Shown piece after piece: positions 1 to 54,586 of a DNA stretch of 54,586 nt. The position numbers and the translations under genes are program-made. A model generated the notes under the pieces. It had not been told where the DNA came from. It saw only the letters and a program-made list of their open reading frames with translations, and did no database searches. The stretch comes from Gammaproteobacteria bacterium (lineage in GTDB: Bacteria > Pseudomonadota > Gammaproteobacteria > Pseudomonadales > Pseudohongiellaceae). The stretch lies in assembly GCA_030832825.1 (NCBI GenBank), contig JAURIJ010000016.1:1-54586 (forward strand), read 5' to 3'. Position 1 is the stretch's first letter; every line of letters starts with the position of its first letter.

Positions 1-207
1 GTCATTGCCACTGGTGAAGCATTCGGGCTCGCCGTGCAGCAGGATGACGCGCACGGCCGGGTCGGTGTCGGCACGGCGCAGGGCCTCAGCCAGCGTCTGA
101 TACATGGCGCGGGTGAGGGCGTTCTTCTTCTCGGGCCGGTGAATGTGCAGGACCTGCACGCCAAGTTCGAGGCTGCTGAGAATCTCGGAGCTGTCGCGTT
201 CGTGCAT
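1..207 (-). CDS. Enoyl-CoA hydratase/isomerase family protein (partial, N-terminus only)
   Basis: Only the first 69 codons are inside the window; the gene continues beyond base 1. The reading begins MHERDSSEIL and contains HRPEKKNALT followed by a helix and the strand RVILLHGEPECFTSGND. The pattern RPEKKNAL, then GxxxCFTSGND, is the N-terminal crotonase fold, where the second block helps form the CoA oxyanion hole. Members hydrate or isomerise enoyl-CoA thioesters in fatty-acid and related degradation. The start is the ATG at 205-207, preceded by a clear AGGAGG site. It is transcribed divergently from the fumarase gene. The exact substrate cannot be told from this fragment. Confidence 0.85.
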   Translation of the reverse strand, partial: MHERDSSEILSSLELGVQVLHIHRPEKKNALTRAMYQTLAEALRRADTDPAVRVILLHGEPECFTSGND

Positions 208-356
208 GGGGACCTCCTGGGGAGTGGTTCCCGGGGAGGCCTGCAGGCAGGCTCGCGCCGGGCGGTTCTGCTCGCACTCTATGCTAGAATCCGCCGCAAA
301 TTCCACCACCGGCGGCTGCGCGCCGCGCCATTCGTGCCTTCGAGGACAGCATTCTC

Positions 357-1877
357 ATGACAGTCATTCGCCAGGAAGACCTGATCCAGAGCGTCGCCGA
401 CGCCCTGCAATACATCTCCTACTACCATCCGCTGGACTTCATCCAGGCCGTGAACGAGGCCTACGAGCGCGAGGAATCGCCCGCCGCGAAGGACGCGATG
501 GCCCAGATCCTGATCAACTCGCGCCTGTGCGCCGAGGGCAAGCGCCCCATCTGCCAGGACACGGGCATCGTCACCGTCTTCCTGAAGATCGGCATGCAGG
601 TGCAGTGGCAGGGCGACATGAGCGTGGCCGACATGGTCAACGAAGGCGTGCGTCGCGCCTATCTGCATCCGGACAATGTGCTGCGCGCCTCCATCCTCAA
701 TGACCCGGCAGGGGCTCGCAAGAACACCAAGGACAACACACCGGCCGTGATCCACATGGAAGTCGTGCCCGGGCACGAGCTGGAGGTGATCGTGGCGGCC
801 AAGGGTGGCGGCTCCGAGAACAAGGCCAAGCTGGCCATGCTCAACCCCAGTGACAGCATCGTCGACTGGGTGCTGAAGACCGTTCCCACCATGGGCGCGG
901 GCTGGTGTCCGCCCGGCATGCTGGGCATCGGCATCGGCGGCACGGCCGAGAAGGCGGCGGTGCTGGCCAAGGAGGCGCTGATGGACCCGATCGACATTCA
1001 CGAGCTGCGTCGTCGCGGCCCGCAGAACCGGGTGGAAGAGCTGCGTCTGGAGATCATGGACAAGGTCAACGCGCTGGGCATCGGCGCGCAGGGGCTGGGT
1101 GGCCTCACCACCGTGCTCGACATCAAGATCAAGGATTACCCCACCCACGCGGCCTCGCTGCCCGTGGCGATGATTCCGAACTGCGCCGCCACCCGTCACG
1201 CGCATTTCACCCTGGATGGCAGCGGTCCGGCGCACCTCGAGCCACCGCGTCTGGAAGACTGGCCGCAGATCACCTGGGAGGCCGGCCCGCGCGCCCGCCG
1301 CGTGAATCTGGACACCGTGACTCCGGAAGAGGTGGCCCAGTGGCAGCCGGGGGACACGCTGCTGCTCAGCGGCAAGATGCTGACGGGGCGCGATGCCGCG
1401 CACAAGCGCATGAGCGAGATGTTCGCCCGCGGCGAGGCGCTGCCGGATGGCGTGGATCTGAAAGGGCGGTTCATCTACTACGTGGGCCCGGTGGACCCGG
1501 TGCGTGACGAGGTGATCGGTCCGGCCGGCCCTACCACAGCCACGCGCATGGACAAGTTCACCGAGGAACTGCTGAGCAAGACCGGCCTGCTGGGCATGAT
1601 CGGCAAGGCGGAGCGCGGCCAGGTGGCCATCGATGCCATCAAGAAGCACAAGGCGGTGTATCTGATGGCGGTGGGCGGCGCGGCCTATCTGGTGTCCAAG
1701 GCCATCCGCAAGGCGCGCGTGGTGGCCTTCGCCGATCTGGGCATGGAGGCGATCCACGAGTTCGAGGTGCAGGACATGCCGGTCACCGTGGCGGTGGATG
1801 TCAACGGTACCTCCGTCCACCGCACCGGGCCGGCGCAGTGGCAGGAGATCATCGCGCACAAGCTGACGGTGAAGTAG
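357..1877 (+). CDS. fumA: Class I fumarate hydratase (iron-sulfur, oxygen-sensitive type)
   Basis: Interconverts fumarate and L-malate in the TCA cycle using a [4Fe-4S] cluster. The 506-residue protein is full length for the fused class I enzyme, with N-terminal (TtdA-like) and C-terminal (TtdB-like) parts. Three cysteines sit where the cluster ligands are expected: Cys66 in CQDTG, Cys184 in GWCPPG and Cys276 in NCAATRH; their spacing matches the family. The C-terminal half has GKMLTGRDAAHKR and GPTTATRMDKF, typical of the swivel domain. The start at 357 gives the conserved N-terminus, and a GAGGA stretch lies upstream. The gene stands alone between a divergent hydratase gene and convergent fabY. 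Class I enzymes also act on related acids in some species, but fumarase is by far the likeliest. Confidence 0.96.
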   Translation: MTVIRQEDLIQSVADALQYISYYHPLDFIQAVNEAYEREESPAAKDAMAQILINSRLCAEGKRPICQDTGIVTVFLKIGMQVQWQGDMSVADMVNEGVRRAYLHPDNVLRASILNDPAGARKNTKDNTPAVIHMEVVPGHELEVIVAAKGGGSENKAKLAMLNPSDSIVDWVLKTVPTMGAGWCPPGMLGIGIGGTAEKAAVLAKEALMDPIDIHELRRRGPQNRVEELRLEIMDKVNALGIGAQGLGGLTTVLDIKIKDYPTHAASLPVAMIPNCAATRHAHFTLDGSGPAHLEPPRLEDWPQITWEAGPRARRVNLDTVTPEEVAQWQPGDTLLLSGKMLTGRDAAHKRMSEMFARGEALPDGVDLKGRFIYYVGPVDPVRDEVIGPAGPTTATRMDKFTEELLSKTGLLGMIGKAERGQVAIDAIKKHKAVYLMAVGGAAYLVSKAIRKARVVAFADLGMEAIHEFEVQDMPVTVAVDVNGTSVHRTGPAQWQEIIAHKLTVK

Positions 1878-1880
1878 GGC

Positions 1881-3788
1881 TCAGTCGCAGTAGTCGGCGT
1901 AGGGGTTGGGCAGGTCAAGGTTGACTGCGGTCTGCCTGCCCTCGATGTGCAGCGACTGGCCGCTCAGGCACACGCCCTCGCTGTCCACCACCTGATGATC
2001 GAAGCGGTAGATCGGCGCGATCTGCCCGGCGGTCATGCCTTCGTCATAGGCCGCGATCGCGGCCTGCACCGGTTCGTTGCGCCGTGCATGTTCTGCCATG
2101 GCTGCGCGGCCGTGTTTCCTCTCCAGCATGCGCAGGGCCACGTGCGGCGCCAGCACTGAGGCCGTGGCGTTGTTGCCGCCGAAGCCCTTGGAATTGATCA
2201 GCACCGCATCCATCCCCTGTGCACCCACCTCGCGGTGCTGCAGCACGAAGTCCAGACCGGCCGTGTGCACATCGTCGGCGACGCGCTCCGTGCTCAGAAT
2301 CCCCGGCAGGATGCCGTAACGCCACAGCCCCAGGGCACCGCTCAGCTGATCCCCGGCCGAGCTGGCCAGGGAGTGGCCCAGGTGTGCCTTCAGCGCCGTG
2401 ACGGCCCATTGCTCGATGCCGAAGGAGGCGGCCACCGTGCTCAGGATGTGCGACTCGGTGACGCGGTTCTGTGGCGTGCCGGTGCCGTGGGCCTGCACAT
2501 AGCTGCGCTCGCGCAGGCCGCGTTCGCCAATCAGGTTGCGCGTGGCAGCCGCTGCCTTGGCCACGGTGATGTAGTTGCCGGCCCCGGGGCTGGAAATGGA
2601 CTTCTTGTAGCCATCGGCATTCACGAACACATCGTTCACCGCGCCAAGGATGCTGGCCCCGGTCTGCAGGGCCAGGTCGTCGGCGCACAGCACCACGAAC
2701 TGGGCCGATTCGGCCAGGGTGAAGCCCGCGTTGCGGCCAAAGGGGCGACAGGCGCGGCGATGATCGGGCTGGGCCACATCGTCCAGCTCGCGCAAGGCCT
2801 CGTCGCTGGCCAGTGCGCCCATGGCGTAGTAGCCCTCCATCACCTCTGAGGTGATGGGAGCTTCACTGGCGCCCACGATCACCAGGCGGTGCGAGCCGTC
2901 CTGGATGTCGCGAATGCCCTGGCGCAGGTTGTAGAGGAAAGTGGCACAGGCGGCCACCTGCGTGCCCGTGGTGCCGACATTCCCGAGCACATAGGCGTTG
3001 ATGAAATCGGCAGGCATCTCGGCGAGTCCCAGGGGCAGCTGCTTCGAGGTGACTTTCTTGCCCAGCAGGCGCGACTGCAGCAGCCCGCCATTGCCGTTGA
3101 AGTCCAGTTGCGACATGCAGCTGCCGGCGTAGACGGCGATCTGGTCCGGCGCCACATGGCGGAGCAGGGTGTCCCAGTCGATGCCCAGGGACTGCACGGC
3201 ATCGCTGGCGCCGAAGACAGTCATCTGCAGGCCGCGCGGGTGGTTGCGCGAGGGGTAGAGTGCCTTCGGGTCGAAGCCGCTGGGCAGCTGCCCGGCCGTG
3301 TTGACCTCGCTGCGACGCAGGTTCTCGGTGAGGATGTCGAAGCTGCCCTGCACCTGCACGCGCACCAGGCCGTCCGGCCCGCCGCTCAGCTGCCAGTGCG
3401 CCGGCACGGCGTCGGGCAGATGCTGGGTGCGCAGCAGGAAGCTGATGGGCGCATCGGCGGTGGATTGCAGGGTGGCGCGCTTGTGATAGGGCACGGCCTG
3501 CGGGTCGAACAGATTGCTTTCCAGGCGCCGGATCAAGGTGCCTGCGCGCAGCGCCGGGTCGAGCGCGTGCAGATACGGCCCGAGTTCCACGGGCGTGCCC
3601 TGGGCATCGCACCACTGACCGCTGTTCTGCTTTAGCAGGCCCATCAGGGAGGCCAGGCTGGCTCGCGTCTGCATGGCATCGTGTTCGTTCAGGGCATCGA
3701 GCACGAGGCGCCGATAGGCGTGGTGCAAGGAGCTGCGGCCGGCAGGATTGATGCCGCCCATGCCGATGATGACGGGAAGGTGTGCCAT
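1881..3788 (-). CDS. fabY: FabY-type beta-ketoacyl-ACP synthase
   Basis: A 635-residue ketoacyl synthase much longer than FabB or FabF. The start MAHLPVIIGMGGINPAGRSS and overall length match FabY, described in Pseudomonas aeruginosa, which condenses acetyl-CoA with malonyl-ACP to begin fatty-acid synthesis. Catalytic residues are visible: Cys281 in QVAACATF, His434 in QAHGTGTP, and Lys467/His472 in KAHLGHS. About 200 extra residues precede the thiolase core, as in FabY. The ATG at 3786-3788 follows a GGGGA site; the frame stays open further upstream but that stretch has no family resemblance. It is convergent with fumA (3 bases apart) and divergent from the VanY-like gene. No fabH is seen in the window, so whether FabY is the main initiator here is unknown. 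Confidence 0.93.
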   Translation of the reverse strand: MAHLPVIIGMGGINPAGRSSLHHAYRRLVLDALNEHDAMQTRASLASLMGLLKQNSGQWCDAQGTPVELGPYLHALDPALRAGTLIRRLESNLFDPQAVPYHKRATLQSTADAPISFLLRTQHLPDAVPAHWQLSGGPDGLVRVQVQGSFDILTENLRRSEVNTAGQLPSGFDPKALYPSRNHPRGLQMTVFGASDAVQSLGIDWDTLLRHVAPDQIAVYAGSCMSQLDFNGNGGLLQSRLLGKKVTSKQLPLGLAEMPADFINAYVLGNVGTTGTQVAACATFLYNLRQGIRDIQDGSHRLVIVGASEAPITSEVMEGYYAMGALASDEALRELDDVAQPDHRRACRPFGRNAGFTLAESAQFVVLCADDLALQTGASILGAVNDVFVNADGYKKSISSPGAGNYITVAKAAAATRNLIGERGLRERSYVQAHGTGTPQNRVTESHILSTVAASFGIEQWAVTALKAHLGHSLASSAGDQLSGALGLWRYGILPGILSTERVADDVHTAGLDFVLQHREVGAQGMDAVLINSKGFGGNNATASVLAPHVALRMLERKHGRAAMAEHARRNEPVQAAIAAYDEGMTAGQIAPIYRFDHQVVDSEGVCLSGQSLHIEGRQTAVNLDLPNPYADYCD

Positions 3789-3927
3789 GTGGAGTCCCCT
3801 GTAGCGCGAAGGCGTAGCTACTATAGTGAGACGCCCATGCCCGGAACTATGGCAAAAGAGACAGTTTGCTGTCCATTCTGGCCACAAGGTGCTCATCCGG
3901 ACGACCGCCTCATCGCCGCCTCGCGCA

Positions 3928-3955
3928 TTGCACGCGCGCGCGCTGGCGCTATAGC
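3928..3955 (+). promoter_or_regulatory. Probable sigma-70 promoter giving a nearly leaderless mRNA for the VanY-like gene
   Basis: TTGCAC (3928-3933), a 16-base spacer, then TATAGC (3950-3955). The ATG of the downstream gene is at 3964, only 8 bases after the -10 box, so transcription should begin within about one or two bases of the start codon. No Shine-Dalgarno sequence is present, which agrees with leaderless translation. The spacer is an alternating CG tract. This is inferred from motif match only. Confidence 0.5.
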
Positions 3956-3963
3956 ATAGCCCC

Positions 3964-4494
3964 ATGACCACTGCCGACTATCAACAACGCCTCCGCCATC
4001 TGCACCAGACGCTGGGCATCCCCTCTGACTACGCCAGGACCACTCGTCTGCGCCTGTACGAGGAAGCCGTGACTCTGGTCGACACCGAGCCCGACGTGCA
4101 CGGGCGCGTGCTGCGCCTGACGCCCGAAGCCCTGGACGCGTGGCAGGCCATGAAGCAGACGGCGGCGGCAGACGACGTCGTGCTGCATCTGGTGTCTGCC
4201 TTTCGCAGCGTCGATTACCAGGCACAGCTGATCCGCCGCAAGCTCGTGTCCGGCCGCAGCTTGGAGCAGATCCTGCTGGTCAACGCGGCGCCGGGCTACA
4301 GCGAGCACCACACCGGCCGCGCCATCGACATCGGCACGCCCGGCTGCCCCGACCTCGAGGAAGCTTTCGAGGACACGCCCGCCTTCGCCTGGCTCATGTC
4401 TCGCGGGGCCGCCTTCGGCTTCACGCTGAGCTATCCGCGAGGCAACCACACGGGCATCTGCTACGAGCCTTGGCACTGGTGCTGTTCGACTTGA
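3964..4494 (+). CDS. VanY/M15B-family D-Ala-D-Ala carboxypeptidase-like protein
   Basis: A zinc peptidase of the M15 family, 176 residues. The signature SxHxxGxAxD is present as S113-H115-G118-A120-D122 (SEHHTGRAID), and the C-terminal EPWHW supplies Glu168 and His171. His115, Asp122 and His171 would bind zinc, and Glu168 acts as general base. SAFRS at 78-82 is also conserved. Family members trim the terminal D-alanine from peptidoglycan peptides or act as L,D/D,D-peptidases. No signal peptide is visible, so a cytoplasmic substrate (recycled muropeptide) or a misplaced start should be considered. It is followed 54 bases later by a lytic transglycosylase gene on the same strand, which fits a cell-wall role. 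Confidence 0.88.
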   Translation: MTTADYQQRLRHLHQTLGIPSDYARTTRLRLYEEAVTLVDTEPDVHGRVLRLTPEALDAWQAMKQTAAADDVVLHLVSAFRSVDYQAQLIRRKLVSGRSLEQILLVNAAPGYSEHHTGRAIDIGTPGCPDLEEAFEDTPAFAWLMSRGAAFGFTLSYPRGNHTGICYEPWHWCCST

Positions 4495-4548
4495 ACAAGT
4501 TTGAAGCAATAGGGTAGGCTGCAGGTGAAAGTTGAAGAAGGAGAGGGA

Positions 4549-5583
4549 ATGCAAACCGCTCGACTCGCCGCAGTGAAGTGTCTGCTGGCATTGCTGATTC
4601 TCGTCAGCTCCCTGAGTGCTCTGGCGCAGGAGCCGCAGATGCAGTTCGAGGACTGGCTGGCCATCGTCATTGCCGAGGCGCGCGAGCAGGGCATTCGTGA
4701 AGACATCATCCAGCAGGCGCTGGTGCCCGTCACCCCCATCCCCCAGGTCATCAACAATGACCGCAGCCAGGCCGAATTCACCGAGACCTTCGAGCAATAC
4801 CTCGAGAAGCGCGTCACCCAGTGGCGCATCGACACCGGGCGTGCCCGCCTGGCCCAGCACCGCGAACTGCTCGCGCAGGTCGGCGCGCATTACGGCGTGG
4901 AGCCGCGCTTCATCGTTGCGTTCTGGGGCATCGAGACCAACTACGGCAATTTCACCGGCGGCACTGATGTCATCCGCGCGCTGGTGACGCTGGCCTACGA
5001 CCCGCGCCGCGCCGACTATTTCCGCCGCGAACTGTTCAGTGCGCTGCAGATTCTCAACGAAGGCCACATCACGCATGCCGACATGAAGGGCTCCTGGGCC
5101 GGCGCCATGGGGCAGAGCCAGTTCATGCCGTCCAGCTTCGTGCAGTACGCCCAGGACTTCGATGGCGATGGTCGCCGCGACATCTGGACCACGCCGGCCG
5201 ATGTGTTCGCCTCCATCGCCCAGTACCTGAAGGCCGCCGACTGGCGCGACGACCAGACCTGGGGCCGCGAGGTGCAGTTGCCCGCCGACTATACGGCACG
5301 CGCCAGTGAGTGGCAGCAGCCACCTGCCCAGCACTCCTGCAGCGTGGTGCGGCATCACACGCAGTTGCTGCCGCTGGCGCAGTGGCAGGAGATCGGCGTG
5401 CGCCGCATCGACGGCAGTGACCTGCCGGCCAATGACTTCGTGGCGTCCATCATCCAGCCCGATGGTCCGGAGGGGCGCGCCTTCCTGACCTACCAGAATT
5501 TCCGCGCCATCCTGCGCTACAACTGTGCGAACAATTATGCGCTGTCCATCGGCCACCTGGCCGATCGATTGGCCGGGTATTGA
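4549..5583 (+). CDS. mltB: Lytic murein transglycosylase, MltB/SLT_2 family
   Basis: Cleaves the glycan strands of peptidoglycan to form 1,6-anhydro ends. The 344-residue protein starts with a signal peptide (MQTARLAAVK then a hydrophobic run ending ALAQ) without a lipobox, so it is probably periplasmic and soluble. The catalytic glutamate is Glu129 in FWGIETNYG; the family motif AMGQSQFMPSSF spans 176-187 and is followed by DFDGDGRRDIW, an EF-hand-like loop seen in MltB. The chosen ATG follows AAGGAG; an upstream in-frame ATG at 4525 lacks a site and would spoil the signal peptide. In Pseudomonas-like genomes a related gene sits between rodA and rlpA; here that slot is empty and this copy lies elsewhere. 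Confidence 0.92.
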   Translation: MQTARLAAVKCLLALLILVSSLSALAQEPQMQFEDWLAIVIAEAREQGIREDIIQQALVPVTPIPQVINNDRSQAEFTETFEQYLEKRVTQWRIDTGRARLAQHRELLAQVGAHYGVEPRFIVAFWGIETNYGNFTGGTDVIRALVTLAYDPRRADYFRRELFSALQILNEGHITHADMKGSWAGAMGQSQFMPSSFVQYAQDFDGDGRRDIWTTPADVFASIAQYLKAADWRDDQTWGREVQLPADYTARASEWQQPPAQHSCSVVRHHTQLLPLAQWQEIGVRRIDGSDLPANDFVASIIQPDGPEGRAFLTYQNFRAILRYNCANNYALSIGHLADRLAGY

Positions 5584-5715
5584 ATTGCGGGCGACACACA
5601 CCACATTCATCAACAGGCGTCGCAGAGTTTGCGACAGATCAACGACGAGGAGGGCACGACAGAAGCAGCATTGAGTCAACAAGCAACGTGTAACGACAAC
5701 AAGGAGACTTTCGCC

Positions 5716-6108
5716 ATGACCAACGAATTCCAGATTGTTTTTCACAATATCGACCAGTCACCCGCATTGACCGAGAACGTCAACAAGCGCATCCAGAAGT
5801 TGCAACGATTCAGCAACGACATCATCGGCGGACGCGTGGTTCTCGATTGTCCTCACAACAATCACCACAAGGGCAAGGTCTTCAGCGTTGCCATCGAGAT
5901 TCACACCGCGTCGCGCGAAGTGATCGTCAAGCAGGGTCAGCATGACAAGCCAGAGCACGAGGATATCTACGTGGCCGTGCGCGATGCCTTCAATGCCGCC
6001 GAACGTCAGCTCAAGGCCATCGACAAGAAACATCGCAAGGCCACCCTGGAAGTGGAGAACTTCGAGGTGGTGCCCGATGTCCCCACTACGCAGAGCGTTG
6101 CCGCCTGA
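5716..6108 (+). CDS. hpf: Ribosome hibernation promoting factor, HPF/RaiA family (short form)
   Basis: Binds the 30S decoding region in starved or stationary cells and silences or dimerises ribosomes. The 130-residue protein has the HPF fold pattern: FQIVFHNIDQSPALTENVNKR, HHKGKVFSVAIEI, then EDIYVAVRDAFNAAERQLKA and a basic KKHRK stretch. The C-terminal tail is short, so it is not the long HPF with a dimerisation domain. AAGGAG lies 10 bases before the ATG; the frame extends upstream but without a site. The 5' region of about 130 bases may carry its own promoter, though I see no clear boxes. It precedes a DUF1244 gene by 24 bases. Confidence 0.88.
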   Translation: MTNEFQIVFHNIDQSPALTENVNKRIQKLQRFSNDIIGGRVVLDCPHNNHHKGKVFSVAIEIHTASREVIVKQGQHDKPEHEDIYVAVRDAFNAAERQLKAIDKKHRKATLEVENFEVVPDVPTTQSVAA

Positions 6109-6132
6109 GCAGCGCAGAACAGGAACGCAGGT

Positions 6133-6399
6133 ATGTCACTGACAGAACAACAGCGCATGGAACTTGAAGCCGCGGCCTTCCGCCGCCTGCTCAAGCACCT
6201 GGATGACAACAAGCAGGTCCAGAACATCGACCTGATGAACCTCGCCGGGTTCTGTCGCAACTGCCTGGCCAAATGGTATGCCGCTGCCGCCCAGGACAAG
6301 GGGCTGGCAGTGGACTACGAAGCGGCCAGGGAAATCGTCTACGGCATGCCTTACGCGCAGTGGAAGGAAAAGTTCCAGCTGCCCGTCACTCCGCAATAG
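6133..6399 (+). CDS. DUF1244 family protein
   Basis: An 88-residue protein with the conserved core NIDLMNLAGFCRNCLAKWY, the hallmark of DUF1244, followed by YGMPYAQWKEKF. The two cysteines (CRNC) could hold a metal or redox pair, but no function has been established for the family to my knowledge. It lies 24 bases after hpf on the same strand and may share its transcript. The length is usual for the family. Confidence 0.9.
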   Translation: MSLTEQQRMELEAAAFRRLLKHLDDNKQVQNIDLMNLAGFCRNCLAKWYAAAAQDKGLAVDYEAAREIVYGMPYAQWKEKFQLPVTPQ

Positions 6400-6412
6400 T
6401 TCACAAGGGAGA

Positions 6413-6426
6413 GACCCTGCAGGGTC
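6413..6426. repeat. Perfect 14-bp palindrome between convergent genes
   Basis: GACCCTGCAGGGTC lies 13 bases after the DUF1244 stop and 66 bases before the stop of the convergent regulator gene. It has no loop and no following T-run, so it is a poor rho-independent terminator. It could be a protein-binding site or chance in G+C-rich DNA. Confidence 0.4.
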
Positions 6427-6492
6427 GTGCTCAGTGCCTCTGGCGCTGGTCACGGCTCTGCAGCGTCTACACACCCGCCGAGCCTTCCCGCC

Positions 6493-7491
6493 TCAGAGCG
6501 TGTCCGTTTCCACGTTGAACAGTTTCGTGCGCACCAGATGCCGGTATTCATTCGGCGTGATGGCGTTGACGCGCTTGAACAGCGCGGAGAAATGACTGGT
6601 GTCCTGATAGCCCACCGCAAACGCGATTTCCGCGATGCTCAGGTTGCTCTGCTTGAGCAGCGCCTTGGCTTGCTGCAGGCGCACTTCCTGCAGGTACTGC
6701 AGCGGTGTCTGTCCCGCGGCCAGACGAAAGCGCCGATTGAACGAGCGCACGCTGATATCGAACTTCGCCGCCAGACTTTTCAGTGTCACCTCCTTCTGGA
6801 AATGCTTCTTCAGCCACTCCTGGATCTTGATGATCTGCTCGTCATGGTGGGTGTCCTTCTCCTCGCTCGCCAGCAGCATGGATTCGTAGGAGCGCTTGAG
6901 TTCGTGCGTGAAATGGTGCGACACCTCGTCTGCCACCGCCGGCGTGAACAGCCGTTCCACAAAATGCAGCATGACATCGCGCACCGCGTTCACGCTGCCG
7001 GTGCAGTAGAGCCGGTCGGCATGGGTGATGAAGCGCTTGCGCTGCAGGGTCACGTGCGGGTAGCGCTTGCGGAAATCATCGAAGTAGTACCAGTGCGTCG
7101 TGGCGTTGCGCCCGTCCAGCAGGCCCGCTTCCGCGAGGAAGTAGCTGCCCGTGCCGACACTGCAGATGGTGGCGCCCTGGTCATACTGCGTGCGCAGCCA
7201 GGCGGTGATGCCCGGATTGGCCTGCACCACGGCATTGGGGTTGCCCCAGAGCGCGGGGATGAAGATCAGGTCGGTGCGAGGGATCTCGGCCAGACTCAGC
7301 TCGGGCTGCACGCGAATGCCGCCGACCATGGGCAGCGGCTGCCCGTCGGCGCTGGCCACCACGAAACGGTGCAGGTCCGCGCGGCGTCGCCGGATGCGCT
7401 GGATGACCTCGGCGGCCTGAATCATCTCCAGGGGAATGGTGATGCTGGAGGCCAGCGCGCTCTCGATCGCCAGCAGGGTGACGTGCTTCAT
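6493..7491 (-). CDS. GlxA-family transcriptional regulator (DJ-1/PfpI-like domain plus AraC HTH)
   Basis: A 332-residue regulator. Residues 1-180 form a DJ-1/PfpI-type amidotransferase-like domain with the sequences LIFIPALWGNP and CSVGTGSYFLAEAGLLDGR; the nucleophile-elbow cysteine is in the latter. Residues about 230-332 are two helix-turn-helix motifs of the AraC type (TLKSLAAKFDISVRSFNRRF and IAEIAFAVGYQDTSHFSALF). GlxA-family proteins usually activate catabolic or stress genes. It overlaps greB by four bases (ATGA), so it should be translated from the greB message. Effector and targets cannot be deduced. Confidence 0.9.
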   Translation of the reverse strand: MKHVTLLAIESALASSITIPLEMIQAAEVIQRIRRRRADLHRFVVASADGQPLPMVGGIRVQPELSLAEIPRTDLIFIPALWGNPNAVVQANPGITAWLRTQYDQGATICSVGTGSYFLAEAGLLDGRNATTHWYYFDDFRKRYPHVTLQRKRFITHADRLYCTGSVNAVRDVMLHFVERLFTPAVADEVSHHFTHELKRSYESMLLASEEKDTHHDEQIIKIQEWLKKHFQKEVTLKSLAAKFDISVRSFNRRFRLAAGQTPLQYLQEVRLQQAKALLKQSNLSIAEIAFAVGYQDTSHFSALFKRVNAITPNEYRHLVRTKLFNVETDTL

Positions 7492-7991
7492 CGCGCACCC
7501 TGATAGGACACGCGCAGCACATACCACTCGCGCGGCCCGCCCGGGGTTTCGATGCTCACCTCGCTGTCCTGCGCCTTGCCCAGAAGGGCGCGGCCCAGGG
7601 GGGCATCCACGCTGATGTAGCCGGGCTTCTCGGCGATCTCGTCCTGTCCCACCAGACGGAATTCGTGCTCCAGGCCCTCTTCGTCCTCCAGGGTCACCCA
7701 GGCACCGAAATAGATGCGCGAAGGGTCGCTCGGCGGCTTGTCCACCACGGTGAGCAGCTCCAGGCGCTTGCGCAGATGGCGCACACGGCGGTCTATCTCG
7801 CGCAGCCGCTTCTTGCCATAGATGTATTCGGCATTCTCGGAGCGGTCGCCCAGCGCGGCGGCATCGGCCACCTGCTGCGTCACGATCGGGCGCTCGACGC
7901 GCCACAGGTGATTGAGTTCGTCGCGCAGGCGTTGCTCGCCTTCGACGGTGATGTAGTTGGAGATGCGGGGGCGGGGCTTGTCGTCTGCCAT
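7488..7991 (-). CDS. greB: Transcription elongation factor GreB
   Basis: Rescues backtracked RNA polymerase by stimulating transcript cleavage through the secondary channel. The 167 residues comprise an N-terminal coiled coil (about 1-80, with ALGDRSENAEYIYGKKRLRE) carrying the acidic loop residues that position catalytic magnesium, and a C-terminal FKBP-like domain (PGYISVDAPLGRALLGK). The IYGKKRLREIDRR pattern favours GreB over GreA. It overlaps the downstream regulator gene by four bases and follows dinB after about 100 bases on the same strand. Confidence 0.95.
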   Translation of the reverse strand: MADDKPRPRISNYITVEGEQRLRDELNHLWRVERPIVTQQVADAAALGDRSENAEYIYGKKRLREIDRRVRHLRKRLELLTVVDKPPSDPSRIYFGAWVTLEDEEGLEHEFRLVGQDEIAEKPGYISVDAPLGRALLGKAQDSEVSIETPGGPREWYVLRVSYQGAR

Positions 7992-8094
7992 CGTTCACTG
8001 CGGCAGGGCCGCTTCCTGAGGTCAAGGCGCTGGCGGCCGTGCATCGGCCGCCGCGATCAGGCTGGCACGATAGCCGAATTCCGCGGGCTTGGCA

Positions 8095-9270
8095 TCATTC
8101 CAGGGGCAGGGGCAGCTGCCGGCGCGCGGGATGCAGGGCGTAAGGGGACGCACTTTCCTGCACGCCTCCCAGCGGTTCCAGACGCACCCCCAGGCCGATC
8201 AACCGCACGGCACGGTCGCCGCGCGCGTGGGCCTCGCGGCACAACTGTTCATAGCCGGCGAGGTCCGTCTCCAGCGAGCTGGACTCGATGGTGGTGGACA
8301 CGAAATTGTCGAACTTGAGCTTGAGGTACTTCTTGCTGACCCGGTACTGCGCAAGGGCATTGTGGAGGCGGGCGAGCATCTGGCGATGCAGCTCGGGCAG
8401 TTCGGCCAGCACGGAATCGAGCGAGAGTAAGTCGGCGGGAAAGGTGTTCTCGACACTCAGGGACTTGCGCGTGCGGTCGGTCACCACCGGCCGCTCGTCG
8501 ATGCCGCGGCAAAGCCGGTGCAGGCTGCTGCCGAAGCTGCCGAAGTGCTCGGCCAGGGCGGCCTCGTCGAGGGCGCGCAGGTCCTCGCAGGTGTGGATGC
8601 CCAGGGCATGGAGGCGCGCGGCGGTGACCTTGCCCACGCCGAAGAGCTTCTGCACGGGCAGGGCGCGCACGAAGGCGTCGACCTCATGGGGTTTGACGAC
8701 GAACTGGCCGTCGGGCTTGTTCCAGTCGCTGGCGATCTTGGCGATGAACTTGTTGGGGGCGATGCCGGCCGAGAGCGTGATGCCGACACTCTCGCGCACG
8801 CGCTGCCGGATCTCGCGGGCGATGAGGGTGGCGCTGCCGTGGCAGGCCGTGGTGGCGCTGACATCGAGATAGGCTTCATCCAGTGACAGCGGCTCGATGA
8901 GCTCGGTGTAGTCGCGGAAGATGCGGTGCACCGCCGCCGAGGCTTCGCGGTACTTGTCCATGCGCGGATGAATGACGATCAGCTGCGGGCACTTGCGCAG
9001 CGCGGTGGCCATGGGCATGGCGGAGTGCACGCCATAGCGGCGGGCTTCGTAATTGCAGGTGGCGACGACACCTCGCTGTTCCGGTCGACCGCCCACGGCC
9101 ACGGGCTTGCCGAGCAGTGACGGGTTGTCGCGGGTCTCGATGGAGGCGTAGAAACAGTCGCAGTCGCAGTGAATGATCTTGCGGGGCGACTGAAGTGCAA
9201 AGGGGTCAGGGACACTCGCCTGGATAAGTGCCTCTGACCCCTTTGCAGCGCGGGAGTCGGGTTCGCTCAC
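8095..9270 (-). CDS. dinB: DNA polymerase IV (Y-family translesion polymerase)
   Basis: An error-prone polymerase for damaged templates, 391 residues. Catalytic acids are Asp36 (IIHCDCDCF), and Asp131/Glu132 (SLDEAYLDV). The C-terminus QLPLPLE is a beta-clamp binding motif. The N-terminus is odd: the core (RKIIHCDCD) begins at residue 30, whereas DinB normally starts almost directly with it. The only in-frame start candidate is GTG at 9268-9270, so about 29 extra residues are predicted, and residues 8-25 are encoded by a REP-like palindrome. The GTG lies six bases after the serC stop without a good ribosome site, suggesting coupling to serC translation. Confidence 0.92.
   Translation of the reverse strand: MSEPDSRAAKGSEALIQASVPDPFALQSPRKIIHCDCDCFYASIETRDNPSLLGKPVAVGGRPEQRGVVATCNYEARRYGVHSAMPMATALRKCPQLIVIHPRMDKYREASAAVHRIFRDYTELIEPLSLDEAYLDVSATTACHGSATLIAREIRQRVRESVGITLSAGIAPNKFIAKIASDWNKPDGQFVVKPHEVDAFVRALPVQKLFGVGKVTAARLHALGIHTCEDLRALDEAALAEHFGSFGSSLHRLCRGIDERPVVTDRTRKSLSVENTFPADLLSLDSVLAELPELHRQMLARLHNALAQYRVSKKYLKLKFDNFVSTTIESSSLETDLAGYEQLCREAHARGDRAVRLIGLGVRLEPLGGVQESASPYALHPARRQLPLPLE
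9196..9247. repeat. REP-like imperfect palindrome inside the 5' end of dinB
   Basis: Two perfect 14-base arms, TGCAAAGGGGTCAG (9196-9209) and its reverse complement (9234-9247), continue inwards with a further CACT/AGTG pair around a 10-base loop. Size, G+C pattern and the GGGGTCAG core resemble repetitive extragenic palindromes that RAYT transposases mobilise in gammaproteobacteria. Here it is not extragenic: it is read in frame as part of DinB. No RAYT gene and no second copy were noticed in the window. Confidence 0.65.
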
Positions 9271-9276
9271 CGCGGC

Positions 9277-10365
9277 TCAGCCGTGGCGGCGCTCGAAGTC
9301 CTGCATGAAGTCCACCAGTGCCTGGCAGCCTGCCAGCGGCATGGCGTTGTAGATGGAGGCGCGCATGCCGCCCACCACACGGTGCCCCTTCAGGGCGTAC
9401 AGGCCGCGGGCTTCGGCTTCGCTCAGGAAGGCCTTGTCCAGGGCGCTGTCTGCCAGCGTGAAGGTGATGTTCATCTGCGAGCGGTGGGCTTTCTGGGCCG
9501 CGCCGCGGTAGAAGTCGGTGGCATCGATCGCGTCATAGATCAGCTTCGCCTTCTGCGCATTGATCTTCTCGATCGCCGGCACGCCGCCCTGATCCTTCAG
9601 CCACTTCAACACCAGGTTCATCATGTACACGGCAAAGGTGTTGATGGTGTTGGGCATGGAGTGGTTCTTGGCATAGGTGTCGTAGTTCAGCAGATTCGGG
9701 GTCTGCGGCATGGCGTGGCCGATGAGGTCCTTGCGGATCATCACGGCGGCCATGCCTGACGGGCCGAGGTTCTTCTGCAGGCCGGCGAACACCACGCCGA
9801 ACTTGTTGTAGTCGATCACACGGGACATCAGCTCGGAGGTCATGTCGGCCACCAGCGGGATGTCGCCGGTGTCAGGGAACTCGTTCCAGCGGCTGCCGAA
9901 CAGGGTGTTGTTGCTGGTGATGTGGACATAGGAGGTGTCCGCATCCAGCGTGGACACATCGTAGTCGGGGATGTGATTGAAATTGCTCGCCTCGCTGGTG
10001 GCGACGGTCACGGCCTGGCCGTAACGGGCGGCTTCCTTGCGGGCCAGCACAGTCCAGTGACCGCTCTCGATGAAGGCGGCCTTGTGCGCAGGCTTGAGCG
10101 GCATCAGGTTCAGCGGGATGGCCGCGAACTGCATCTGCGCGCTGCCATGCACGTACAGAATGTCGAAGTTGTCCGGCAGGCCGGCCAGCTCGCGCAGCAG
10201 GTTGTCAGTCTCGGTCAGCAGGGCTTCGAACTCCGCGCTGCGGTGGCTGACTTCGATGACGGACATGCCCAGACCGTTCCAGTCCAGAAACTCGTCTCTG
10301 GCCTTCTCCAGCACGGGCAGTGGCAGCATGGCCGGACCGGCCCCGAAGTTGTATACACGTTTCAT
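9277..10365 (-). CDS. serC: Phosphoserine aminotransferase
   Basis: Transfers an amino group from glutamate to 3-phosphohydroxypyruvate in serine synthesis, and to the analogous intermediate in pyridoxal phosphate synthesis. The 362-residue length is standard. The N-terminus MKRVYNFGAGPAMLP is diagnostic; the PLP-binding lysine is Lys198 in FAGLQKNLGPSG. HITSNNTLFGSRW and the C-terminal GHRVVGGMRASIYNAMP match substrate-binding segments. It lies 49 bases downstream of serA on the same strand, so the two pathway steps are probably cotranscribed. Confidence 0.97.
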   Translation of the reverse strand: MKRVYNFGAGPAMLPLPVLEKARDEFLDWNGLGMSVIEVSHRSAEFEALLTETDNLLRELAGLPDNFDILYVHGSAQMQFAAIPLNLMPLKPAHKAAFIESGHWTVLARKEAARYGQAVTVATSEASNFNHIPDYDVSTLDADTSYVHITSNNTLFGSRWNEFPDTGDIPLVADMTSELMSRVIDYNKFGVVFAGLQKNLGPSGMAAVMIRKDLIGHAMPQTPNLLNYDTYAKNHSMPNTINTFAVYMMNLVLKWLKDQGGVPAIEKINAQKAKLIYDAIDATDFYRGAAQKAHRSQMNITFTLADSALDKAFLSEAEARGLYALKGHRVVGGMRASIYNAMPLAGCQALVDFMQDFERRHG

Positions 10366-10414
10366 GGTGATTTCCTGTTGGCAATGGATGATTCGGTATG
10401 CCGGTGGCGCGCTC

Positions 10415-11593
10415 TCAGAGCACGCTCACCTTGATCACATCCTGGACCGCCGCAATCTCGGCCAGCACCGCATCGGAGGGGCGTGACTCGACGTCGATCA
10501 GGTTGTAGGCAATCTCGTTGCGACTCTTGTTGATCATGTCCACCACGTTGAGGTTCTGGTTGGCAAGAATCGACAGGATCTGGCCCAGCATCTTGGGCAC
10601 GTTCTTGTTGCTGATGGCCAGACGCGTGCCACGGGCGGCGCCAGGCGCGCGGTCGAGCGACACGCTCGGGAAATTCACCGAGTTGCGGATGTTGCCGTTC
10701 TCCAGGAAGTCCATCAGCTGGTCGGCCGCCATGACGGCGCAGTTGTCCTCGGCCTCGTCCGTGCTGGCACCGATGTGCGGCATCAGGATCACGTCGTCGC
10801 GGCCGATCAGTTCCTTGCAGGGGAAGTCGCTGACGTACATGCGCAGGCGCTGCTTGTCGAGGCCGTCGACAATCGCCTGGTTGTCCACGATCTCGTCACG
10901 CGAGAAGTTCAGCAGGCACAGGCCTGGCTTCATGTTGGCCACGGCCGCCGCGTCGATCAGGTTGCGAGTGGATTCGAGCACCGGCAGGTGCAGGCTCACG
11001 AAGTCGGAGTTCACCAGCAGGGCGGTGAGGTTCTCGATCTTGCGCACCTGGTTGGGCAGGCGCCAGGCGGCGTCCACCGACAGCGCGGGGTCATAGCCCA
11101 GCACCTTCATGCCCAGGCCGATGGCCATTTCCGCCACCAGGGAGCCGATGGCACCCAGACCGACGATGCCCAGTGTCTTGCCCGCGATCTCGGAGCCCTT
11201 GAAGCGACTCTTCTCCTGCTCCAGCAACTTGGACATGGCGGCGTTGTCCTGCATCTCGTGCAGGGAATTGACGTAGGCGATGCCCGGCAGGATGCCGCGC
11301 GAGGACAGCAGCAGACCGCACAGCACCAGCTCCTTCACGGCATTGGCATTGGCGCCCGGCGTGTTGAACACGACGATGCCTTTCTCGGTGTAGCTGGCCA
11401 CGGGCACATTGTTCACGCCGGCGCCGGCGCGTGCCACAGCCTTCAGATTCGGATTGGCATCGCTGTCCTGCAGCTTGTGGCTGCGCACGAGGATGGCATC
11501 GGCCTCGCTGATGCCGGCACCCACTTCGTAGCTGCCGCTGAAGCGCACGAGGCCCTTGGGGGAAATCTGGTTGAACGTCTGGATCTTGTACAT
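10415..11593 (-). CDS. serA: D-3-phosphoglycerate dehydrogenase
   Basis: First committed step of serine synthesis, oxidising 3-phosphoglycerate with NAD. The 392-residue protein is the short form: split substrate domain, Rossmann NAD domain with GIVGLGAIG (142-150), catalytic Arg232 (FSRDEIV) and His273 (MPHIGAS), and a C-terminal ACT domain from about 325, which probably senses serine. It lacks the intervening domain of long forms. The ATG begins MYKIQTFNQIS. It precedes serC, and a 294-base spacer separates it from a divergent MBL gene. Confidence 0.97.
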   Translation of the reverse strand: MYKIQTFNQISPKGLVRFSGSYEVGAGISEADAILVRSHKLQDSDANPNLKAVARAGAGVNNVPVASYTEKGIVVFNTPGANANAVKELVLCGLLLSSRGILPGIAYVNSLHEMQDNAAMSKLLEQEKSRFKGSEIAGKTLGIVGLGAIGSLVAEMAIGLGMKVLGYDPALSVDAAWRLPNQVRKIENLTALLVNSDFVSLHLPVLESTRNLIDAAAVANMKPGLCLLNFSRDEIVDNQAIVDGLDKQRLRMYVSDFPCKELIGRDDVILMPHIGASTDEAEDNCAVMAADQLMDFLENGNIRNSVNFPSVSLDRAPGAARGTRLAISNKNVPKMLGQILSILANQNLNVVDMINKSRNEIAYNLIDVESRPSDAVLAEIAAVQDVIKVSVL

Positions 11594-11887
11594 CGTGGTT
11601 ACCTTGAATGCGCTGTGAGCAGCGATCTGGGCACGTATGGAGCGGACAACTTCGTCAAAGCCCTGAGTGTAGCCAGGTGCACGGAGGACAGGAAAAAGGA
11701 TCGATCGAGATACGCGCCGGGGTTTTTAAAGGCGCACTTTATATCCCGAAACCGGCTCGAAAGCCAGCGCCGAACGTGGGTGGCGAGGAGGCCGCGAAGG
11801 TGTCCGGACCCCGTTTCTCGCTCCGTCGCAATCCGGCTATCATGCGTCGCATCGCGGGCGGCAGCCCGTTTGTGCGGAGTGCGGGGG
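11594..11887. other. Divergent intergenic region between serA and the MBL-fold gene
   Basis: No gene was found here. It should hold promoters for both directions. An AT-rich spot near 11720-11750 (GGTTTTTAAAGG and TTTATATC) stands out; read on the minus strand it gives TATAAA-like boxes about 140 bases before serA, which would leave a long leader. No convincing -35 box, riboswitch or attenuator was recognised. Confidence 0.3.
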
Positions 11888-12736
11888 ATGATCGCAGGCA
11901 TGCCAGAGGCGGTGGGAATCGGCAGCGTGCCGGTGCAGCGCCTGCTCGCCCGCAATGCCGGGCCGATGACCGGGCCGGGCACCAACACCTATGCCATAGG
12001 CGCACGCCGCCTGGCGGTGCTCGACCCGGGGCCGGTCGATCCTCAGCACCTGCAAGCCATCCTGGATCTCGCCGGGGAGCGTCCCATCGACTGGATCTTC
12101 GTCACTCACACCCACGGGGATCACTCGCCCGGAACTGCACCACTGCAGGCGCGCACCGGGGCGCAGGTCATCGGCCTGCCCCCGCCGCCTGAAAGTGGCC
12201 AGGACCCGTCCTTCCGCGCCGCGCGGCCCTGCCATGATGGCGAGCGCATCGACTGCGGCGAGTTCAGCATGCGACTGATCCACACCCCGGGGCATGTCTC
12301 CAACCATCTGTGTTTCCTGCTGGAACAGGACGCGCTGCTGTTCACGGGCGACCACATCCTGGATGGCATGACGCCGGTCATCGCGCCACCCGATGGCTGC
12401 ATGCGGCAGTACCTGCAGGCGCTGGAAAGGCTGAAGACCCTGCCCCTGCGGGCGCTGGCCCCGGCGCACGGGCGTGTCATGCACGAGCCGCTGCAGGTCA
12501 TCGAGACTCTGCTGCGCCACCGGGCGCGTCGCGAAAGCAAGCTGCTGAGTGTGCTGGCTGCGCAGTCACAGCCACTCTCCCTGCAGGCGCTGGCTGGCCT
12601 GGTGTACGACGACATCACTCCAGCCCTGCTGCCCCTGGCCTGTCGCACCTTGCAGGCGCATCTGTTGAAGCTGGAGGCCGAAGGCCGGGCACGGCAGGCC
12701 GACGATCTCTGGGCGCGAGGGCCGCATGGGCGCTGA
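11888..12736 (+). CDS. Metallo-beta-lactamase-fold hydrolase with C-terminal winged helix (LACTB2-like)
   Basis: A 282-residue protein. The metal site HxHxDH is THTHGDHS (His74, His76, Asp78, His79), with His136 (TPGHVSNH), Asp155 (TGDHI) and His194 (PAHG) completing the two-metal centre. Residues about 210-280 form a winged-helix domain as in LACTB2. Human LACTB2 is an endoribonuclease, but bacterial relatives are mostly uncharacterised hydrolases, so the substrate is open. The ATG at 11888 begins the recognisable domain; the frame is open for over 1 kb upstream but only antisense to serA. Its end overlaps the next gene by 11 bases, showing tight coupling. Confidence 0.87.
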   Translation: MIAGMPEAVGIGSVPVQRLLARNAGPMTGPGTNTYAIGARRLAVLDPGPVDPQHLQAILDLAGERPIDWIFVTHTHGDHSPGTAPLQARTGAQVIGLPPPPESGQDPSFRAARPCHDGERIDCGEFSMRLIHTPGHVSNHLCFLLEQDALLFTGDHILDGMTPVIAPPDGCMRQYLQALERLKTLPLRALAPAHGRVMHEPLQVIETLLRHRARRESKLLSVLAAQSQPLSLQALAGLVYDDITPALLPLACRTLQAHLLKLEAEGRARQADDLWARGPHGR

Positions 12737-13064
12737 CGCGGGCTGGCATCTGTATCTGATCCGTTGCCGTCGCGGCACCCTCTATGCCGGCATCACCACC
12801 GATGTCGAGCGCCGCTTCGCCGAACATGTGCGAGGTGGCCCGCAGGCCGCGCGTTATCTGCGTGGCAAAGGTCCGCTCGAGCTGGTATACAGGACGGCAG
12901 TCGGGACGCGCGCGCAGGCAAGCGTGCTGGAACACCGGCTGAAGAAGCTGCCGAGAGAGCAGAAATTGCGATTGATTGCAGGCGAGTTGACTATCGCGTC
13001 GCTGGGCTGGGCAGCGACTGACCCGTCGACGCAAGGAGAGGACGACAATGAGCAAGGCCGCTGA
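12726..13064 (+). CDS. GIY-YIG domain protein (UPF0213/YhbQ-like)
   Basis: A 112-residue GIY-YIG nuclease-fold protein. The two strands appear as LYLIRC (Tyr10) and TLYAGIT (Tyr20, Gly22), followed by the conserved arginine in ERRFAEH and the metal-binding glutamate Glu69 in LEHRLKKL. Single-domain members are widespread in bacteria; some cut nicked or abasic DNA, but most are untested. The last 25 residues are low in structure and acidic. It overlaps the upstream MBL gene by 11 bases and the next gene by 17, so all are likely translated from one mRNA. Confidence 0.9.
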   Translation: MGADAGWHLYLIRCRRGTLYAGITTDVERRFAEHVRGGPQAARYLRGKGPLELVYRTAVGTRAQASVLEHRLKKLPREQKLRLIAGELTIASLGWAATDPSTQGEDDNEQGR

Positions 13065-13539
13065 CTGGATGAACCTGTCCGCCAGTATCGCTGTCATCAT
13101 GGGTATCGTGTTCCTGGGGCTGGAGATTCGCCAGAACACCGACATGATGCGCTCCCAGACCAGGGATGCTATTTCCGAGAAGCAGATGATGTTCTCCGAG
13201 TGGGTGGCCACCGAGATCGAACTGGCCAACACCATTGCCAAGGTAAATTCCGGCGAGCCACTCACGCCCGGCGAAGCCACCCAGCATGCCTACTTCCTGG
13301 CGGGTGTCTGGCGCGAGTGGGAGAACTCCCATTACCAGTTCGAGCAGGGGCTGTTCGATCGCGATGAATTCGAGCCGCGCATGAATCGCTGGGTCGCCAC
13401 GATGCGCGTGAAGTCGGTGCGCGACGCCTGGGTGGCCACGCGCATGAACTACTCCCCGTCCTTCCGCTCGGAGGTCGACCGCATCGTGGCGCAGTATTCC
13501 GACTCGGCCGAGGCCATCGGGCCGCAGGCGGCGCGCTGA
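13048..13539 (+). CDS. Uncharacterised protein with one N-terminal membrane helix
   Basis: A 163-residue protein not assigned to a named family. A single hydrophobic helix occupies about residues 8-25, then charged helical sequence (RQNTDMMRSQTRDAISEKQ) and an acidic, tryptophan-rich region (VWREWENSHYQFEQGLFD). The pattern of an N-terminal helix followed by RQNT...RDAI, and later WENxHYQFxxGLxD, resembles a group of small gammaproteobacterial hypothetical proteins I recognise but cannot name. AAGGAG precedes the ATG by nine bases. It overlaps the GIY-YIG gene by 17 bases and shares one base with the start of the next reading frame. Confidence 0.8.
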   Translation: MSKAADWMNLSASIAVIMGIVFLGLEIRQNTDMMRSQTRDAISEKQMMFSEWVATEIELANTIAKVNSGEPLTPGEATQHAYFLAGVWREWENSHYQFEQGLFDRDEFEPRMNRWVATMRVKSVRDAWVATRMNYSPSFRSEVDRIVAQYSDSAEAIGPQAAR

Positions 13540-14486
13540 TGTCGCTTGAACGCATTCCCGTGGGCATCAGCAGCCGTCTGCTGGGCCAGAAAGTCCGCTT
13601 CGACGGCCAGCATCAGCTCGACAGTTACGTGGAGAAGACCCTGGGCCGTTATTTCGAGTTTCGCGCCTTCTGCCCGTAGGTCGCCATCGGTCTGGGCATT
13701 CCCCGTCTTCCCATCCGCCTGATCGCGGTGGGCGAGGGCGTGCGCTGCGTTTCCACCGTGGACGAATCCCTCGACTACACCCGGGCCCTGACGGATTGCG
13801 CCGATGCGCAGTGCGACTGGCACGTGCAGCTGTGCGGCTACATTCTCAAGAAGGCCTCGCCCAGCTGCGGCATGGAGCGGGTGAAGGTCTACGAGACCCA
13901 CATGGCGCGCCGCGATGGCACCGGCATCTACGCCGCCACGCTGATGCGCAACTTCCCGGATCTGCCCGTGGAGGACGAGGGGCGGCTGGGGGATCCGGTG
14001 CTGCGCGAGAATTTCATTCAGCGGGTCTACGTCATGGCGCCCTGGAAGGCGCTGCTCGCCGAGGGGCTGACCGTGGCCGGCCTGGTGAGTTTCCATGCCA
14101 GGCACAAGCTGATTCTCATGTCTCACTGCCCGCAGACCTATCGTGAACTCGGCCCCCTGGTGGCCGGCACCACGCGCGCCAATATTGCCGAGGTGGCGCC
14201 GGTCTATCTGCGCTCGCTCATGGCGGCGCTCAAGCGTCGTGCCACGCGCGGGCGTCATGCCAATGTGTTGCAGCACGTGCTGGGCTATCTGAAAAAGCAT
14301 CTCGGGCCGGACGACAAGGCCGAGATGAGCGAGGCCATCGCGGCCTATAAACAGGCGCAGGTGCCCCTGATCGTGCCCATCACCCTGCTCAATCACTTCT
14401 TCCGCAAGCACCCCAACGACTACATCCGCGATTCCTGGTACATGCGGCCGTATCCTGCTGAATTGAGTCTGCAAAACGATATTTGA
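13539..14486 (+). pseudogene. DUF523-DUF1722 (TudS-like/YbgA-like) gene broken by an in-frame TAG
   Basis: Read through, this frame gives a 315-residue two-domain protein: DUF523 at about 1-150 (IPVGISSRLLGQKVRFDG, then VAIGLGIPRLPIRL and KKASPSCGM) and DUF1722 at about 160-310 (YVMAPWKALLAEGL). DUF523 includes the thiouracil desulfidase TudS, whose [4Fe-4S] cluster uses three cysteines. Here the first (SSC) is Arg, the second is followed by TAG at 13677-13679 where CPE is expected, and the third (PSCG) remains. Frame is unbroken on both sides, so this looks like point decay. A GTG at 13728 could start a shorter product lacking two ligands. Sequencing error is possible but would need to explain two changes. 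Confidence 0.82.
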
Positions 14487-14505
14487 GATCCTGCTGACTG
14501 TTTCT

Positions 14506-14535
14506 TTGTCGCGCGGCGGGCCGCGGGGCTATAAT
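14506..14535 (+). promoter_or_regulatory. Probable sigma-70 promoter of proA
   Basis: TTGTCG (14506-14511), an 18-base spacer and a perfect TATAAT (14530-14535). The predicted start of transcription near 14542 leaves a leader of about 25 bases before the ATG at 14567. The promoter overlaps an earlier in-frame ATG at 14534, which therefore cannot be the start of this transcript. Confidence 0.65.
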
Positions 14536-14566
14536 GCGCCACTTTTTTCATCAGGCGGGAACGGCA

Positions 14567-15853
14567 ATGACAGGCACGACGGCAGCGGCGGCCACCAGCG
14601 ACATCGATCACTACATGACGGCACTCGGTCGTCAGGCGCGCGCAGCTGCACGTGAAACGGCCAGGGCGGGCACCGCGCAGAAGAACGCGGCCCTGCGTGC
14701 CATGGCCGAGGCCGTTGCCGCTCGACGCGAGGACATCGCCCGCGCCAATGCGCAGGACCTGGCCGCCGGACGCGAGAAGGGTCTCGATGCGGCCATGCTC
14801 GATCGGCTCGCCCTGACTCCTGCGCGCATTGACGGCATGATTGAAGGACTGCTGCAGGTGGCGGTCCTGGAAGATCCGGTCGGCGCCATCACCGATCTGC
14901 GCTTTCGTCCGTCCGGCATTCAGGTGGGCAAGATGCGCGTGCCGCTGGGTGTGGTCGGCATCATTTACGAGTCGCGCCCCAATGTCACCTGCGAGGCGGC
15001 GAGTCTCTGCCTCAAGTCGGGCAATGCCGTGATCCTGCGCGGCGGCTCCGAGGCCCTGCATTCCAACCAGGCGCTGGCCCGCTGCATTGGCGAGGGTCTG
15101 CGTGCCGCCGGCATTACGGAACATGCGGTCCAGGTGGTGGCCACAGCGGATCGTGCCGCCGTGGGGCGGCTCATCACGATGCCCGAATTCGTCGACGTGA
15201 TCGTGCCGCGCGGCGGCAAGTCGCTGATCGAGCGCATCAGTGCCGATGCGCGCGTGCCCGTGATCAAGCATCTGGATGGCAACTGCCATGTCTACATCGA
15301 CGACAAGGCCGACATCGACAAGGCGCTGCGCATCGCGATCAATGCCAAGACGCATCGCTATGGCACCTGCAACACCATGGAAACGCTGCTCATCGCCGAG
15401 GGCATCGCCGCACAGGTGTTGCCCGCCCTCGGGGAAGCCTACGCCCGGGCCGGCGTCGAGCTGCGTGGCTGCGAGCGCACCTGCGCCGTGCTGCCTGGGA
15501 TCACGCGCGCGGTGGAGCTGGACTGGATCACGGAATACCTGGCGCCCATCCTCGCCATCAAGGTGGTTGCCGACATGGACGAGGCCATGACTCACATCGC
15601 CCGCTACAGTTCGGCGCACACTGAGGCCATCGTGACGGAAGACTATTCCCGCGCGCAGCGCTTTCTGCGTGAAGTGGATTCCAGTTCCGTGATGGTGAAT
15701 GCCTCGACGCGCTTCGCCGATGGTTTCGAGTACGGCCTTGGTGCAGAGATCGGCATATCCACCGACAAGCTGCACGCCCGCGGACCGGTGGGACTGGAGG
15801 GGCTGACCTCCCAGAAATACATCGTGCTGGGCGATGGCCAGATCAGGGAGTGA
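14567..15853 (+). CDS. proA: Gamma-glutamyl phosphate reductase
   Basis: Second step of proline synthesis: reduces glutamyl-5-phosphate to glutamate semialdehyde with NADPH. The 428-residue length is typical. Aldehyde-dehydrogenase-fold motifs include [25 protein letters not shown] and the catalytic cysteine in [10 protein letters not shown]. The start at 14567 was chosen because a strong promoter's -10 box covers the earlier ATG. It heads a long plus-strand cluster; nadD follows with an ATG just two bases after the stop, an arrangement also found in Pseudomonas. No proB is in the window. Confidence 0.97.
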
Positions 15854-15854
15854 G

Positions 15855-16529
15855 ATGAGCGCGCTCCGCATCGGGATGCTGGGGGGCATGTTCGATCCCG
15901 TGCATGCCGGGCACCTGCAGCTGGCCCGCGTGGCCCTGGACGAACTCGCGCTGGACGCGCTGCACATGGTGCCCTGTCATCTGCCCAATCATCGCGCCGC
16001 GGCGGCGGCATCGCCGCAGGCGCGACTCGCGATGCTGAGTCTGGCCACGCAAGACGAGCCCCGCATCGTGGTGGATGATCGCGAGTGTCGGCGTCAGGAG
16101 ATTTCCTACACGGTCGACACCTTGGTGTCGCTGCGTGCGGAGTTTCCCGTTGCGGCTCTGGCGCTGGTGCTGGGCGAGGATGCCTTCGCAGGGCTCGAGC
16201 GCTGGCAGCGCTGGACACAGCTGCTCGAACTGGCGCATCTGCTGGTGGTCAGTCGGCCGGGGGTGACGCAGGCATTGTCGCCGACGCTCAGTGATCTGGT
16301 CGACAAGTGCCAGGTCAACACCGCTCAGGCCTTGTTCGAACGCCCCTGCGGCGCCCTGCTGCGCAGCAGGAAAATGCAGATGGACATTTCGTCCACCGCC
16401 GTGCGCGAGGCCCTGCAGGCCCGGCGTGATACCCGCATGCTGTTGCCTGCCTGCGTGCAGGAGTACATCGACGTGCACGGACTCTATACATCCAACGGAG
16501 CGGGCCTTGCCCGTTCCCCGCAACCATGA
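15855..16529 (+). CDS. nadD: Nicotinate-nucleotide adenylyltransferase
   Basis: Adenylates nicotinate mononucleotide in NAD synthesis. The 224-residue protein has the nucleotidyl-transferase motif GGMFDPVHAGHLQ near the N-terminus and the second motif ISSTAVREAL near the C-terminus. The ATG starts one base after the proA stop with GGGAG upstream, so translation is coupled. It is followed by rsfS after 13 bases; this nadD-rsfS-rlmH order is strongly conserved in gammaproteobacteria. Confidence 0.96.
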   Translation: MSALRIGMLGGMFDPVHAGHLQLARVALDELALDALHMVPCHLPNHRAAAAASPQARLAMLSLATQDEPRIVVDDRECRRQEISYTVDTLVSLRAEFPVAALALVLGEDAFAGLERWQRWTQLLELAHLLVVSRPGVTQALSPTLSDLVDKCQVNTAQALFERPCGALLRSRKMQMDISSTAVREALQARRDTRMLLPACVQEYIDVHGLYTSNGAGLARSPQP

Positions 16530-16542
16530 GGAATGACCCGGT

Positions 16543-16920
16543 TTGAATACACAGGAACTGTCGGCGCTGGCTGTCCACGCGCTCGAGGAAATGAAGGGGC
16601 AGGACATCGTCTGCCTGAATGTGCGGAAACTGACGCCCATCGCCGACTACATGATCATCGTCACCGGCACATCGACCACGCATCTGCGTTCGTTGGCCGA
16701 TGAAGTCAGCAAGCGCGCCAAGGAGGCGAGTCAGCCCGTGCTCGGCGAAGAGGGCCGGCTGCAAGCCGAATGGATACTGGTGGACCTGGGCGCGGTGATC
16801 GTGCACGTCATGCTGGCGCGTACTCGCACGCTCTACAGTCTTGAGGATTTGTGGAACTTCGATTCCAGCGCCGCCAAGTCTGCACGCAAGAGGGTCCGGG
16901 ATGAAGATCACTCTGCTTAG
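16543..16920 (+). CDS. rsfS: Ribosomal silencing factor RsfS
   Basis: Binds ribosomal protein L14 (uL14) and blocks 50S-30S joining under nutrient limitation. The 125-residue protein includes the conserved core IADYMIIVTGTSTTHLRSLAD and the helix LGEEGRLQAEWILVDLG. The start is a TTG, which gives NTQELSALAVHALEEMKGQD, the normal family N-terminus; a rare start may keep expression low. Its last 20 bases overlap rlmH. Confidence 0.95.
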   Translation: MNTQELSALAVHALEEMKGQDIVCLNVRKLTPIADYMIIVTGTSTTHLRSLADEVSKRAKEASQPVLGEEGRLQAEWILVDLGAVIVHVMLARTRTLYSLEDLWNFDSSAAKSARKRVRDEDHSA

Positions 16921-17371
16921 TGTGGGCGGTCGAATGCCTGCCTGGGTGGATGCCGGAGTCGCCGAGTACAGCAAGCGACTGCCGGCGGATTTCGCACTGC
17001 AGTTGAGCGATGTGCCGCTCGGGCGGCGTGGCAAGGGGCAGGATGTCGAGCAGGCGGTAGGCAAGGAAGCCGAGGCGCTGCTCGCTCGCGTGCGACCGCA
17101 GGAGCATGTGGTGGCGCTTGAGGTCACCGGACTGCGCTTGTCCACCGAGGCACTCGCGCAGCGCCTCGACGCAATCCGTCGTGATGGTCGCAACATCGTG
17201 CTGCTGGTGGGCGGGCCGGATGGACTGGGCGAGGCCGCTCTGCAGCGTGCCGACGAAAAATGGTCCCTGTCGGCGTTAACATTGCCACACCCATTGGTTA
17301 GAATTGTCGCCGCTGAACAAATCTACCGGGCATGGACCATGCTCAATGGGCACCCGTATCACCGAGCCTGA
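16901..17371 (+). CDS. rlmH: 23S rRNA (pseudouridine-1915-N3)-methyltransferase RlmH
   Basis: A SPOUT-fold methyltransferase acting on pseudouridine 1915 in helix 69 of assembled 70S ribosomes. The 156-residue protein is standard length: KITLLSVGGRMPAWVDAG at the N-terminus, the SAM-binding knot with VLLVGGPDGLGEA, and the C-terminal EQIYRAWTMLNGHPYHRA. The start ATG lies within the end of rsfS (20-base overlap), showing translational coupling of two ribosome-directed genes. Confidence 0.97.
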   Translation: MKITLLSVGGRMPAWVDAGVAEYSKRLPADFALQLSDVPLGRRGKGQDVEQAVGKEAEALLARVRPQEHVVALEVTGLRLSTEALAQRLDAIRRDGRNIVLLVGGPDGLGEAALQRADEKWSLSALTLPHPLVRIVAAEQIYRAWTMLNGHPYHRA

Positions 17372-17392
17372 TTCGAATTGCATTGCGGCGCT

Positions 17393-17420
17393 GACAAAAC
17401 TTTCGCGCGAAAGTTTTGTC
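17393..17420. repeat. Perfect 28-bp palindrome between rlmH and mrdA
   Basis: Each half reads GACAAAACTTTCGC on one strand, without a single mismatch. It starts 22 bases after the rlmH stop and ends 34 bases before the mrdA ATG. As RNA it would fold into a 12-bp hairpin with a GCGC loop and U-rich 3' arm, though no separate U-run follows. It could be an attenuating terminator, an mRNA-stability hairpin, or the operator of a dimeric regulator. Confidence 0.75.
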
Positions 17421-17454
17421 TCAGAGCAAGAAACGCCACCAGACTGAAGGAACC

Positions 17455-19437
17455 ATGGCAGAAAAATTCAAGCTGAATGATCATGAGCGCGAGACCCTGA
17501 TATTCAACAGGCGCATGATCGTCGCTGGAATTGTCGTCCTGCTGCTGCTCGCCGCCCTGGCCTCGTGGATGGCCTATCTGCAGATCTACCGCTACGAATA
17601 CTTCGCCGCACGCTCGGACGGCAATCGCCTGCATTCGCAGTATGTCTCGCCGAACCGCGGACTCATCTATGATCGCAATGGCGTGCTGCTGGCGGAGAAC
17701 CGTCCCATTTTCAACCTCACGGTGGTGCGCGAGACAGCCACCAACCTGGATGTCTCGCTCGATCTGTTGCGATCGGTCATCAATCTCTCTGACGACGACA
17801 TCGAGCAGTACCGCACCCGCCAGAGTCGCCGCGCCGTGCCGCACACGTCCGTGCCACTGCGCTATCAGCTGAGCGAGGAGGAGATTGCGGCCATCGCGGT
17901 GAACCAGCACATGCTGCCGGGATTCGCCGTCGAGGCGCAACTGGTGCGACACTACCCCTTTGGCGGCATGTCCGCGCATGCCATCGGCTATGTCTCCGAG
18001 ATCAACAAGGAAGAGCTCGAGGCCATGACGCCGGAACAAGCGGCGAATTACCGAGGCACGCATCAGATCGGCAAGACGGGCATCGAGAAGACCTACGAGG
18101 ACATGCTGCTTGGCACCGTCGGCTACGAGACCGTCGAAAAGAACAATCGCGGGCAGGTGATGCGGGTGCTTGATCGCACCGATCCTCTGCCCGGGCGCGA
18201 CATCGTGCTGCACCTGGACAGTCGCCTGCAGGCAGCGGCCGAGCGCGCCCTGGGTGAGCGACGTGGTGCCGTCGTCGCCATCGATCCCTCCACCGGCGGT
18301 GTCCTGGCGATGGTAAGCAAGCCGGGCTATGACCCGAACCTCTTCGTCACCGGCATCAGCCGCGAGCAACTCGCTGACCTGAACCGCTCCGGCCACACGC
18401 CGCTGTTCAATCGTGCCATCGCCTCGCGCGTGCCTGGCTCCACGATCAAGCCCTTCGTTGGTCTGGCCGGGCTCTACAACGGCGTCATCACCCCGGAGAC
18501 GGTGATCGGTGACCCGGGCTACTTTCGCCTGCAGGGCCGTGCGCGTCCCTACTACGACTGGACGTGGTGGGTCGACAAGAGCGGGCACGGCGCCATCGAT
18601 CTGCGTCGCGCCATCTACCAGTCCTGCAACACGTATTTCTATCAGCTGGCGGTCGATCTGGGCATCGACAGGATCCACGACTACCTGCTCACCTTCGGCT
18701 TCGGTCAGAACCTCGCAATTGACATTCCCGAGGCCAGCAGTGGCATCGTGCCGTCCGAAGCTTGGAAGCGCGAGAATCGCAACGAGCCCTGGTATGTCGG
18801 GGAGACTCCTTACGAGGGCATCGGCAACGGCATCTTCCAGGCCACCACTCTGCAGATGGCGTCGGCGGCTGCCGCCATTGCCAATCACGGGGTGATCAAG
18901 CAGCCGCGCTTGCTCAAGGGCACCATCGGCAGTGACGGCGAGATCACTGATGTCATCTTCGAGGACACGGCCGCCTCGCGTCAGCTGTTGCCCACGCAGG
19001 AGCAGATCGAACTGGTGCGCAATGCCATGGTCGACGTGGTGAACAAGCCTTATGACCCGAACGCGCGCCGCTATGAAGGCTCGGCCTATCCGGTGCTGCG
19101 CGAGAGCGGCCGTCCGCTGCCATACCCCATGGGCGGCAAGTCGGGCACTGCGCAGGTCGTGGAATTCCGTGTTGACAGCGCCGGCAACCGGGACGAATCC
19201 GAAGTGGACGAGCGTTTCCGCACCCATGCGATGTTCATCGCCTTCGATGCCTCCGAGAAATCCCGCATCGCCGTGGCGGTCTTCGTCGAGAACGGCGGCG
19301 GGGGCGGCAGTGTCGCATTCCCTGTGGCCCGCGAAGTGCTGGATGCTTACCTGCTGCCTGAGGGCGAGCAGTACCCGGAAGTCTCGCTGGCCGCCTATGA
19401 CGCGGCCGACGAGCTGGATCACGACCACGACCATTGA
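17455..19437 (+). CDS. mrdA: Penicillin-binding protein 2 (elongasome transpeptidase)
   Basis: Class B transpeptidase that cross-links peptidoglycan in lateral wall growth with RodA. The 660 residues comprise a short cytoplasmic tail, one membrane helix (21-43), a pedestal domain and the transpeptidase domain. Active-site motifs: Ser329-x-x-Lys332 (PGSTIKPF), Ser390-x-Asn392 (SCN) and Lys562-Ser-Gly (KSGTA). The C-terminus ends in an unusual DELDHDHDH tail that might bind metal. GAAGGA precedes the ATG. A perfect palindrome lies between this gene and rlmH. Confidence 0.97.
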   Translation: MAEKFKLNDHERETLIFNRRMIVAGIVVLLLLAALASWMAYLQIYRYEYFAARSDGNRLHSQYVSPNRGLIYDRNGVLLAENRPIFNLTVVRETATNLDVSLDLLRSVINLSDDDIEQYRTRQSRRAVPHTSVPLRYQLSEEEIAAIAVNQHMLPGFAVEAQLVRHYPFGGMSAHAIGYVSEINKEELEAMTPEQAANYRGTHQIGKTGIEKTYEDMLLGTVGYETVEKNNRGQVMRVLDRTDPLPGRDIVLHLDSRLQAAAERALGERRGAVVAIDPSTGGVLAMVSKPGYDPNLFVTGISREQLADLNRSGHTPLFNRAIASRVPGSTIKPFVGLAGLYNGVITPETVIGDPGYFRLQGRARPYYDWTWWVDKSGHGAIDLRRAIYQSCNTYFYQLAVDLGIDRIHDYLLTFGFGQNLAIDIPEASSGIVPSEAWKRENRNEPWYVGETPYEGIGNGIFQATTLQMASAAAAIANHGVIKQPRLLKGTIGSDGEITDVIFEDTAASRQLLPTQEQIELVRNAMVDVVNKPYDPNARRYEGSAYPVLRESGRPLPYPMGGKSGTAQVVEFRVDSAGNRDESEVDERFRTHAMFIAFDASEKSRIAVAVFVENGGGGGSVAFPVAREVLDAYLLPEGEQYPEVSLAAYDAADELDHDHDH

Positions 19438-19491
19438 CCCGTGCCGCCGCAAGCCGGCGCCGCAGCACACCGTCAGGAAGGCTTGAACTCG

Positions 19492-20643
19492 ATGGCAACC
19501 CGCAGCTCCAGTCGCCCGCTCGGCGACCGTTTCTACCAGCTCTCCACCGGCCGTGGCGAGCTGTGGCAGTCGCTGCGCATCGATCCGCCGCTGGTGCTCT
19601 CGCTCCTCTGCCTGGCAGCCTATGGTCTGCTGGTGCTGTTCAGTGCCAGTGGCGAGAACGTCGCGGATGTGCAGCGCCAGGCCGCCGCCATCGTGGTGGC
19701 CTTCGTGGTCATGACCGCCGTGGCGCAGCTGGAGGTGGACTTCTTCCGCCGGGGCGCGCCGCTGATGTTCGTCGGCGGCCTGCTGGTGCTGGGCGTCGTG
19801 CTGGCCATCGGCTCCGAGGTCAATGGCGCCAAGGCCTGGCTGGACCTGCCGGGCCTGCCCAGTTTCCAGCCCTCGGAGCTGGAGAAGTTCCTCGTGCCCA
19901 TGATGCTGGCCTGGTACATGTCCACGCGGTCCCTGCCACCGAAATTCAAGGACCTGGTGGTATGCGGCGTGATCATCCTGATCCCGGCCGTGCTGATCCT
20001 GTTGCAGAACGACACGGGCACCGCGCTGATGGTGATCATGTCCGGCGTCTTCACCGTCCTGCTCGCCGGCATCAGCTGGAAGATCGTGTTCGCCGGCATC
20101 ACGGCCGTGCTCGCCGCCTCGCCGGCCTGGTACATCTTCCTGGCGCAGCCGCACCAGAAGAACCGCATCCTGACCTTCTTCGACCCCTACCGGGATCCGA
20201 CGGGCGCCGGCTACAACATCATCCAGTCCCAGATCGCCATCGGCTCCGGCGGCTTGCAGGGCAAGGGCTGGCTCAATGGCGCGCAGTCGCAGCTCGACTT
20301 CATTCCCGAGAGCAACACCGACTTCATCCTGGCCGTGCTGGCCGAGGAGTTCGGGCTGCTGGGGGTGCTGTTCCTGATCTTCCTGTATCTGCTGGTGCTG
20401 GGGCGTGGCTTCTACATCGCGCTGACGGCGCAGGACACCTTCAGTCGTCTGCTGGCCGGCAGCATCGTTCTGACCTTCTTCTTTTATGCGTTCGTGAATA
20501 TGGCCATGGTGTCCGGTCTGATGCCGGTGGTGGGGCTGCCCCTGCCGCTGGTGAGCAAGGGCGGCACGTCCATCGTGACGCTGCTGATCGGCTTCGGCAT
20601 CCTCATGTCCATACAGACGCACAAGCGTGTGCTGCCGCGTTGA
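19492..20643 (+). CDS. rodA: Rod shape-determining protein RodA (SEDS glycosyltransferase)
   Basis: Polymerises lipid II into glycan strands together with PBP2. The 383-residue protein has about ten membrane helices. Family sequences include NDTGTALMV, FFDPYRDPTGAGYN, the extracellular ESNTDFILAVLAEEFGL (with the essential acidic residue) and VSKGGTSIVTLLIGFG. AGGAAGG lies upstream of the chosen ATG; an earlier GTG at 19441 is less likely. It follows mrdA by 54 bases and would be cotranscribed with it. Confidence 0.97.
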   Translation: MATRSSSRPLGDRFYQLSTGRGELWQSLRIDPPLVLSLLCLAAYGLLVLFSASGENVADVQRQAAAIVVAFVVMTAVAQLEVDFFRRGAPLMFVGGLLVLGVVLAIGSEVNGAKAWLDLPGLPSFQPSELEKFLVPMMLAWYMSTRSLPPKFKDLVVCGVIILIPAVLILLQNDTGTALMVIMSGVFTVLLAGISWKIVFAGITAVLAASPAWYIFLAQPHQKNRILTFFDPYRDPTGAGYNIIQSQIAIGSGGLQGKGWLNGAQSQLDFIPESNTDFILAVLAEEFGLLGVLFLIFLYLLVLGRGFYIALTAQDTFSRLLAGSIVLTFFFYAFVNMAMVSGLMPVVGLPLPLVSKGGTSIVTLLIGFGILMSIQTHKRVLPR

Positions 20644-20691
20644 GCCGGCACGCGCCATGACCCCATCGAGCCTTCAGGAGAGCAAGAGCCC

Positions 20692-21600
20692 ATGACGTAT
20701 CACCCCGTGCAGCGTACCGCCCTCAGTGCCGTGGCGCTGTTGCTGCTGGCGGCCTGTGCCAGCAGTCCCGCGCCACAGACCAGTGCGCCGACCATGTCGG
20801 CCTCCGATGCCTACCAGGCCAGTCGTTATGGCATCCTGCAGGATCGCGGGCCAACCGCGCCGTTCGACACGTCCCAGGTGCGGGAAGTCGAGACGGTTAT
20901 CGAGCCTCGCACCCTGGCCGGCAATCGCAGCCCCTACACCGTCAACGGCCGCACCTATCAGGTGATGCCCAGCGAGCAGGGCTATCGCGAGCGCGGCTTC
21001 GCCTCCTGGTACGGCGAGAAGTTCCACGGCCATGACACCTCCAATGGCGAGGTCTACGACATGTTCCAGCTCTCTGCCGCGCACAAGAGCATGCCGATTC
21101 CCGGCTTCCTGCGCGTCACCAACCTGGAGAATAACAAGAGCATCGTGGTGCGGGTGAACGATCGCGGCCCCTTCCACAACGATCGCATCATCGACCTGTC
21201 CTATGCCGCCGCCTACATGCTGGATTTCCACAACAAGGGCACCGCCATGGTGGAGGTCGAGGCCATCATGCCGACGATCGTGTCCCGTGACGCTCCCGCT
21301 CCAACGCGCAGCGTGGCCGCGCCCATTGCCGCCACCGTGCCTGCCGCTGCGGTGGCCAGTGGCGAACAGTATCTGCAGGTGGGCGCCTTCGTTGATCTGA
21401 ACGCGGCCGAACAGCTCAGTGCCCGCCTGCGCAACATGACCTCGCGTCCGGTGTTCATCCGCTCGGTCGAGACCAATGGCGCGCGGCAGATCATGCACCG
21501 CGTGCGCGTGGGCCCGATCCCGGATGCCGAAGAGCTGGCCCGCATCACGGACAGCGTGGTTGCCGCTGATCTGGGAAGCCCCTACACTGTCCGCGAATGA
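20692..21600 (+). CDS. rlpA: RlpA septal lipoprotein (DPBB plus SPOR)
   Basis: In Pseudomonas RlpA is a lytic transglycosylase that cuts denuded glycan strands at the septum. The 302-residue protein has a lipoprotein signal with lipobox LLAAC (lipidated Cys22), a double-psi beta-barrel at about 95-190 (FASWYGEKFHGHDTSNGE and VRVNDRGPFHNDRIIDLS), and a C-terminal SPOR domain at about 225-300 that binds denuded septal peptidoglycan. AGGAGA precedes the ATG. It overlaps the upstream frame of dacA slightly and sits in the elongasome cluster. Confidence 0.95.
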   Translation: MTYHPVQRTALSAVALLLLAACASSPAPQTSAPTMSASDAYQASRYGILQDRGPTAPFDTSQVREVETVIEPRTLAGNRSPYTVNGRTYQVMPSEQGYRERGFASWYGEKFHGHDTSNGEVYDMFQLSAAHKSMPIPGFLRVTNLENNKSIVVRVNDRGPFHNDRIIDLSYAAAYMLDFHNKGTAMVEVEAIMPTIVSRDAPAPTRSVAAPIAATVPAAAVASGEQYLQVGAFVDLNAAEQLSARLRNMTSRPVFIRSVETNGARQIMHRVRVGPIPDAEELARITDSVVAADLGSPYTVRE

Positions 21601-21653
21601 AAAAACATCGTGAATTACCGAGTGAGAACGCAATGACGCAGGAGAGAAACGCC

Positions 21654-22913
21654 ATGCAAGACAGCACCGCCCCCGCACGCCAGCCCGGCTCTGCACGCCA
21701 CCGCGGCACTGTTCTGTGGAGCGCCGTGTTGCTGGCATCCGCGCTGCTGGCCAGCTCGCTGCAGCCGGTCAGTGCGCAGCTCCCCGTGCCTGGCAACGGA
21801 GCCTCCAATGCCCCCGCCGCGGCGCAGATCGTGCCGCGTCCGCCCGAGATCGCGGCCAGCAGCTACATTCTCATGGATGCCGTCACCGGCAAGGTGATCG
21901 CGGAGCAGAACGCCGACGTGCAGCTGCCCCCCGCGAGTCTCACCAAGATCATGACGGCCTACATTGCCGAGGTGGAGATCGACAACGGCAACATGAGCCT
22001 CGATGACGAGGTGCACGTCAGCGAGAAGGCCTGGCGCACTCAGGGCTCCAAGATGTTCGTCGACGTCGACAGCAAGGTGCGGGTGGAAGACATCCTGCGC
22101 GGCATCATCATCCAGTCCGGCAATGACGCCAGCGTCGCCATGGCCGAGCATCTTGCCGGCAGCGAAGAGGCCTTCGCCGACATGATGAACCAGCATGCCC
22201 AGCGTCTGGGCATGACCAACAGCCACTTCATGAATGCCAGCGGCCTGGACACGGAAGAGGCCTACAACATCATGTCCGCGCGTGATCTGGCGATCTTGGC
22301 ACGTGCCACGATCGTCGAGCATCCGTCACACTACAACATCTACTCCGAGCGCGAGTTCACCTACAACGGCATCACCCAGCCCAATCGCAACACGCTGCTG
22401 TTCCGCGATCGCACCATCGACGGCATGAAGACCGGCTGGACCACGGCGGCCGGCTATTGCCTGGTGGCCTCGGGCGAGCGTGACGGCATGCGCCTCATTT
22501 CCGTGGTCATGGGCACTGCCAGCGAGGACGCCCGTGCGGCCGAGAGCCAGAAGCTGATGACTTACGGTTTCCGCTATTTCGAGACCCACAAGCTCTACGA
22601 CGCTGGCCAGGCGATCAGCGAGGCGCGTGTCTGGTCCGGGCGCGAGGACGTGGTCAATCTGGGCATCATCGAAGAGGTGGTGGCCACCATTCCCCGCGGT
22701 CAGGCCGAGCAGCTTCAGGCCAGCCTGAGCGTGGAAGAGACCATCACGGCGCCGATTGCCCAAGGGCAGGTGCTCGGCAAGGTGGAGATCCGTCTGGGCG
22801 AGGAGATCATCTACCAGGGCGACGTGGCAGCCTTGCAGGCCGTGGAGCGAGCTGGCTTCTTCAAGCGTTTCATGGACTGGCTGACCATGTTCTTCACCAG
22901 TCTCTTCAGTTGA
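21654..22913 (+). CDS. dacA: D-alanyl-D-alanine carboxypeptidase (PBP5/6 type)
   Basis: Removes the terminal D-Ala from peptidoglycan pentapeptides. The 419-residue protein has Ser95-x-x-Lys98 (PASLTK), Ser155-Gly-Asn157 (SGND) and Lys259-Thr-Gly261 (MKTGW), followed by the C-terminal PBP5 beta-domain and an amphipathic anchor ([14 protein letters not shown]). The chosen ATG has AGGAG nine bases upstream; two earlier in-frame ATGs (21597, 21633) lack this. A hydrophobic signal spans about 20-41. ybeD follows after nine bases. Confidence 0.96.
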
Positions 22914-22921
22914 GTGCGGCC

Positions 22922-23191
22922 ATGACGGATATCGAACCCCCGCGCATTGCCTTCCCCTGTGCCTACCCCATCAAGGTGATGGGGCTGGCCACACCGCAGT
23001 TCCAGCACGAAGTGGTGGCGCTGGTGCGCCGTCATGCCCCCGAGGTGGGGGAGGAGCACATCAGCGTGCGTCCGAGTGCCAATGGCAACTACCTCGCCAT
23101 CACCATCGTGATCGAGGCCACCGGCACGGAACAGCTGACCGTGATGTTCCAGGACCTCAAGGCGCACACGAGCGTCAAGATGGTGTTATGA
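22922..23191 (+). CDS. ybeD: YbeD family protein (DUF493)
   Basis: A small (89 residue) ferredoxin-like alpha/beta protein of unknown biochemical role, conserved between dacA and lip[12 protein letters not shown], then [16 protein letters not shown] and [18 protein letters not shown], are the family sequences. Its fold resembles regulatory ACT-like domains, and its conserved position suggests a link to lipoate metabolism, though this is inference. It overlaps lipB by four bases (ATGA). Confidence 0.94.
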
Positions 23192-23898
23192 CCTCTCCTG
23201 CCGCCGTCCTGCGGGTGCGGCGTCTGTGCCGGGTGGGTGCTGAGTCTGCCGGCCACGCCGACGCCTTCACGCCCCTCGACTATGTGCCTGTCTGGGACGC
23301 CATGCGCGCCTTCACGGCCGCGCGCGACGCGCAGACCCCCGACGAGCTCTGGCTCCTCACGCACACGCCCGTTTTCACTCAGGGCCAGGCCGGCAAGCCT
23401 GAACATCTGCTGCGTACCGACGACATCCCCGTGGTCCAGATCGATCGTGGCGGGCAGGTGACCTATCACGGTCCCGGGCAGCTGGTGGCTTATCTTCTGC
23501 TGGATGTGCGCCGCGCCGGCATTGGCGTGCGTGAGCTGGTCGAGCGCATCGAGCAGAGCGTGATCGATGTGGCGGCGCTGCATAGCATCGCGGCCGAGGG
23601 CCAGCGAAAGGCTCCCGGCGTCTATGTGAATGGTGCTAAACTCGCCGCCCTCGGTTTGCGTATACGCAATGGCTGTTCCTACCACGGTCTCAGCTTCAAC
23701 ATTGACATGGACCTGGCGCCTTTTTCCCGCATCAACCCGTGTGGCTACGCGGGCATGGCGGTGACCCAGCTGCGCAATCTGCTGCCGCCGGGGCAGGCAG
23801 GCGCGACGCTGCTGCAGGACACGGCCAAGGCCTTGACGGCGGCGCTGGCAACGCGCCTGGGCTACCCAGTGGTGGAAGACGCCGAACCGTACATCTGA
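23188..23898 (+). CDS. lipB: Octanoyl-[acyl-carrier-protein]:protein N-octanoyltransferase
   Basis: Moves octanoate from ACP to lipoyl domains of the 2-oxoacid dehydrogenases and the glycine cleavage H protein. The 236-residue protein contains [12 protein letters not shown] (87-98), the catalytic Lys151 (NGAKLAALG) and Cys185 (INPCGYAG), which form the acyl-transfer dyad. About 25 residues longer than E. coli LipB, mostly at the N-terminus. Overlaps ybeD; lipA follows 43 bases later. Confidence 0.96.
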
Positions 23899-23941
23899 AG
23901 ACTTTCACACCGCGGCATGCCGCAGAGGACCAACAGAGAAA

Positions 23942-24904
23942 ATGGCAGACCAGCCCAGACGCAATGTCCTGATCGAAGGTGAAAAGCTGCGTGGCGCCGA
24001 GAAGGTGGCGCGCATCCCGGTGAAGGTCATCCCCACCGTGGATCTGCTGAAGAAGCCTGACTGGATTCGCGTCAAGATTCCCGCCTCGCCCCAGATCTCC
24101 CACATCAAGGACACGCTGCGCAAGCACAAGCTCGCCTCCGTGTGCGAGGAAGCTTCCTGCCCGAACCTGGGCGAGTGCTTCAGCAATGGCACCGCCACCT
24201 TCATGATAATGGGCGAGATCTGCACTCGACGCTGCCCATTCTGCGATGTGGCCCACGGCAAGCCCAAGCCGCTATCCGAGAACGAGCCCCGCGAGCTGGC
24301 CGAGGCCATCGCCGAGATGCGTCTGCGCTACGTGGTGATCACCTCGGTGGACCGCGACGACCTGAAGGACAGTGGTGCGCAGCACTTCGCCAACTGCATC
24401 AGCGAGACCCGCCGCCTGAATCCCGACATCCAGATCGAGGTGCTGGTGCCCGATTTCCGCGGCCGCATGGAGATCGCGCTGGACATCCTCGAGAAGACGC
24501 CGCCGCACGTGTTCAACCACAATCTGGAAACCGTGCCCAGGCTCTACCGTCAGGCGCGTCCGGGGGCTGACTACACCTGGTCGCTGGAACTGCTGCGTCG
24601 TTACAAGGAGCGCGTGCCCAGCGTGATGACCAAGTCCGGCCTGATGCTGGGGCTCGGCGAAACCAAGGAAGAGGTCATGGAAGTGATGCGAGACATGAAG
24701 GCCCACAACATCGATATGGTGACACTGGGACAGTACCTGCAGCCGAGTCGCGATCACCTGGCGGTGGCGCGTTTCGTGCACCCGGATGAATTCGAGGAGC
24801 TGCGCGCCTATGGCGAGGCTCTGGGCTTCGCCCATGTCGCCAGCGGTCCGCTGGTGCGCTCGTCCTATCATGCTGACAAGCAGGCAAAGGGCGAACTGAT
24901 CTGA
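23942..24904 (+). CDS. lipA: Lipoyl synthase
   Basis: Radical SAM enzyme inserting two sulfurs into protein-bound octanoyl groups. The 320-residue protein has the auxiliary cluster motif Cys68-Cys73-Cys79 ([12 protein letters not shown]) and the radical SAM motif Cys94-Cys98-Cys101 (CTRRCPFC). The C-terminal RSSYHAD carries the serine that ligates the auxiliary cluster. It ends the proA-to-lipA cluster. No T-rich terminator follows, but several GC hairpins lie in the 80 bases before the next gene. Confidence 0.97.
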
Positions 24905-24984
24905 GCATGCTGCGTTGCACTGATGCACGCACACCCACAGGCCGCTGCCCCGCAGGCAGCCGCAGGAGCAGGAAGGGAGTTTGA

Positions 24985-25950
24985 ATGGCATTACTCGGCA
25001 GGAATTTCAGTGCAGCAGTGCGCCGCACACTCGGTCGCGCAGGCCTCGTGGCGAGCCTCGTGCTGGCGGCCACGGCATCGGCCCAGGCCAACACCCTCGT
25101 GCGCGTCAGCACCACTTTCGGGGATTTCACGCTGGAACTGTTCGATGACGTGGCGCCGATCACCGTCCGCAACTTCCTCAACTACGTCGAGCGCGGGGCT
25201 TACAACGGCACCTATTTCCATCGTCTTGAGGCCGGCTTCGTGCTGCAGGGCGGCGGCTATCGCTTGATTCCCTATGAAGGCCCGCTGCAGGTGCCCGCTG
25301 ATCCGCCCATCGTGAATGAGTACCGTGAGCCCAATGTGCGGGGTACCGTGGCCATGGCCAAGCTGGGGGGCGACCCCAACAGCGCGACCAGCGAATGGTT
25401 CGTGAATCTGGCGGACAATTCGGCCAATCTCAACACGCAGAACAACGGGGGCTTCACCGTCTTCGGCCGCGTGCTGGGCGACGGCATGAACGTGATGGAC
25501 GCCATCGGCGGGCTGCCGGTGTTCGCATTGGGCAACGTGCAGTCGCAGATTCCGCTGCACAGCACGGAGTCCAGCGACGAGCTGACCGTCAACAATTTCG
25601 TCACCATGAATGCCGAAGTGGTGCAGCGTTACAGCGCGGCACTGGCGGTGTTCGAGAGCCAGACCGGCCTGCTGATGGCCTCGGTGGATGGCGGCGCCAC
25701 GCTGGGGGCCTACAGCGTGAACCTGAGCCTGCAGCCGCAGCTGCCGGGCACGGTGTTCCGCCTGAATGCCGACAGCCTGGTGCGTCTGGCCATCCGTCCC
25801 ATCGGCATGGCGACCTATGCCGACAACAAGCTGCGCATTCCCACGCTGGAAGTGAACGAGAACGGCAACGTCCGGGTGTTGCGCAATGTCGTGCTGGGTC
25901 TGACCGATGCCAGCCAGTGGCTGTTCAGCCTGGAATCCTACGAGCCCTGA
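24985..25950 (+). CDS. Periplasmic cyclophilin-type peptidyl-prolyl isomerase with C-terminal extension
   Basis: A 321-residue protein with a signal peptide (cleavage probably after SAQA near residue 35). The cyclophilin domain occupies about 36-205: TTFGDFTLELFDDVAPITV, YFHRLEAGFVLQGGG, SATSEWFVNLADN and FGRVLGDGMNVMDAI. The catalytic arginine of FHR and the QGG loop are present. After it come about 115 residues predicted to be beta-rich (LGAYSVNLSLQPQLPGTVF), absent from PpiA, with no recognised family. AGGAAGGGAG precedes the ATG. Probably assists folding of envelope proteins. Confidence 0.9.
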   Translation: MALLGRNFSAAVRRTLGRAGLVASLVLAATASAQANTLVRVSTTFGDFTLELFDDVAPITVRNFLNYVERGAYNGTYFHRLEAGFVLQGGGYRLIPYEGPLQVPADPPIVNEYREPNVRGTVAMAKLGGDPNSATSEWFVNLADNSANLNTQNNGGFTVFGRVLGDGMNVMDAIGGLPVFALGNVQSQIPLHSTESSDELTVNNFVTMNAEVVQRYSAALAVFESQTGLLMASVDGGATLGAYSVNLSLQPQLPGTVFRLNADSLVRLAIRPIGMATYADNKLRIPTLEVNENGNVRVLRNVVLGLTDASQWLFSLESYEP

Positions 25951-25979
25951 TCGGCGCACTCACCCCGGGAGTCTGACTC

Positions 25980-27329
25980 ATGGCCGACAGAGGAGAATTC
26001 AGTTCCCGCTTCGGTTTTCTGATGGCAGCCGCCGGATCCGCCATCGGCCTTGGCAATATCTGGGGCTTCCCCACCAACGCCGCCAGCAATGGCGGCGCGG
26101 CGTTCCTTCTGGTCTATCTGGTGCTGGTGTTCGGTCTGGCCTGGCCTGCCCTGATGGCCGAGCTGATCATCGGCCGGCATGCCCAGGCCAATGCCGTGCG
26201 CGCCCTGCAGGGCCTGGCGCGCGGACCTTTCACGCGGCGTCTGGGCACCTTCGTGGGGTTTGCCGGCATTCTGACGGTCAGTCTGATCCTGAGTTTCTAC
26301 GCCATCATCGGCGGCTGGATGCTGGCCTGGGCTGTCGAAGCGCCCGCCCGGCTGCTGGGGCTCGACGCGGTGTCGAGCTGGCTGCGCACGGATGCCGTCC
26401 CGCGCAACGCTCTGTTCGATGCCCTGTTCATGGGCCTGACTATCCTCATCATCATGGCGGGCGTGCGCAATGGCATCGAGAAATGGGGCACGCGGCTGAT
26501 GCCCTCGCTCATCCTGATCCTGCTGTGCCTGATTGCTTACGTGTTGACGCTCGAGGGAGCCATGGACGGGCTGGCCGCGTACCTGATCCCCGATTTCAGT
26601 GAGGCGCTCGATCCGCAGCTCATCATCAACGCTCTTGGACAGGCCTTCTTCTCGCTGTCGCTGGGTGTGGGCACCATGCTGATCTATGGCTCCTACATCA
26701 GCCAGCGCGAAAGTCTGAGCACCGTGGGCTGGATGGTGGCGGCGCTGGACACCAGCTTCGCCTTCCTGGCGGGTCTGCTGATCCTGCCGGCGATGTATGT
26801 GGCTCTGGCCAGCGGCGTGGAGATATTCGATGCCGATGGCGCGCTGGTGGCAGGCCCCGGCCTGATCGTCGTCGTGCTGCCCGCGCTTTTCGACACCATG
26901 GGCGGGGCAGGGGGGTTCATCAGCTTCGCCTTCTTCATTCTCATGTCGATTGCCGCGTTGACGTCTTCCATTTCCATGCTCGAGGTGCCGGTGGCCTATG
27001 TGGTAGAGACGCGTGGAATTAGCCGCCATCGTGCCACCCTCGGGATCGGCATGCTGATCACCGTCATCTCGCTCACGATCGTGGCCAACTTCGGCGTGTT
27101 GTTCGACAGCGTGGTGACGCTGACCACGGAATACAGCCAGCCGTTGCTCGGGCTGTTCTTTGCCGTGTTCGTGGGGTGGATCTGGCATCGCAAGGGTGTA
27201 CTGGAGGAGTTGCAGAAGGGGCACGCCGGTGTCGAGCACACCTTGTTCTGGAAGTGGTGGCCGTTCTATATCCGCTACATCTGCCCTCTGGCCATCCTGG
27301 CTGTTTACGTGCAGTTGCTGCGCGGCTGA
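25980..27329 (+). CDS. Neurotransmitter:sodium symporter (NSS) family transporter
   Basis: A 449-residue integral membrane protein with about 11-12 helices. The N-terminal FGFLMAAAGSAIGLGNIWGFP forms the unwound helix 1 that binds sodium and substrate in LeuT-type carriers. Bacterial members import amino acids with sodium, but the substrate cannot be read from the sequence. It begins 29 bases after the cyclophilin gene, with GGGAG upstream of the ATG, and is convergent with an aminotransferase gene. Confidence 0.92.
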   Translation: MADRGEFSSRFGFLMAAAGSAIGLGNIWGFPTNAASNGGAAFLLVYLVLVFGLAWPALMAELIIGRHAQANAVRALQGLARGPFTRRLGTFVGFAGILTVSLILSFYAIIGGWMLAWAVEAPARLLGLDAVSSWLRTDAVPRNALFDALFMGLTILIIMAGVRNGIEKWGTRLMPSLILILLCLIAYVLTLEGAMDGLAAYLIPDFSEALDPQLIINALGQAFFSLSLGVGTMLIYGSYISQRESLSTVGWMVAALDTSFAFLAGLLILPAMYVALASGVEIFDADGALVAGPGLIVVVLPALFDTMGGAGGFISFAFFILMSIAALTSSISMLEVPVAYVVETRGISRHRATLGIGMLITVISLTIVANFGVLFDSVVTLTTEYSQPLLGLFFAVFVGWIWHRKGVLEELQKGHAGVEHTLFWKWWPFYIRYICPLAILAVYVQLLRG

Positions 27330-27341
27330 GCGGCACGCGCC

Positions 27342-28514
27342 TCAGTACTGGCGCAGCGCCTCGCAGAAACGTTCGATCTCCGCGTCGGTGTTGTAGTAGT
27401 GCACTGACGCCCGATTGAGGTCGCCGAGTCCCTGTGCCCCCAGATCGAGCGGATTGTTGCGCACTCTCACCACAGACGTGTTGATGCCGCGCGCCAGCAG
27501 TCGCTGCTGCAAGGCGTCGGCCGTTTCGCGGCCGCTGCTGAAGGTCACGATACCGCAGAGATCGTGGCCACGCTCATGCACAGTGAGGTTCAGCACTTCC
27601 CGTAGACGCTCGCGCAGACGGGTCGCCAGTGTGCGCACGCGCGCCTCTATCCACTGCATGCCGAGGGCATTCGCGTAGTCCACGGCTACGGCGAGCCCGA
27701 TCTTGCCGGCCACGAAACATTCCCAGTTCTCGAAGCGTCGCGCATCCTCGCGCAAGGCATAGTGCTGCGCATCGAGGAAGCGGGCGGCGTGCATGTCGAT
27801 CCACGCGGGGTGCAAGGAGTCGAGGGCGCCGCGCCGCGCATAAAGAAATCCCGTGCCGCGCGGCCCGCGCAGATACTTGCGACCGGAGCCGGTGAGCAAG
27901 TCGCAGCCCAGAGTCTCGACATCCAGTGCCAGTTGTCCCGCAGACTGACAGGCGTCCAGCAGATAGAGAATGCCGCGTGCCCGCGCCATGGCGCCCGCCT
28001 GTGCAGCCGGATGCACCACGCCGCTCTGGCTCGGCACATGGGTCAGGGCGAGCAGCCGCACATTGCCGTCGAGCGCCTTCTCCAGCGCCTCAAGACACAG
28101 ACTGCCGGTGTCGTTATTGGGTACCACATCGATGTGCACCTGGCACCTTTGTGCCAGATGCAGCAGGGAGAGGTAGTTGCTGGCGTATTCCGACTGGCCG
28201 GTGACGATGCGATCCCCCGGCTTGAAGGTGATGGCATGCAGCAAGGTGTTCCAAGCATGGGTGGCGTTTTCCGCCCAGGCGATTTCCTCGGCCCGACAAT
28301 TCAGATGCGTGGCGAAGGCCGTGTAGAAATGCTCGATGGCGCCGTTGGCCGCTGCCGCCGCTTCGTAGGCACCGACGCGCTGTTCCTGCTGCAGATGTTC
28401 AAGCACGGCCGTGGTGACAGCGGCGGGATTCAGTGCGGCACCCGCGTTGTTGAAGTGCAGCAGATGCGACGTGCCAGGTGTCTGACGGCGCAGTTCCTCG
28501 ATGTCGTGGGGCAT
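27342..28514 (-). CDS. Class V aminotransferase (cysteine desulfurase/isopenicillin N epimerase-like)
   Basis: A 390-residue PLP enzyme. LHFNNAGAALNP at the N-terminus, LLDACQSAGQLALDV (Asp187 for the pyridine nitrogen) and the Schiff-base Lys213 in TGSGRKYLRGPRGTGF place it in class V. The histidine next to the lysine in true cysteine desulfurases is replaced (GRK), so it is more like kynureninase/epimerase-type relatives. The reaction is unknown. The ATG at 28512-28514 starts the recognisable protein; it diverges from the GST gene 88 bases away. Confidence 0.88.
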   Translation of the reverse strand: MPHDIEELRRQTPGTSHLLHFNNAGAALNPAAVTTAVLEHLQQEQRVGAYEAAAAANGAIEHFYTAFATHLNCRAEEIAWAENATHAWNTLLHAITFKPGDRIVTGQSEYASNYLSLLHLAQRCQVHIDVVPNNDTGSLCLEALEKALDGNVRLLALTHVPSQSGVVHPAAQAGAMARARGILYLLDACQSAGQLALDVETLGCDLLTGSGRKYLRGPRGTGFLYARRGALDSLHPAWIDMHAARFLDAQHYALREDARRFENWECFVAGKIGLAVAVDYANALGMQWIEARVRTLATRLRERLREVLNLTVHERGHDLCGIVTFSSGRETADALQQRLLARGINTSVVRVRNNPLDLGAQGLGDLNRASVHYYNTDAEIERFCEALRQY

Positions 28515-28602
28515 GGGCGTGGGTCCTGGGCTGGTTGCAAGTGCCGGGGGGCTTCTGTACATTGCCGCCAGCACTATAACCCACCACTTCCCGGAGGACA
28601 CC

Positions 28603-29226
28603 ATGCTGACTATCTATGGCGGCAGTACCTACAACGCAACCAAAGTCCTGTTCACGGCAGAGGAGCTCGGTGTCCCCTATGAGTACGTGCACCTGAATTT
28701 CGCGGCCGGTGAGCACAAGAGTCCGGCCCATCTGGCTCGACATCCGCTGGGCAAGATTCCGGCCATCGATCATGACGGCCACTATCTTTATGAGAGCGCC
28801 TCTCTTTGCCGCTACCTGGCCAACATCAGTGACAAGCGACTCTACAGTGCCGAGCCTCTGGGTGCCGCGCGCATCGATCAGATGGTGGACATGATCTGCC
28901 ATCACGTTGGTCGCTGGCTCGCCGTGTACTTCTATCAGGAAGTCGTGATGATGAAGTACTACAAGAAGGCGCCGGATGAGAAGGCCATCGCTGAAGCACA
29001 CGGCTTTCTGGAACAGCAGTTGCCATTCGTGAACCAGACCCTGCAGGACAATCGTTTCCTGTGCGGCAATGAGCTTACGCTGGCCGACTCCATCGCCCTG
29101 CCTTACTTTCATGCGCTGGATGCCACTTCCTTCAAGCTCGACGCCTGGCCGGCCATTGCGCGCTGGTACGCCGAGCTGAAGACGCGTCCGGCATTCCTGC
29201 GCGCCCTCGCGAAGATGCCCGCCTGA
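28603..29226 (+). CDS. Glutathione S-transferase family protein
   Basis: A 207-residue cytosolic GST. The thioredoxin-like N-terminal domain reads LTIYGGSTYNATKVLFTAEELGVPYE, with the cis-proline in GKIPAI and the glutathione-binding ESASLCRYLA. The all-helical domain follows, including the N-capping segment LTLADSIALPYF. A Ser/Thr near residue 8-9 takes the usual catalytic position, as in beta or theta-like classes. GGAGG lies seven bases before the ATG. Substrate unknown; probably detoxification. Confidence 0.92.
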   Translation: MLTIYGGSTYNATKVLFTAEELGVPYEYVHLNFAAGEHKSPAHLARHPLGKIPAIDHDGHYLYESASLCRYLANISDKRLYSAEPLGAARIDQMVDMICHHVGRWLAVYFYQEVVMMKYYKKAPDEKAIAEAHGFLEQQLPFVNQTLQDNRFLCGNELTLADSIALPYFHALDATSFKLDAWPAIARWYAELKTRPAFLRALAKMPA

Positions 29227-29248
29227 TTCCGCCCTGCGGCGTGCTGAC

Positions 29249-30523
29249 GTGAGCCTGACGCTGCCTGCCGAGCTGCCCGTGCTGATAGTCGGTGCGGGGC
29301 CGGCCGGCCTGATGGCCGCCGAGCAGATCGCCGCCGCAGGCGTGCCTGTCCATGTCATCGACGCCATGCCGTCGCCCGGGCGCAAGTTTCTGCGTGCCGG
29401 CATCGGCGGACTCAATCTCACTCACGCGGAACCCGCGTCCGACTTTCTGCAGCGCTACTCGCCGTGCGCTGCGGTGACCCCCTGGCTGCAGTGTCTGGAT
29501 GCCGAGGGTGTCCGCGCATGGGCGGCCGGCCTGGGCGTGGCTACCTTCGTCGGCAGTTCCGGCCGCGTCTTCCCCGTGGGACTCAAGGCCGCGCCCTTGC
29601 TGCGAGCCTGGCTGCAGCGTCTGCGCGCCGGCGGTGTCACCCTGCACATGCGCCATCGCTGGCTGGGGTTTGTCACGTCCGGTCTTGTCCCGCAAGATTG
29701 CAGAGCACATCACATCGAGACGCCAACGGGGGAACACCAGGTGTGTGCACGCGCCGTGGTCTTCGCGCTGGGCGGCGGCAGCTGGGCTCGCCTGGGCAGT
29801 GACGGACGCTGGCGCGAGCCCCTGCAGGCGGCCGGCGTGGAGTGTGCGCCGCTGCAGCCCGCGAATTGCGGATTCGACTACGCCTGGTCGGAAACTCTGT
29901 TGCAGCGCCACGCGGGCGCCCCCTTGAAAGGCGTGATGCTGCGGGTGTTCCAGAACGAGCAGGAGGTGTTCTCTCGCAAGGGCGAGGCCCTCATCAGTCG
30001 CCATGGCCTGCAGGGCAGTCTCATCTACGCCGCGTCGAGTCTGCTGCGCGAGGCCATCGCGCGCGAGGGCACCGTGACGCTGTGCTGGGATCTGTTTCCA
30101 AAGCGCGCGGAAGCGGATCTGCGGCTGACGCTGCAGGCGCCGCGCGGCAAGCAGTCCCAGAGCAGTTTCCTGCGCAAGCGTCTGGGGCTCGACGGCGTTC
30201 GGCTCGCCCTGGTGCATGAGCTGGCTGGCCCCACGCTGCGTGACCCGGCGCAGCTAGCCCGTGCGCTCAAATGCCTGCCCCAGACCCTGCGCGCCACGCG
30301 GCCGCTCGACGAGGCGATCAGCACGGCCGGTGGCGTCTCCCTCGCGCAACTCGATGGCGCGCTGATGCTCAGACACCGTCCAGGAGTCTTCTTTGCGGGA
30401 GAGATGCTGGACTGGGAGGCGCCCACCGGGGGCTATCTGCTGACGGCCTGTCTGGCGACTGGCAAACGGGCCGGGCAGGGCGTGCTGGGCTGGCTGCAAC
30501 GGGCTGCCACGCCTGCGGCCTGA
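29249..30523 (+). CDS. HI0933/BaiN-like flavoprotein (TIGR03862-type)
   Basis: A 424-residue FAD-dependent oxidoreductase. The dinucleotide fold VLIVGAGPAGLMAAEQ lies at 12-27, followed by PGRKFLRAGIGGLNLTHAE, the characteristic segment of the family. FALGGGSWARLGSDG and the C-terminal GGVSLAQLDGALM...GEMLDWEAPTGGYLLTAC complete the FAD site. Function in bacteria is mostly unknown; BaiN reduces bile-acid intermediates in gut species, but that is not implied here. Start is GTG at 29249, 22 bases after the GST stop. Confidence 0.9.
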   Translation: MSLTLPAELPVLIVGAGPAGLMAAEQIAAAGVPVHVIDAMPSPGRKFLRAGIGGLNLTHAEPASDFLQRYSPCAAVTPWLQCLDAEGVRAWAAGLGVATFVGSSGRVFPVGLKAAPLLRAWLQRLRAGGVTLHMRHRWLGFVTSGLVPQDCRAHHIETPTGEHQVCARAVVFALGGGSWARLGSDGRWREPLQAAGVECAPLQPANCGFDYAWSETLLQRHAGAPLKGVMLRVFQNEQEVFSRKGEALISRHGLQGSLIYAASSLLREAIAREGTVTLCWDLFPKRAEADLRLTLQAPRGKQSQSSFLRKRLGLDGVRLALVHELAGPTLRDPAQLARALKCLPQTLRATRPLDEAISTAGGVSLAQLDGALMLRHRPGVFFAGEMLDWEAPTGGYLLTACLATGKRAGQGVLGWLQRAATPAA

Positions 30524-31171
30524 TAAGGGCAGCACGTGGAAAAACACATAGCGCGCGTCGATGTCGACTCGGATCACGTGGCCGATCTCCCGCAGGTCGA
30601 TGGCGCGGAACAGGGCCTTGTACTCCGGCTTGAGCGAGTTGTAGATCACTTCCTGGACGATCAGGATGATGTAGAACGACATGCCCAGCGAGAGCGCATG
30701 ATCGTGAATGATGTGCTCGATGGCGGGGAGCTTGCGCATCTCCTCGTAGCGATAGGTCTGGATCAGCGCATCGCCGAACAGATCATAGGACTTGATGTCG
30801 CTGCTCTGGAAGTTGCCCTGCACGGAATTGAAGGCCAGTCCCATGGCGGCCTTGATGGGATTGCCGTAGCCGAAGCGTTCCACCTCTGCATTGAATTCTC
30901 GGGACATGATCAAGGCCGTCTCGACGGCATGGTCCGCCAGTGAGTGCGGATTATCGGCAATGAAGGGATAGCCGATGGAGCTGATGAAGCCGTCGCCGGT
31001 TTCCGTCAGGCGAAAGGCGCGTGCCTTCAGCGGATTGTGCTGATAGCCCTGCATGCAGATGTCAGAGAACGACCGGAACACATCCAGGAAGAAGTACTTC
31101 GTGCGCTCGTGCTTGATCTCGCTGGAGCGCTGCACGTCGAAGACATTGATGATGGCGCGCACTTTCTCCAA
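30254..31171 (-). pseudogene. Class III adenylate/guanylate cyclase-like domain, apparently truncated at both ends
   Basis: Frame readable as 305 residues from a TTG. Residues 1-215 resemble a class III cyclase core: Asp12 in INVFDVQ and Asp60 in TETGDGFISSIG lie at about the spacing of the two metal-binding aspartates, and SYDLFGDALIQTYRYEE matches the segment holding the transition-state Asn and Arg, but Asn is replaced by Ile while Arg141 remains. The frame is open only to a TAA at 31217-31219, so no membrane or sensor part precedes it. From residue 217 on it is antisense to the flavoprotein gene's conserved 3' end, so the original terminus is lost. It may be a remnant or a divergent stand-alone domain. 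Confidence 0.5.
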
Positions 31172-31443
31172 TACATGATCAATCGGTAATTTCGCTTTGA
31201 AGGTATTCTCATACAGTTAGGGGAGCTAGGAGTCATTGCCGCATCCGCGTCTGAACATCATTGATTGCGAGTAAGCCGTGGTCCCCGGAGCACATTGTCG
31301 GCCAGTGTGGATTCCCTCTGACCGTCTTACAATTGCACCCGGCTTCAGGCGCGGACCATAATCCTGTCCAGTAGGGCGTGCGGCAATTGTGCATGCATGC
31401 CACGCGATCAGCATCAGCCATTCACGCCGCATGGGGAAACAGG

Positions 31444-31704
31444 ATGAGTCAGGAAAGAATCAAGGCGTTGCTGCAGCAGTTGCAGCAGGAACTCGCGAGC
31501 ACCACCACGGTGGATGCGGACACGCTGGCCCAGGTCAAGCGACTGGACAGTGACATCGACCAGTGGATCGAGGATGCCGAAGACGTCAACAGCCCGATCA
31601 TGGAGGATGCCATCGCACTGGAGGCGCGCTTCGCGGCCAATCACCCTGTGGCAGAGCGCTTGATCCGCGAAGTCATCGACACGCTGGGCCGCATCGGTAT
31701 CTGA
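31444..31704 (+). CDS. DUF4404 family small protein
   Basis: An 86-residue, mostly helical acidic protein beginning MSQERIKALLQQLQQEL, a pattern fitting DUF4404. The first 60 residues suggest a coiled coil; ANHPVAERLIREVIDTLGRIGI is the conserved end. No function is known. AAACAGG lies just before the ATG. It is convergent with fadE (15 bases between stops). Confidence 0.75.
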   Translation: MSQERIKALLQQLQQELASTTTVDADTLAQVKRLDSDIDQWIEDAEDVNSPIMEDAIALEARFAANHPVAERLIREVIDTLGRIGI

Positions 31705-31719
31705 GCCCGAACGCCCGGC

Positions 31720-34158
31720 TCAGTGGCCGGGTTGCTCCTGCCGGCAGAAGTGCAGGCTTTCGTGCTCGTCCACCTGGATGGCGCGATAACGTGCCTGCTC
31801 CGCTTCCTTCCACGCCAGCGCCTCTGCGGCGCTGCACAGTCCCAGTGTCACGGCGCTCGCAGCCGTGGTCTCCAGATCGGTGCGCGAGTCCAGCAGGCCC
31901 TTGCGTTGAGCCGCCTTGATGGCGTCGCGCGCCGGCTTGGTGGCGAGCACGCGGCGGAACGCATCCTCGATGATGAAGGCCGGGTCCTCGGTGCGATTGC
32001 CCAGCCAGGTGTGACGGGTGATGCGTTCCCGCAGGTCGTTGTCTGTCCACATGGTCTGCACCAACTCGTGATCCAGGCGGTCAGAAGGTCGTTCATAGGC
32101 ATCGCCCCAGGGGAACACGACGCGCTTGAGGCTCCAGGCCACCGCCTTGCCGGGCAGATTGGCGAAGAACTCATTGAAGGCGATCTGGCAGTGATACAGC
32201 GCCAGATCCACGTTCCAGCGCACATAGGGCAGGTCTGCTGCCTGGCGGCCATTGCCCTCGTAGTAGCGCAGCACGGTGGAGGCCAGGTAGAGCTGGCTCA
32301 GGATGTCGCCCAGACGCGCCGACAGGCGCTCCTTGCGCTTGAGTTCCCCGCCGAACATCAGCATCGAGATGTCGGCAATCAGCGCCAGCGCCGAGCTCAT
32401 GCGGGTCAGCTGTTGGTAATAAGCGCCTGTGGCGTCGGGCACTGGTCGGGCCGCGGTGCGCCCGGCGCTAAGGCCCAGACTCAGGGTGCGCACGAAATTG
32501 CTGATGCCATAGCCGATGTGGCGGAAGATCAGGCTGTCGAAGTCACGCAGCCCGGTGGCTTCGTCCGGGTTCTTGGCAGCCAGCATCTCCCGGGTGATGA
32601 AAGGGTGGCAGCGCACGGCGCCCTGGCCGAAGATCATCAGATTGCGGGTCAGGATGTTGGCGCCTTCCACGGTGATCCCGATGGGCATGCTCATGTAGGC
32701 ATGAGCCAGATAGTTCATGCGCCCCATGATCAGGCCACGGCCGCCGTGAATGTCCATGGCGTCCTGGATGATCAGCCGTGATTTTTCCGTCATGTGGTAC
32801 TTGGCGATGGCCGAGACCACGGCCGGCTTGATGTGCTGGTCCACCGCGCCCGCCGTGACGATGCGCGCCGCCTCCAGCTGATAGGTGTTGCCGGCGATGC
32901 GGGCGAGCGCCTCTTCCACCCCCTCGAAGTTGCCGATGGCCAGATTGAATTGTGAGCGGATGCGGGCATAGGCGCCCGTCATGCGGTAGCAAAGCTTGCC
33001 GGTCGCGGTGCCCAGTGCCGGCAGGGAGATGGCACGTCCCTCCGACAGACACTCCACCAGCATGCGCCAGCCCTGGCCGGCACGCTCGACTCCGCCGATG
33101 ATCCAGTCCAGCGGAATGAAGACATTCTCGCCACGTGTCGGCCCGTTCATGAAGGTCATGCCCATGGGGAAGTGCCGATGCCCGATCTGCACCCCCGGGT
33201 GGCTGGTGGGAATCAGGGCCACAGTGATGCCACGGTCCTCGACCTCACTGAGCAGATGCTCCGGATCGTGCATCTTGAAGGCCAGGCCAAGGACGGTGGC
33301 AACGGGAGCCAGCGTGATGTAGCGCTTGTTCCAGGTCAGCGACAGGCCGAGGCACTCGCGCCCCTCGAACATGCCGCGGCAGACGATGCCAGTATCGGTC
33401 ATGGCGCCGGCATCGCTGCCAGCTTCCGGGCCGGTGAGGGCGAAGCAGGGGATGTCCTGTCCGCTGGCCAGACGCGGCAGGTAGTGTTGCCGCTGTTCCT
33501 CGGTGCCGTATTTCATCAACAGCTCGGCCGGGCCGAGGGAGTTGGGCACCATGGCCGTGACGGCGGCGCTCGGGCTGCGGGTGGCGATCTTGGTGACAAT
33601 GGTGGAATGCGCCAGCGCCGAGAAGCCCAAGCCGCCGTATTCCTCGGGAATGATCATGCCGAAGAACTTCTCGTCCTTCAGGTACTGCCACGCGGCTGCT
33701 GGCAGGTCCTTGTCCAGGTGCACGATGTCCCAGTCGTCGATCATCCGGCAGAAGGTCTCGGTCTGGTTCTGCAGGAAGGCTTCCTCGGCCGCACTCAACT
33801 GAGGCATGGGCATGGCAAGCCACTTCTTCCAGTCCGGCGCGCCCTTGAACAGATCCGCCTCCCACCAGGTGTCACCGGCCTCCAGCGCTTCCTGCTCGGT
33901 GGCGCTCATGGGCGGCAGCACGCGCTTGAAGAACTCGAACACGGGGCGGGTCAGCCGCTCCCGCCGCATGTCGTCCTCCAGGTAGAAGTAGACCACCGGC
34001 AGCAGCGCCAGCCATAGCAGCCAGGCGAAGCCGCCGAACCAGGTCAGGGCCAGCAGCGTCACGGCAACGCCGGTGAGAATGGTGCCCATGCGGGCGCGCC
34101 GGTAGGCCAGCACCCAGATGACGAGCAGCAGGACGAGGGCTTGCAACAGAGTGGACAT
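31720..34158 (-). CDS. fadE: Acyl-CoA dehydrogenase FadE
   Basis: Catalyses the first oxidation in fatty-acid beta-oxidation. The 812-residue length matches E. coli FadE (about 814). The N-terminus has two or three hydrophobic segments (1-60) suggesting membrane attachment, then acyl-CoA dehydrogenase domains: KFFGMIIPEEYGGLGFSA, CFALTGPEAGSDAGAM, and the FAD-binding DIHGGRGLIMG. A C-terminal extension of about 280 residues is typical of the FadE group (DUF1974). It lies next to holA on the same strand, and with the hydratase fragment at the window start indicates fatty-acid degradation. Confidence 0.96.
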   Translation of the reverse strand: MSTLLQALVLLLVIWVLAYRRARMGTILTGVAVTLLALTWFGGFAWLLWLALLPVVYFYLEDDMRRERLTRPVFEFFKRVLPPMSATEQEALEAGDTWWEADLFKGAPDWKKWLAMPMPQLSAAEEAFLQNQTETFCRMIDDWDIVHLDKDLPAAAWQYLKDEKFFGMIIPEEYGGLGFSALAHSTIVTKIATRSPSAAVTAMVPNSLGPAELLMKYGTEEQRQHYLPRLASGQDIPCFALTGPEAGSDAGAMTDTGIVCRGMFEGRECLGLSLTWNKRYITLAPVATVLGLAFKMHDPEHLLSEVEDRGITVALIPTSHPGVQIGHRHFPMGMTFMNGPTRGENVFIPLDWIIGGVERAGQGWRMLVECLSEGRAISLPALGTATGKLCYRMTGAYARIRSQFNLAIGNFEGVEEALARIAGNTYQLEAARIVTAGAVDQHIKPAVVSAIAKYHMTEKSRLIIQDAMDIHGGRGLIMGRMNYLAHAYMSMPIGITVEGANILTRNLMIFGQGAVRCHPFITREMLAAKNPDEATGLRDFDSLIFRHIGYGISNFVRTLSLGLSAGRTAARPVPDATGAYYQQLTRMSSALALIADISMLMFGGELKRKERLSARLGDILSQLYLASTVLRYYEGNGRQAADLPYVRWNVDLALYHCQIAFNEFFANLPGKAVAWSLKRVVFPWGDAYERPSDRLDHELVQTMWTDNDLRERITRHTWLGNRTEDPAFIIEDAFRRVLATKPARDAIKAAQRKGLLDSRTDLETTAASAVTLGLCSAAEALAWKEAEQARYRAIQVDEHESLHFCRQEQPGH

Positions 34159-34182
34159 GGGGCAGGGCTCCTAGCTGAGAGG

Positions 34183-35229
34183 TCAGCGCTGGTCTTGAGC
34201 AGTGGTCATGAGCGGGGTGCCGCTCAGGGCAAGCAGGATATCGGTCAGTTCCGTCCAGGCGTTGGCGGGGCTCATGCCCTTGACGGCGAGATCCACCTGT
34301 CTGGCCTGCTGCAGCAGGGCTTCCAGAGCGGGCAGTGACAAGCGTTCCAGGGCCGCGGCAATGGGCGCCTCGTGGGTCTTGCGGACGCCTTCCGCGCTCA
34401 TGGCGGCGGCGCCGGCACTGCCGGAAGCGATGCGGCGCCCAACGGCGATCAGTGTGCGCAGTTCGCGGGCGAGCATGGCCAGCAGGGCGAGCACTTCGCT
34501 GCCTTCGGCCTGCAGCCCGGCCAGCACCTTGAGGCAGCGGCGGGCATCCCCCAGCAGGGCGGCGTCCAGCAGACTGAAAACATTGTAGCGGGAACTGTCG
34601 GCCACCAGGGCCATGATCTGCCGTCGATCCACATGCACCTTGCGTGCAGGAGTCGCGCCGGTCAGCACGCCGAGCTTCTCGATCTCCTGATCCGCCGCCA
34701 ACAGATTGCCCTCCACCCGCTCGCAGAGCAGGCTGATGGCGTCAGCGTCGGCACTCAGGCCAAGACGCGCCATGCGGGCGGCGATCCAGCGCGGCAGGCC
34801 GCGCAGATCCACCGGCCAGACCTGCACGAACACGCCGGCAGACTCCAGGGCTTTGAACCACTTGGTCGAGAGCGTGGCGCTCTCCTGTTTCGGCGTGACC
34901 AGGATCAGCAGATTGTCGGGATTGGGCGAGGCCAGATACTGACCGAGGGCATCGCGACCGGCCTCGTCCAGCTTGCCGCTCACGCGCAGCTCGATGATCT
35001 TGCGATCCGCGAACAGCGACAGGCTGTTGCCCGACTGCAGCATGGTCTGCCAGCTGAAGCTGCGGTCGACGAAGAACAGCTCCCATTCGGTGAAGCCCTG
35101 CGCGCGACCGCGGGCCCGCAGGGCGGCAAGCGCTTCCTGCACCAGCAGTGTCTCGTCGCCGGCTATCCAGTAGAAGCCCTGCAGGGAACGCTGCAGATGG
35201 GAGTTCAGTTGATCGACATTAATGCGCAT
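34183..35229 (-). CDS. holA: DNA polymerase III subunit delta
   Basis: Opens the beta clamp in the clamp-loader complex. The 348-residue protein starts MRINVDQLNSHLQ and shows YWIAGDETLLVQEAL and FADRKIIELRVSGK, typical of HolA domain I, then DLRGLPRWIAARM and the helical collar domain. Its start codon lies 21 bases after lptE. In most gammaproteobacteria leuS-lptE-holA-nadD are contiguous; here fadE follows instead of nadD. Confidence 0.95.
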   Translation of the reverse strand: MRINVDQLNSHLQRSLQGFYWIAGDETLLVQEALAALRARGRAQGFTEWELFFVDRSFSWQTMLQSGNSLSLFADRKIIELRVSGKLDEAGRDALGQYLASPNPDNLLILVTPKQESATLSTKWFKALESAGVFVQVWPVDLRGLPRWIAARMARLGLSADADAISLLCERVEGNLLAADQEIEKLGVLTGATPARKVHVDRRQIMALVADSSRYNVFSLLDAALLGDARRCLKVLAGLQAEGSEVLALLAMLARELRTLIAVGRRIASGSAGAAAMSAEGVRKTHEAPIAAALERLSLPALEALLQQARQVDLAVKGMSPANAWTELTDILLALSGTPLMTTAQDQR

Positions 35230-35250
35230 GGGGCCTGCTCGCCGGGCGCA

Positions 35251-35754
35251 TCAGGCACCCTGATCCGTCAGCGCCGCGCGCAGACGGCGCAGCACCTGTT
35301 GCGCCAGTTCCTGACGCATTTCCTGCTGCAGCAGCGCCACTTCCTCGCTGCTGCCGGCGATGGTGGAAAGATCCTCGTAGTAGCTGCGCTGGGAAGCCAC
35401 GCGCACTGGCCCTAAGAGGGTGGTCTCGCCTCGGGTCAGCGCGATCTCGACGCTCAGCTCGAGGTCGTGCTGCGCTGCCCGCGCTCGGCTGTTGACGCTG
35501 CCAGGTCGGCTGACCAGGGTTTCCGGACCGAGCTGCAGTTGCCAAGCGCTGGCCGTGGTGGCGGCGATCATGCCGGCCGACTGCAGGGCATCGTGCACGG
35601 CGCTGGCCATGGCGCCGGCGGGTTCGGCCGCCACCAGCAGCACGGGGCTGCCACCCGTGGCTGGAACGCTGCCCCGCAGAGCAAAGCCGCACGCGCTCAG
35701 GCTGAGGCTGAGCAGGGCCAGCAGGGCGATGCGGCGAAGGGTGTGTGTGTTCAT
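35251..35754 (-). CDS. lptE: LPS-assembly lipoprotein LptE
   Basis: Plugs the LptD beta-barrel and assists insertion of lipopolysaccharide in the outer membrane. The 167-residue protein has a lipoprotein signal with lipobox LSAC (Cys22) followed by GFALRGS, the family hallmark. ATG overlaps the corC stop (ATGA), which shows coupled translation with corC; normally leuS precedes lptE. holA follows. Confidence 0.93.
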   Translation of the reverse strand: MNTHTLRRIALLALLSLSLSACGFALRGSVPATGGSPVLLVAAEPAGAMASAVHDALQSAGMIAATTASAWQLQLGPETLVSRPGSVNSRARAAQHDLELSVEIALTRGETTLLGPVRVASQRSYYEDLSTIAGSSEEVALLQQEMRQELAQQVLRRLRAALTDQGA

Positions 35755-36617
35755 CGACTGCGCTCCGTGGCATCCGCGGGCATTCTGGTGACCTTGAGCA
35801 GTCTGATCTGGCGACTGTCGCCACTCAGGATGGTGAAGCGGAAGGGGCCGATCACCACGGTCTCGTCACGCTCGGGAATATGCCCGAAGTGGCGCAGCAC
35901 CAGACCGCCCAGGGTGTCCACATCGGCATCACTGAAGTCGTGCTCGAAGGCCTCGTTGAATTCGGCGATGGGCGTCAGCGCCTTGACCACGAAATTCTGC
36001 GCGTCGATCCGCTTGATGAAGGAGTCGTCGTCGACATCGTATTCGTCATCGATCTCGCCGACGATCTGCTCCAGCACATCCTCGATGGTGACCACGCCAC
36101 AGGCGGACCCGTATTCGTCGATCACGATGGCCATGTGATGGCGCGTCTCGCGGAACTCCCGCAGCAGCACGTTCAGGCGCTTGCTCTCGGGCACGAAGGT
36201 GGCCGGGCGCAGGATGCGCTTCACGTCGAAGTCGCTGGTGTCGCGCTTGAGCGCGAAGGGCAGCAGGTCCTTGGCGAGCAGGATGCCGATGACGGAATCG
36301 GAGTTCTCGGCCAGGACAGGAAAGCGCGAATGCGACACCGTGACCACGATGTCCAGCACTTCTTCGAGAGTGTTGCGGGCAGACACGGTGACCATCTGCG
36401 GTCGCGGAATCATGATCTCGCGCACCTGCATGTTGGAGACCTGCAGGGCACCTTCGATGATGGAGAGTGCGTCGGCGTCCAGCACATTGTCCTGGGCGGC
36501 GTTGCGCAGGATTTCCAGCAGACTGCCGGTATCGGTGGGTTCGTCAGAGAAGATCTGCGCGATTCTGTCCAGCCAGGAACGCGGTCGCGACTCCTGTCCC
36601 GTATGCTCGTCACTCAT
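35751..36617 (-). CDS. corC: CorC/HlyC-family CBS-domain protein
   Basis: A 288-residue cytosolic protein with two CBS domains at about 65-190 ([16 protein letters not shown], then [23 protein letters not shown]) and a CorC_HlyC transporter-associated domain at the C-terminus ([25 protein letters not shown]). Linked to magnesium and cobalt resistance in enterobacteria; the mechanism remains uncertain. [20 protein letters not shown] is the usual start. It overlaps ybeY by eight bases and lptE by four. Confidence 0.95.
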
Positions 36618-37101
36618 GGTCCAGCGGTTTCTCCTGATAGGGATCGGCGATCCCGAGTTCCTTCAACAATGTGCGCTCGAGGGCTTCCATGGTCTCGGCC
36701 TCGGCGTCGTCTTCGTGATCGTGTCCCAGCAGATGCAGCACGCCATGGATGACCATGTGCGCCCAGTGATCCGCGGCCGGCTTGCCCTGTTCAGCGGCCT
36801 CGCGCAGCACCACTGGCGCGCAGATGGCCAGATCGCCCAGGGGGCGCTCGTCCAGCGCGTCCAGCATGAAATCCGGCAGCTCGTGGCCGAAGGACAGCAC
36901 ATTGGTGGGGTAGTCCTTGCCGCGATAGTCGCGGTTGAGTTGCGCCGATTCCTGTTCATCCACGATGCGAATGCCCAGCGTGACGGGCTTCGGGGCTCCT
37001 GCCCAAGGTGCGGTGGCGGCGGCGAGGGCCGCCCAGCGGGCGAAGTCTGCCTCGGCAGGCACGGCGGCGTGCTGGCAGGCGTTGTCGAAGTCAAGCATCA
37101 C
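36610..37101 (-). CDS. ybeY: Endoribonuclease YbeY
   Basis: Zinc-dependent single-strand endoribonuclease in 16S rRNA 3' maturation and ribosome quality control. The 163-residue protein has the metal motif [11 protein letters not shown], with His119, His123 and His129 as ligands. [17 protein letters not shown] is the other family signature. Two adjacent ATGs (37101 and 37098) could both serve. Overlaps ybeZ by 11 bases and corC by eight. Confidence 0.96.
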
Positions 37102-38113
37102 GCTCGGCTCCGTGGTCCAGGGCGTTGTCGTGGCTGTTCAGGGGGCTGATCGTCTTCTGGTCATAGCGGTCATAGGCCTCCACGATGCGCTGCACCAGGG
37201 TGTGCCGCACCACATCGCGGGAATCGAACCAGGTGAAGCCGATGCCTTCGACATCCTTGAGCACCTGCGTGACCTGCACCAGGCCGGAGCGGGTGCCCTT
37301 GGGCAGGTCAATCTGGGTCACGTCGCCTGTGATCACGGCGGTCGAGCCAAAGCCGAGGCGGGTGAGGAACATCTTCATCTGGGAGGTGGTGGTGTTCTGG
37401 CTCTCGTCCAGAATGATGAAGGAGTTGTTGAGGGTGCGGCCGCGCATGTAGGCGAGGGGGGCGATCTCGATGACGTTCTTCTCGATCAGACGGCCGACGC
37501 GCTCGAAGCCGAGCATCTCGTAGAGAGCGTCATAGAGCGGGCGCAGATACGGGTCGATCTTCTGGGCCAGGTCGCCGGGCAGGAAGCCGAGTTTCTCGCC
37601 GGCTTCCACCGCCGGGCGCACCAGCAGCAGGCGCTGCACGCGATCCTGCATGAGGGCCTCGACGGCGCAGGCCACGGCCAGATAGGTCTTGCCCGTGCCG
37701 GCCGGCCCGATGCCGAAGTTGATGTCGTGGCGCTGGATGGAGTCGACGTAGTCCTGCTGATGCGGGCCGCGCGGCTTGATGGACGCCAGCGGGGTCTTGA
37801 GAATCAATGGCTTGTCGAGGTCGGAACGAGACTTGTCGCTGCTCTCCACGCTGCGCAGGGCCAGATGCACCATGTCCGGATTGACGGTGTCGGTGCTGGT
37901 GGCCTTGTACAGGGAAACCAGGACGCCGCTGGCACTCTCCACGGCCTGCTGGGACCCCGACAGCTTGAAGTCGTTGCCGCGATTCTGAATCTTCAGCGCC
38001 AGGGATTTTTCGATCTGCTGCAAGTGCTCGTTCAGATGCCCGCACAGATTGGCCAGGCGCTGGGAATTGTCAGGCTCGAGTATGAGTCGCTGGGTGTATT
38101 TCTGAGTTGCCAT
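37091..38113 (-). CDS. ybeZ: PhoH-like ATPase YbeZ
   Basis: A 340-residue PhoH-family NTPase that works with YbeY. N-terminal KH-like part (about 1-110), then the Walker A motif [13 protein letters not shown], Walker B ([13 protein letters not shown]) and [11 protein letters not shown]. Start taken as ATG at 38111-38113 (MATQKYTQR); a TTG 15 bases upstream has GGAGG too close to be convincing. Lies between miaB and ybeY in the conserved order. Confidence 0.95.
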
Positions 38114-38214
38114 CAAGACAGCTTGCAAGCCTCCGGGGCGGTGCGATGAGCCGGTAGTATACCAATCTGTGCCTGCATTTAAGCCCCTGCGGCAAGAACG
38201 CCTGCCCCGACTTC

Positions 38215-39585
38215 TCAGAGCGTGCCGGCCAGGGAGTTGGCGTAGGCGCGCGTGATCGTGACGTCGACGAACTGGCCGATCAGGCGCGCGTCGTCGCAGC
38301 GGAAATTCACCACGCGATTGTTCTCGGTGCGGCCCTGCATCTCGCCCGGGTCCTTGCGCGAGACGCCCGTCACCAGGATGCGCTGCCGGCTGCCCACCAT
38401 GCGTTCGCTGATGGCACTGGCCTGCTGAATGATCTGCGCCTGCAGGATCGCGAGGCGGTGTTTCTTTTCCTGCTCGGAGGTGGTGTCGGGCAGGTCGGCC
38501 GCGGGGGTGCCGGGGCGCGGGCTGTAGATGAAGCTGAACGAGGTGTCATAGCCCACCTCGATGATCAGGTTCATGGTGTCCTCGAAGTCCTTGTGAGTTT
38601 CGCCGGGGAAGCCGACGATGAAGTCCGAGGACAGGCTGATGTTCGGCCGTATGGCCTTGAGCCGGCGGATGATGGACTTGTACTCCAGCACCGTATGACC
38701 GCGCTTCATGGCCGCCAGGATGCGGTCGGAGCCGCTCTGCACGGGCAGATGCAGGTGATCCACCAGCGCAGGAATGTGTCGGTACACCTCGACGAGATTG
38801 CTGGAGAACTCCATCGGATGCGAGGTGGTGAAGCGGATGCGGCCAATGCCCTCGATGGCGGCGATGTACTGCAGCAGCGTGGCGAAATCCGTGATGCCGC
38901 CCTCGTGGTTCAGACCGCGATAGGCGTTGACGTTCTGACCCAGCAGATTGATCTCGCGCACGCCCTGGCCGGCCAGGTGCACGGCTTCTGCGAGCACGTC
39001 GTCCAGCGGGCGGCTGACTTCCTCGCCGCGGGTGTAGGGCACCACACAGAAAGAGCAGTACTTGCTGCAGCCTTCCATGACGGTCAGGTAGGCTTCGCAG
39101 CCGTCCACGCGGGGCTCGGGCAGGCGGTCGAACTTCTCGATCTCGGGGAAACTGATGTCCACCACGGTGCCGCGACCGCTGGCGTCGTTCAGCATCTGCG
39201 GCAGCTTGTGCAGCGTCTGCGGGCCGAAGACCACGTCGACATAGGGCGCGCGCTTGCCAATGGCCGCGCCTTCCTGGCTGGCCACGCAGCCGCCCACGGC
39301 GATCTGCAGGGCCGGATTGCTCTTCTTCAGCGCCTTCCAGCGACCCAGCTGATGGAAGACTTTTTCCTGAGCCTTCTCGCGGATGGAGCAGGTGTTCAGA
39401 AGCAGCAGGTCGGCCTCCTCCGGTGTCTCGACCAGTTCGGCGCCGTGGGTTTCGCGCAGCAGGTCGAGCATGCGCGAGGAGTCATATTCATTCATCTGGC
39501 AGCCGTGTGTCTTGATGAAGACCTTGCGTGGCTTGCCGGTGCTGGGAGCGCTCACAGGCGCTGCAGAGGATTCGGTATTGCTCAT
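38215..39585 (-). CDS. miaB: tRNA-2-methylthio-N6-isopentenyladenosine synthase
   Basis: Radical SAM methylthiotransferase acting on A37 of tRNAs reading U-starting codons. The 456-residue protein has the auxiliary cluster cysteines Cys29 ([10 protein letters not shown]), Cys66 (NTCSIREKA) and Cys100 (GGCVASQ), the SAM cluster Cys173-Cys177-Cys180 (CSKYCSFC), and a C-terminal TRAM domain. The ATG at 39583-39585 gives a usual short leader; the frame is open further but unrelated. Followed by ybeZ, the standard arrangement. Confidence 0.96.
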
Positions 39586-39813
39586 GTCGATGGGGGTTCC
39601 CGCCGGGGCGCAGGCTCCCGGGCTGAAGTGAGCGCGGATTGTAGCAGCTTCGACTCGGCTCACAAACCGCCACAACGCCCGCAAGAAGTGCGGGTGAGCG
39701 GCGGACAATTCCTGTAGACTGCCGGCCAGTTGCGCAATGGCTGGCCGCCCCGACTTGAATTTCGCCGCGCCAGCCTGATATTGCGAAGCGTCACTTTTCA
39801 CGAGAGCGCATGC

Positions 39814-40155
39814 ATGGCCATTCCCTCCGAAATCTACCGAATCACCTTCCTGAACAAGGGCAAGGTCTACGAAGTCTTTGCCAAGCAGGTCTATCAGAGC
39901 GAGTTGTATGGCTTCATCGAAGTAGAAGACTACATCTTCGATGAGCGCAGTCAGGTCGTGGTGGACCCGAGCGAGGAAAAGCTCAAGGCCGAATTCCTGG
40001 GCGTGAAGCGCAGCTTCATCCCGATTCAGGCCATTGTGCGGATCGACGAAGTGGAGAAGGGCGGTGTCAGCAAGATCTCCAGCGGGGACAACATCACGCT
40101 GTTCCCCGTGCCGTTCATGTCCGCCCGCAACACGGACACCCAGAAATCCGAATGA
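39814..40155 (+). CDS. DUF1820 family protein
   Basis: A 113-residue protein starting [20 protein letters not shown], with the strongly conserved blocks [31 protein letters not shown] and [16 protein letters not shown] of DUF1820. Function unknown; commonly found beside miaB in gammaproteobacteria, as here (divergent). A GAGAGC stretch sits upstream. It is convergent with an aminotransferase gene, with a GC hairpin in the gap. Confidence 0.9.
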
Positions 40156-40159
40156 ACGA

Positions 40160-40186
40160 GGCGGCGGCAGTCTTGAAGCCGCCGCC
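40160..40186. terminator. GC hairpin between convergent genes, possible bidirectional terminator
   Basis: Perfect 9-bp stem (GGCGGCGGC and its complement) with a nine-base loop, directly after the DUF1820 stop and before the aminotransferase stop. No T-run follows on either strand, so intrinsic termination would be weak. Confidence 0.35.
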
Positions 40187-40194
40187 GCTTCCCA

Positions 40195-41487
40195 TCACTG
40201 AGCCAGTGCGCGTTCGATGCTGGCCAGTTCCACGCAGAGCACGAACACCTTCATCGCGGCACTGATCTCCGGCAGACTCGGGAACGAGGGCGCCAGGCGG
40301 ATGTTGTTGTTCGCCGGGTCCTTGCGGTACGGCCAGGTGGAGCCTGCCGGTGTCAGCTTCACGCCAGCGGCTGCCGTCAGCTTGACCACTGTGTCGGCCA
40401 GACCGGGTTGTGTGTTGAACAGCACGAAATAACCGCCCTGCGGCACCGTCCATTCCCCCAGCGCCGCGCCATAGATCTGCTTGCCGCTCAGGCCGGCCTC
40501 CAGCTCCCGCAACAGCGCTTCGAACTTCGGCTGCAGAATCCCGCGATGCTGCTGCATCAGGCCGCGCAGCGCGGGCATGTCCTTCAGAAAGCGCGTGTGG
40601 CGCAGCTGATTGACCTTGTCCGGTCCGATGGTGGAGATGATCAGCTGATCAGACAGGCTCTTCAGATTGGCCTCGGAACTGGCAATGAAGGAGATGCCTG
40701 CTCCGGCGTGGGTGATCTTGGAGGTGGAGCCGATCACGTAGACGTTGTCCAGGGTGCCCGCCGCTTCACTCAGCGTGAGGATGTTGGCCAGTTCCGGCGG
40801 GTTGTCCACAAGATGATGCTCGGCATAGGCGTTGTCCCACAGGATGCGGAAATTGGCGCCGGCGATCTTGCCGAGAGCCGCCATGCGGGCTACCACGGCA
40901 GTGGAATACACGACACCGTCCGGGTTGGCGTACTTGGGCACACACCAGATGCCCTTGATCAGCGGATCGGCCTTCACCAGGGCTTCAATCCGGTCCATGT
41001 CCGGACCCTCGCTGTTCATGGCCACGGGGATCATCTCGATGTCGAGCGCCTCGCAGATGGCGAAATGACGGTCGTAGCCGGGCGAGGGGCAGAGGAAACG
41101 CACCTTGCCACCGGCAGCCGCAGCCTCGCGGCTCCAGGCTGAGGCGGCGCCGCGCACGCCATGATAGAGGGCGCTGGTGACGATCTGGTACATGAACTGC
41201 AGGCTGCTGTTGCCGCCGACCATCGTGCGCTCCGGCGTGGTGGCAAGATATTCCGCCGCGAAGCGGCGTGCTTCGGGGATGCCCATGATGCCGCCGTAGT
41301 TGCGGCTGTCGGTGCCGTCCTCGCAGCGATAGTCATTGCCCAGAATGCCATCCAGCGCGTCGCTCAATGCCAGCTGTTCGGAGCAGGGTTTGCCCCGCGT
41401 CAGATCCAGATTCAGTTTTTGCGCACACACCGATTCATACTGCTGACGTAGTTCCTGCGCTCTGACTTGCAGTTGCTGCTGGTTCAA
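40195..41487 (-). CDS. Aspartate aminotransferase-type enzyme (Aminotran_MocR group)
   Basis: A 430-residue fold-type I PLP enzyme. LNLDLTRGKPCSEQL, RNYGGIMGIPEARRF, and PSPGYDRHFAICEALDIEMIPV are typical of the MocR-like aminotransferase subgroup that includes aspartate aminotransferases of a separate class. The PLP lysine is in GSTSKITHAG. The start is taken as TTG at 41485-41487 because GAGGAA lies seven bases upstream; another TTG at 41520 has no ribosome site. Likely converts aspartate and 2-oxoglutarate, but a different amino acid cannot be excluded. Confidence 0.9.
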   Translation of the reverse strand: MNQQQLQVRAQELRQQYESVCAQKLNLDLTRGKPCSEQLALSDALDGILGNDYRCEDGTDSRNYGGIMGIPEARRFAAEYLATTPERTMVGGNSSLQFMYQIVTSALYHGVRGAASAWSREAAAAGGKVRFLCPSPGYDRHFAICEALDIEMIPVAMNSEGPDMDRIEALVKADPLIKGIWCVPKYANPDGVVYSTAVVARMAALGKIAGANFRILWDNAYAEHHLVDNPPELANILTLSEAAGTLDNVYVIGSTSKITHAGAGISFIASSEANLKSLSDQLIISTIGPDKVNQLRHTRFLKDMPALRGLMQQHRGILQPKFEALLRELEAGLSGKQIYGAALGEWTVPQGGYFVLFNTQPGLADTVVKLTAAAGVKLTPAGSTWPYRKDPANNNIRLAPSFPSLPEISAAMKVFVLCVELASIERALAQ

Positions 41488-41608
41488 GACGGGTTCCTCA
41501 CTGGGTTCAAAGACATTCAAGGGATGGCGTCAGGCCGGGTGCCCGCCGCCGGGCGCGCGGATTTTACAGTATACTCGGGCCAAACTCGATCAGGACCTGC
41601 CTGCCAAG

Positions 41609-42634
41609 ATGCCCTCCCGCGAAGACCCGTCACCCACTGAACTGCCCTCTACCGATGTCCATCCCTACCAGGCCCTGAGCCCGGAAACCGTGCTGGAAGC
41701 CATGGAGAGTGTCGGCATCGCCACCGATGCCCGCATCCTGGCGCTCAACAGCTACGAGAACCGTGTCTATCAGGTGGGCGTGGAAGACGGGCCGCCGCTC
41801 ATCGCCAAGTTCTATCGCCCGCAGCGCTGGACGCGGGAGCAGATCCTCGAGGAACACGCCTTCGCGCTGGAACTGGCCGCGCTCGAGATCCCCGTGGTGC
41901 CGCCCATGCTGCTGGCCGACGGGCAGTCTCTGCACGAGTACCAGGGCTTCTCCTTCGCGGTGTTCGAGCGCCGCGCGGGCCGCGCGCCCGACCTCGACAA
42001 CCCCGACAATCTGCTGGTGCTGGGCCGCTTTCTCGGCCGCGTGCATGCCGCGGGCGTCACGCGGGCCTTCACGCATCGGCCGGCCTTGACCGTCCCGCGT
42101 TTTGCCATCGATAGCCGGGAGTACCTGCTGCAGCAGGGCTTTATCCCCGAGTCCCTCGTGCGCGCCTACGACACGCTGAGCCGCGACCTGATCGCCCGCG
42201 TGGAAACCGTGTTTGCCCGCACCCGTGGCGTCGCGCGCCTGCGCATCCATGGGGACTGTCACCCGGGCAATGTGCTGTGGCGCGATGATGCGCCGCATTT
42301 CGTCGATTTCGACGACACCATGACCGGTCCGGCCATTCAGGATCTGTGGATGTTGATGTCAGGCGAGCGCGATCAGCGCCAGGGACAGCTGCTGGAGATT
42401 GTCGAGGGTTACAACGAATTTCACGATTTCGATGCGCGGGAGCTGGACCTGATCGAGTCCCTGAGGACGCTGCGCATCATGCATTACAGTGCCTGGCTGG
42501 CGCGGCGCTGGGAGGACCCGGCCTTTCCGCGCAGCTTCCCGTGGTTCAACACCGAGCGTTACTGGGCGGAGCATATCCTGGAGCTGCGCGAGCAGATGGC
42601 GGCGCTGGACGAGCCGCCTCTGCAGCTGTTCTGA
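41609..42634 (+). CDS. srkA: Stress response kinase A (YihE/RdoA)
   Basis: A choline-kinase-like Ser/Thr kinase that protects cells from stress-induced death in E. coli. The 341-residue protein contains YENRVYQVG with the phosphate loop, IAKFYRPQRW (the ATP-binding lysine), the catalytic loop IHGDCHPGNVLW and the metal-binding VDFDD. In E. coli srkA precedes dsbA; here a secreted thioredoxin-like gene is convergent right after it, an echo of that link. Divergent from the aminotransferase. Confidence 0.94.
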   Translation: MPSREDPSPTELPSTDVHPYQALSPETVLEAMESVGIATDARILALNSYENRVYQVGVEDGPPLIAKFYRPQRWTREQILEEHAFALELAALEIPVVPPMLLADGQSLHEYQGFSFAVFERRAGRAPDLDNPDNLLVLGRFLGRVHAAGVTRAFTHRPALTVPRFAIDSREYLLQQGFIPESLVRAYDTLSRDLIARVETVFARTRGVARLRIHGDCHPGNVLWRDDAPHFVDFDDTMTGPAIQDLWMLMSGERDQRQGQLLEIVEGYNEFHDFDARELDLIESLRTLRIMHYSAWLARRWEDPAFPRSFPWFNTERYWAEHILELREQMAALDEPPLQLF

Positions 42635-42637
42635 GGC

Positions 42638-43156
42638 TCAGGGCGTGGGCGCGTCCAGCAGGCTGCGCACGGCGTCCTCGATCAGCACGATGTCATTGTC
42701 GCGAAAACCCGTGTGCACCAGGCGCACGACACCTTCGCGGTCGATCAGGAACGAGGTGGGCATGCCGCGCACGGCATAGGCGCCCAGCATCTCGCCCTTG
42801 GTGTCGGCCGCGATAAGATAATCCAGCGGCGTATCCAGCAGGAAGTCGCGCCCGTCCTCGATCGGGTCGTCCACGTTGATGGCGATGACCTCGAAGCCCT
42901 GCTCACGATACTTGGCATACAGTTCATTGATCAGCGGCATGGAGCGCAGGCAGGGGGCGCACCAGGACGCCCAGAAATCCACGTAGACCGTCTTGCCGCG
43001 CAGATCGGATAGCGCGATGGGCGGCTTGCCCTCGGCGATGTCGGGCAGCGTGAAATCGGGCGCCTGCTGCCCCTCTTCCACGGCCATCGCAGCGCTGCCG
43101 ACGCTGAGCAGGCCGGCAGCCAGAACCAGGGTCTGTACCATGCGGCGCAGAATCAT
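42638..43156 (-). CDS. Periplasmic TlpA/ResA-like thioredoxin
   Basis: A 172-residue thiol-disulfide protein with an N-terminal signal (MILRRMVQTL, hydrophobic run, AMA near residue 25). The redox pair is Cys66 and Cys69 in WASWCAPC, and the cis-proline is in GMPTSFLID. The AhpC/TSA-like DFTLPDIAEGK precedes it. Probably a reductant or cytochrome c maturation helper in the periplasm. Start ATG with AGAGG nine bases upstream. It lies between convergent srkA and upstream desaturase on the same strand. Confidence 0.9.
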   Translation of the reverse strand: MILRRMVQTLVLAAGLLSVGSAAMAVEEGQQAPDFTLPDIAEGKPPIALSDLRGKTVYVDFWASWCAPCLRSMPLINELYAKYREQGFEVIAINVDDPIEDGRDFLLDTPLDYLIAADTKGEMLGAYAVRGMPTSFLIDREGVVRLVHTGFRDNDIVLIEDAVRSLLDAPTP

Positions 43157-43196
43157 GCGGAAAACCTCTCGGTGACGCGGTGTCTGTGGGGGCTCA

Positions 43197-44354
43197 TCAG
43201 GCCGGGGCACCGGCCAGCGCGGGCATGCTCTGCATGAGGGCCTCCCAGCGCTGCTTCTGCAGTTTCAGGCGATACCGGGCTTCACGATAACTGTCGCGCA
43301 GCTTCAGCTGCTCGAAGTGCGACCACTTCTCATGCAGCTGCGTCGACTTGGCTTCGTACCAGCGCTGTTGGTGGCGTGCCCATTCCTGCAGCGCCGCCTT
43401 GCACTGTTCGTATTCGGTCTCCAGGCGTGCTCGCCAAACTTCGGCGTTGTGAATCATGCCCTCCAGTGCGTTGAAGGACTGCGCGGCGCGCTGGTATTGC
43501 ATGTCCAGGCGGGCGCTCTCGATCACGATGGGCGAGCAGCGCTTCAGGTCGCTGGCCAGACCGACTCGCGCACACACGTTGATGAACCACTTGGTCGGGT
43601 CGAAGTGCCACCAGCGCACGCCGTTGCGGTAATCCCACTGAAAGGTGTGGTGGAAGTTGTGGTAGCCCTCGCCGTAGGTGAACAGCGCCAGCAGCGGGTT
43701 GTCCCGCGCCGAGCTGGCGTCGCTGTAGGTCTGCCGGCCCCAGATGTGGGCCACGGAATTGATCAGCCAGGTCACGTGCTGGCTCAGCACCAGGCGCAGC
43801 AGACCGCCCAGCAGCAGACAGCCCAGGATGTCGCCGTTGAGCCAGCCCAGGAAGGCCGGCAGGGCGATGTTCATCAGCAGCACCAGGCTGAGGTAGTGGC
43901 GGTGCTGCCACATCACGATAGGGTCTTTCTGCAGGTCCTTCGCATTGGAAAAGTCTTCCTTGCCGCTCTCGTAATGGCGCAGGATCCAGCCCATGTGCGA
44001 ATACCAGAAGCCAAGCCCGGCGGAGTAAGGGTCCTTGTCATTGTTGTCGACATGGGCATGGTGACGGCGGTGATCGGAAGCCCAGTGCAGCACGTCGTTC
44101 TGCAGGGCGCAGGCGCCGCCCAGCGCGAACACGAAGCGCACGAACGGATGGGCCTTGTAGGATTTGTGGGACCAGAGGCGGTGGTAACCGGCCGTGATGG
44201 ACACGCCGCAGTAGCCCATCAGCAGGATGAAGACCACCACTTCGTAAGTGTCATAGCCATGGGTGAGGCCGTACCACGGCACCAGTGTCAGTGCCGCCAG
44301 GGGCGTGAGCGTGAAGAGCAGCGTGTTGGTCCAGTTGAGGGGGGCTTTCTGCAT
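43197..44354 (-). CDS. Membrane fatty acid desaturase (delta-9 type) with C-terminal helical extension
   Basis: A 385-residue di-iron desaturase. Three histidine boxes are present: HRLWSH (58-63), HRRHH (95-99) and HNFHH (232-236), plus hydrophobic helices at about 10-55 and 150-205. This matches acyl-CoA or phospholipid delta-9 desaturases that adjust membrane fluidity. Residues about 285-385 form a highly charged helical tail rich in Q, W and R (HQQRWYEAK, LKLQKQRWEALMQ), not needed for catalysis in the family. The ATG at 44352-44354 follows AGGAC; an upstream TTG at 44411 would add 19 residues. Confidence 0.93.
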   Translation of the reverse strand: MQKAPLNWTNTLLFTLTPLAALTLVPWYGLTHGYDTYEVVVFILLMGYCGVSITAGYHRLWSHKSYKAHPFVRFVFALGGACALQNDVLHWASDHRRHHAHVDNNDKDPYSAGLGFWYSHMGWILRHYESGKEDFSNAKDLQKDPIVMWQHRHYLSLVLLMNIALPAFLGWLNGDILGCLLLGGLLRLVLSQHVTWLINSVAHIWGRQTYSDASSARDNPLLALFTYGEGYHNFHHTFQWDYRNGVRWWHFDPTKWFINVCARVGLASDLKRCSPIVIESARLDMQYQRAAQSFNALEGMIHNAEVWRARLETEYEQCKAALQEWARHQQRWYEAKSTQLHEKWSHFEQLKLRDSYREARYRLKLQKQRWEALMQSMPALAGAPA

Positions 44355-44537
44355 AAACAAGTCCTGCAAGGAGTCTGGTGACAGATGTCTGTTGAACGCT
44401 TTGACAGCCAATCTTGCTCAATTATTGCACGCTGGCGTCAAATTCAGGAAATCCGCTAGCGCCTGGCTCTGGCCGGAAGGCCACCCAGAGTGCTGTAATT
44501 GCCGCCCGCCAAGCCTTCATCAGACCACGGAATGCCC

Positions 44538-44768
44538 ATGACGATCGAACACTTGCAGGAGCAGCTCTACGAGCTGCAGTCACAGTTTGCCTTCCAGGAG
44601 GACTTGCTGGCCGAGCTCAATGCCGTGGTGGCGCGGCAGCAAACCCAGATCGACACGCTGGAGCGCGAGTTGGTGTTGCACCGCGAGCGCCTGCTGCACA
44701 TCCTCGACAACCTGCCGGAAAAGGCGCAGGGCAGTACGCCGGTCGACGAGCGACCGCCGCACTACTGA
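44538..44768 (+). CDS. slyX: SlyX family protein
   Basis: A 76-residue coiled-coil protein: MTIEHLQEQLYELQSQFAFQ, ELNAVVARQQTQIDTLER, ending with the conserved PPHY. Function is unknown; the gene is often near slyD or fkpA, not here. ATG at 44538 was preferred over 44532 because ACGGA has suitable spacing. Divergent from the desaturase and convergent with the cold-shock gene. Confidence 0.92.
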   Translation: MTIEHLQEQLYELQSQFAFQEDLLAELNAVVARQQTQIDTLERELVLHRERLLHILDNLPEKAQGSTPVDERPPHY

Positions 44769-44777
44769 AGGCGCAAT

Positions 44778-45203
44778 TTACTTGGCTGTGGCGACGTCCT
44801 CGGCCTGCAGGCCCTTGTCGCCCTCGCTGATGGCGAACTCCACCCGCTGGCCGTCATGCAGCACGCGATGGCCTTCGCCGCGAATCGAGCGAAAGTGCAC
44901 GAAGATGTCCTCTCCACTGTCGCGCGTGATGAAGCCAAAGCCTTTGCTGGCGTTGAACCACTTCACACTGCCACTTTCGCGACGTGACTTGTTGTACGGC
45001 ACGCGCTGCTCTTCCACCACAACCCGACGCCTGGCGGCTGGCTTGCGATGATGCGTGGCGGCGGCCGCGGCGGTGAGACTGATCAGGAGTGTGCCGCAGA
45101 GCACGAGGGGCTGGGTGTACTGGATTTCTACAAAAAGGACGGGAATGGCGACCAGAACGGTGGTAACAAAGGCGATGCTGAATGACTTGTTGTAATTGAA
45201 CAT
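44778..45203 (-). CDS. Membrane-anchored cold-shock domain protein
   Basis: A 141-residue protein with two hydrophobic segments (about 8-27 and 31-50), a basic linker (HHRKPAARRR) and a C-terminal cold-shock domain from about 75. The domain carries SGSVKWFNASKGFGFI with RNP1 (KGFGFI, 87-92) and RNP2 (DIFVHF, 99-104), so it should bind single-stranded RNA or DNA at the inner membrane face. Ordinary CspA proteins are about 70 residues and soluble. The ATG at 45201-45203 was chosen; a GTG 15 bases earlier is possible. An AT-rich block 20-33 bases upstream may be the -10 region. Confidence 0.88.
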   Translation of the reverse strand: MFNYNKSFSIAFVTTVLVAIPVLFVEIQYTQPLVLCGTLLISLTAAAAATHHRKPAARRRVVVEEQRVPYNKSRRESGSVKWFNASKGFGFITRDSGEDIFVHFRSIRGEGHRVLHDGQRVEFAISEGDKGLQAEDVATAK

Positions 45204-45497
45204 GGAGACTCTCTTCACTGCTTATAATTATTATGGCCTCGCAACAGTCACATGCTCTTTGGCGGGGCCTTCGGGAGTGATCTGAAACGCCGAGCAATTC
45301 TAACCAGCTTTGTTGACAAATCAAACCCTTGGGCCAATCACCTGCCGGAGCGCCCACAGTCGGCCGGGTGGTTAAGCCACAATTCAGATTGCCCCTGCCA
45401 CACTCCAGCCAGGAGTCCGGAAAACCAGCCTGATGCGAGACTCCGCACCGCCGCCGGTCCAAGCGCCGCCGCGGCCATCGTCGAAGAGGAGAACAGC
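45204..45497. other. Divergent intergenic region between the cold-shock and glycine-zipper genes
   Basis: No gene recognised. An AT-rich block at 45221-45236 contains TATAAT (45223-45228, plus strand) and TATAAG-like sequence on the minus strand next to the cold-shock gene. TTGACA occurs at 45313-45318 but its expected -10 position reads AATCAC, a poor match. The rest is unremarkable GC-rich sequence. Confidence 0.3.
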
Positions 45498-46055
45498 ATG
45501 AACACACGTCCGCATTCACGTCCCCTGGCCCGTCTGCTGCGCGCCGCACTGGCAGGCACGGCGGCTGCCACACTTGCCACGCCGCTGCTGGCCGAGTCAC
45601 GTTTCGATTACGCCGAAGTCATCGAGAGCACGCCGATCTACCGCACTGTCGAGGTGAGTGTTCCCCGCGAGGAGTGCTGGACCGAAGAGGTGGTGTCGCA
45701 TCGCAGGGCCCATTCGCAGAGCAGTACGCCCGCGATTCTGGGCACCATCATCGGGGGTGCGTTGGGCAATGCCGTGGGGCACGACAAGTCCAACAAGCGC
45801 GTCGGCGCGGTGGTTGGCGCCGTGTTGGGGCACTCCATTGGACGTGATATAGTCGCCGCCAACAGTCGCGGGCGAGTCACCGACGTGGAAACCGTACGTC
45901 AGTGCGAAACGGTCTACGATCACCACGACGAAGAGCGCCTGCTGGGCTACCAGGTCCGTTACCGCTACCACGACAAGGACTACTCGGTGCGCATGGACGA
46001 CGATCCGGGCGAATTCGTCCGGGTGCGCGTCGACGTGCAGCCCGTGTTCCAGTAA
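45498..46055 (+). CDS. Glycine-zipper 2TM domain protein, secreted
   Basis: A 185-residue envelope protein with a signal peptide ending near LLAES (about residue 33). The glycine zipper TIIGGALGNAVGHDKSNKR and VGAVVGAVLGHSIGRD (about 85-120) are the Rick_17kDa/2TM type that inserts in or crosses membranes. After it, ETVRQCETVYDHHDEERL and a YRYHDKDYSV segment form a charged domain with paired cysteines. GAGGAG precedes the ATG. It sits at the head of a group with a PepSY protein and a two-component system, suggesting envelope stress. Confidence 0.87.
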   Translation: MNTRPHSRPLARLLRAALAGTAAATLATPLLAESRFDYAEVIESTPIYRTVEVSVPREECWTEEVVSHRRAHSQSSTPAILGTIIGGALGNAVGHDKSNKRVGAVVGAVLGHSIGRDIVAANSRGRVTDVETVRQCETVYDHHDEERLLGYQVRYRYHDKDYSVRMDDDPGEFVRVRVDVQPVFQ

Positions 46056-46113
46056 ACCGCGCCGGTGCCCTTGCTGCACGGGTTGCACTTCGCCTAGATC
46101 AGGGAGAAACGCC

Positions 46114-46446
46114 GTGCCTTCATCGGATTTCCAGCAGCGCCGCCTTGGGCGCAGACTCGCCACGCTCCTGTGTGTGGGGCTGCTGAGCCTGCCGGTCACG
46201 GCGGTGCAGGGGCAGCAGCTGCTTCTGGCGCAGCAGTCCACTGGCGCCGATGCCGCGCAGGCTGCGCGCATCTCCCAGCGGGAGGCGCTCGAACTCGTGC
46301 GTGCCCGTTTCCCCGGCAACGTCGTCAGCATCAGTGAAGTGCAGCAGGATGGCACCCTGCAGTACCGCGTGCGCATGGACAACGACGGCAACATCTTCAC
46401 CGTGTATGTCGATGCCGTCACCGGCGACATCCGGCGGGAGCAGTAA
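46114..46446 (+). CDS. Periplasmic PepSY domain protein
   Basis: A 110-residue protein with signal peptide (hydrophobic LATLLCVGLLSLPVTA) and one PepSY domain at about 55-110: ISQREALELVRARFPGN, then LQYRVRMDNDGNIFTVYVDAVTGDI. PepSY domains inhibit peptidases or act as accessory sensor parts. Start is GTG with GGGAG upstream. Only two bases separate it from the response regulator, so it may modulate the sensor kinase, an inference from position. Confidence 0.88.
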   Translation: MPSSDFQQRRLGRRLATLLCVGLLSLPVTAVQGQQLLLAQQSTGADAAQAARISQREALELVRARFPGNVVSISEVQQDGTLQYRVRMDNDGNIFTVYVDAVTGDIRREQ

Positions 46447-46448
46447 GC

Positions 46449-47123
46449 ATGCGTCTGCTGGTGGTCGAGGATCAGAGCCTGTTGCGCCAGCAGCTTGCCA
46501 AGGGGCTGACGCGACACGGCTATGTCGTGGATGACGCCGCCGATGGCCGCGCCGGACTCTACTTCGCCACCGAGTATGCCTACGACGCCGCCATCATCGA
46601 TCTGGGGCTGCCCCTGCTCGACGGCATCTCCCTGATCCGCCAGATCCGCGCACAGGGCCGCACGTTTCCCATTCTGATCCTGACCGCGCGCGGCGACTGG
46701 CAGGACAAGGTCGAAGGCCTGGATGCCGGCGCCGATGACTACGTGGTCAAGCCCTTCCAGCTGGAAGAGATTCTCGCTCGCCTGAACGCGCTGCTGCGTC
46801 GCGCCGCCGGCTTCGCCAAGCCGCTGATCGAGTGCGGACCCATTGCGCTGGACATCACGGCCAAGCGTGTGACGCTGGCCGGCCACGGCGTCGATCTCAC
46901 CGCTTACGAGTACAAGATGCTGGAGTACCTGATGCTGCATCCCGGCAAGGTGATCTCCAAGACCGAACTGACCGAACACCTCTATGCCCAGGACTACGAT
47001 CGCGACAGCAATGTGCTGGAAGTCTTCGTGCGGCGCCTGCGGCAGAAACTCGACCCCGATGACACCCTGCATCCCATCGAGACCATTCGTGGGCAGGGCT
47101 ATCGTTTCCGCACGGACGCCTGA
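46449..47123 (+). CDS. OmpR/PhoP-type response regulator
   Basis: A 224-residue regulator. Receiver domain residues 1-115: acidic pair in VVEDQS, phosphoacceptor Asp51 (IIDLGLPLLDG), Thr in LTARGD and Lys in VVKPFQ. The C-terminal winged helix (about 125-222) reads LTAYEYKMLEYLMLHPGKVIS and VRRLRQKLD...IRGQGYRF. Sequence style is closest to PhoP or QseB-like regulators. It precedes its kinase by six bases. Targets are unknown; the preceding envelope genes are candidates. Confidence 0.94.
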   Translation: MRLLVVEDQSLLRQQLAKGLTRHGYVVDDAADGRAGLYFATEYAYDAAIIDLGLPLLDGISLIRQIRAQGRTFPILILTARGDWQDKVEGLDAGADDYVVKPFQLEEILARLNALLRRAAGFAKPLIECGPIALDITAKRVTLAGHGVDLTAYEYKMLEYLMLHPGKVISKTELTEHLYAQDYDRDSNVLEVFVRRLRQKLDPDDTLHPIETIRGQGYRFRTDA

Positions 47124-47129
47124 GCGGCG

Positions 47130-48566
47130 ATGACGGCCAAAACGCTCCCGTCCGACTATTCCCTGCAGACCCGCCTGCTGACGGCCGTTAGTGTCCTTCT
47201 GGCCGTGTTTCTCGGCCTCACCGGTGTGGTGCTGGACCGCGCGTTTCGCAGCAGCGTGGAGGCCGGCGTCGCCGAGCAGCTGCAGGTGCAGCTCTATGTG
47301 CTGCTGGCGGCGGTGGAGGAGGACGAGGGCGAGTTCTATTTCCTCGAGGATCTGCGCGAGCCGCGTTTCACCCAGCTCAATTCCGGCCTGTACGCTCTGG
47401 TCAGCAGTCCGCAGCAGCAGGAACTGCTGCGCAGCCCCTCCGCCCTGGAGCGTGATTTTGACGGGCTGTTCGCCCACTGGTCCGGTCTCGGACGGGGGGA
47501 GGCCTATTTCTCCCGTGAAGTGGCCGACGACGGTCAGGAGTATTTCATCGCGGCCTACGGCGTGGTCTGGGAAAACGGGCAGGATCAGTACGATTTCGTC
47601 GTGCTCGAATCCAGCGGCACCTACCTGGCCGAGGTCAACAATTTCCGCGCGAGTCTGTGGTCCTGGCTGGGCGGGGTGGCCGTGCTGCTGCTGGTGCTGC
47701 AGGTGCTGCTGCTGCGCTGGGGGCTGTCCCCGCTGCGCCGTCTGGCGCAGGATCTCAAGCAGATCGAAGCCGGCGCCAGCGAGCAGCTGGACGGCGCCTA
47801 CCCGCGCGAACTGCGTCCCGTGACCGAGAACCTGAACCTGCTGATCAAGACGGAGCGCAAGCAGCAGGCGCGTTATCGCGAGACGCTCGGCGATCTGGCC
47901 CACAGCCTGAAGACACCGCTGGCGGTGATCGCGGGTGTGATGCATGCCCTCGGCCACTCGCGCGACACCACGCATGCCACGGTCACTGCGGAGCAGCAGC
48001 GCACCGTCGAGGAACAACTGGAACGGATGAACCAGATCGTCGGCTACCAGCTGCAGCGCGCCGTGAAATCCACCGGCAGCACCGCGCTCTCCCGCCGCGT
48101 CAATGTACAGGAGACCGCAGGGCGCATTCTGCGTGCGCTGGAGAAAGTCTATGCGCAACAGCCGCGCGAGATCGTCTGCGACATCGACCCGAGCATCGCG
48201 TTTCTCGGCGACGAGCGCGATCTCATGGAAATGCTCGGCAATCTGCTCGACAACGCCTTCAAGTACGGCCGGCAGTGTCTGTCGATCAGCGCGCGGGTCA
48301 GTCAGTCCCCCGTGCGCCAGCTCTGTCTCGTGGTGGAAGACGACGGCCCGGGCATCCCGGCCGGGCAACAGGAGTTCGTGCTGCAGCGCGGCGCGCGCCT
48401 GGACACACTGGCCCAGGGGCAGGGCATTGGTCTCGCGGTCGTGACGGACATCGTGGGCAGTTACGGCGGACAGATCGACGTGGGCACGGGCAGTCGGGGC
48501 GGGGCGCGCATCCAGCTGGTCTTCGGCAACTTCCAGCTCACTGCGTCGGAGCCTGCGCGTGGCTGA
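47130..48566 (+). CDS. Sensor histidine kinase (PhoQ-like arrangement)
   Basis: A 478-residue membrane kinase. TM1 about 15-36, a periplasmic domain about 37-172 with an acidic patch (VEEDEGEFYFLEDL), TM2 about 173-196, then HAMP-like linker, the H box GDLAHSLKTPLAV (His258), N box NLLDNAFKYG, and the G boxes DDGPGIP and GQGIGLAV. The acidic periplasmic patch recalls PhoQ, which senses cations and peptides, but similarity is not proof. Coupled to the response regulator. Confidence 0.93.
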   Translation: MTAKTLPSDYSLQTRLLTAVSVLLAVFLGLTGVVLDRAFRSSVEAGVAEQLQVQLYVLLAAVEEDEGEFYFLEDLREPRFTQLNSGLYALVSSPQQQELLRSPSALERDFDGLFAHWSGLGRGEAYFSREVADDGQEYFIAAYGVVWENGQDQYDFVVLESSGTYLAEVNNFRASLWSWLGGVAVLLLVLQVLLLRWGLSPLRRLAQDLKQIEAGASEQLDGAYPRELRPVTENLNLLIKTERKQQARYRETLGDLAHSLKTPLAVIAGVMHALGHSRDTTHATVTAEQQRTVEEQLERMNQIVGYQLQRAVKSTGSTALSRRVNVQETAGRILRALEKVYAQQPREIVCDIDPSIAFLGDERDLMEMLGNLLDNAFKYGRQCLSISARVSQSPVRQLCLVVEDDGPGIPAGQQEFVLQRGARLDTLAQGQGIGLAVVTDIVGSYGGQIDVGTGSRGGARIQLVFGNFQLTASEPARG

Positions 48567-48581
48567 GGCGCCAGGTGGCCT

Positions 48582-49340
48582 TCAGAACAACAGCGCCGCC
48601 AGGCAACTGCACAGCGTCATCACGAAGAGGAACCACTTGATCGTGTTCTGCTGGGCCCGCACGGCGAACTTCACGCTCATCCAGGCGCCGAGCATGGCGC
48701 CCACCGCAAGAATCAGACCCGGCACCCAGCGGATCATGTCGAAGTAGATGAACACGCCCAGCGCGATCAGGGTGGAACCCAGCGAGCAGACCATCTTCAA
48801 GGCATTGGCCCGCACCAGATCGTAACGCAGTCCGCCGGCCAGCGCCGCCAGCAGGATGAACCCGACCCCCGCCTGCACGAAGCCACTGTAGATGCCGGCG
48901 AACAGCAGCATCCACCACGCACCGCGATTGTCGCGCACATCCACCACGGGAGTGCCCGGTGGGGGCGCGATGAACGACGGCTTCAACAGAATCACCACCG
49001 ACATGCTGAGAATGGTGATGAGCAGGATGGGCTTGAGCGCCGCAACGGGAATCACGGCTGCCGCGAATGAGCCCGCCACGCCGCCCAGGACTGTCGGCAC
49101 CAGGATCGGCAAAATGGCCGCCTCGTCGAGACGATCGTGATTGCGGAAGCCGCGGATGCCCACGACACATTGCAGGGCGACGGCCACACGATTGGTGCCG
49201 TTCGCCACATCGGCGGGCAGTCCCAGCAGCATGAGCAAGGGCAGGGTGAGATTGGAACCGCCGCCCGCGATGGTATTGATGGCGCCGGCAAGCACCCCGA
49301 CGAGGGCCAGCACTGCCAGCAAGGTGATGTCATAGTCCAT
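48582..49340 (-). CDS. TauE/SafE family permease
   Basis: A 252-residue protein with about eight membrane helices. The signature GAINTIAGGGSNLTLPLLMLLGL and a second repeat GFVQAGVGFILL are typical of TauE/SafE (sulfite or sulfoacetate exporters and relatives). Substrate undetermined. Start ATG at 49338-49340; no clear ribosome site. Convergent with the kinase gene, and diverges from the pilin operon. Confidence 0.9.
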   Translation of the reverse strand: MDYDITLLAVLALVGVLAGAINTIAGGGSNLTLPLLMLLGLPADVANGTNRVAVALQCVVGIRGFRNHDRLDEAAILPILVPTVLGGVAGSFAAAVIPVAALKPILLITILSMSVVILLKPSFIAPPPGTPVVDVRDNRGAWWMLLFAGIYSGFVQAGVGFILLAALAGGLRYDLVRANALKMVCSLGSTLIALGVFIYFDMIRWVPGLILAVGAMLGAWMSVKFAVRAQQNTIKWFLFVMTLCSCLAALLF

Positions 49341-49559
49341 GAACGAGGAAAGTCCGCGCGAGCCTGCGTCAGCGTGAAAGGCGCCACAGTGTAGCAAAGC
49401 GCTCGCAACCTATCTGCAGAACTATAATTTGAGTCCTACAATTGATTCAGCACACATTCGAGATGCGTGCGCTCATTCTGTCTTCATGTCCTCGCCGCTA
49501 CCGCGTTGGTTTGCAGAATTCAGTGGTCTTTCGAAACATCGTCAGGGTATTCCTCAATC
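49341..49559. promoter_or_regulatory. Upstream region of the minor pilin operon
   Basis: A 219-base spacer, more AT-rich than its neighbours. TATAAT occurs at 49423-49428 (plus strand), but the sequence about 17 bases upstream does not match a -35 box, so an activator-dependent promoter for the pilin genes is possible. No RpoN-type GG-N10-GC pair was recognised. Confidence 0.3.
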
Positions 49560-49910
49560 ATGATGAACATGAATCAAATCAAAAGCCTTAACGTGCGCGA
49601 GATGATGGTTTTTGTCGGCACGATCGGCATTTTGTTAGCGGTGGGACCGCGCTTACCGAAGGACACAGCGTCGCGCGTTACCACTAAAGGCATTGTCAAG
49701 GCGCTGGTGAGCTATCTGAAGCGGGTTTGCAGGCAAGTGATCGAGCGTTGCGACGTACTAAGCATGCGAGCCAGCAGAGAAGGCGCCGATGCAGACGTCG
49801 GTACCTTCCGGCAAAGTCGCGCAAATAGCAATTCGACGAAAGCGCTATCTGTCGAGATCGCGTTGACCGGGCGCGGCTGTCGGATTCCTGAAGGCCTGGA
49901 TTGCGCATGA
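49560..49910 (+). pseudogene. Relic or highly diverged FimT/GspH-type minor pilin
   Basis: A 116-residue frame at the position where fimT/fimU normally begins a pilVWXY1 operon. VREMMVFVGTIGILLAVGP looks like a pilin N-terminal helix, with Glu at the +5-like position, and SRVTTKGIVKALVSYLKR resembles the following FimT segment. But the prepilin peptidase site (normally G-F/M-T-L-I-E) is absent: Ser replaces Gly and LNVR replaces the hydrophobic run. The C-terminal half has no pilin pattern, and base use is more AT-rich. Ends overlapping pilV (ATGA). Probably decayed, or a diverged gene from another lineage. Confidence 0.55.
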
Positions 49911-50398
49911 TGCGTGCACGACAGGGAGGCATGACCTTGATCGAAATCCTGGTGTCCCTGCTGATTCTCGCAATCGGCATGCTAGGCATGGCCGGGCTGC
50001 AGACAGTCAGCCTGCGCAACACTCAGAGTGCCTATCAGCGCACCCAGGCCGCCATCCTGAGCAATGACATCGTGGAGCGGGTGCGCGCGAATCTGCAGGG
50101 TGTGGAGGATGGCAGTTACAACAACGCCGCCGGTTCCATCACGGCTTCGTGCAACAGCATTGCCGGCTGCACCCCGGCGCAGATGGCCGCCAACGATGTG
50201 GCGGAATGGAAACGGGCGCTGGCTGCTGCGCTGCCCGGGGGTGAAGGAACGCTGTGCAATGATTCCACTCCCGCGGATGGCACCCCGGCCGCACCTGCCT
50301 GCGATAGTGTCGGCGACCTGTTCGCCATCAAGATCTGGTGGGATGCCGACCGCGATGGCACCGCCGAGAACCATTTAAGCATGAGTTTCCAGCCATGA
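49907..50398 (+). CDS. pilV: Type IV pilus minor pilin PilV
   Basis: A 163-residue prepilin with the peptidase site GG|MTLIEILVSLLILAIGMLG (cut after Gly8, Glu13 at +5). The helix continues LGMAGLQTVSLRNTQSAYQRT, with the PilV pattern. The C-terminal region holds paired cysteines (CNSIAGC and CNDS...ACDS). Works with PilW, PilX and FimU in the priming complex of type IV pili. It begins within the overlap ATGA with the upstream relic and overlaps pilW by four bases. Confidence 0.93.
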   Translation: MMRARQGGMTLIEILVSLLILAIGMLGMAGLQTVSLRNTQSAYQRTQAAILSNDIVERVRANLQGVEDGSYNNAAGSITASCNSIAGCTPAQMAANDVAEWKRALAAALPGGEGTLCNDSTPADGTPAAPACDSVGDLFAIKIWWDADRDGTAENHLSMSFQP

Positions 50399-51570
50399 CG
50401 ATGCCGATTGCGACTGCCCATTCTGCACCCGCCGGGCGCCGACCTGCGGGCCTGCGAGCACGCGGCTTCAACATGATCGAACTGTTGATCGCCATGGTGA
50501 TGGGGCTGAGTCTCGCGGCCGGCGTCATGCAGGTCTATGTGGGCAATTCCCAGAAGGAGCGGGATCAGGAAGCGCGCGCGCGGATGCAGGAGAACGGTCG
50601 CTATGCCATCAACTTCCTGGCACGCGAACTGCGGATGGCCGGCTATCTGAGCTGCCTCGCCAGCATTGAGGAAAGCGACATCAACAACATGCTCGACGGC
50701 CCACCACCTACCTTTCAACCCGATGCCGGCCTGCAGGGCTGGGAGGCGGAAGACACCAGCCCTGGTGACATCGCTCCCAGCACCGAGAATGTGGCCGTGG
50801 TGGTGACCACGGCCGGTGGCTGGGTCACCTCGGGCGGCAATGTCATGGATGCCACCAGCGCGGTGCCGGATTCGGACATCGTGCGTGTCTGGAATGCCTC
50901 GGGCAACGGCGCCACCATCAATTCCATCTCGCCCGGCGGCGCCATGACTGTGGTGAATTCCGGCATCGTCGACATCGAGGATGGCGACATCCTGCAGCTC
51001 AGCGACTGCGAGCGGGCGGACTGGGTGCAGGCCTGCAATGTGCAGGAGATCGGCGGCGGTGCCAGCATCAACTCCGTGCTCTCGTCCCGTTGTGTACCCG
51101 GCAACATCACCTCGCAGCCACCGGGCACCCAGGCCGGTGGCGAGCTGGTCAAGCTGCAGGGCACGATGATCTACGTGGGCAAGCGCGGCAATGTCCCCAC
51201 CAATCCGCCGGCACTGTTCCGGCGCGAGCTCAGCCAGACGGCCGCCGCGGGCACGCCGCAGGAGCTGGTCGAGGGGATCGAGAGCCTGCAGATTCTCTAC
51301 GGCATCAATGCCGACAACGACAACAAGAAGACGGTCGATGCCTATGTCACGGCTGATCAGGTCGGCGACTGGTCGCGGGTCATCAGCGTGCGCATCAGCG
51401 TGCTGGTGCAGTCCATCGAGGATGGCCTGATGCCGGCGCCGCAGGCCTATGTCTTCAATGGCGTGACCTATGACGGCGAGGCGGGCAATGGGGCCCGGCC
51501 CGGGGACAATCGCCTGCGCCGTGTATTCACCAGCACCATCACACTGCGCAATCGCGCGGTGGGGAGTTGA
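50395..51570 (+). CDS. pilW: Type IV pilus minor pilin PilW
   Basis: A 391-residue prepilin with cleavage site RARG|FNMIELLIAMVMGLSLAAG (after Gly24, Glu29 at +5). MQENGRYAINFLARELRMAGY is the usual PilW segment after the helix. The large C-terminal domain is rich in T, N and G. The start ATG overlaps the pilV stop; alternative ATG two codons later is possible. Long leader before the cleavage site (24 residues) is typical for PilW. Pilus priming with PilV, PilX and PilY1. Confidence 0.93.
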   Translation: MTMPIATAHSAPAGRRPAGLRARGFNMIELLIAMVMGLSLAAGVMQVYVGNSQKERDQEARARMQENGRYAINFLARELRMAGYLSCLASIEESDINNMLDGPPPTFQPDAGLQGWEAEDTSPGDIAPSTENVAVVVTTAGGWVTSGGNVMDATSAVPDSDIVRVWNASGNGATINSISPGGAMTVVNSGIVDIEDGDILQLSDCERADWVQACNVQEIGGGASINSVLSSRCVPGNITSQPPGTQAGGELVKLQGTMIYVGKRGNVPTNPPALFRRELSQTAAAGTPQELVEGIESLQILYGINADNDNKKTVDAYVTADQVGDWSRVISVRISVLVQSIEDGLMPAPQAYVFNGVTYDGEAGNGARPGDNRLRRVFTSTITLRNRAVGS

Positions 51571-51575
51571 GCCGC

Positions 51576-52160
51576 ATGTCGCGCCTGCCGCCGTCTGCCG
51601 TGGTCAAACCTGGGCACCTGTCTGCCCGCCAGCGCGGTGCCATCCTCATCTTCTGCCTGGTGTTCCTGCTGGTGCTCACCATGATGGGCGTGTCGAGCAT
51701 GGAGTCTGCAGTGCTCGAGGAGCGCATGGCCGGCAATCTGCAGGATCAGAATGCCGCCTTCCAGGCGGCGGAAACCTCGCTGCAGACGGCTGAGCACTGG
51801 CTTCTCGACCAGCAGTTCTGGCCCGAGACGAGCACCGATGGCAGCACCACAGTGTGGGAGCGCGACGCGGCGGACCCGGACAATTCCGACTCTCTGCACT
51901 GGTGGCAGGACGCGAGCCGCGACGACAGCGAATGGTGGGAAGACAATGCCATCGCGGTGGCGGGTGTCGAGGGCGTTGCCGCGGAACCGCGCTACCTCAT
52001 CGAAGAGCTGTCGGAGATCAGTACCGGGCAGTCGATCGCGATCGGCACGGGACAGGAACCCCGCGTGCGGGTGTTTCATCGGGTGACGGCGCGCGGCACT
52101 GGCGTCGGCGATACCACCGTGGTGCAGCTGCAATCCACCTTCGTCAAATCCTACGACTAG
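51576..52160 (+). CDS. pilX: Type IV pilus minor pilin PilX
   Basis: A 194-residue protein with site RQRG|AILIFCLVFLLVLTM (after Gly21); Glu at +5 is replaced by Phe, as in GspK-like tip subunits. The following SMESAVLEERMAGNLQDQNAAFQAAET is the PilX_N signature. The C-terminal half is acidic and tryptophan-rich (WWQDASRDDSEWW). Starts five bases after pilW stop; a TTG at 51567 is less likely. Links PilY1 to the priming complex. Confidence 0.92.
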   Translation: MSRLPPSAVVKPGHLSARQRGAILIFCLVFLLVLTMMGVSSMESAVLEERMAGNLQDQNAAFQAAETSLQTAEHWLLDQQFWPETSTDGSTTVWERDAADPDNSDSLHWWQDASRDDSEWWEDNAIAVAGVEGVAAEPRYLIEELSEISTGQSIAIGTGQEPRVRVFHRVTARGTGVGDTTVVQLQSTFVKSYD

Positions 52161-52175
52161 CGTGCAGAGGTGAAC

Positions 52176-54586
52176 ATGGACATTCGGGAAATCTGCAGAG
52201 CGATGGGGTGCTGGCTGTTGTCCCTGCTGGGCATCGCAGTGACGCCCCTTTTGCAGGGCTCGCCGCTGAGCTTGTCCAATGCGCCGCTTTTCCTCGGCGT
52301 CAACGTGGACCCTAACGTCTTCTTCATGGTTGACGACTCCGATTCCATGGACTGGGAGATGCTGACGAGGCCCCACAAGTACCAGGTCAACGACTTGGCA
52401 AGCGTCGAAGAGGCGCGCAACAATTTTTGCCTCTGGAAGAGCTCCTCCCGCACCTGCTCGTGTGCGAAGCGATGTTCTCACTCCGAAAATATGGTTCCCT
52501 ATGACGACAACTACAACTACCGCATCAGTAACAATGGGCTGCAGCAGAGCGAAGCTCATCTGCACGGCCAGAGTGGGTGTTCGCCACAATCCAACTTTAT
52601 GCGCTGCAATCAGGAGATGAGGTTTCTGACCTGGCCTCGTATGCTTAGTGACAGGCTCCCTGGAGCATGCAGCATTCGCACTTTCGTTACAAAACGCGTC
52701 TTCTGTTCGCTTACACACTCCTCGACTGGGATTCGCTACGGTATGACACTGGTCAGCGAATTTGCGATGCCATTGGTTCAAGTCAGTGGCTCCGATTTGG
52801 TGGAATACGAGGTGCAAATAAATTCATTTAAACAGAAGTTATACGGCTTCAAATTCCAGAATATCGGCAAGACTACGTGCCGCAGGCCGGAGCGCGGTGG
52901 ACGCCACGACTACAGTCTTTATTTCAGTCCCTTGCCCAATCAAGAGCCGACGAGTCTGCTCGATGACAACAACAAGCAGCACATGGTGACCTTCACCGTG
53001 GCCTTTGGTGCAAACGGCCTGCTCGTCGACACGGAAAGCGACGGCTGGCCCAACCCGCCGCTCGCCGTGAATGGCAACTGGGGCAATCCCTTCTCGGCGG
53101 ACCCGCAGAAGATCGACGATCTCTGGCACGCGGCCTACAACAGCAAGGGCGTGTTCGTGGCCGCGCAGTCGCCGCAGGAAGTGGTCGACTCCATTCAGGA
53201 TGCCCTGGCCAACATCGCCGACCGCGTGGGCTCGTCCGCCTCTGTGGCTACAAACTCGGGCACGCTGAATGCGGGCAGCTATCTCTACCAGGCGCGTTTC
53301 GACAGCGCCGACTGGAGCGGTCAGCTGCTGGCCTTCGCCATCAACAAGGATGGCAGTGTCGACCCGGGGCCCGACTGGAATGCGGCCGATGTGCTGGACA
53401 GTCAGAACTACAACAGCGGTCGTGAGATCATCTCCTTCAATCCGCTGGCCGACGTGATTCCGGGCGGCACGCCGGAAGGGCGGGGGGTGGCTTTCCGCTG
53501 GCCCGGGAACTACAAGTCGCCCAACGCGCTGACCGATCTGTCCACGGCGCAGATCACGCGGCTGCTGACCAATGCACCGCATCCGGCAGCCACCGCCATC
53601 GCGGCACAGATCACCGCCAATCAGAACTTCGGCCAGGCCATCACCGACTATCTGCGCGGCCAGACCAGCAACGAGGGCATCGGTTACGAATTCCGCACGC
53701 GCAACAGTGTGCTGGGCGACATCGTCAACTCCGACCCGCGCTATGTCGGAGCACCCTCCTTCCGCTACCCGGAGAGTGTGGCGCCCAAGTCCTACGCCGC
53801 CTTCAAGACCGCCAACGCCGATCGCGATGTGATGGTCTACGTGGGCGCCAATGACGGCATGCTGCATGGCTTCGACGAAGTCAGCGGTGAGGAGCGCATC
53901 GCCTATGTGCCCCACGCCGTGTTCCGCAATCTGCATCTGCTGGCCCGGCAGGACTATACCCACCGCTACTACGTCGATTCCGGCCCGAACATCGTCGACG
54001 CCTATCTCGCCACGATGGACGATCCGTCCAGTGTCACCGACGGTCTCTGGCGCAGTGTGCTGGTGGGGGGGCTCGGCGGGGGCGGACAGTCGGTGTATGC
54101 GCTGGATGTCACCAACCCCGACGCCTTTGACGAGGCCAATGCGGCCGATCTGGTGCTGTGGGAATTCGCCGACACCGACGATGTCGACCTCGGCTACACC
54201 TACGGCAAGCCGCAGATCGCGAAGATGGCCAACGGGCGCTGGGCGGCGGTCTTCGGCAATGGCTACAACAACACGGAAGCCGACGGCAATGCGAGCGGCA
54301 CCGGGCGGGCCGTGCTGTATGTGGTCGATCTGGAAACCGGCACTCTGATCCGCAAACTCAACACCAATGTCGGCGCGGCGGCGACTCCCAACGGTCTGGC
54401 CACGCCCACCCTGGTGGATTACAACGGGGATCTGGTGGTCGACCTGATCTATGCCGGTGATCTGCTGGGCAATGTGTGGAAGTTCGATGTCACCGACCCC
54501 AACCCGGCGCAATGGGACAGCGATTACAAGTCAGGTGCCAATCCCCGTCCGCTGTTCACTGCCGAGGCCAATCAGCCCATCACCAC
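52176..54586 (+). CDS. pilY1: Type IV pilus tip adhesin/assembly factor PilY1 (partial, unusual N-terminal region)
   Basis: Continues past the window end; 803 codons are visible without a stop. After a signal-like start comes PLFLGVNVDPNVFFMVDDSDSMDWE, the PilY1 entry to the von Willebrand A domain with a DxSxS-like metal motif. Residues about 66-245 are atypical: shorter than usual, AT-richer (52371-52910) and with nine cysteines. From about 246 the normal pattern resumes (KQHMVTFTVAFG, then VGSSASVATNSG), followed by the beta-propeller with VYVGANDGMLHGFD, VLVGGLGGGGQSVYALDV and the calcium loop DYNGDLVVD before YAGDLLGNVWKFD. The frame is consistent at both ends. It needs pilX and is likely cotranscribed with it. 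Confidence 0.9.
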   Translation, partial: MDIREICRAMGCWLLSLLGIAVTPLLQGSPLSLSNAPLFLGVNVDPNVFFMVDDSDSMDWEMLTRPHKYQVNDLASVEEARNNFCLWKSSSRTCSCAKRCSHSENMVPYDDNYNYRISNNGLQQSEAHLHGQSGCSPQSNFMRCNQEMRFLTWPRMLSDRLPGACSIRTFVTKRVFCSLTHSSTGIRYGMTLVSEFAMPLVQVSGSDLVEYEVQINSFKQKLYGFKFQNIGKTTCRRPERGGRHDYSLYFSPLPNQEPTSLLDDNNKQHMVTFTVAFGANGLLVDTESDGWPNPPLAVNGNWGNPFSADPQKIDDLWHAAYNSKGVFVAAQSPQEVVDSIQDALANIADRVGSSASVATNSGTLNAGSYLYQARFDSADWSGQLLAFAINKDGSVDPGPDWNAADVLDSQNYNSGREIISFNPLADVIPGGTPEGRGVAFRWPGNYKSPNALTDLSTAQITRLLTNAPHPAATAIAAQITANQNFGQAITDYLRGQTSNEGIGYEFRTRNSVLGDIVNSDPRYVGAPSFRYPESVAPKSYAAFKTANADRDVMVYVGANDGMLHGFDEVSGEERIAYVPHAVFRNLHLLARQDYTHRYYVDSGPNIVDAYLATMDDPSSVTDGLWRSVLVGGLGGGGQSVYALDVTNPDAFDEANAADLVLWEFADTDDVDLGYTYGKPQIAKMANGRWAAVFGNGYNNTEADGNASGTGRAVLYVVDLETGTLIRKLNTNVGAAATPNGLATPTLVDYNGDLVVDLIYAGDLLGNVWKFDVTDPNPAQWDSDYKSGANPRPLFTAEANQPIT

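Follow-up and report, generated by a model that had tools for sequence, protein, structure and literature searches.

PilY1 is thought to have two roles, one in priming of the type IV pilus through its C-terminal domain, the other in adhesion and surface sensing through its vWA domain. The pilY1 gene at the end of the stretch of DNA analysed here (the window, 54,586 nucleotides) raises the question of how the vWA region came to carry an aberrant segment, as an earlier note had proposed that foreign or recombined DNA took its place and had offered decay after a deletion as the alternative. The window is one whole contig (C51) of a genome of 2.70 Mb in 72 contigs, 90.9 % complete, and was compared with relatives that are gammaproteobacterial MAGs. 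pilY1 (52170..54586, + strand; ORF 52170..54584) is its last gene, with 805 codons inside the window; the contig stops within the gene and the ORF is open at the contig end. We numbered residues from the GTG at 52170; the earlier note counted from the ATG at 52176, which puts its numbers two lower, and the numbering of two structure models starts at that ATG or at the fetched start. The gene product has the C-terminal PF05567 beta-propeller of PilY1/PilC tip proteins (Pfam, residues 515-783, 53712-54518, E 3.5e-55), matches 3hx6 (PilY1) by sequence (E 4.8e-57) and also by fold, and is encoded in a minor pilin operon, pilV-W-X-Y1. The 3′ part of the gene lies on contig C53 and ends like the gene of the closest relative, G005. 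Positions 54166-54586 overlap the end of G000:C53 over 421 bp with 15 mismatches, which suggests two haplotypes in the assembly. Given these 15 differences a full pilY1 is not seen as a single sequence, a second haplotype may be involved, and a total length of about 1045 residues is arithmetic. The case is one of a variant of a known protein and rests on one fragmented assembly.

Three parts can be distinguished along the gene. The start of PilY1 (52170..52379, +) is largely conserved according to alignment, 10-residue bins and codon-position divergence, and includes a signal-peptide-like helix, the first vWA strand and the DxSxS motif (52332-52346, +), which reads DDSDS here and DDSGS in nine aligned relatives. 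It is followed by the segment in question (residues ~71-250, 52380..52919, +), which we interpret as an eroded, unconstrained vWA remnant in frame and for which statistics were taken on residues 66-243, and by a constrained rest (52920..54586, +; codon-position divergence, PF05567 and AF2) made up of the end of the vWA region, containing VTFTVAFG (52986-53009, +), a linker and the beta-propeller. The distance from DDSDSM to VTFTVAFG is 218 residues in the window. In alignment A1, which takes in 39 of the 62 relative ORFs found open, it is 335-456, and it is 335-418 among 42 loci outside the window in which a regular expression matched both motifs, a count from which 68 of 115 loci were dropped without a match and in which some genomes appear twice. 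Three more distant loci outside A1 (L064, L065 and L084) have shorter matched regions, with a TDG motif visible by eye. GC content is 0.50-0.54 over the segment against 0.61-0.66 on either side. The shortened gap, the AT-richness and the reading frame shared by segment and flanks, all noticed earlier, were borne out. The nine cysteines (residues 66-243; the aligned stretch of G005 has six fewer) were also counted correctly, but they are no unusual richness: 5.9 +/- 2.3 arise in neutral simulation, so that a cysteine-rich new domain was rejected.

Database searches said little about this segment. Pfam and NCBIfam gave no match above cut-off, and a PDB search by sequence found no match for either the segment or the relatives' vWA profile. 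Pfam VWA did not match the segment, which is uninformative since the four intact relatives scanned were likewise without a match. On the opposite strand the three frames of residues 66-265 hold 2, 11 and 12 stops, and a gene there was set aside.

Comparison with close relatives was more telling. Among 57 genomes searched (own included) we found PilY1 frames of 1238-1247 aa in eight congeners (G001, G003, G005, G006, G008, G009, G011 and G012), and one of 1232 aa in G014 of the same family. Identity to G005 is 92 % over residues 244-805, 56 % over 1-168 and 32 % over 170-247. In a protein alignment of the window with nine relatives the segment corresponds to their vWA region position for position; W, Y, G and P residues that are invariant in the family are substituted, and blocks are missing. 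The DNA alignment with G005 has gaps of 405 nt and 165 nt in the segment, both multiples of three; a frameshifted remnant was rejected, as pairwise alignment with a raised gap-opening penalty or default global settings showed no small indels. Using blastp (dbsize 1e6, composition statistics off), residues 71-166 and 167-243 matched the close relative with E 2.4e-9 and 4.1e-9, at nucleotide identities to its vWA of 0.60 and 0.54 where the shuffle maximum was 0.34. In a maximum-likelihood tree of the segment alone, the window pairs with G005, at a support of 98 % for nucleotides and 97 % for protein. A foreign insertion should lack homology to the host gene family; colinear alignment, homology beyond chance and the clade with G005 instead argue that this is the gene's own vWA region and not foreign DNA. 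The earlier statement that no vWA sequence is recognisable therefore fails against a close relative, and so does the replacement built upon it, while decay after a deletion came close to the mark and needs the addition that decay is centred on one domain with the frame kept. The vWA-containing N-terminus of a congener found no second match elsewhere in the own genome.

What remains of the domain is unlikely to work as an adhesive tip. The 405-nt deletion (junction 52676..52677, +, as placed in the DNA alignment) leaves the window without helix 288-302 of the relative's model, and the 165-nt deletion (junction approximately 52900..52902, +, from alignments) takes out the strand before TDG plus TDG itself. 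The metal site (MIDAS) retains its DxSxS, whereas its Thr and Asp, which we take to be those of GTPL and TDG, are missing, the Thr aligning to a Lys at residue 234. Compared with P. aeruginosa PilY1 and the congeneric homologues (PF05567), the vWA core is thus partly deleted and eroded. A regular-expression search for MIDAS motifs in 67 sequences was too strict, missed motifs in relatives too and carries no weight as evidence. In the AF2 model of the window protein pLDDT blocks are mostly 83-96 over residues 401-790; the segment has no confident fold, with a helix-strand-helix piece at 170-224 (blocks 47-67). The model of the relative is likewise poor between residues 72 and 144, and low confidence in that stretch therefore tells us little. 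No vWA entry was among the best 50 rows of the fold listing for the window model, a result that covers the families in those rows.

Rates of change place the loss of constraint chiefly within the segment. Divergence from G005 at codon positions 1, 2 and 3 is 0.404/0.365/0.483 over residues 66-243 (178 codons), 0.077/0.077/0.338 over residues 1-65 and 0.044/0.036/0.294 over the 528 codons downstream, the last indicating purifying selection on the propeller. pilV (49901..50398, +), pilW (50338..51570, +, ORF from first GTG) and pilX (51567..52160, +), open genes identified by profile match, are likewise constrained, with divergence of ≤0.088 at positions 1 and 2. Changes at positions 1+2 were polarised wherever six or more of the seven outgroups had the same base. 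The window branch carries 88 in the segment and the G005 branch 6 (251 sites), compared with 11 and 9 in residues 266-805 (872 sites), 5 and 0 in residues 244-265 (36 sites) and 6 and 0 in residues 1-65 (97 sites); the start of the protein may therefore be somewhat relaxed too. Among residues that are invariant in nine relatives, the window retains 246 of the 248 that lie in residues 266-805 and 21 of the 24 in residues 1-65, compared with 19 of the 63 in the segment. A neutral simulation, in which G005 codons were mutated with the observed substitution frequencies, matched the window's hydropathy, charge, aromatics, glycine, proline and cysteine counts within 1.4 sd, which suggests that the segment behaves as unconstrained and that its cysteines need no special explanation. 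Total divergence is 0.418 in the segment, 0.369 upstream of pilV (49398-49900, 502 sites, including a decayed fimT) and 0.470 at 49401-49550, before fimT (149 sites). The low GC of the segment resembles that of this about equally diverged upstream stretch (0.50-0.57) and so fits DNA without constraint.

Despite this drift the frame is open. Simulation predicts about 7 stops in the segment where none is observed (P 0.00045 and 0.00065 in two runs), and stops do occur in the other two forward frames of residues 66-265, 4 in one and 5 in the other. Zero stops together with two in-frame deletions point to selection on the downstream part. We therefore consider it probable that the segment is a remnant of PilY1's own vWA tip domain, eroding in frame ahead of a constrained propeller. 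The comparisons indicate that the vWA lost amino-acid constraint after this lineage parted from the closest congener sampled, that two in-frame deletions removed core elements including the TDG aspartate and that the domain has drifted at a roughly neutral rate, with the reading frame and the C-terminal propeller staying under purifying selection and residues 1-65 mostly conserved. Any stop or frameshift would cost the protein its propeller, which would explain why the frame is retained. The protein is most likely still made, exported and able to prime pilus assembly through its C-terminal domain, and by analogy with published vWA deletions the pilus would be without an adhesive, force-sensing tip.

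That a PilY1 can work without vWA is not self-evident, since laboratory vWA deletions in P. aeruginosa and M. xanthus lose twitching and leave few or no surface pili. Deletion in P. aeruginosa is reported to have abolished twitching and left few surface pili, though with partial phage clearing (PMC8806160). In M. xanthus the deleted protein reportedly had no function but was still incorporated and still pulled down minor pilins (PMC9109919, PMC7541494); in A. baumannii twitching depends critically on the N-terminal half, which also contributes to competence (PMC10374093). A parallel comes from Kingella kingae PilC1/PilC2, where C-terminal-only constructs supported piliation and transformation and did not support adherence or twitching (PMC9000118). 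The window PilY1 resembles them in having a C-terminal propeller without an N-terminal adhesive domain, but differs in that its loss is natural and a remnant is still in place. M. xanthus PilY1.1 and PilY1.2 are natural proteins that share the absence of vWA; they have another N-terminal domain, DUF4114, where no replacement domain is recognised here (PMC9109919). Acinetobacter ComC variants share natural variation centred on the vWA half, but those compared in that study are reported to keep a vWA scaffold and MIDAS, unlike the window PilY1 (PMC10374093). Literature searches on PilY1 vWA, domain loss, relaxed selection and pseudogene gave, among the matches listed and as far as their available text goes, no published in-frame vWA erosion in PilY1.

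What a pilus with such a tip protein would do can be suggested only tentatively. It is possible that in this lineage the propeller, PilV, PilW and PilX stay selected as the vWA, fimT and a pilU-like motor decay, so that what is left is a pilus serving assembly only, for example in DNA uptake or secretion, in which the vWA remnant is no more than a spacer that preserves the frame. The fimT/gspH-like minor pilin remnant (49560..49910, +) has a 62-codon in-frame deletion and 52 % aa identity to its G005 counterpart. GspH and N_methyl are not matched in it; the G005 gene has GspH above and N_methyl below cut-off. Its freedom from stops could be due to chance (1.8 expected, P 0.16), and its divergence at positions 1 and 2 (0.31, 0.22) is below that of the segment. 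Two further GspH-family matches occur in the own genome, on C53 and C50. A PilT-family gene (L129, G000:C4:122015-122725, -), which we take most likely to be pilU, has a frame of 284 aa versus 389, 401 and 409 in three relatives; an in-frame internal deletion has removed about a quarter of the gene, the Walker A region included. A PilB/GspE-like ATPase gene (L130, G000:C61:30666-31478, -) has one in-frame TGA. A ComEC-family gene is present in the own genome and likewise in 10 of 14 control genomes.

The same decay could mean that pilY1 is a young pseudogene of a vanishing pilus, with its frame open only because decay is recent. A degenerate fimT, the lost Walker A region of the pilU-like gene and the 6 versus 0 polarised changes in residues 1-65 would suit such a history, as would the distribution within the genus, where PilQ and PilT-family genes occur in all 14 genomes (own included) and PilY1 in 10. 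We consider it unlikely, however, because the segment has already reached neutral-level divergence with no stop, the window branch is not clearly ahead of the G005 branch in residues 266-805 (11 versus 9 changes) and pilV, pilW and pilX are still under constraint. PilY1 was not found in G002, G004, G007 and G010, despite the PilQ and PilT-family genes there, and G013 has a different, weaker PilY1 match.

That positive selection made the segment into a new cysteine-rich binding tip is very unlikely. On a fixed tree (positions 1+2) its window branch is 0.54, about twice the 0.26 of flanking four-fold sites, and six cysteines were gained over the aligned G005 residues; however, with both sister branches summed the segment is not faster (0.57 versus 0.76 at four-fold sites), NG86 dN stays below dS (0.53 and 1.17; 0.037 and 0.585 for residues 266-805), composition agrees with neutral simulation in cysteines, charge, aromatics and hydropathy, and AF2 gives no confident fold. 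We read these rates as probable loss of constraint in a gene whose synonymous sites are slowed by codon bias, although some positive selection or faster-than-neutral change may have contributed. An assembly or strain-mixture artefact at the contig end, as the fragmentation into 72 contigs and the mismatched overlap with C53 might suggest, is highly improbable: identity to G005 is 85.5-87.2 % over 46111-54586 and breaks only at 49778-49824 and the segment, divergence by substitution that keeps the frame is not expected from misassembly, and fimT, 2.5 kb upstream, shows similar decay. Foreign or recombined DNA in place of the tip domain, for which the lower GC and the abrupt shift in identity at both edges could speak, is extremely improbable given the colinear homology and tree position beside G005, changes that are not third-position-weighted as those of a divergent functional allele would be, and tblastn searches of the segment with no match in 72,556 plasmid records and chance-level matches to 10 of 50,697 phage records (best E 0.3, 23.7 % identity).

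An eroding remnant of the gene's own vWA illustrates how decay of one domain can mimic a foreign domain swap, as neutral drift in a frame that the downstream part keeps open can produce lower GC, odd codons and new cysteines alike. Evolution appears to have split priming from sensing inside one live gene, providing a test in nature of whether a PilY1 can persist without vWA; if this is true, nature itself ran the tip-domain deletion experiment on a type IV pilus. Elsewhere in the window, a cyclase-like neighbour gene (30254-31171, -), which matched no Pfam family, was found only as the C-terminal part of a congener homologue that has a 245-residue, mostly hydrophobic N-terminal part.
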